Virus record (IMG/VR): IMGVR_UViG_3300048589_000254
Coordinates: 1-23,026 of that record
Source: a virus
Strand: one strand, 5' to 3'
DNA: 23,026 nt
Numbering within the stretch: position 1 is the stretch's first letter; each line of letters begins with the position of its first letter. The notes beneath the pieces are model-generated. The model was not told the origin of the DNA and made no database searches. It saw only the letters and a program-made list of their open reading frames with translations. A program made the translations under genes and the position numbers. This document shows, piece by piece, positions 1 to 23,026 of the stretch.

Positions 1-1002
1 GTAGACCTTCGCCGTGCGGCTGAAGCTGTACACCAGCGCGCGCGCGCCGCGCACGAGCCAGAATTGCCCGAGCGACGGCAGGTAGCGGGCGAACAGTTGG
101 CCGGAGCCGCTCGCCGTCATCTCCAGCGCGAGCCGATCCACCGGCACGCCCACGTCCAGATCCATCGCATTGCCGGCCTGCGAATTGAGCACGATCGAGC
201 GCACGCCCGGCTGCGACAGGAAGAAGAAGTCCGCGCCGACGTTCGCGCCCGTGTCGCCTGCGACCTGGCCCACGGCAATGGTCTTGCTGAACCGCATCAT
301 TGCAGGGTCCGGGTCCACTTCCCACAGCTGCGCAGCGTCGCCCGTGGACACCACGAGCAAGCCGTTGAACTCGCCCAGCGCCGCGACCGCACTCAGGCTG
401 CGCGTCTTGCGGTTCGTCGGCAAAAACCCCGCGTCAGCGGTCGCGGTCCAGTTGGCAGGATCGTCGGTCTTGCTGAACCGCACGACGCCCTCGGCATCCC
501 CGCCGAATACCTTGGACGCGATCGGGATCGCCGTCGCCCCTTGCGGGCAGTTGTCGTCCACGATCGCCGTGTCGCCAGTGCCCGACGCATAGTGGTGGCG
601 GATGCCCAGGTCGGTCGTCGCCACCGCGTACATGGAGCCGGCGACCAGAAACGCCGTCTCGATCGACTGGATCACGTTGCCGGGCGCCGACCCCCCGCCT
701 GCCGCGCGCAGCCGGGTCGTGCGGTACTGGCCCGCGTCCTGCACGAAAGGGACTGCGGTCGGATGCTGCACGTCCGCGTTCCCGTCGCCCCAGAAGCCGG
801 TGAGGTAGCCGGGCCCGGGATACAGACCCTTCACGCCCGGCCCCCACGACCATCGGTACCGCGCACCGGGGCGCTTGCGCACCGCCTTGCCCGGCGTCAC
901 GTAGGCGTTCTTGAGCCGGCGGAAGCGGTTCGCGTCCTGAATGTTCGACGGGCGCGACAGGTCGATCCCACCGTCGAACGCCGAGTAAATTATGGAGGAA
1001 AT
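1..1002 (-). CDS. Tail nozzle / packaged-DNA stabilisation-like protein (3' end outside window; start disrupted)
   Basis: An open frame covers the whole stretch on the minus strand and continues past the left edge, giving about 334 codons. Near its N-terminus it reads SAFDGGIDLSRPSNIQ, then LKNAYVTPGKAVRKRPG. Short repeats follow, such as VVRFSKTDDPANW and MMRFSKTIAVGQV, which suggest a beta-propeller. This pattern is typical of podovirus tail nozzle and P22 gp10-like packaged-DNA stabilisation proteins, which act below the portal and adaptor; its place next to an adaptor gene fits. The frame has no ATG or GTG at its start. The ATG that overlaps the upstream stop (1005-1007) opens a frame that ends after five codons. 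One extra T in the TTT run would give MKFSSIIYSAFDGG in frame. The coordinate used here assumes an ATT start about 5 nt after GGAGG. Family assignment is moderate. Confidence 0.6.
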   Translation of the reverse strand, partial: MSSIIYSAFDGGIDLSRPSNIQDANRFRRLKNAYVTPGKAVRKRPGARYRWSWGPGVKGLYPGPGYLTGFWGDGNADVQHPTAVPFVQDAGQYRTTRLRAAGGGSAPGNVIQSIETAFLVAGSMYAVATTDLGIRHHYASGTGDTAIVDDNCPQGATAIPIASKVFGGDAEGVVRFSKTDDPANWTATADAGFLPTNRKTRSLSAVAALGEFNGLLVVSTGDAAQLWEVDPDPAMMRFSKTIAVGQVAGDTGANVGADFFFLSQPGVRSIVLNSQAGNAMDLDVGVPVDRLALEMTASGSGQLFARYLPSLGQFWLVRGARALVYSFSRTAKVY

Positions 1003-1012
1003 TTCATCCTCC
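994..1012 (-). repeat. Inverted repeat enclosing the Shine-Dalgarno of the tail gene
   Basis: On the minus strand GGAGGA and TCCTCC form perfect 6-bp arms around a 7-nt loop. The left arm is the only ribosome binding site of the tail gene and overlaps the stop codon of the adaptor gene. If it folds, it would hide the site until ribosomes finishing the adaptor gene open it, giving translational coupling. The structure is seen in the sequence; its function is inferred. Confidence 0.45.
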
Positions 1013-1711
1013 GCTGGGATAGTCGGTCGGCGGGAAGTTGTAGACCGCATCCTCGTCGAGCATCGGCCGCACGCGCCGCGGCGACACGACCGTGGCCCGA
1101 CGATGCCGGCCCTTGAGCTCCGCGAGCATCGCTTCCAGTTGCTTCGCGTACGCCGGGCCGTCCGGCTGCCGGTAGTGCATCTTGGCGTTCGTGAGCGCGT
1201 GCAGGAACAGCGGTCCGGTCGGAATCGACGCAACGTGCGCGTCCTCGGTGAACGGCAGGCACGTCCGCTGATACTCGACCCGCAGCGTCCCGTCCTGCGA
1301 CGGACTTGGGTGAACCTCCATCTGCACTTTCCAGCCGCCAGCCGCCGACGCGTTCCAGCGCACGTCGTAGCGGCTGGGCGTCCCGGGCGTCGAGAAGTTG
1401 CGATGCCGAAGTTCGATCCCCTGCACCAGCGGCAGCCACGACCCGCCGTAGAGGATGGACACCGATTCGATGCGCTCGAGGTCGCAGTCCGGCGGCAGGT
1501 CGTACCAGACCGAGCCGTTGGCGACCTTGATCGTGGCCGAGGCCCGCAGGTGCTTCCAGGGGACGAGTTCGTACAGGGCTTCCTGCGCGCCCTGCAGGAA
1601 CGAGTCGAGCAGCGGTTTGGCGAACGCGATTCCCGCGGCGGCGCCGATGCGAGCCTGCAACTCCGTGCGCAGGCTCTCCAGCGTTCGGAACGGGTTCGCC
1701 GAGCGGGTCAT
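1004..1711 (-). CDS. Phage head-tail adaptor / tail tubular A-like protein
   Basis: A 235-residue protein beginning MTRSANPFRTLESLRTELQA. It has an alpha-helical N-terminal half containing LLDSFLQGAQEALYELVPWKHL. A beta-rich middle follows (YDLPPDCDLERIESVSILYGG), then a helical C-terminus with an arginine- and proline-rich tail. Length, composition and the position between capsid and tail genes fit the adaptor that sits under the portal in T7/P22-like podoviruses. It starts at an ATG overlapping the upstream stop (ATGA), so it is translationally coupled. Its own end, GGAGGATGA, supplies the ribosome binding site of the next gene. The adaptor role rests on layout and on resemblance to tail tubular A-type proteins and is not proven by a catalytic motif. 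Confidence 0.65.
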   Translation of the reverse strand: MTRSANPFRTLESLRTELQARIGAAAGIAFAKPLLDSFLQGAQEALYELVPWKHLRASATIKVANGSVWYDLPPDCDLERIESVSILYGGSWLPLVQGIELRHRNFSTPGTPSRYDVRWNASAAGGWKVQMEVHPSPSQDGTLRVEYQRTCLPFTEDAHVASIPTGPLFLHALTNAKMHYRQPDGPAYAKQLEAMLAELKGRHRRATVVSPRRVRPMLDEDAVYNFPPTDYPSGG

Positions 1712-2037
1712 GCGTCAGCCGCGACCTTGCGGCGCTTGGGCACCCCGGCGAACGCCTGCAGGTCCTCCAGGAACCGCCGGAAGTCCGAATACGCGATGTC
1801 CACGAACCGGCGGCCGGTCTGCGCGTCCACGCCGTAGAGCCGCCCGAGCCGCTCGTACTCGATCTTCGGGTCCGCGATCGTCGCCACGTCGTCGGTGGCG
1901 CAGATCAGTTCCGTCTGCACCTTGCCCTCGCCGTGAACAGCGATGAGCACGGGAATCTCGTGCTCGCCGACGTCCACCAGCAGGGTCTCGGCCATGTCGC
2001 GCCGGATCGGGACTCGCTTCAGGGGTACTTGCAGCAT
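1708..2037 (-). CDS. Hypothetical virion-module protein
   Basis: A 109-residue soluble protein beginning MLQVPLKRVPIRRDMAETLLVDVGEHEIPV and ending in a basic tail (GVPKRRKVAADA). An upstream in-frame ATG at 2049 would add MESL. The start at 2037 is preferred because GGAG lies about 8 nt upstream, while the first ATG has no Shine-Dalgarno. It follows the capsid gene and a UUCG hairpin, and its stop overlaps the start of the adaptor gene (ATGA). I do not recognise the family. Between capsid and adaptor, a head-completion or minor capsid role is possible but is only an inference from position. Confidence 0.7.
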   Translation of the reverse strand: MLQVPLKRVPIRRDMAETLLVDVGEHEIPVLIAVHGEGKVQTELICATDDVATIADPKIEYERLGRLYGVDAQTGRRFVDIAYSDFRRFLEDLQAFAGVPKRRKVAADA

Positions 2038-2056
2038 CAGGCTCTCCATCGAAGGT

Positions 2057-2074
2057 GCGGGGCCGAAGCCCCGC
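2057..2074 (-). repeat. UUCG-loop hairpin, copy 1 (after capsid gene)
   Basis: On the minus strand this is GCGGGGCTTCGGCCCCGC, a perfect 7-bp GC stem closed by a TTCG tetraloop. It begins about 9 nt after the capsid stop codon. No T-run follows, so it is a poor intrinsic terminator. An RNA stabiliser or processing barrier protecting the capsid mRNA 3' end is more likely. An identical copy lies at 4481-4498. Confidence 0.75.
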
Positions 2075-2083
2075 GGTTGACGA

Positions 2084-3148
2084 TCAGGTGAGCGCGAGCG
2101 ACGCGTGCGCGCTGCGCATGTTGCAGGTCAGCGCGCCCTTCCACGTGAGCGCCATGTAGACCACGTAGCGGTCGTGCGGACGCGGGGGCTTGCGGCTCAC
2201 CATGTCCTGGCCGGCGAGCGGGCGCAGCTTCAGGTGGCGCAGGTTCAGGATGTACCCGCGCTTGTTCCAGCTCGTGGCCGGGCTCACGATGCCGCCGAAG
2301 TCGTCGTCGAACTCCGGGCACCAGGTGAGATCCACGCCCTTGAACGCCATGCCGGTGAGGCCCGGGTCCATCTGCGTGCCGCCCTTGGTCGGCGTCTGGA
2401 TGAACCGCTGGATGCCGCCCGACGCGGCGACGGTGGCCGCCTCGAACGCGTCGTAGAACGCGCCGCCGACGAAGATGTGCGTGGGCCGCCCGCCGTGACG
2501 CACACAGTTGCGCCACTCGGTCTCCATCTTCGTCAGGATGTCCGACGACGACAGGCCGGTCTCGCGGTTCGCCAGCCACCACGGGTAGGTGTACGCGTCC
2601 AGACCGCCCACCACCTCGGTACCGGCGCCGACCGGCGCGGCCGTGATCGGCACCAGGTGATCGAGGCCCGCGATCGCATCGGCCGAGCTCGACCCGTCGA
2701 AGTGCAGCGCAGCGGAGAACTTCTCCTCGAAGCCCAGCCGCAGGACTTCCGACTGCTCGGTGAGCAGGTTGGTGAGCTGGACCATCTCGGCGTCCGACGC
2801 CTTGGCCTGCCGATCATCGGTCACGATGATGCCGTTCTGGCTCAGGCGATCCTCGTCGATCATCACGCCGTCGTGCGCGCTGCGCCACGGGTACTTGACC
2901 TGCTCGATCGTGTTGCGCTCGTTGTAGGTGACGGCGCCGGCACCGCGGTACCACTGGAAGTTCGAGTCGTAGCGCGCGCGCAGCTGCTCGACGATGTACT
3001 CCTTGGCGCCGGGGAATTCGCTCTTGCGCGACTGGAGGGCTTTGAGCAGCGGGCGATCGACCGACACCTGATCGACCGGGTTGTTCTTCATGTAGAAGTC
3101 GAGGCCGACCTTCGCGGCTTCGGCCAGTTGGTTCACGGTGAACGGCAT
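2084..3148 (-). CDS. Major capsid protein
   Basis: A 354-residue protein starting MPFTVNQLAEAAKVGLDFYM, with AGGAG about 7 nt upstream; this site decides the start over an in-frame extension of 26 residues. Sequence features include a charged N-terminal helix, HDGVMIDEDRLSQNGI, a variable acidic middle, and a C-terminal part with THIFVGGAFYDAFEAA followed by KGVDLTWCPEFDDD. These resemble HK97-fold major capsid proteins of tailed phages. It follows a scaffolding-like gene, the usual scaffold-coat order. A strong terminator lies between that gene and this one, so it may need its own promoter or read-through. Two hairpin or terminator structures bracket the gene, suggesting separate control of this highly expressed protein. 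The exact capsid subfamily was not identified. Confidence 0.75.
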   Translation of the reverse strand: MPFTVNQLAEAAKVGLDFYMKNNPVDQVSVDRPLLKALQSRKSEFPGAKEYIVEQLRARYDSNFQWYRGAGAVTYNERNTIEQVKYPWRSAHDGVMIDEDRLSQNGIIVTDDRQAKASDAEMVQLTNLLTEQSEVLRLGFEEKFSAALHFDGSSSADAIAGLDHLVPITAAPVGAGTEVVGGLDAYTYPWWLANRETGLSSSDILTKMETEWRNCVRHGGRPTHIFVGGAFYDAFEAATVAASGGIQRFIQTPTKGGTQMDPGLTGMAFKGVDLTWCPEFDDDFGGIVSPATSWNKRGYILNLRHLKLRPLAGQDMVSRKPPRPHDRYVVYMALTWKGALTCNMRSAHASLALT

Positions 3149-3286
3149 GATGGGCTCCTGTGGATGCGAACGAGTGCGGTGTTGCCGCTCCGATTCGCGG
3201 TGGCGAGCCGCAAAACAGCCGATCACGTCGGGCGGTGCCCGGGCGACGAGCCCCGGATACAGTCAGACGCCACGCTGCCAAAGGCC

Positions 3287-3303
3287 GATTGGCTTAATCC
3301 ACA
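3287..3303 (-). repeat. 17-bp direct repeat, copy 1 (upstream of capsid gene)
   Basis: Minus-strand TGTGGATTAAGCCAATC, identical to 7252-7268. It lies directly after the terminator T-run and about 140 nt before the capsid start. The inner GATT/AATC halves form a small inverted repeat, and TAATCCACA on the plus strand is one base from a DnaA box. It may be a phage regulatory site; its function is unknown. Confidence 0.6.
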
Positions 3304-3332
3304 AAGAAAACGCCCGCCGACGAGGGCGGGCG
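3301..3332 (-). terminator. Rho-independent terminator after scaffold gene
   Basis: On the minus strand CGCCCGCC and GGCGGGCG form a perfect 8-bp GC stem with a 6-nt loop, followed at once by TTTTCTTTG. This is a classic intrinsic terminator, about 45 nt after the stop of the scaffolding-like gene. It divides the minus-strand structural operon just before the capsid gene. Confidence 0.85.
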
Positions 3333-3376
3333 AAGGGCGCAGCGAAGACGGGACCGCGCCAGGAGGAGAACTCGTT

Positions 3377-4453
3377 TCAGCCGTTGCCGAGCGCCGCGCT
3401 GATCGCCTCGGCCATGTTCGACGGCTCGCGCCGCCCGACACTGGCCGCCGAAGGCCGCAGCGGTTGCGCACCAGCGGTCGGCGTCGCCCGGGCCGGCGCG
3501 TTCGCCTTGAGCGTCTCACCGATGAGCTTGTACGCGGACTGCAGCGCGAACCCCCACTGCTCGGGCGGCAGCGCCTTGGCAATCTCCACCGCCTGCGCCT
3601 GCAACATCGCCTGCTTCTTCGGCCAGTCCAGATCGGTCGCCGACCACTGGCGGACCATCTGGCCGACCTCGGCGGTGGCGCGCTGCACGCCCGCGATGTA
3701 CTGCTGCTGCGTCTGCTGCTCAGCCTGCGCGGCTTGCGTGCGGCGCTGCTCGTCGGCGAGCACCCGGCGGGCCCGCAATACCTCGCGCGCCGCCTCCGCG
3801 GTGATCTTGCCCTCCTGCACGGCCTGCGCCAGATCGGGATGCACGCTGAACGGGTCGGCCCCATTCGGGTCGCGGCCCATCGCCACGCGGTACTGCTGGG
3901 TCAGGTGCGCCAGCATGGGCTCTGCGGCCGTCCAGTTGCCGGACTTGATCGCGCGCGCGAAATCGAACAGCGCGACCAGCTCCTGGTCGTTCGCGCCGCT
4001 GTCGACGATCATGCGCTGGAAGCCCTCGACGGCCTGCCGCATCTCGGTCGCCTGCGCCTGCACCTGCTCGAGTTGCGCGTCGCGCTCGCGCACCATGCTC
4101 ACGAGCGAGCGGAATCGCTCCTGCGCGCCTTCGGACAGCCCCTCGGGCTCCTTGAAGGCGTCCTCGGTCGGCTTGGCGGGCTCGGTGGGCTTGACCTCGG
4201 CGGGTTTCGCCGAATCGGCGGGCTTTGTGGGGTCCGCGCCGTCTTTCGGCAGGAACCGGCCATCCGGCCCGCGCGGGCGCTCGTCGCCGGGCTCGGCCGG
4301 CGCAGACGGTTCGTCCGGTTTCAGCGCCGCGCCGATCGCGTCGAGCATGGATTGCTCGGGCGCGGCGGCTTCGGGGGCGCTTCCTTCGGCGATAGGCTGC
4401 TCGACCGGCGCGGCTGCGTCGGGGGCGGCTTGCGGATCGACTTCATCGGCCAT
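3377..4453 (-). CDS. Probable scaffolding protein
   Basis: A 358-residue hydrophilic protein. Residues 1-105 are disordered and rich in Ala, Pro and Glu, with KPAEVKPTEPAKPTE-type repeats. A long helical, glutamine-rich coiled-coil region follows (RERDAQLEQVQAQATEMRQ, then RRTQAAQAEQQTQQQYIAG). The C-terminus is basic and contains SVGRREPSNMAEAISAALGNG. Low complexity, coiled coil and a position directly before the capsid gene are typical of podovirus scaffolding proteins, which guide procapsid assembly and are then released or cleaved. GAGG lies 6 nt before the ATG. A terminator follows its stop. Such proteins diverge quickly, so the call rests on composition and layout rather than on a motif. 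Confidence 0.75.
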   Translation of the reverse strand: MADEVDPQAAPDAAAPVEQPIAEGSAPEAAAPEQSMLDAIGAALKPDEPSAPAEPGDERPRGPDGRFLPKDGADPTKPADSAKPAEVKPTEPAKPTEDAFKEPEGLSEGAQERFRSLVSMVRERDAQLEQVQAQATEMRQAVEGFQRMIVDSGANDQELVALFDFARAIKSGNWTAAEPMLAHLTQQYRVAMGRDPNGADPFSVHPDLAQAVQEGKITAEAAREVLRARRVLADEQRRTQAAQAEQQTQQQYIAGVQRATAEVGQMVRQWSATDLDWPKKQAMLQAQAVEIAKALPPEQWGFALQSAYKLIGETLKANAPARATPTAGAQPLRPSAASVGRREPSNMAEAISAALGNG

Positions 4454-4480
4454 TGGCTACCTCGGTGGGTTGGAACTGAC

Positions 4481-4498
4481 GCGGGGCCGAAGCCCCGC
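4481..4498 (-). repeat. UUCG-loop hairpin, copy 2
   Basis: Minus-strand GCGGGGCTTCGGCCCCGC, identical over 18 nt to 2057-2074. It starts 5 nt after the stop of the 147-residue gene and lies about 28 nt before the scaffold start. No T-run follows. Both copies are placed immediately after a stop codon in the structural operon. Confidence 0.75.
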
Positions 4499-4503
4499 GC
4501 TCA

Positions 4504-4947
4504 TCAGGCGCCGGTGACGGCCAGCCAGCCGCTCGCGTCGGTGCCCGAGCCCTTGATGTAGAGCGTCGTCGCCGCGCCGCCGCCGATGGCGAGGAACAGC
4601 GTGCCCGGAGCGGCTGCGACCAGCGAGGCCGGCGTGCCCGTGCCGATCATGACCCGCGAGTGCGCCTCGGTGGCCGCCGCCAGGTCCGCCTCGAACGTCG
4701 CGGTCCCGGTCACGCAGGTCGCCCGCACGAGGCAGCGCTTGAGCAGCACTTCGTTCTTCGTGAGCGACTGCGCCTGCGTGCCGAACGCCCAGGGTTTCCA
4801 CGTCGCGCCCCCGTCGTAGCTGATCTCCAGCTTCGCCGTGCTCGACGCGGGGGTGATGATGCGAATGGTCTCGCCGGCCTCGATCGGATACGTCTCGGGC
4901 GAGCGGACCGTGGCGTCGAGGGCAATGGTGTACTTGGTACCGGACAT
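4504..4947 (-). CDS. Beta-rich virion-associated protein (possible decoration or fibre protein)
   Basis: A 147-residue protein starting MSGTKYTIALDATVRSPETY, with AGGAG 8 nt upstream. It is rich in Thr, Ala and Gly with alternating hydrophobic strands. It ends LYIKGSGTDASGWLAVTGA, a short beta-rich C-terminal module often seen at the ends of phage head-fibre and tail-associated proteins. The segment KLEISYDGGATWKPWAFG looks like a beta-sandwich strand pair. It sits between portal and scaffold genes, so a capsid decoration or head-fibre role is plausible. That role is inferred from composition and position. I see no catalytic motif and no signal peptide. Confidence 0.7.
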   Translation of the reverse strand: MSGTKYTIALDATVRSPETYPIEAGETIRIITPASSTAKLEISYDGGATWKPWAFGTQAQSLTKNEVLLKRCLVRATCVTGTATFEADLAAATEAHSRVMIGTGTPASLVAAAPGTLFLAIGGGAATTLYIKGSGTDASGWLAVTGA

Positions 4948-4950
4948 GAT

Positions 4951-6852
4951 TCAGGCTCCTACGGGAAGTTCAGCGGGCAAGCCCGCAGGGGGTTGAACCG
5001 CCATCTCGGGCGGCATCTGGTCGGGCATGGCGCCCGGAATCTGTGGCATCTGCGGCTGCAACGGCGGCAGCGGCGGGAAGAACTTGCCGATGTCGATGCG
5101 CTCGTCGAAGCGCTTCAACGTCTCGCGCAGCAGCTCGATCACGCCCTCGGCCTGGTCGTTCAGTCCGGCCTGCCGGAACTGGATCACCTGCTGCATGAAG
5201 CTCATCAACTGCGGCGCGAGCTGCACCCACTGCTCGCGCTCCTGCATGCGGTTCGGCTTGCCGGTCGAGCCGGCGCGAATCTCGACCTTGACCAGATCGA
5301 AGATGTCGTCCTTCGGCAGCGTCGGCCACACGTAGCCCGGGCCGGCGATGCGCTCGACCATCGGCTCGGCGAGCTCCTGCAGCAGAATCTGCGCCGCGTA
5401 CTCGGCCATCTCGGTTAGGTAGCCCTCCAGCGTGTCCTGCCGGTAGCTGGTGCGGGACTGCATGCCCTGCGCCTGGATCTCCGCTTCGGTGGCGGTCTTC
5501 GCCTTCTGGATGCTGGCCCGTGAGGCGTCCGAGGCGCCCGAGGTCTGCTCGAGGTCGCGCAGGATCGGCGTCGTGTCGTAGCTCACCGGGTCGATCGGCA
5601 CGGCCGGGAACGGCACGATCTCTCCCGCCAGCGGCGCCTGACTGCCGTTCGTGGTCACGCCCACCGCCTGACGGCCGCGCCGGTTCACGATCGCGTCCAC
5701 GTCCTCGTCGGTGAGCGCGCCACCCTTGCGGAACGCGAACCCGGGGCGATTCTCGCGCCGCGCCTGCGCAAGCTGCGTGCGCATCGAGTTGTACTCGTCC
5801 TGCAACCCGGCCCACTGCTCGACGTCGGCCACCGGGTAGAACTGCCCATCCACCTCGTTCCAGAAGATCGCAAAGAGCGGGTAGAACCTACGGCCGTTGC
5901 GCTCCAGCCGGTACGGATCACGCGCCCACTCTTTCGCCCCGAACTCGACCGTGTAGATCGTCTGCGCGCGCCGGTCCCAAATCTCGAACACCATCACGAA
6001 TTGCTGCCGATCGCGCTTCGACTGGCCCTGCTTGCCGGCCAGCGCGTCGCGCTTGTCCGCGTACTTCGCGCCCACCGGCTTTTTCCCGAAGCGGTCCTCG
6101 AAGTCCGAGCAGGTCATGACGATCCGGTGCGCGATCGCCCGGGCCTGCGGGTACTCGCTGAAGGTGGTCAGCGATTCGTCCAGGATGAGGATGTCCGCGT
6201 CCGACACGAAGTCGATCACCAGCCCCTCTTCCAACAGCACTTCGACCTGTTGCTCGAGCGCCGCGAGTTGGTCGCGCAGCTCGGCCTCTTTCGCCTCGCG
6301 GTCGGTCGCGTCCGGCGCCTGCACTTGATCGGTGAGCGACTGAATGCGCGCCAGGTTGTCCTGCGTGTCGGCGATGCGGTTCATGATGACCGGATCACGC
6401 GCATAGTCCCGCTGGTAGCTGACCTTCAGCCACGCGACGCCCGCAGTCATCGCCGAGGGAATCGCGCGCGTGATGCGGCGCTTCAACTTGCCGTCACGCA
6501 CGAACAGCCGGTTCAGCACGATTTCCATCGTCGCGCAGAACGTGTCGAGCGCCTCATAGGACGAATCGACGACCTGTTCTTCCGGCGCTACGTCGATCTC
6601 GGGGTCTTTCGCGTAGTACAGCGGCACCAGCGTCTGCATGATCCCGAGGATCAGGTTCGCCCGCACTTCCTCCGGGTCGCGCACCGCCTCGTCGTCCATG
6701 TGCTGGACGCCGCGGACGTACTTTTCCAGTTCCGCAATGCGCTGGCGCCTCGGCTTGTTGTCGTCGATCGCCGACTCGATCGCCGCCTGATACCGGCGGA
6801 TGAGCGCCGCGTCGCGCGGGTCAGTCTCGGGCTTGGCCTGTTCGTCGGTCAT
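4951..6852 (-). CDS. Portal protein
   Basis: A 633-residue protein, long even for a podovirus portal, which usually has 500-720 residues. The N-terminus (MTDEQAKPETDPRDAALIRRYQAA) is helical. A connector-like region follows (NLILGIMQTLVPLYYAKDPEI). Residues about 180-210 form a coiled coil (EAKEAELRDQLAALEQQVEVLLEEG). A conserved central part contains FYPVADVEQWAGLQDEYNSM and PLFAIFWNEVDGQFYP, and a helical crown carries MQSRTSYRQDTLEGYLTEMA. The C-terminus is proline- and methionine-rich (QPQMPQIPGAMPDQMPPEM). The portal forms the dodecameric DNA entry ring that docks the terminase and the adaptor. Its ATG overlaps the stop of the upstream gene (ATGA). Order, size and sequence features agree well with the assignment. 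Confidence 0.88.
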   Translation of the reverse strand: MTDEQAKPETDPRDAALIRRYQAAIESAIDDNKPRRQRIAELEKYVRGVQHMDDEAVRDPEEVRANLILGIMQTLVPLYYAKDPEIDVAPEEQVVDSSYEALDTFCATMEIVLNRLFVRDGKLKRRITRAIPSAMTAGVAWLKVSYQRDYARDPVIMNRIADTQDNLARIQSLTDQVQAPDATDREAKEAELRDQLAALEQQVEVLLEEGLVIDFVSDADILILDESLTTFSEYPQARAIAHRIVMTCSDFEDRFGKKPVGAKYADKRDALAGKQGQSKRDRQQFVMVFEIWDRRAQTIYTVEFGAKEWARDPYRLERNGRRFYPLFAIFWNEVDGQFYPVADVEQWAGLQDEYNSMRTQLAQARRENRPGFAFRKGGALTDEDVDAIVNRRGRQAVGVTTNGSQAPLAGEIVPFPAVPIDPVSYDTTPILRDLEQTSGASDASRASIQKAKTATEAEIQAQGMQSRTSYRQDTLEGYLTEMAEYAAQILLQELAEPMVERIAGPGYVWPTLPKDDIFDLVKVEIRAGSTGKPNRMQEREQWVQLAPQLMSFMQQVIQFRQAGLNDQAEGVIELLRETLKRFDERIDIGKFFPPLPPLQPQMPQIPGAMPDQMPPEMAVQPPAGLPAELPVGA

Positions 6853-7229
6853 TTGTCGGCGAGCATCCGTTCGATCTTGACCCGCTGCTCACCGGACAGG
6901 CCGGCGGACTGGCTTGGCCGAACGTCCATGTCCCGATCCACCTCGGAGTCGAGCGACGCGAGCGCGAGCTTGCCGCGCTGGATCGTCGTCATGATCCCGT
7001 CGTGCGCGAGCGAATCGGCAGCAAGTGCGGAGAGCGCCGCCGGCACGATGATCGGTTGGCCGTCGAACAGGCAGCCCTCGACCGAGTACACGCGGAACCG
7101 GCGGATGTCGCCGCGCTCGTCGCGCAGGTCGTCGTATCCCTCGAACCGCGCGCGCGGCGTGTTCATGGCGATCAGTTCGCCCAGGTCGAGCGAACGGCGC
7201 GTCTCGCGCAGGCTGGCGATGAGCTTCAT
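6849..7229 (-). CDS. Hypothetical protein upstream of portal
   Basis: A 126-residue soluble protein starting MKLIASLRETRRSLDLGELIAMN and ending QRVKIERMLADK. The middle contains FRVYSVEGCLFDGQPIIVPAAL. The ATG follows directly on a CGGGGG-N10-CCCCCG hairpin and has no clear Shine-Dalgarno, so its start is less certain. A TTG at 7292 would extend it by 21 residues over the preceding gene, but those residues look non-coding. It overlaps the portal start by ATGA. I do not recognise it. A place between terminase and portal is common for small head-assembly or portal-associated proteins, but no function can be assigned. Confidence 0.68.
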   Translation of the reverse strand: MKLIASLRETRRSLDLGELIAMNTPRARFEGYDDLRDERGDIRRFRVYSVEGCLFDGQPIIVPAALSALAADSLAHDGIMTTIQRGKLALASLDSEVDRDMDVRPSQSAGLSGEQRVKIERMLADK

Positions 7230-7251
7230 CGGGGGATGTGTACAACCCCCG

Positions 7252-7268
7252 GATTGGCTTAATCCACA
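7252..7268 (-). repeat. 17-bp direct repeat, copy 2
   Basis: Minus-strand TGTGGATTAAGCCAATC, identical to 3287-3303. Here it extends to a perfect GGATT-N5-AATCC inverted repeat. It begins two bases after the stop of the 76-residue gene and about 22 nt before the start of the gene preceding the portal. A second hairpin (GGGGG...CCCCC) follows. Confidence 0.6.
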
Positions 7269-7269
7269 G

Positions 7270-7500
7270 TCAGCGGTCCTCGGGCCAGCCAAGCGGATGC
7301 TTGATCGTCACCGCACCGCGGCGCTTGGCCGAAATATCGACGGTGCAAATCTCTTGGCCCTGCGCAGTCTCGACCTCCAGATAGCCGTTGCCGCAGTCGT
7401 CACGCGTCCCCCATACGTAGACCACTGCGTCAGGCGTCTGTTCGGCAATTCGCTGCAATGCTGAGATCAGCTCACCAATCGGAACCGGCTTCGCCTTCAT
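7270..7500 (-). CDS. Small hypothetical protein after terminase
   Basis: A 76-residue protein beginning MKAKPVPIGELISALQRIAEQTPDAVVYVWGT. It has a helix followed by alternating beta strands (DAVVYVWGTRDDCGNGYLEVE) and a basic C-terminal part. It lies 9 nt after the terminase large subunit stop, with a weak GGGGCG ribosome binding site. No family is recognised. Phages often carry small alpha-beta proteins of this kind next to packaging genes. The good spacing between flanking genes and coding-like composition support it as a real gene. Confidence 0.65.
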   Translation of the reverse strand: MKAKPVPIGELISALQRIAEQTPDAVVYVWGTRDDCGNGYLEVETAQGQEICTVDISAKRRGAVTIKHPLGWPEDR

Positions 7501-7509
7501 GATCCGCCC

Positions 7510-9078
7510 CTATGCCTTGTACCTGCTCCTCGGCCGCTCCACGGGCGCATCGAGCACCCGGGCCGGCACGACCCCGAGCGCGGGCGGTGCGGCCCGCTCC
7601 TTCGGCTGCACCGGCGCCAGCCCCCGCCCGAACTTCTGCATCCCGCGAGCCGCCAGCGAGAGCACGTCCACGCCATCGTCGAACGCGCCGGCCGGGAACG
7701 CAAGCAACTGGTCCATCAGCACCGGCACCCAAGGTTTGCCCTCGGGCACCGACAGCCAGCCCATTGCGATCAGCGCCTGCAAGCTGCGCGCGCGCGTCGG
7801 CTTGTCGTGGATCGACGCGAGCCACTCGAGCCAGCATGGCACGCCGCGCTGCTGCATGCGCTTGAGCAGGAACGGCTCCACGGCACGCCGGATCACGCCC
7901 GACTCGCCGAACCAGATCGCGGGCCGCCACTTGTCGATCAGGTCGATCTGACGCTCGATCCACACGTCGGATTGCGCCTGCTCGCGCCACCAGTCGAGCA
8001 AATACCAACGGGATTCGTGATCGACGCCAATCACCCCATGCTCGGTGTAGTCGCCGCCGTCCTCGGTCACGGCATAGTCCGACGCCCCGATCACGACCAT
8101 GCCGCGCGGCGCGATGCCATATCGGGCGATCTTCGTCGTCTCGAAGTAGCCACCGGAGTCGGGCGCAGGGCGCTGCTGGTAGAGGGACGACCAGGTGCGC
8201 GGGTTGGAGCGGAAGTTCTGCCAGTGCCGCTCGTCGAACCACTCCGGCCAGAGCATTTCGCCGGGCGCGCGCCCCAGCGGGTCGTCGGCACGTTCGGCCT
8301 GCGCCGGCAGGCACAGCACCTCCCACGTCTGTCCGTCGCGGCACTCGATCATGCCCGACCGGCCGTCGTACTTCTCGGGGAGGATGCCGCCGGCAAGGTC
8401 CGCCTCGTGCCAGCGGGTTTGCACCAGCACCACCCAGCCGCCGGGGATCAGGCGCGTCATCAGGTCGTCGTCGAACGCCTCGCGGGTTTTCTTGCGGATC
8501 ACCTCGGAGTCGGCGTCCTCGCGCCCCTTCACCGGGTCGTCGATCAGCAGCCCGTTGGCACGGTTGCCCGTGATGCCCGACAGGATGCCGCCCGCCAGAT
8601 ACTCTGAACCGTTCGTCAGCGCCCATTCGTCAGCCGCGGACGTGTCGGCAGCGATGCCCGCACCGAAGATTGCCGAGTACCCGGACTGACGGCAGATTTG
8701 CCGAGCTCGCCGGCCATGACGCCGCGCCAGGTCCGACCCGTAGGACGCCAGGATGATCCGGTAGCCCGGGTGCTTGCCCATGAGGTACGTGGGCGCGACG
8801 ACGCTCGTGTACGTCGATTTGGCGCTGCCCGGCGGCATGAACACCATCAGCCTGCCGTGCCTGCGCGCTGCGGTGCGCTCGATCGCCTCGAGCAGCAGCC
8901 GATGGTGCGCGGTGACGCTGGTCTCGATCGGCTGGAACAGCCATTCGTCGGGCTCGTCGCTGGCCGGCTTGCCCGGCACTTCGATCGCGTTGGCGTAGGC
9001 GACGAGGGATGCGCGGGCACGGCGGCGGCGCAGCAGTTCAGCCGCGGCCTGTGATGGCGATATGGGCGAGCTCGTCAT
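7510..9078 (-). CDS. terL: Terminase large subunit (DNA-packaging ATPase/nuclease)
   Basis: A 522-residue protein with both terminase domains. The N-terminal ATPase has Walker A MPPGSAKST at about residues 81-89 and Walker B-like GLLIDDPV at about 176-183. The motif ILASYGSDLARRHGRRARQI between them matches the family. The C-terminal RNase H-fold nuclease includes VIGASDYAVTEDGGDYTEHG and ends with DDGVDVLSLAARG, where acidic residues bind metal. It cuts concatemeric DNA and drives it through the portal. The start lies inside the last 40 nt of the small-subunit gene. This is the clearest late-gene assignment in the window. Overall it resembles the terminase 6-type family of podovirus-like prophages. 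Confidence 0.93.
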   Translation of the reverse strand: MTSSPISPSQAAAELLRRRRARASLVAYANAIEVPGKPASDEPDEWLFQPIETSVTAHHRLLLEAIERTAARRHGRLMVFMPPGSAKSTYTSVVAPTYLMGKHPGYRIILASYGSDLARRHGRRARQICRQSGYSAIFGAGIAADTSAADEWALTNGSEYLAGGILSGITGNRANGLLIDDPVKGREDADSEVIRKKTREAFDDDLMTRLIPGGWVVLVQTRWHEADLAGGILPEKYDGRSGMIECRDGQTWEVLCLPAQAERADDPLGRAPGEMLWPEWFDERHWQNFRSNPRTWSSLYQQRPAPDSGGYFETTKIARYGIAPRGMVVIGASDYAVTEDGGDYTEHGVIGVDHESRWYLLDWWREQAQSDVWIERQIDLIDKWRPAIWFGESGVIRRAVEPFLLKRMQQRGVPCWLEWLASIHDKPTRARSLQALIAMGWLSVPEGKPWVPVLMDQLLAFPAGAFDDGVDVLSLAARGMQKFGRGLAPVQPKERAAPPALGVVPARVLDAPVERPRSRYKA

Positions 9079-9466
9079 CGGTCACGTCATGCACGCGCCG
9101 GACGTCGATCGGCCCGTTCGGTCCCTTGTGGACGATCGTGGTCGCTGCCTCGAACCCGTGCATCTTGTTCAGTTCGGCCACCGCGCGCACGCGATCGGCG
9201 TCTTTCTCGGCCCGCACCGCAACCTCGGCAAGCACCTTGACCGACTGCTCACGCGTCCACAGTGCCTTTTCGGCGATCGCGGCCTTCAACGAGGCGATTC
9301 TTGCGGCGATCTTGGGATCGGCGACCATGCGGCTGGCCTGCGGGTGCAACGCGTCCGGCGACCACTTGAGGGACTTGGGATAGGCGTGTCGGTACGCGTC
9401 CGCCTGGCTCATCCCGTCGGCGATGGCTTGGGCAAACGCCTCTTGCTGTGCAGTCAGCGCCCTCAC
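9038..9466 (-). CDS. terS: Terminase small subunit
   Basis: A 142-residue protein starting at GTG (RALTAQQEAFAQAIADGMSQ). The GTG overlaps the previous stop as GTGA, and GAGGG lies 7 nt upstream. The N-terminal helix-turn-helix is SQADAYRHAYPKSLKWSPDALHPQASRMVADPKI, the typical DNA-binding part of phage small terminases. A helical oligomerisation region (REQSVKVLAEVAVRAEKDADRV) follows. It recognises the packaging site and hands DNA to the large subunit, whose gene starts inside its 3' end. A longer reading from 9787 was rejected because it would cover the 99-residue gene in another frame with an arginine-rich, non-protein-like sequence. Confidence 0.85.
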   Translation of the reverse strand: MRALTAQQEAFAQAIADGMSQADAYRHAYPKSLKWSPDALHPQASRMVADPKIAARIASLKAAIAEKALWTREQSVKVLAEVAVRAEKDADRVRAVAELNKMHGFEAATTIVHKGPNGPIDVRRVHDVTDDELAHIAITGRG

Positions 9467-9762
9467 AGCGTCACCCTCGCCCGGTAGCAGTTGACGACGT
9501 GGCGCTTGCGCCCGGAGCCGTCGATCGCGTACTCCACCGACTTGCGGTAGGCGACGATGATCTGGCGATCGCGGCGCATCTGCGTGAGCAGCACCCAGAC
9601 CAGCTCGATCGGAACTCCGGTGCGCTCGGCCAGCTCGCGGGCCGACAGGCTGCGTTTGGACAGCCACCAGAGCAGCAGTTCGCGGCGCGGTGCCGGGCGC
9701 ATCATCGGCCGCGGCGCGTCGGTGCGCTCGCGGTCGGCGAGGATGGCTGCGATCCCGTTCAT
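9463..9762 (-). CDS. Winged-helix-like small protein
   Basis: A 99-residue protein starting MNGIAAILADRERTDAPRPM. The segment LLWWLSKRSLSARELAERTGVPIELVWVLLTQMRRDRQIIVAYRK has the helix-turn-helix-strand pattern of a winged-helix DNA-binding domain. It ends VNCYRARVTL. Its ATG overlaps the upstream stop, and its own stop overlaps the GTG of the small terminase gene, so the three are co-translated. It may help regulate late genes or assist the terminase. The DNA-binding fold is inferred from the pattern and the exact role is unknown. Confidence 0.7.
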   Translation of the reverse strand: MNGIAAILADRERTDAPRPMMRPAPRRELLLWWLSKRSLSARELAERTGVPIELVWVLLTQMRRDRQIIVAYRKSVEYAIDGSGRKRHVVNCYRARVTL

Positions 9763-9965
9763 TGCAGGCTCGCGTACCAGCCGACAACAGCGTTCATGAG
9801 CGCATCCCCGGCGGCCTGTTCTGACTCGAACGGCCCGGCGGCGTGAACCGTGCCGTCAGCGCGCTCCCAGCCGTAGCACCAGCCGTCGTCGGAGAGCCGG
9901 ATGCAGCCCCGGCCGGCGGGGCGGCCTTCGAGCTCGAGGTCGAAGGGTTTGCGGGTCACATCCAT
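9759..9965 (-). CDS. Small hypothetical protein
   Basis: A 68-residue protein starting MDVTRKPFDLELEGRPAGRGCIRLSDDGWCYGWERADGT. Its predicted antiparallel beta strands and a C-terminal helix (SEQAAGDALMNAVVGWYASLQ) resemble small phage proteins of one mixed alpha-beta domain. GGAGG lies 4 nt before the ATG, and the stop overlaps the next start (ATGA). No function is assigned. Upstream coupling with a tiny 21-codon frame is possible (see that entry). Confidence 0.68.
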   Translation of the reverse strand: MDVTRKPFDLELEGRPAGRGCIRLSDDGWCYGWERADGTVHAAGPFESEQAAGDALMNAVVGWYASLQ

Positions 9966-10021
9966 GCCGCCTCCGCTTCACGTGGAACAAGCGCCAGCTC
10001 GTCCTGCTGCGGGTCGATCAC
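9956..10021 (-). CDS. Possible 21-residue micro-ORF between resolvase and next gene
   Basis: A GTG overlapping the resolvase stop (GTGA) has GGAGG about 5 nt upstream and opens a 21-codon frame, MIDPQQDELALVPREAEAAWM. The frame ends just inside the next gene. It fills the only gap in a run of overlapping genes and would restore unbroken translational coupling. It may encode a real acidic peptide or only serve ribosome transit. No homology can be judged at this length. Confidence 0.4.
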   Translation of the reverse strand: MIDPQQDELALVPREAEAAWM

Positions 10022-10503
10022 GCGCGCCTCCCCCATCCGTAGTGAGCGAGCATCACGGCCTCGGCGCGGTTGTGATCCTTGACCCGCGTCCACAGCCCGG
10101 CGTGACCGGGAAACACGAGGGACGCCTTGGCACGCGAGTCGGCCTTGTCGCGGCCGAGGCCGGCGGCGCGCTTCCAGACAGCCGGCGCGACGAACTCGAC
10201 CGGACAGCCCAGGGCAAGCAGGACGCCTTCGCAGGCACCGGCCGTGTGCCCCAGGCTGAACACGGACGCGACGCCTTGAGCCGGCATGGCGCCGACTCGC
10301 TCGAGCACGGCGAGTTCGCTGTCCGGACCGAGCTGGGCCCGCCACTCGCGGACGATCGCCGCCAGCCCGGCGGAGTCGATCCGGCGCTTCACGGTCCCGC
10401 CGCCTTCCTGGCGCACTGGCAGGTCGCGGACGTCGTGCAGCCGGCCGTTGACGATCGCGGCGATCGCGCCGGTGACGCCGGGGTCGAGACCGTAGATCAG
10501 CAT
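10018..10503 (-). CDS. RuvC-like Holliday junction resolvase
   Basis: A 161-residue protein with the RuvC fold. It starts MLIYGLDPGVTGAIAAI, placing the first catalytic Asp at residue 7. The second acidic residue is Glu 68 in AVLERVGAMP. The C-terminal motif DHNRAEAVMLAHYG (143-156) supplies Asp 143 and Glu 148. These are the usual metal-binding positions of RuvC/crossover-junction endodeoxyribonucleases, which cut four-way junctions. In phages such enzymes trim branched replication intermediates before packaging, in keeping with a place between primase and terminase. The start overlaps the upstream gene by 7 nt. Length is typical of the family. The host gene name is not used because the phage form may differ in substrate. 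Confidence 0.85.
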   Translation of the reverse strand: MLIYGLDPGVTGAIAAIVNGRLHDVRDLPVRQEGGGTVKRRIDSAGLAAIVREWRAQLGPDSELAVLERVGAMPAQGVASVFSLGHTAGACEGVLLALGCPVEFVAPAVWKRAAGLGRDKADSRAKASLVFPGHAGLWTRVKDHNRAEAVMLAHYGWGRRA

Positions 10504-10727
10504 GAAAGCGCTCCGACGTGGGAACGAAGTCGGTTGACGTGGAACCATGCGTCGTGGATGCGAGCACCGGTCGACGCATCGACCGTTGCGATGATCCACT
10601 CGCCCCACGGGTACTCTGCTCGCAGGTACTCGCAAACACCCTCAGCATCTTCGCGGCGCAAATAGAACCCATCCATCGCTGCCGACTTCATTTCCAGAAT
10701 CAGGAACCTGGTGTCGCTGTTGTTCAT
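10497..10727 (-). CDS. Small hypothetical protein
   Basis: A 76-residue protein starting MNNSDTRFLILEMKSAAMDGFYLRREDAE, with alternating helices and strands and a final VNRLRSHVGALSC. The ribosome binding site is weak. The frame stays open further upstream through the G-rich stretch, but those residues (WGWWGGGGGDGR) are low-complexity and unlikely to be translated. The stop overlaps the resolvase start. I recognise no family. As the first gene after the G/C-skewed stretch it might be controlled by a structured leader. Confidence 0.6.
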   Translation of the reverse strand: MNNSDTRFLILEMKSAAMDGFYLRREDAEGVCEYLRAEYPWGEWIIATVDASTGARIHDAWFHVNRLRSHVGALSC

Positions 10728-10738
10728 CGTTTCGCCGT

Positions 10739-10925
10739 CCGCGTCGAGGTGGGGGCGCAGTGGTGGGGTGGGGATCTGGAATCCCCCGTTTCGGCCGTCC
10801 CCGCCGCCACCCCCCCACCACCCCCACACCCCCCTGAAGTGGTGGGGTGGGGGTAGTTGGGTGGAAAAGCGGCCTGGTGGGAGGTGGGGGCCAAAGTGGT
10901 GGAAAGGTGGGGCATGGGTGGGGGT
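10739..10925. repeat. G/C-skewed low-complexity stretch
   Basis: About 190 nt between the primase stop and the next gene consist mainly of GGTGGGG/CCCCACC-type units. The plus strand is G-rich at 10740-10775 and 10839-10924, and C-rich at 10780-10835. The C-rich block and the following G-rich block (10808-10854) form a long imperfect inverted repeat. An extra hairpin, GGGGAT...ATCCCC, lies near 10771-10787. No gene is visible. It could stop or slow transcription after the primase, or serve as a recombination or replication element. Confidence 0.7.
10799..10834 (-). other. Predicted G-quadruplex on the coding strand
   Basis: Read on the minus strand, four G-tracts (6, 5, 7 and 4 G) are separated by loops TGT, TGGT and TGGCGGC. 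This fits the classic G3+N1-7 pattern. It would form in the mRNA about 75-110 nt upstream of the 76-residue gene, or in the displaced DNA strand. It is a prediction from sequence only. Confidence 0.6.
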
Positions 10926-10926
10926 C

Positions 10927-13077
10927 TCAGTCCAGTTTCGCGGCCGGCCCGAGTCGATAGCAGGGCACGTCGCGGCCCTTTTTTACGTCGCGGACCTTGA
11001 CGAGCTCGAGTACCTGGCACGACGCCCACTCAGTCACGATGCGCCTGGCTTGCGCTCGTGAGGACTCGTCGGAGCGATCCCAGCCGAGCCGATCGCAGAT
11101 CAGGGCGCCGATCCATGCGACGGACTGGGAGCTGTCGCGCAGGCAGGCGAGCGGGTCGGAAACGGCGCCGATTGCGGCCCAGATTCGCCGGCAGTCGTCG
11201 AGCGAGACGCCATCGAACGGCGACGGCGTGTCCCACGGCGTCGGCACTCCGATGCGGTCCTCGTCGCGGTCTGGGCGGGCGTTGCCGAGCCCGACGTCCC
11301 TGAGGAAGTACCAGTCGCGCGTAGCCATAGGTGGCGCGAGGTTCGGCTTTCCGCTGTGATTCGCCCAGACGTAGAAGCGGCGCTTTTCGATCGGCACGCC
11401 GAAGTCGGCGGCCTCCTTCTCCGACATGGGCGTGAGCGTGCGCACGGCCCGGCAGGCGTCCTTGATGGCCGAGGCCCCGCGGCCGTCCTCGACGCTCACC
11501 TCGTCGCCGTCTGAGCCCTTCCTGACGTGGTGGATGACATGGACGCCGCAGTCGCCCTCCTCTGCGACGCGGCGCAGTTGGGCGATGACCCGGTTCATCT
11601 CCGGGTTGCTGTTCTCGCTGACCGCGTGCAGCCCGACCAGCGGGTCGACAAGCAGCAGGTCGATTCCGCGTTCGGAGATCTGCGCCAGGATGGCGTCAAC
11701 GACGGCTCGGCGCACGATGACGCCCTCGCGCGAGGTCTCGGCGACCAGGTAGCGTCCTTCGCGGTCGGTGTCGACGAACAAGCGCCCGCCGAGTTCGTCG
11801 TCGGTGATGCCGTAGTGGAGGCAGATGGCGGCGAGTCGGCGCTCGATCTCCTCCATGTCGTCCTCGACGTTGATGTACCAGACGCGCAAAGGGCCGCGTT
11901 TCAGTGGCTTGCGGGTGTCGAGGTTGAACCCGCACGCCATCGTCACGAGGTCGTACAGGTTGATCTGGGTCTTGGCCGCGGCGCCAGGGGCAAAGGTTCC
12001 GGTGACGTAGCGCCGGATGAAGATACGCTTGTACAGCCAGTCGCGCGGCTCGATCGTGGCGGGGTCGCGCAGCTTGAACGGGCGGGCGTCGATCGGCCTG
12101 GATGGCTCCGGAGCTGGTTGCGCCGCTTTGGCCGCTGGCGCTGCGCCGCGGGCCCGCGGGTTCTGCCATCCGCGGGCAGCTGCGCGAGCGAAGATCGACT
12201 CGTAGTTGATGCTGGTCGGCTTGAAGCTGTGCCACTTCTGCCTGATCTGCTGGAAGTTGTACCCCGGATACGGCCGGCTCCATTCGTCCCAGAGCCAGAA
12301 GCCGTTGTCGCCCAGCGGCTTGAGCGCGTGGCCGATGTCGATCCAGCTCTGGTAGTTCGAGCAGTCGAGCCAGGCGAGCGCAGCGCGCAGGTCGTCCAGT
12401 GTCTCGGGGGGCGCGAAGCGTTCGCCGATCGGCGCGCTGGCCGCGGCGCGCGGCGATCCGGTGACGATCTCGAGCAGCCAGTTCGGGGCGGGCGCCAGGC
12501 TGGGTGCTTCGCCGGCCAGGACGTCCCAGTCGTCGAATGCGTAGGTGCCGTCGATCCGAGATGGCTCGACGATGATGTAGCCGCCGGAGCCGCGCACGTC
12601 CACGCCGGGGCCGACCTTCTCCTTCGAGCACTGCACCGACGCATCGCCGGCAAAGAAGTAGTGCCGTCCGCCGGACTGGCTGCGCGCCGTCTGCGTGTCG
12701 GGCAGCAGGCCGTGCTCGCGCTCGAGTGCCTCGACGGTGAGGTGGCCGTTCTTGTCGCTCCTGAAGTCGATGTCGAGCACCCAGCACTGCGCGCCGGTGG
12801 CCACGCCGATGTTGGCCATCGGCCACTTGCCCCACCAGGCGCGGATCGACTCGGGGTCGGTTGCGGCGTCCTGAAAGCCACGAGCCGTCAGCGGGTGCTT
12901 CCCGACGCGCTCGCAAGCGCCAGAGTGGCACGAGCAGCGGTTCGTGATCTCGCCGGTTTCCTTGTCGACGGACTGGTCGACCCAGTGAACCGGGAACACG
13001 GGCCAGCCGAGTGCGGCGTAGGCCAGCGCGTATTCGAGCATCGGACGCGACTGGCCGATCGGGACGACGGCGGCCAT
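10927..13077 (-). CDS. Prim-Pol / RepA-type bifunctional primase-helicase
   Basis: A 716-residue multidomain replication protein. Residues about 12-200 form a bifunctional primase-polymerase domain (PF09250 type), with catalytic VLDIDF (Asp 102, Asp 104), SGGRHYFF (His 139) and a CSCHSGAC cluster near 48-55. A PriCT-like linker follows at about 228-305 (LRAALAWLDCSNYQSWIDIGHAL). The C-terminal part is a RepA-like hexameric helicase, with Walker A variant APGAAAKTQ at about 363-371, Walker B DLLLVDPLVGL, and HVIHHVRKGSDGDE. It would prime and unwind DNA at the phage origin. The ATG at 13077 overlaps the upstream TAA (TAATG); an ATG at 13089 would add 4 residues. The Walker A has Ala in place of the Gly before Lys. 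Confidence 0.88.
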   Translation of the reverse strand: MAAVVPIGQSRPMLEYALAYAALGWPVFPVHWVDQSVDKETGEITNRCSCHSGACERVGKHPLTARGFQDAATDPESIRAWWGKWPMANIGVATGAQCWVLDIDFRSDKNGHLTVEALEREHGLLPDTQTARSQSGGRHYFFAGDASVQCSKEKVGPGVDVRGSGGYIIVEPSRIDGTYAFDDWDVLAGEAPSLAPAPNWLLEIVTGSPRAAASAPIGERFAPPETLDDLRAALAWLDCSNYQSWIDIGHALKPLGDNGFWLWDEWSRPYPGYNFQQIRQKWHSFKPTSINYESIFARAAARGWQNPRARGAAPAAKAAQPAPEPSRPIDARPFKLRDPATIEPRDWLYKRIFIRRYVTGTFAPGAAAKTQINLYDLVTMACGFNLDTRKPLKRGPLRVWYINVEDDMEEIERRLAAICLHYGITDDELGGRLFVDTDREGRYLVAETSREGVIVRRAVVDAILAQISERGIDLLLVDPLVGLHAVSENSNPEMNRVIAQLRRVAEEGDCGVHVIHHVRKGSDGDEVSVEDGRGASAIKDACRAVRTLTPMSEKEAADFGVPIEKRRFYVWANHSGKPNLAPPMATRDWYFLRDVGLGNARPDRDEDRIGVPTPWDTPSPFDGVSLDDCRRIWAAIGAVSDPLACLRDSSQSVAWIGALICDRLGWDRSDESSRAQARRIVTEWASCQVLELVKVRDVKKGRDVPCYRLGPAAKLD

Positions 13078-13262
13078 TACCGCTGCCATTCCACCCGGTC
13101 CTGCGCGTACCGCGACTGCCGATCGTCCAGTTCCCGCAAGTGCCTAGCCTGCACCCATCTTTCGCGGTGATCGCTGAACCGCACGCGCACGGCGGTTCCG
13201 TTCCTCTTGACGATCTCGACCTGCTGGCCGGCTCGGCGGCCGCCTGTGAGTTCGTGGGTCAT
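13077..13262 (-). CDS. Small basic hypothetical protein
   Basis: A 61-residue protein, MTHELTGGRRAGQQVEIVKRNG, followed by RVRFSDHRERWVQARHLREL. The beta-rich first half resembles a small SH3/KOW-like barrel and the second half is a basic helix. It overlaps its neighbours on both sides, ATGA at its start and TAATG at its end, so it is co-translated with the primase. It may bind nucleic acid and assist replication, but this is inference from charge and context. A longer frame exists upstream in an arginine-rich reading that overlaps the preceding gene and was not used. Confidence 0.65.
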   Translation of the reverse strand: MTHELTGGRRAGQQVEIVKRNGTAVRVRFSDHRERWVQARHLRELDDRQSRYAQDRVEWQR

Positions 13263-13627
13263 GCGGCACCCCCTGCGAGCAGCCTGCGCACCATCTCGAC
13301 CTGCGCTGACGAGAGTTCGACCGCGGCGCGATCGCCGGCCGTTGTGCGCACGTTCATCATCGCCATCGTGCCGTCGGACCAGAGCGCCGCGGCAAATCGG
13401 TTGGCGCGATCGACAGGCGCCCATCCGTCGCCAAGCTGAAAGCCGGCGCGGCCGTCCACCGTGGTCTTGACAATCGCGCCGTGGCGCATGGGAATGCGCA
13501 GATCGGCGTGGATGCCGGCGTAGTCACGGCCGATGGCGTTGCAGAGGTCAGCGACCGTCAGCGGCCCGCCCGCGAGCGCCTGCATGCATCGGTCAGCGAT
13601 GGTGCCGGGGCGGGGGGTGTAGGTCAT
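13259..13627 (-). CDS. Winged-helix replication-module protein
   Basis: A 122-residue protein starting MTYTPRPGTIADRCMQALAGG. PLTVADLCNAIGRDYAGIHADLRIPMRHGAIVKTTVDGRAGFQLG has the helix-helix-helix-wing order of a winged-helix DNA-binding domain. After residue 75 a less ordered part ends VEMVRRLLAGGAA. It starts at an ATG overlapping the CII-like gene stop (ATGA) and ends overlapping the next gene. Located directly before the primase in the first transcript from the Cro promoter, it could be an origin-binding or loader-type protein, as lambda O is in the same place. That is an analogy of position, not of sequence. Confidence 0.7.
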   Translation of the reverse strand: MTYTPRPGTIADRCMQALAGGPLTVADLCNAIGRDYAGIHADLRIPMRHGAIVKTTVDGRAGFQLGDGWAPVDRANRFAAALWSDGTMAMMNVRTTAGDRAAVELSSAQVEMVRRLLAGGAA

Positions 13628-14016
13628 GCAGCGCTCCTGAGCAGCCCGGCGCGCTCCATGCGCTTGGCGAGCGCCTCGAATCCGCGCTGCGCGTTGATGA
13701 ACTCGCGTTGAAGTTTCGCCCGTTCGTCTTCTGGCTCGACCGGCTGCGGGTCGGTGTAGCCTGTCTCCCGAGCGAGGAACAACATCAGCGAGTGGCAGCC
13801 GGCTTCCCGGCCACGCTTGGCGATGTACAGCAGGTCGAGCAGGTCGAACTTTTCCCGGCGCTCCGGATTGAGGCAGGCGTCGAAACGGTTGTGCGCCTCC
13901 CTGACCGGCAGGGACGGCCACATGGCGACGGCGAAGGCTTTGCGGCCACCGCATGCCCGCGCCACCTCTGCGATAGCTTCCTCGATTGACTCCACGAACA
14001 GGCTCGGCGTGTCCAT
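13624..14016 (-). CDS. CII-like phage regulator (Phage_CP76-type)
   Basis: A 130-residue protein starting MDTPSLFVESIEEAIAEVARACGG. The segment RFDACLNPERREKFDLLDLLYIAKRGREAGCHSLM, followed by LARETGYTDPQPVEPEDERA, resembles the phage regulatory CII (CP76) family, which activates the lysogenic pathway. It is the second gene after the Cro-like gene, the same position as lambda cII. The ATG has no strong Shine-Dalgarno. An operator-like half site lies about 14 nt upstream. Family naming rests on remembered pattern and context, so it is moderate. Confidence 0.6.
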   Translation of the reverse strand: MDTPSLFVESIEEAIAEVARACGGRKAFAVAMWPSLPVREAHNRFDACLNPERREKFDLLDLLYIAKRGREAGCHSLMLFLARETGYTDPQPVEPEDERAKLQREFINAQRGFEALAKRMERAGLLRSAA

Positions 14017-14029
14017 AGGCGTCCGGAAG

Positions 14030-14043
14030 TTAGGTGCGCGTAG
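14030..14043. promoter_or_regulatory. Degenerate operator-like site upstream of CII-like gene
   Basis: TTAGGTGCGCGTAG keeps the left half TTAGG of the 14-bp operator consensus, while the right half matches only in part (CGTAG instead of CCTAA). It lies just upstream of the CII-like gene. It could be a weak binding site or chance. Confidence 0.3.
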
Positions 14044-14087
14044 GGACTGCTGGCGCGTGGAAGATGGCGGCCATGGGAATCACGGGA

Positions 14088-14357
14088 TCAGGCGGCCGCT
14101 TTCGCGGGCTCGGTGGCAGGCACGGCCGGCGCACCGTCGGCGCCGATCAGCTCGGGCCAGATGCGATGCCAGTCGTCGGGGCGCAAGTCCCATCGCGGGA
14201 TGCCGGCCTTCCCTTCGATCTCGGCCCCCAGCTGAATCAGTCGATCCGATGGGATGCCCTTGCTGCGCCACTCGTGGACGCTGGGCGGCTTGATGCCGAG
14301 CAGCCGTGCGACCGTAGTCGTGCCACCCAGCTTGTCGATCAATTCTGCGTGGTTCAT
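14088..14357 (-). CDS. Cro-like repressor (YdaS/Cro-type helix-turn-helix)
   Basis: An 89-residue protein starting MNHAELIDKLGGTTTVARLLGIKPPSVHEW. The helix-turn-helix is at about residues 13-31, followed by RSKGIPSDRLIQLGAEIEGK and the typical Cro/YdaS ending RWDLRPDDWHRIWPELI. The C-terminal tail is alanine-rich. It is the first gene of the minus-strand transcript, opposite the repressor, in the lambda cro position. The predicted -10 (TACCAT, 14364-14369) ends 6 nt before the ATG, so transcription would begin at or beside the start codon and the mRNA would be leaderless. An upstream in-frame ATG at 14387 lies inside the promoter and was rejected. The recognition helix closely matches that of the repressor. 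Confidence 0.82.
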   Translation of the reverse strand: MNHAELIDKLGGTTTVARLLGIKPPSVHEWRSKGIPSDRLIQLGAEIEGKAGIPRWDLRPDDWHRIWPELIGADGAPAVPATEPAKAAA

Positions 14358-14363
14358 GACGAC

Positions 14364-14392
14364 ATGGTAGGTGTGCCTAATCTTCATGTCAA
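14364..14392 (-). promoter_or_regulatory. Promoter of the minus-strand operon (PR-like)
   Basis: On the minus strand a consensus -35 TTGACA (14387-14392), a 17-nt spacer and -10 TACCAT (14364-14369) lie just before the Cro-like gene. Operator A covers the spacer and overlaps the -10, and operator B overlaps the -35. Repressor binding would block this promoter. Confidence 0.75.
14367..14380. promoter_or_regulatory. Operator A
   Basis: GTAGGTGTGCCTAA matches the 14-bp consensus TTAGGNNNNCCTAA at all but the first base. It overlaps the spacer and -10 of the Cro-gene promoter, like a lambda OR site. Its centre is 23 bp from operator B. Confidence 0.75.
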
Positions 14393-14403
14393 GGACTGCC
14401 TAA
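14390..14403. promoter_or_regulatory. Operator B
   Basis: CAAGGACTGCCTAA keeps AGG-N4-CCTAA of the consensus. It overlaps three bases of the -35 of the Cro-gene promoter and lies between operators A and C, with centre spacings of 23 and 25 bp. Confidence 0.65.
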
Positions 14404-14414
14404 TGCGAGTGCGA

Positions 14415-14428
14415 TTAGGATTTCCTAA
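14415..14428. promoter_or_regulatory. Operator C, overlapping the repressor start codon and probable -10
   Basis: TTAGGATTTCCTAA is a full match to the consensus with perfect 6-bp arms. Its last base is the A of the repressor ATG. The TAGGAT inside it (14416-14421) is a -10-like hexamer six bases before that ATG; no good -35 is present, as expected for an activated maintenance promoter. Binding here would shut off the repressor gene, as OR3 does in lambda. Confidence 0.75.
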
Positions 14429-14859
14429 TGTCCACTCTGAAAGATCGGGTTACTCGCGCGTTTGAGCGGCGGCGCGCGATCGCCGCGCCCGGCGAGCGCG
14501 TGACGCAAGCTGCGCTGGCCCGTGCCGCGGGCGTCAAGCCGCCTTCGGTTGCCGACTGGTTCAACGGAAAGACCCATAGCTTGAAGGGCGAGGTGCTACT
14601 TGGGGCTGCGGCGTATCTGAAGGTGCGGCCGGAATGGCTGGGCTCCGGGAAGGGGCCGATGGAGATTGAAGGCCGCGGCCAGGTCGTCCAGTCGCTTCCG
14701 CAGCGCAAATCCGAGAGGCCGTGGCCCTTCCCGCGCGTTGATCGCGACCTGATCGACGATCTCGACCGCGATGCCTTGCATGACATCCAAACCTACATGC
14801 TGGGGGTGCTGTCAGGCCGCCCTAAAAGCCCCGGCGTCAAGCGGCGGGCGTCTCGCTAG
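14428..14859 (+). CDS. CI-like prophage repressor lacking a peptidase domain
   Basis: A 143-residue protein. Residues about 25-52 form a helix-turn-helix (VTQAALARAAGVKPPSVADWFNGK), followed by VLLGAAAYLKVRPEWLGSGKGPMEI, typical of CI/C2-type repressors. In place of the S24 auto-cleavage domain of lambda CI there is only a short C-terminal part (FPRVDRDLIDDLDRDALHDI and a basic tail GVKRRASR). It is the only gene of its direction next to three operators and diverges from the Cro-like gene. Operator C overlaps its ATG, and there is no Shine-Dalgarno, so it is probably leaderless like lambda cI. Without a cleavage domain, induction must work differently from RecA-driven self-cleavage. Confidence 0.8.
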   Translation: MSTLKDRVTRAFERRRAIAAPGERVTQAALARAAGVKPPSVADWFNGKTHSLKGEVLLGAAAYLKVRPEWLGSGKGPMEIEGRGQVVQSLPQRKSERPWPFPRVDRDLIDDLDRDALHDIQTYMLGVLSGRPKSPGVKRRASR

Positions 14860-14943
14860 AATCATCCCGTTTCGTCGGGGCTGCGGGCTGCCAATGTGCA
14901 CGCTCTGCCGTTTCGATGGGCCTGGTTAAGGAAGGAGGCAACG

Positions 14944-15237
14944 ATGCGTCTCGAGCCGCTGATCCTCGTCGCCATGATGGCCGGATGCGCCGCCTCTCAG
15001 CCCGCGCCACGCGGCTACTGGGATAAGCCGGGCGCGACGCGCGAGATGTACGAAACCGACCTTGCCGCGTGCGAGCTGGTCGAGATGTCGATGCCCCAGC
15101 AACAGCCTTCCGCCGCACGCACCGGCGCGCAAGCCTACTTCAACGCCCTCAACGCTGGCGACGATGCCCGCACGCGGTACGTCCGCGTGATGGACGCTTG
15201 CCTGAAAAGCAAGGGCTGGCGTCTGCGCTTCGACTGA
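14944..15237 (+). CDS. Lipoprotein in the rex position (candidate lysogenic conversion or exclusion gene)
   Basis: A 97-residue protein with a lipoprotein signal: a short N-terminus (MRLEP), a hydrophobic core LILVAMMAG and lipobox Cys at residue 15. The mature part contains YWDKPGATREMYETDLAACE, two further Cys, and CLKSKGWRLRF near the end. A strong GGAGG lies 5 nt before the ATG. It follows the repressor by 84 nt on the same strand with no terminator between, so it is probably made in lysogens. Lambda carries rexAB here, between cI and OL. A role in superinfection exclusion, or another change to the lysogen's envelope, is therefore inferred. Similar small outer-membrane lipoproteins occur in bacterial genomes, so a captured host gene is possible. 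Confidence 0.72.
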   Translation: MRLEPLILVAMMAGCAASQPAPRGYWDKPGATREMYETDLAACELVEMSMPQQQPSAARTGAQAYFNALNAGDDARTRYVRVMDACLKSKGWRLRFD

Positions 15238-15276
15238 CCCGGTTTTCTCTCGCGCCGCAAGCGCTCGAAAATAAAG

Positions 15277-15290
15277 TTAGGCGCACCTAT
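15277..15290. promoter_or_regulatory. Operator D
   Basis: TTAGGCGCACCTAT matches the consensus except the last base, which is also the first base of the early -35 box. Its centre is 25 bp from operator E. Confidence 0.75.
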
Positions 15291-15318
15291 TGACAAAGGG
15301 ATAAGGAGCGCCTAATCT
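15290..15318 (+). promoter_or_regulatory. Early plus-strand promoter (PL-like)
   Basis: Consensus -35 TTGACA (15290-15295), a 17-nt spacer and -10 TAATCT (15313-15318) drive the plus-strand early operon. Operator D abuts the -35, and operator E covers the spacer end and part of the -10. The transcript would start near 15325. Confidence 0.8.
15302..15315. promoter_or_regulatory. Operator E
   Basis: TAAGGAGCGCCTAA keeps AGG-N4-CCTAA of the consensus and overlaps the -10 of the early promoter, so binding would block early transcription. Confidence 0.7.
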
Positions 15319-15352
15319 CGCCTCCATGCACTGCTCACGCACGGAGGCCCAG

Positions 15353-15712
15353 ATGACCGACACCACCACCGCAGCCCGCCCGGCGCACACGCCGCGGTTC
15401 GGCCTGCCATCGACCTGCCACGCCTATCCGTGGGCCCTCGTGCGCCGCGGCGGCCAGGTCGACGGCCAGCGTGCCCGCACCCGGCTGGCCTACCTGACCG
15501 GCACCTACGTCCCGCGCGGCGCCACGAAGGCCGAGGCGATGACCGGCTTTTTCGTTCGCATCGATCGGCGCGGGCAAGTGTGGCGCGCGACGAAAGGCAT
15601 GGTCCGGATCGGCTGGGGCGACGTCGTGCAGTCATGGCGCCGTCAACCCAGCGCCGATCAGATCACGCGCGCTCGGCGCGCCGGCGACCGCGCAACCGGG
15701 AGCGCGTCATGA
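15353..15712 (+). CDS. First early-operon protein, unknown
   Basis: A 119-residue basic protein starting MTDTTTAARPAHTPRFGLPS, with GGAGG 5 nt upstream. An in-frame ATG at 15326 lies at the predicted transcript start but lacks a Shine-Dalgarno and adds poorly protein-like residues, so the later start is preferred. The middle (TGFFVRIDRRGQVWRATKGMVRIGWGDVVQSW) looks like a compact beta-rich domain. The C-terminus is arginine-rich and overlaps the next gene by ATGA. No family is recognised. As the first gene of the early operon it could be an antiterminator-like or host-modifying protein, but I see no motif for that. Confidence 0.7.
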   Translation: MTDTTTAARPAHTPRFGLPSTCHAYPWALVRRGGQVDGQRARTRLAYLTGTYVPRGATKAEAMTGFFVRIDRRGQVWRATKGMVRIGWGDVVQSWRRQPSADQITRARRAGDRATGSAS

Positions 15713-16026
15713 GCGCCGCCCTCGCCCGCTACGCCAACGCCGGCCAGCCCATCGGCCACGCCGGCCCGGACGCGCCGATCCACGCCGACGAGCGGATCGC
15801 GCTGGCGGACCTGCCGAGGCTCGCCGAGTCGCCGCAGGCCGCCGCCGACGGGTTCCGCGCCGCCATGCTCCAGCGCGACCGCGAGCAGCTGGCCCGCACG
15901 AACCGCCTGCTGCGCGAGTCCCTCGCCGACGTGCTCAAGCTCGCCGGCCGGGCCGCGCGCACGCCGGCCGACGACGCGGTGATCGAGCGCGCGACCCGCG
16001 TGCTCAAGTTGGGAGCGCTGCTGTGA
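15709..16026 (+). CDS. Early small helical protein, unknown
   Basis: A 105-residue protein starting MSAALARYANAGQPIGHAGPD and mostly helical after residue 45 (RDREQLARTNRLLRESLADVLKLAGRAA). The helix has heptad-like Leu spacing that suggests a coiled coil. It starts with an ATGA overlap and a GGGAG site, and ends with GTGA into the next gene. No function is recognised. Such small helical proteins are frequent in early operons of high-GC phages. Confidence 0.7.
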   Translation: MSAALARYANAGQPIGHAGPDAPIHADERIALADLPRLAESPQAAADGFRAAMLQRDREQLARTNRLLRESLADVLKLAGRAARTPADDAVIERATRVLKLGALL

Positions 16027-16430
16027 ACGGATACGCCGCCACCCAAGCCGCCGTCGATTACCGTCGGGATCGCGTCAAGCGTCGCCTCGACGACCGCGAC
16101 GCGGCTGAAGCCGCCCGCGAGCAGCGCATCGTCGCGCAGGTCGACCTGATGGCCGGCCGCGCCCACGACGACCCGGCGTACAGCGCATGCCTCGTCGACG
16201 ACGCCGAAATCGACCTGCGCGACCTGCGCGTGCGACTGCACGGCGAGTCGATGACATGGCAGCGCGCCGTGCTCGATGTCCTGCACATGGGCGCGCGCCG
16301 CGACGACCCGGAGGCGATCGCCGTCGCCTGCGAGGCGCTGCGCACCGAGCTGCGCGAGGCGATCCGGTCGGATGCCGGGGTCTACGGCATGGCCGCGACC
16401 GCGGTGGCACTCGGGGAGGACGAGCTGTGA
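16023..16430 (+). CDS. Early unknown protein
   Basis: A 135-residue protein starting at GTG, overlapping the previous stop (GTGA), with GGGAG upstream. It is highly charged: YRRDRVKRRLDDRDAAEAAREQ at the N-terminus, then DDAEIDLRDLRVRLHGESMTWQRAVLDVLHMGA in the middle. Mostly helical with no visible motif, it is co-translated with the genes on both sides. I do not recognise it. Confidence 0.7.
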   Translation: MNGYAATQAAVDYRRDRVKRRLDDRDAAEAAREQRIVAQVDLMAGRAHDDPAYSACLVDDAEIDLRDLRVRLHGESMTWQRAVLDVLHMGARRDDPEAIAVACEALRTELREAIRSDAGVYGMAATAVALGEDEL

Positions 16431-16654
16431 GGCCCGCCTACCTTCGCCGCGAGTCCCCGATGATGCGCACGCTTCGCCAGGCCGACTACGACGCGCACCA
16501 GATGCGCCCGCTCGACGCGCTCGCCATGTGCATCGGCTACGGGCTGCTGCTCTCGATGTGCGTGGCCGGGCTCATCAGCTTGTTCGACTGGCTGCAGGGC
16601 AACCCGCAGACGGTCCTGCCGCAGATCGCGGCGCTCATTGCGAGGATGGACTGA
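16427..16654 (+). CDS. Small single-pass membrane protein
   Basis: A 75-residue protein starting at GTG overlapping the previous stop (GTGA); an ATG at 16460 would remove 11 residues. One membrane segment (ALAMCIGYGLLLSMCVAGLISLF) lies at about residues 32-54, with a basic N-terminal side that predicts an inward N-terminus, and a short amphipathic end (QTVLPQIAALIARMD). Its function is unknown. Small membrane proteins in early operons can act in superinfection exclusion or host inhibition, but nothing here shows that. Confidence 0.65.
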   Translation: MRPAYLRRESPMMRTLRQADYDAHQMRPLDALAMCIGYGLLLSMCVAGLISLFDWLQGNPQTVLPQIAALIARMD

Positions 16655-16656
16655 CC

Positions 16657-16845
16657 ATGAAACCCGCCATTACCTACCGCGAAGCCCGCGTCATCCGCAG
16701 CGCCCGCGAGGTCGCCGAGCAGTGCGACGTGGCCCGCGCCCGGCGCACCGAGCCGGACGAACCGCTGCACTCGCAGCCGCTGGCCGACGCGATCAAGCGC
16801 TGGGCCGGGCGCGTGCTCAAGCCCAACCCGATGCCCGGCCGGTAG
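16657..16845 (+). CDS. Small basic protein, unknown
   Basis: A 62-residue protein starting MKPAITYREARVIRSAREVAEQCD and ending WAGRVLKPNPMPGR. It is basic and helical, with DAIKRWAGRVLKPN as a likely amphipathic helix. It begins 2 nt after the previous stop. No motif is recognised. Confidence 0.6.
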   Translation: MKPAITYREARVIRSAREVAEQCDVARARRTEPDEPLHSQPLADAIKRWAGRVLKPNPMPGR

Positions 16846-16871
16846 CCGGGCCGCAACCAGGAGAACGCACG

Positions 16872-17291
16872 ATGAGTGCCGTCTTGAAGGCCGTCCAGCC
16901 GGCCACCGAAACGCTGGAGTCCCTCGTGGACAAGTGGGTCATCGAGAAGCGCGCCGAGGAGGAGGCTGCGAAGCGCCGCGTGGCGATCGAGGAGGCGATC
17001 ATCGCCCGCACCGGCGAGCGCGACGAGGGTGCGCAGACGCACGAGCTCGCCGACGGCCGCAAGCTCACCGTGACCGCCAAGATCACCCGGACCGTGGACG
17101 AGGCGTTGTGGCGCCAGGTGGAGTCCCAGGTGCCCGCCGAACTGCGCCCGGTCCAGTGGGTGCAGAGCGCCAAACTCGACACCAAGGGCCTGCACTGGCT
17201 CATCGAGAACCGCCCCGAGGTCTACGCGGTCGTCGCCCGCGCGCTCACCGCGAAGAAGGCGAAGTCGTCCATCAGCGTGAAGGCGGTGTGA
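16872..17291 (+). CDS. Early protein preceding recombination genes, unknown
   Basis: A 139-residue protein starting [25 protein letters not shown], with AGGAG 8 nt upstream. A charged coiled-coil-like N-terminus ([24 protein letters not shown]) is followed by a beta-strand part ([22 protein letters not shown]) and a basic tail ([12 protein letters not shown]). Genes of this shape often precede SSB/annealing genes in phages. It may take part in the recombination module, from which the HNH gene now separates it. No catalytic residues are visible. Confidence 0.68.
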
Positions 17292-17292
17292 C

Positions 17293-17871
17293 ATGGCCAA
17301 GCGCGTGCGCCCTGATCTCTCTGGCCAGGCGTTCCATCGCTTGACGGTGGTCGCCGAAGCTGCGCGCGGTAGCAAGCACGAAGCGCAGTGGTCGTGCGTG
17401 TGCGAATGCGGCGCCGTGTCGATCGTCGGGACGCATGCGCTTCGCGCGGGGAAGCAGAAGTCGTGCGGCTGCCTCAAGCGGGAGCAAACCGCCGATTTCA
17501 ACCGGCGCACTAAGACGAGCAACGCGCGTGAGCGCTTCGAGAAGCGCTACGTCGTCGAGGAATCCACCGGGTGCTGGATCTGGACAGGCGCCAAGGACGG
17601 AAAGGGTTACGGCGTCATGCACGTCGATGGTCGGCAGCAAAAGATGCACCGCTTCTCGTTCGAGCTGGCGAACGGCCAGATCCCAGAGGGCGATGGATAC
17701 CACGGGATGTGCGTCTGCCACCGATGCGACAACCCGGCATGCGTGAATCCCTCGCACCTGTTTCTTGGCGCGATGGCCGACAACGTGGCCGACATGATGG
17801 CGAAGGGTCGCCATCGCACTAGGTGGGACATGAAACCCGCCGCAACGAAGGATGAACAGCAATGGCAGTGA
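17293..17871 (+). CDS. HNH endonuclease (putative homing type)
   Basis: A 192-residue protein. The N-terminal zinc-ribbon-like part has Cys 35, 37, 39 and SCGC (57-60). The C-terminal HNH domain reads [17 protein letters not shown], then [20 protein letters not shown]. It contains His 119, a Cys cluster at 140/142/145/150, Asn 152 and His 155, and ends [10 protein letters not shown]. This is the HNH_3 pattern of phage-borne homing endonucleases, which cut DNA and copy themselves. It stands between two genes that belong to one module, and its end overlaps the start of the ATPase gene by 10 nt. The ribosome binding site is weak. The gene probably arrived by insertion. Confidence 0.85.
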
Positions 17872-18575
17872 AGCTCATCAACAGCCGGGACGCGGCGCGC
17901 GTCAACGGTGTGAAGATCCTCGTGTACGGGCAGGCTGGCGCGGGCAAGACACGCCTGTGCGCCACGGCGCCGAACCCGGTAATCATCAGCGCAGAGTCCG
18001 GCCTGCTGTCCCTGCGCGAGTTCGACCTCCCGGTGATCGAAGTCTCGACGATCGCCGACGTTCACGAGGCGTACAAGTTCTTGGCCGAGTCCGAAGAGGG
18101 GAGCCAGTTCGCGTCCGTCTGCCTGGATTCGATCAGCGAGATCGCCGAGGTGGTGCTCGCGGCCGAGAAGAAGGCGACTCGTGACCCGCGCCAGGCTTAC
18201 GGCGCCCTGCAGGAGCAGATGGCCGAGCTGCTGCGGGCGTTCCGTGACCTGCCTGGGCGCAACGTCTACATGAGCGCGAAGATCGAACGGTCGAAGGACG
18301 AGACGACCGGCGCGATGCTCTATGCGCCATCGATGCCGGGCCAGCGCCTAGGTCAATCGCTTCCGTACCTCTTCGACGAAGTGTTCGCGCTTCGCGTCGA
18401 GAAAGACACCGAGGGGCGGCCAACGCGGTGGCTTCAAACGCAAGCTGATTTTCAGTACGCCGCTAAGGATCGCTCCGGCGCGCTCGATGCATTCGAGGCG
18501 CCGGACCTTGGCGCCGTCATCAACAAGATCACCCAACCCGCGGCCGAACCGGCCGCCGAAACCGAAGGAGCCTGA
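17862..18575 (+). CDS. Sak4-like RecA-fold ATPase (recombinase)
   Basis: A 237-residue AAA/RecA-core protein. It has Walker A GQAGAGKT at residues 23-30, then [19 protein letters not shown] and a Walker B-like strand [35 protein letters not shown] and [23 protein letters not shown] follow, as in the Sak4 family of single-strand annealing proteins. A low-complexity Ala/Glu tail ends the protein. Sak4 proteins act with a phage SSB; an SSB-like gene follows 2 nt later. With the nuclease they would form the phage recombination system. The ATG overlaps the end of the HNH gene. Confidence 0.85.
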
Positions 18576-18577
18576 CC

Positions 18578-19057
18578 ATGGCCGAACTGTCTTTCGACGC
18601 CACCCAAGTCCAACCCCAGCAGGAATTCGACCTGCTGCCGGCCGGCAAGTATCTCGCGCAGGTGATCGACTCGGAGGTCGTGCCGACGAAGGCCGGCACC
18701 GGGCAGATTCTCAAGCTCACCTTCGAGATCATGGACGGCGAGCACGCGAACCGGCGCCTGTGGGCCCGGCTGAACATCGTCAACGAGAACGCCCAGGCGC
18801 AGCAGATCGGCCTGGCGCAGCTCTCGGCGCTGTGCCACGCGGTGGGTGTCACTAAGCTCACCGACTCGCTCGAGCTGCACGAGAAGCCGGTGCTGGTGAC
18901 GGTCAAGGTCCGCAAGGCCAAGCCCGGCGATACCTACGGGGACTCGAACGACGTGACCGGGTTCGCCGCGGTCACGGCGGCCGGCGCTCCCGCGAAGCCC
19001 GCCGCGTCCAAGCCGGCCGCGACGACCCCGCCGTGGGCGAAGGCCAAGGCGGCCTGA
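18578..19057 (+). CDS. DUF669-type SSB-like protein
   Basis: A 159-residue protein starting MAELSFDATQVQPQQEFDLLPAG, with GGAG 7 nt upstream. The OB-like core contains GKYLAQVIDSEVVPTKAGTG and LKLTFEIMDGEHANRRLWARL, the DUF669 signature, then VTVKVRKAKPGDTYGDSNDV. The C-terminal tail is Ala/Pro/Lys-rich (PPWAKAKAA) and lacks the acidic tip of bacterial SSB. DUF669 proteins bind single-stranded DNA and stand beside Sak4-like or other annealing proteins in many phages, as here. The partner genes on both sides are 1-2 nt away. Confidence 0.85.
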   Translation: MAELSFDATQVQPQQEFDLLPAGKYLAQVIDSEVVPTKAGTGQILKLTFEIMDGEHANRRLWARLNIVNENAQAQQIGLAQLSALCHAVGVTKLTDSLELHEKPVLVTVKVRKAKPGDTYGDSNDVTGFAAVTAAGAPAKPAASKPAATTPPWAKAKAA

Positions 19058-19058
19058 C

Positions 19059-20108
19059 GTGGCCGTCCTGCCTGACCCAATGCACCAGACGGTCACCGCG
19101 ATCTTCGCCGCCTACGAGCGGCGGCGCGGTGGCCCGAGGGCGCACCTGGGCGCCAGCCAGATCGGTGAGGACTGCGCGCGCAAGCTATGGCTGTCCTTCC
19201 GATGGGCTGCCGTCGAGCGTATGCCGGGGCGCGTGCTGCGCCTGCTCGAGACCGGCCAGCGCGAGGAGGATCGACTGATCGCCGACCTCCGCGCCATCGG
19301 CGTGCAGATTGAGGACCGCGACGAGGCCGGCAACCAGTGGCGCGTCGCCGCCCACGGCGGGCATTTCGCAGGGTCGATGGACGCGGCAGGCGTCGGATTT
19401 CCGGAGGCGCCGCGCACCTGGCACGTCGTCGAGTTCAAGACCTCGAACGCGAAAGCGTTCAAGGAACTGCAAAAGGACGGCGTGCGCAAGGTCAAGCCGA
19501 TGCACTTCGCCCAGATGCAGATTTACATGCACTTGACCGGCATGGAGCGCGCCGCATACCTGGTGGTGAACAAGGATACTGACGACCTGTATTTCGAGCG
19601 CGTTGAGCATGACGAGTCAGAGGCTCAGCGGCTATTGAAGCGCGCCGAGAGCGTGATCTTCGCAGCCGAGCCGCCGTCGAAGATTTCCGAAGATCCTGCG
19701 TGGTGGGCGTGCAAGTTCTGCCCGTTTCACGCGATCTGCCACGGGACGGCCGCGCCCGCCGTGTCGTGTCGAACCTGCGCGCACGCGACGCCCATGCCCG
19801 ACGGCGGCTGGCGGTGCGAGCGGCACGGGTACGACCTGGCGCTGGACGACCAGCACGCGGCCTGCCCGGACCATCGGTTCATCCCGAGCTTGCTCGCCCA
19901 GTTCGCCGAGGTCGTCGACTCCGACGGGGATTCGGTTCGGTACCGGAACACGCTCACGGGCCGCGAGTTCACGAACGGCCCAGCCCCCGGGTACCTGTCG
20001 ACCGAGATCCACGCGGCTGATGACAAGCGCGCGCTGGGCGATCCAGTCACCGACGCCCTGCGGGCCGAGTTCGACGGGCACGTGGTGACCATGAGCGGAC
20101 TGCGATGA
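19059..20108 (+). CDS. PD-(D/E)XK nuclease with Cas4/AddB-like Fe-S cluster
   Basis: A 349-residue protein starting at GTG; an ATG at 19080 would remove 7 residues. Nuclease motifs are GSMDA (Asp 108), VVEFKTSN (Glu 125, Lys 127) and QMQIYMH (Gln 154). Cys 39 (EDCARKL) with CKFCPFHAIC (218, 221, 227) matches the four-Cys cluster of Cas4/AddB nucleases. After this comes an extra Cys-rich part (CRTCAHATPMPDGGWRCERHG) and a tail of about 90 residues. It would process DNA ends for the Sak4/SSB pair. Its stop overlaps the next start. Confidence 0.85.
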   Translation: MAVLPDPMHQTVTAIFAAYERRRGGPRAHLGASQIGEDCARKLWLSFRWAAVERMPGRVLRLLETGQREEDRLIADLRAIGVQIEDRDEAGNQWRVAAHGGHFAGSMDAAGVGFPEAPRTWHVVEFKTSNAKAFKELQKDGVRKVKPMHFAQMQIYMHLTGMERAAYLVVNKDTDDLYFERVEHDESEAQRLLKRAESVIFAAEPPSKISEDPAWWACKFCPFHAICHGTAAPAVSCRTCAHATPMPDGGWRCERHGYDLALDDQHAACPDHRFIPSLLAQFAEVVDSDGDSVRYRNTLTGREFTNGPAPGYLSTEIHAADDKRALGDPVTDALRAEFDGHVVTMSGLR

Positions 20109-20428
20109 GCGCGAACCCGATGAGCACGCTTCGCGACGACCTGGCGCCGGTGTACGGGCCCGGGTCGAGTGCCGAGAGCGCTGGGCCGTCGATCGCCCAG
20201 ATGATGCAGGCCGGCGCCCCCGCGAACTCGATCACCAAGGCGCAATGGCGGGCGACACGCGATGCGCTTGTCTCGATGGTTGCCCGCTACGACCAGATGG
20301 CGCCGGGCTGCCGCACCTGCCTGTTCCTGGACGCTGGCGGCTGGTGCGCGAAGTTCGAGGCGGTCCCGCCGGCCGGATTCGACGGCTCGGATTGCGACAC
20401 CTGGGCATGGGATGGAGTGCCGCTATGA
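20105..20428 (+). CDS. Cysteine-containing small protein, unknown
   Basis: A 107-residue protein starting MSANPMSTLRDDLAPVYGPG. The C-terminal half has CRTCLFLDAGGWCAKFEAVPP and DCDTWAWDG, a four-Cys arrangement (C-x2-C, C, C) that may bind zinc. It overlaps the nuclease gene by ATGA and couples to the next gene. The CRTC motif with a following Trp-Cys also appears in the extra Cys-rich part of the nuclease just upstream (CRTCAHA...WRC), so the two domains may share an origin. No function is assigned. Confidence 0.7.
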   Translation: MSANPMSTLRDDLAPVYGPGSSAESAGPSIAQMMQAGAPANSITKAQWRATRDALVSMVARYDQMAPGCRTCLFLDAGGWCAKFEAVPPAGFDGSDCDTWAWDGVPL

Positions 20429-20640
20429 CGTGGATCTTGATCTTGATCTTGCAAACCAGCACCGGCTACGCCATCGACCGCATCGAAGCGCCGTCGGCCG
20501 CCGCCTGCGAGCAGATGCGCGTGCAGTACGTGCGGGATCGGCGGGTCGTGGCTGCGCGGTGCGAGGTGCGCCGGCCGGGCAGCGATCACAGCGCGATTCC
20601 GTCGCTCGCTGGCGGGAAGCTTATCAGGAGGTCGGCATGA
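20425..20640 (+). CDS. Small protein with hydrophobic N-terminus
   Basis: A 71-residue protein starting MTWILILILQTSTGYAIDRIEA, with an ATGA overlap. The N-terminal ten residues are strongly hydrophobic and could be a short signal or anchor. The rest is basic with two Cys (ACEQMRV, ARCEVRR). The codons of the hydrophobic part contain a threefold ATCTTG hexanucleotide repeat. It may be exported and disulphide-bonded. No family is recognised. Confidence 0.6.
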   Translation: MTWILILILQTSTGYAIDRIEAPSAAACEQMRVQYVRDRRVVAARCEVRRPGSDHSAIPSLAGGKLIRRSA

Positions 20641-20696
20641 ACCGCTACGCCGCCGCGCTGCTGATCGCGCTCATCGTCGCCGGGGTGCTCGCGTGA
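20637..20696 (+). CDS. 19-residue hydrophobic peptide
   Basis: MNRYAAALLIALIVAGVLA is a complete frame with AGGAGG 5 nt before its ATG. The ATG overlaps the previous stop (ATGA), and its own stop overlaps the GTG of the acetyltransferase gene. The sequence looks like a signal peptide or membrane helix. It stops exactly where the lipoprotein at 21133 has its lipobox Cys, TGA here against TGC there. It may be a real small membrane peptide or the remnant of a lipoprotein. Confidence 0.5.
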   Translation: MNRYAAALLIALIVAGVLA

Positions 20697-21145
20697 CTCT
20701 GCGCGTTGTGCCAGTGCTCCACAAGACAGCCAACGAGTTTGTGCGGCGCCTGCACAGGCACCACGGGCCAACGCCCGGAACGATCATCTGTGCCGGTGTT
20801 GCTGACGACGAACGACTCTGCGGCGTTGCGATTGCTGGCCGTCCTGTCGCGCCGGCATTTCAAGACGGCCGGACCATCGAGATCAATCGAGTTTGTACGG
20901 ACGGCACGCCTAACGCGTGCTCGATGCTCTATAGCGCAGTCCGCAAAGCAGCGCGCGCACTCGGGTACGAACGGATCATTACCTACACGTTGCCAGAGGA
21001 AGGCGGCGCCAGCTTGCGCGCTGCCGGGTTCGTGTTCGATGGCGAAGCTGGCGGCCCTGCGCGCCTCTGGCACAACAGGCCAAACCGGAAGGTGCAGCCG
21101 GTCGGCGAGGACATGGTAGGAGGGAAATGGCGATGGGTAGCGTGA
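20693..21145 (+). CDS. XF1762-type phage N-acetyltransferase
   Basis: A 150-residue protein starting at GTG in a GTGA overlap. The pattern HKTANEFVRRLHRHHGPTP, followed by VADDERLCGVAIAGRPVA, EINRVCTDGTPNACSMLYSA and ALGYERIITYTLPEEGGASL with RAAGF, is that of the XF1762 acyltransferase family of phages. This is a GNAT-like fold using acetyl-CoA. The target is unknown. Its DNA looks lower in GC than the recombination genes, suggesting an accessory gene gained on its own. Its 3' end overlaps the start of a small lipoprotein gene. Confidence 0.8.
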   Translation: MTLRVVPVLHKTANEFVRRLHRHHGPTPGTIICAGVADDERLCGVAIAGRPVAPAFQDGRTIEINRVCTDGTPNACSMLYSAVRKAARALGYERIITYTLPEEGGASLRAAGFVFDGEAGGPARLWHNRPNRKVQPVGEDMVGGKWRWVA

Positions 21146-21264
21146 TGCGAGTCGTAATCGTGCTCATCGTCGCCGGCCTGGTGGCATGCGGCTCTGCGTC
21201 CGACGACCCGGCGCAGGCGAACGTGGTCGAGAAACCGGCGCAGGTAGCGCCGAGCAAGGAGTGA
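21133..21264 (+). CDS. Small lipoprotein (43 residues)
   Basis: MGSVMRVVIVLIVAGLVAC is a complete lipoprotein signal with lipobox Cys at residue 19. A short hydrophilic tail of about 24 residues ends QVAPSKE. AGGAGG lies 9 nt before this ATG; an ATG at 21127 is also in frame but only 3 nt from the site. The first 13 nt lie inside the end of the acetyltransferase gene in another frame. Small lipoproteins in phages include Rz1-type spanins, but no Rz partner is nearby. An envelope or exclusion function is only a possibility. Confidence 0.6.
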   Translation: MGSVMRVVIVLIVAGLVACGSASDDPAQANVVEKPAQVAPSKE

Positions 21265-21266
21265 CG

Positions 21267-21551
21267 ATGGACATTGGGCCACTGACCATATGCGAGCGGA
21301 TGCACAGCAACGGCACGCCAACGGGTTCTTTTCTGATTGCCGCGCTGCACTGGCCGTGGTCGCTGACTTGGCGATGGATAGTCGTGAAAGCGCCGTGGTA
21401 CGCACCGCCGGGCAAGCAGGGTTTCAGTTTCAGGCGCACACATCGCGGCTTCAATTTTCATGCCTGCTTCAACACCCGTTTGACTGGGCATTGGTCGGCG
21501 CAGACCCAACCGAACATGAAGCGGGCGCAGATAGCGCCGCAGGAGAAATGA
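21267..21551 (+). CDS. Hypothetical accessory protein
   Basis: A 94-residue protein starting MDIGPLTICERMHSNGTPTG, with AAGGAG 5 nt upstream. It is rich in aromatic residues (ALHWPWSLTWRWIVVKAPWYAPPG) and basic residues (FRRTHRGFNFHACFN). Its last residues (RAQIAPQEK) and the ribosome-site region repeat those of the preceding small lipoprotein. Its DNA appears lower in GC than the core early genes. I recognise no family. It could be a recently gained gene. Confidence 0.6.
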   Translation: MDIGPLTICERMHSNGTPTGSFLIAALHWPWSLTWRWIVVKAPWYAPPGKQGFSFRRTHRGFNFHACFNTRLTGHWSAQTQPNMKRAQIAPQEK

Positions 21552-21553
21552 CG

Positions 21554-21958
21554 ATGACCAACGAAGTTGCAACCGTGCAGTCGTTCCAGGAGCGCGTCGG
21601 CTCGATGATCCGATCGCAGATCGGCGAGCTGATGACGAACGAGGAGATCAAGGCCCTCGTCGATAAGGCGATGCACGAAGCGTTTTTCGAGAAGCGTGTG
21701 GTCAAGGTGGGGCAGTGGGGGGATACCAAGACGGAGCCACCCTATGCCATCGAACTCGTGACCGATCTGCTGCGCGAAGAAGTCAAGACGGCGGCGGTGG
21801 CCTGGCTTAAGGAGAACCCCGAGGCGGTGCAGGAAGCGATCAAGGATGCGATCGGCAAGGGCATGATGGACATGCTCACGACCGCGCTCAACGGTTACTT
21901 CTGGAATGCCTTCGAGGGGTTCCGCAACGAGCTGCGCAACAAAGGCATCGCGATATGA
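21554..21958 (+). CDS. Hypothetical helical phage protein
   Basis: A 134-residue helical protein starting MTNEVATVQSFQERVGSMIR, with AGGAG 8 nt upstream. Central features are EEIKALVDKAMHEAFFEKRVVK and LREEVKTAAVAWLKENPEAVQ, and a final FRNELRNKGIAI. It resembles a family of phage proteins seen near early or regulatory genes, but I cannot name its function. It ends in an ATGA overlap with the next gene. Confidence 0.68.
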   Translation: MTNEVATVQSFQERVGSMIRSQIGELMTNEEIKALVDKAMHEAFFEKRVVKVGQWGDTKTEPPYAIELVTDLLREEVKTAAVAWLKENPEAVQEAIKDAIGKGMMDMLTTALNGYFWNAFEGFRNELRNKGIAI

Positions 21959-22779
21959 CCCCCGACGAACTCCGCGCGCTGGCCGATGCGCTATGGGTAG
22001 CGATGTCCTTTCATGCGCCCGACAGCGACGCCCGCAACGCCCTGTTGCTGGCGAGCGTCTACCTGCGCGCACAGGCCGATGCGCAGCCGGTGGCGGCCGT
22101 GCCCGTAATACAGGAGCGTGGTCCGTGGCTGGCAGGGCGAGACAAGCAACAAGCGTGGAAGCAACAAGTGTGGATCGAGTCGGACGACTTCACGCACGAC
22201 GTGCGCCTTGACGTTACCGGCGACTTCGAGAGCGACGGCCACAAATTCGCCTACGCGCAGGAAATCGCTCGCCGACTGAACGCTGCGCCAGCCGCACCGC
22301 AGGCCGAGCAGCCTATCGACCTCGATGCGGTCGCCATGCAGCAAATGCGACAGGCGGCGGCAGAGTCAACGTGGATGCCGAGTGAGTACACCAGCAACGA
22401 CTGGATCGCCGACGTTTGTAGGTGGCTGCGCGATGGCCCGCCAGCGGCCGCACCGCCGGCCGAGCCAGACGACCCGCACATGATCGTGGCAGAGGATCGC
22501 TTTCCAGACGTGCCGGCCGAACGATGGAAACCTTGTCCTCAGTGTGGCGAGGACTTTGACCGAGAGTGCCCGATCTGCGACGGACTCGGCAGGGTGCTTG
22601 CGACTGACGGTGAGCAGGCCGAGCCGAAGCGCGAGCCGTTGACATATGAGCAGCTTGTATCTGCCTGCTATACCTACCGCCACGACTTCGGGTTGCTCGA
22701 CCCGGACGAGCAGGAACTCGTGATTGAAGAAGCGGGGCGGTGGGCCAAGGCGTTTGGAATCGGAGGCAGCGATGAGTGA
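21955..22779 (+). CDS. Mosaic phage protein with central zinc-finger-like CxxC pair
   Basis: A 274-residue protein. The N-terminal part (MTPDELRALADALWVA, then LLLASVYLRAQADAQPVAA) is a common opening of variable early phage proteins. A middle region has TGDFESDGHKFAYAQEIARRLNAA. Residues about 195-212 contain CPQCGEDFDRECPICDGLG, a DnaJ-like zinc site with two CxxC pairs. The C-terminus is helical (ELVIEEAGRWAKAFGIGG). Linkers rich in Ala and Pro separate the parts, suggesting assembly from modules. It starts with an ATGA overlap. Its role is unknown. Confidence 0.7.
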   Translation: MTPDELRALADALWVAMSFHAPDSDARNALLLASVYLRAQADAQPVAAVPVIQERGPWLAGRDKQQAWKQQVWIESDDFTHDVRLDVTGDFESDGHKFAYAQEIARRLNAAPAAPQAEQPIDLDAVAMQQMRQAAAESTWMPSEYTSNDWIADVCRWLRDGPPAAAPPAEPDDPHMIVAEDRFPDVPAERWKPCPQCGEDFDRECPICDGLGRVLATDGEQAEPKREPLTYEQLVSACYTYRHDFGLLDPDEQELVIEEAGRWAKAFGIGGSDE

Positions 22780-23026
22780 CATGACACAAGCCGCGCTCGA
22801 CGTTCTCGCGGAGCGTCGCAGGCAGATCGAGGCTGAGGGATGGACGCCTGAGCACGACGATCAACACAGCAATTGGGAACTGTCCCGTGCAGCCGTTTGC
22901 TACGGCGACATGGGCGGCAATGGCCCATTCAGCCACCCGCACCCAGCGCACCCACCGCAAGGCTGGCCGTGGCACTGGACATGGTGGAAGCCGTCAGACG
23001 ACCCACGCCGCAACCTCGTCAAAGCC
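22772..23026 (+). CDS. Conserved phage protein, cut by the window edge
   Basis: An open frame of 85 codons with GGAGG 6 nt before the ATG, overlapping the previous gene. It starts MSDMTQAALDVLAERRRQIEAEGWTPEHDD and contains WPWHWTWWKPSDDPRRNLVKA. The motifs ERRRQIEAEGWTPEHDD and WWKP...RRNLVKA belong to a widespread early phage protein family of unknown function. The C-terminal part lies outside the window. Confidence 0.8.
   Translation, partial: MSDMTQAALDVLAERRRQIEAEGWTPEHDDQHSNWELSRAAVCYGDMGGNGPFSHPHPAHPPQGWPWHWTWWKPSDDPRRNLVKA

What the first reader, a model, noticed from the sequence alone, without database searches (positions are those of the whole stretch)
14944..15237. Lipoprotein gene between repressor and PL-like operators, the lambda rex position
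A clear lipoprotein with a strong ribosome site follows the repressor on the same strand and ends before the early operators. Genes at this place are usually expressed in lysogens and protect against other phages. Rex is an ion-channel type system; a 97-residue lipoprotein would be a different exclusion or envelope-modifying factor.
Basis: partly seen in the sequence, partly recalled or inferred. Interest (0 to 1): 0.65.

Follow-up and report, generated by a model that had tools for sequence, protein, structure and literature searches.

The report
Prophage lipoprotein gene beside the repressor
A bacterial virus that can lie dormant in its host carries, right behind its master-repressor gene, a gene for a small lipid-anchored surface-layer protein that probably helps the infected cell shut out rival viruses, and many related viruses fill the same spot with unrelated proteins of the same type.

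Summary
Window 14944-15237 (+) encodes a 97-aa lipoprotein: lipobox MAGC, AAGGAGG ribosome site, codon bias matching its neighbours, and 0.005 such ORFs expected per window by chance. It lies 84 nt behind an HTH repressor with no terminator between, and ends 40 nt before an early promoter. That promoter carries the same operator (TTAGGN4CCTAA) as the cro/repressor promoters. A near-identical contig carries an integrase, so the phage is temperate. The protein is a sequence orphan.

Two collinear sister phages show an exchangeable cassette. One has a different repressor plus a 62-aa membrane protein in this slot. The other has neither repressor nor lipoprotein.

Across 52 non-redundant relatives, lipoprotein genes are about 14-fold enriched in this slot. 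They are almost all unrelated in sequence, none has Asp at +2 (outer membrane predicted), and 12 of 14 have exactly two mature cysteines. One disulfide is also the signature of the Gram-negative exclusion lipoproteins Llp, Cor and Rtp45.

Best reading: a lysogen-expressed outer-membrane lipoprotein, cotranscribed with the repressor, that excludes superinfecting phages at the receptor or DNA-entry step. Position and class are well supported; exclusion itself is inferred (about 0.5).

The parts
14944..15237 (+). 97-aa lipoprotein: signal peptide 1-14, lipobox MAGC with lipidated Cys15 and Ala at +2, mature Cys43 and Cys86, C-terminus CLKSKGW
14932..14938 (+). Shine-Dalgarno AAGGAGG, 5 nt before the ATG
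   Evidence: Sequence; scored
14428..14859 (+). HTH repressor, 143 aa, no S24/LexA domain found; its ATG overlaps an operator
   Evidence: PF01381 E=2.3e-7; phrog_4 and phrog_8 transcriptional repressor/regulator
14860..14943 (+). 84-nt gap between repressor and lipoprotein; no terminator-like or + strand promoter-like site; folding no better than shuffles (z=0.31)
14088..14387 (-). Cro-like regulator (P22_Cro/YdaS/carph-isopro type); probable true start is the ATG at 14357
   Evidence: PF14549 E=1.6e-7, PF15943 E=1.5e-11; promoter geometry
14364..14392 (-). PR-like promoter TTGACA-17-TACCAT
14367..14380 (.). operator GTAGGTGTGCCTAA
14390..14403 (.). operator CAAGGACTGCCTAA
14415..14428 (.). 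operator TTAGGATTTCCTAA (perfect), overlapping the repressor start codon
15277..15290 (.). operator TTAGGCGCACCTAT at the PL-like promoter
15302..15315 (.). operator TAAGGAGCGCCTAA at the PL-like promoter
15290..15318 (+). PL-like early promoter TTGACA-17-TAATCT (weak -10), same operator geometry as PR
   Evidence: Read from the sequence; below the threshold of the scan
15353..15712 (+). first early gene (119 aa, unknown); start of the early + operon
14085..14113 (.). left cassette boundary: 29 bp identical in the sister phage L053
   Evidence: similar stretch in L078
15329..15357 (.). right cassette boundary: 29 bp identical in L053

Best explanation
The gene is an accessory gene of the immunity cassette of a temperate phage. 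Read-through from the repressor's maintenance promoter expresses it in the lysogen (inferred from the 84-nt gap with no terminator and from the cI-bstA precedent). The product is exported, lipidated on Cys15, sent to the periplasmic face of the outer membrane (Ala at +2; inferred from the E. coli Lol rule) and probably closed by a Cys43-Cys86 disulfide. There it most likely binds an outer-membrane phage receptor or a factor of the DNA-entry path, so that related phages cannot adsorb or inject. It would work like Llp, Cor or Rtp45 (receptor blocked allosterically from the periplasm) or like Ltp (DNA injection blocked). Shown here: the gene, its lipoprotein features, its place between repressor and operator-controlled early promoter, temperateness via a near-identical contig, cassette exchange, and enrichment of lipoproteins in this slot. 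Inferred: expression, localisation, disulfide, exclusion activity and target.
For: Gene and slot. Temperate: integrase in the near-identical contig. Cassette exchange: sister L053 lacks both repressor and lipoprotein between 29-bp identical boundaries, and sister L078 has a different repressor followed after 3 nt by a 62-aa membrane protein. Slot preference: 10 lipoprotein ORFs in 114 kb-strand of slot against 5 in 815 elsewhere over 52 loci, 14-fold, p=1.3e-6; 10.7- to 15.5-fold for three slot widths. All-against-all BLASTP found only two marginal similarities (E of 0.006 or worse), and +2 residues were Ala, Glu, Gln or Gly. Exactly two mature cysteines in 12 of 14, against 21% of control ORFs, p=6e-7. 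Precedents: Ltp in a lysogeny module, transcribed in the prophage and blocking injection (PMC3952083); cI-bstA on one transcript across 88 bp (PMC7067206); the repressor-to-n region as a hotspot holding rexAB and bstA (PMC8585504); [quoted passage not shown]); Lpp021 and Lpp010 excluding phages (PMC11893012).
Against: No match in Pfam, PHROGs, NCBIfam, PADLOC or PDB sequences, and no fold match, so nothing ties this protein to exclusion directly. Paired cysteines are common in periplasmic proteins of any function. Known Gram-negative exclusion lipoproteins usually lie elsewhere in the genome (mEpimmI: in the structural cluster). The host and its receptor are unknown. The slot test was defined after a first look at the same loci.
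Confidence: 0.5

Rival explanations
1. A lysogenic-conversion lipoprotein that changes the host envelope for host fitness (stress, serum, grazing or surface traits, like Bor or Lom) rather than excluding phages; the repressor transcript simply gives steady lysogen expression.
For: Same position, lipoprotein and cysteine evidence. Lambda expresses Lom and Bor from the prophage besides rexAB (PMC7067206). L031's slot lipoprotein matches a domain of unknown function found in cellular proteins (DUF4468).
Against: Genes characterised at this exact position (rexAB, bstA, ltp) act against phages. The slot changes content between otherwise collinear sisters along with the immunity type, as expected for phage-phage competition.
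Confidence: 0.28
2. A regulatory or lytic-phase accessory: the lipoprotein tunes the phage's own cycle (lysis timing, lysogeny choice) or is made mainly after induction.
For: It lies within the immunity region, and RexA is reported to bias the lambda switch toward the lytic state (abstract of PMC11077077). Spanin lipoproteins exist in phages.
Against: It lies on the repressor strand, not in the late or lysis region, with no spanin partner beside it. The sister works without it.
Confidence: 0.1
3. A passenger gene of host origin with no selected function for the phage, kept because insertion behind the repressor is harmless.
For: Orphan sequence. Similar two-cysteine GW-ending lipoproteins may be cellular; weak similarity to the L058 lipoprotein.
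Against: Repeated filling of the slot with unrelated envelope proteins is hard to explain by neutral insertion. Strong ribosome site and intact frame.
Confidence: 0.1
4. A chance open reading frame in a GC-rich genome.
For: High GC makes long spurious frames common.
Against: 0.005 lipoprotein-like ORFs with a strong SD expected per window; codon-position GC like real genes.
Confidence: 0.02

Closest known systems
Ltp superinfection-exclusion lipoprotein of Streptococcus phage TP-J34 (PF07553; PMC3952083)
   Same: Small lipoprotein in the lysogeny module, beyond the repressor on the repressor strand; [quoted passage not shown]
   Different: Gram-positive host and cytoplasmic-membrane anchor. 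No PF07553 match here. Ltp is separated from cI by a metalloproteinase-motif gene.
Gram-negative exclusion lipoproteins Llp (T5), Cor (phi80, T1), Rtp45 and Lpp021/Lpp010 (PMC9586334, PMC12685063, PMC11893012)
   Same: Small outer-membrane lipoprotein with one cysteine pair in the mature part (disulfide shown for Llp, Cor and Rtp45); exclusion demonstrated.
   Different: No sequence family match. Those genes lie beside the receptor-binding protein (Llp) or in the structural cluster (mEpimmI), not next to the repressor.
BstA of Salmonella prophage BTP1 (PMC8585504, PMC7067206)
   Same: Second gene of a repressor operon; intergenic gap 88 bp (84 here).
   Different: BstA acts inside the cell by abortive infection at phage DNA replication sites; it is not a lipoprotein.
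RexAB of lambda
   Same: Position between repressor and early leftward-type operators, repressor strand.
   Different: Two-gene system of a DNA-binding sensor and an ion channel; here one exported lipoprotein.
SieA of P22 (PMC10883804)
   Same: Prophage-expressed envelope protein that blocks DNA entry.
   Different: Inner-membrane protein, not a lipoprotein, different locus.

Membership tests
Lambda rex-position accessory gene | Directly downstream of the repressor, same strand, before the PL-type operators | tested here: met
Lambda rex-position accessory gene | Exchanged with the immunity region between related phages | tested here: met
   Sisters L053 and L078
Lambda rex-position accessory gene | Expressed in the lysogen from the repressor transcript | not testable with these tools
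   Only the absence of terminator-like and + strand promoter-like sites in the gap
RexAB | RexA/RexB homology, two-gene system | tested here: not met
   No Pfam, PHROGs, NCBIfam or PADLOC match; single exported gene
Ltp family (PF07553) | Lipoprotein_Ltp domain | tested here: not met
   (controls rang)
Ltp family (PF07553) | Lipoprotein in the lysogeny module | tested here: met
Llp/Cor/Rtp45-type exclusion lipoprotein | Small outer-membrane lipoprotein (lipobox, no Asp at +2) | tested here: met
   Sequence only
Llp/Cor/Rtp45-type exclusion lipoprotein | One intramolecular disulfide | tested here: inconclusive
   Exactly two mature cysteines, Cys43 and Cys86; bond not shown
Llp/Cor/Rtp45-type exclusion lipoprotein | Sequence homology to a known member | tested here: not met
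   No match in any PHROG or Pfam family; no phage record by tblastn
Llp/Cor/Rtp45-type exclusion lipoprotein | Expression blocks adsorption or DNA entry | not testable with these tools
   Needs infection assays

The most novel reading that the evidence does not exclude
In a broad set of Gram-negative temperate phages sharing this cro-like gene, the slot behind the repressor is a dedicated hotspot for envelope-targeted exclusion proteins. Unrelated two-cysteine outer-membrane lipoproteins (and small membrane proteins) are swapped in and out with the immunity type, each blocking a different receptor or entry route, so that repressor immunity and receptor exclusion travel as one exchangeable unit.
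Probability: 0.4. Interest if true: 0.72.

Novelty: new variant of a known kind. Interest (0 to 1): 0.5.

Why it matters
If true, a simple positional rule (first gene behind the repressor, lipobox, paired cysteines) would find many uncharacterised exclusion proteins in Gram-negative prophages without homology searches, and would link heteroimmunity to receptor blocking on one exchangeable cassette. Each such lipoprotein would also point to an outer-membrane protein that phages use as receptor. The three sister phages (lipoprotein, membrane protein, empty slot) make the idea directly testable.

Tried and rejected
Homologues of the lipoprotein: viral contigs gave only an identical copy; genome contigs none; phage records none; plasmids one non-significant hit; 369 whole genomes of the class of a Burkholderia reference none at E<=0.001, without a positive control. 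The GW-ending lipoprotein of L058 is only a weak pairwise match (E=0.001 for a single comparison, 26% identity over a gapped alignment), and a profile of the two found nothing new. AlphaFold2 on the single sequence gave a three-helix model (pLDDT 70, the five models disagree), with no PDB or viral fold match at E<=0.001, so no function was drawn from it. The stable-looking gap RNA was rejected as a structure (z=0.31), and Rfam found nothing. The slot enrichment was checked at other settings: without the SD filter it drops to 2.4- to 3.7-fold (p 7e-3 to 2e-4), and with SD>=5 there are too few cases. A search for slot content in another 369 genomes via the Cro-like gene gave five genomes, with membrane proteins rather than lipoproteins behind the repressor in L079, L082 and L083.

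Full report
WHAT IS THERE. The window is a 23,026-base IMG/VR virus record. Replication genes run leftward: a Prim-Pol gene at 10927-13089 (-) and a phrog_24214 gene at 13624-14016 (-). A P22-Cro/YdaS-like regulator follows at 14088-14387 (-). A divergent HTH repressor lies at 14428-14859 (+) and the lipoprotein at 14944-15237 (+). An early rightward operon starts at 15353 and includes an HNH gene, a Sak4-type annealing protein, a single-strand-binding-type protein and a Cas4-type exonuclease. Terminase and portal genes lie on the left. The lipoprotein has a short positively charged start, a hydrophobic stretch and the lipobox MAGC; AAGGAGG stands 5 nt before its ATG.

NOT CHANCE. In 200 order-1 Markov copies of the window, lipoprotein-like ORFs of 60-260 aa with an SD of 6 or more nt occur 0.005 times per copy. 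GC by codon position (0.66, 0.52, 0.83) matches neighbouring real genes.

THE REX POSITION IS REAL. TTAGGN4CCTAA with up to two mismatches occurs nine times in the window against 1.2 expected, and no shuffle of 100 reached nine. Three sites lie between the cro-like gene and the repressor and two at 15277-15315. PR is TTGACA-17-TACCAT. Reading the sequence gives a partner TTGACA-17-TAATCT at 15290-15318, with an operator starting 6 nt after the -35 in both. The perfect palindrome at 14415-14428 overlaps the repressor's start codon. No terminator-like site was found in 14000-15500, and the 84-nt gap folds no better than shuffles, so read-through is the simplest expectation. The phage is temperate: a contig 100% identical across the cassette (99.8% over 12 kb) continues to a tyrosine integrase gene at the far end of the early arm.

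CASSETTE EXCHANGE. L052/L053, found by the Prim-Pol gene (76% identity), are collinear with the window at 72-80% nucleotide identity on both sides. Between two islands of 29 identical bases (window 14085-14113 and 15329-15357) the content differs. L053 has a 77-aa cro-like gene, a different repeated palindrome (AACCATAGTT) near both promoters, a terminator-like hairpin, and neither repressor nor lipoprotein. A third relative, L078, is 90% identical over the first early genes and carries yet another cro-like gene and repressor. Three nt behind that repressor lies a 62-aa single-pass membrane protein, then a PL-type promoter with its own palindromes. The slot is therefore exchanged with the immunity type and in two of three cases holds an envelope protein.

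THE SLOT IN RELATIVES. The cro-like gene and its neighbour brought in some 60 loci. After removing near-duplicates, 52 loci were scanned with fixed rules. Ten lipoprotein ORFs fell in the slot (114 kb-strand) and five elsewhere (815 kb-strand): 14-fold, p=1.3e-6. Three slot widths gave 10.7 to 15.5-fold; dropping the ribosome-site filter weakens it to 2.4 to 3.7-fold. Caveats: the slot was defined after a first look at many of these loci, the lysis region with its own lipoproteins is mostly outside the loci, and no dedicated signal-peptide predictor was at hand. The 14 slot lipoproteins examined (ten, this one, and three that missed the ribosome-site rule) are not related to each other in sequence beyond two marginal hits, and all have Ala, Glu, Gln or Gly at +2. 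Twelve of 14 have exactly two cysteines in the mature part, against 21% of 359 coding-like control ORFs (p=6e-7). This says they are real exported proteins with probably one disulfide; it does not by itself say what they do, because paired cysteines are usual in the periplasm. Other relatives carry small membrane or secreted proteins in the slot (L007, L016, L018, L043, L079, L082).

HOW IT PROBABLY WORKS. Precedents meet on the same reading. The cI-bstA operon is one transcript across an 88-bp gap, and the repressor-to-n region is a known hotspot holding rexAB and bstA (PMC7067206, PMC8585504). Ltp, a lipoprotein in the lysogeny module of TP-J34, is transcribed in the prophage and stops DNA injection (PMC3952083). 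Llp of T5 and Rtp45 of Rtp are small outer-membrane lipoproteins with one disulfide that bind the periplasmic face of FhuA or LptD and change the outer loops so that the phage cannot bind (PMC9586334, PMC12685063). Lpp021 and Lpp010 of mEpimmI prophages exclude phages when expressed alone (PMC11893012). I therefore commit to a lysogen-expressed outer-membrane exclusion lipoprotein. Adsorption block by receptor binding is somewhat more likely than injection block, given the predicted outer-membrane site. Expression, location, disulfide and activity are all inferred.

LIMITS AND NOVELTY. The protein matches no family in Pfam, PHROGs, NCBIfam or PADLOC, no PDB sequence and no fold. It is not a Rex, Ltp or Cor family member by sequence; it resembles them in position or design. 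What is new is the combination: in the Gram-negative cases read here, exclusion lipoproteins lie by the receptor-binding gene or in the structural cluster, whereas here the class recurs beside the repressor and moves with immunity. I found no paper in the held library describing this, but subscription journals are largely missing from it.

Noticed in passing
L053 (reverse strand 6660-8020) against window 14085-15357: The sister phage's immunity region is minimal: one 77-aa cro-like regulator and palindromes at both promoters, no divergent repressor. Either its repressor lies elsewhere, or the cro-like protein is the sole repressor, or it has lost lysogeny.
   Followed up: partly
window 20693-21142 (+): Early gene matching the Mom family (PF25680, E=3.5e-7, above cut-off), suggesting DNA modification against restriction.
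   Followed up: no
window 21127-21264 (+): A second, 45-aa lipoprotein-like ORF in the early operon; the sister L053 has a similar small one (MNRYALAILLVLAGLSAC...) at the corresponding place.
   Followed up: no
window 16867-18534: Relative to L053 this stretch carries an HNH endonuclease and a different Sak4-type annealing protein at the same place: another module swap.
   Followed up: no
window 14428-14859: The repressor has no recognisable S24/LexA cleavage domain, so induction may not be by RecA-driven self-cleavage; its start codon lies inside a perfect operator palindrome.
   Followed up: partly
window 22777-23026: The window stops matching its otherwise 99.8-100% identical twin contig (IMGVR_UViG_3300048837_000480) at 22776; the twin goes on to an integrase 2-3 kb further.
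   Followed up: partly
L058 3053-3421 (-): Slot lipoprotein with a glycine-zipper-like stretch and the same ending style (CMAGRGW against CLKSKGW here); possibly a distant relative.
   Followed up: partly
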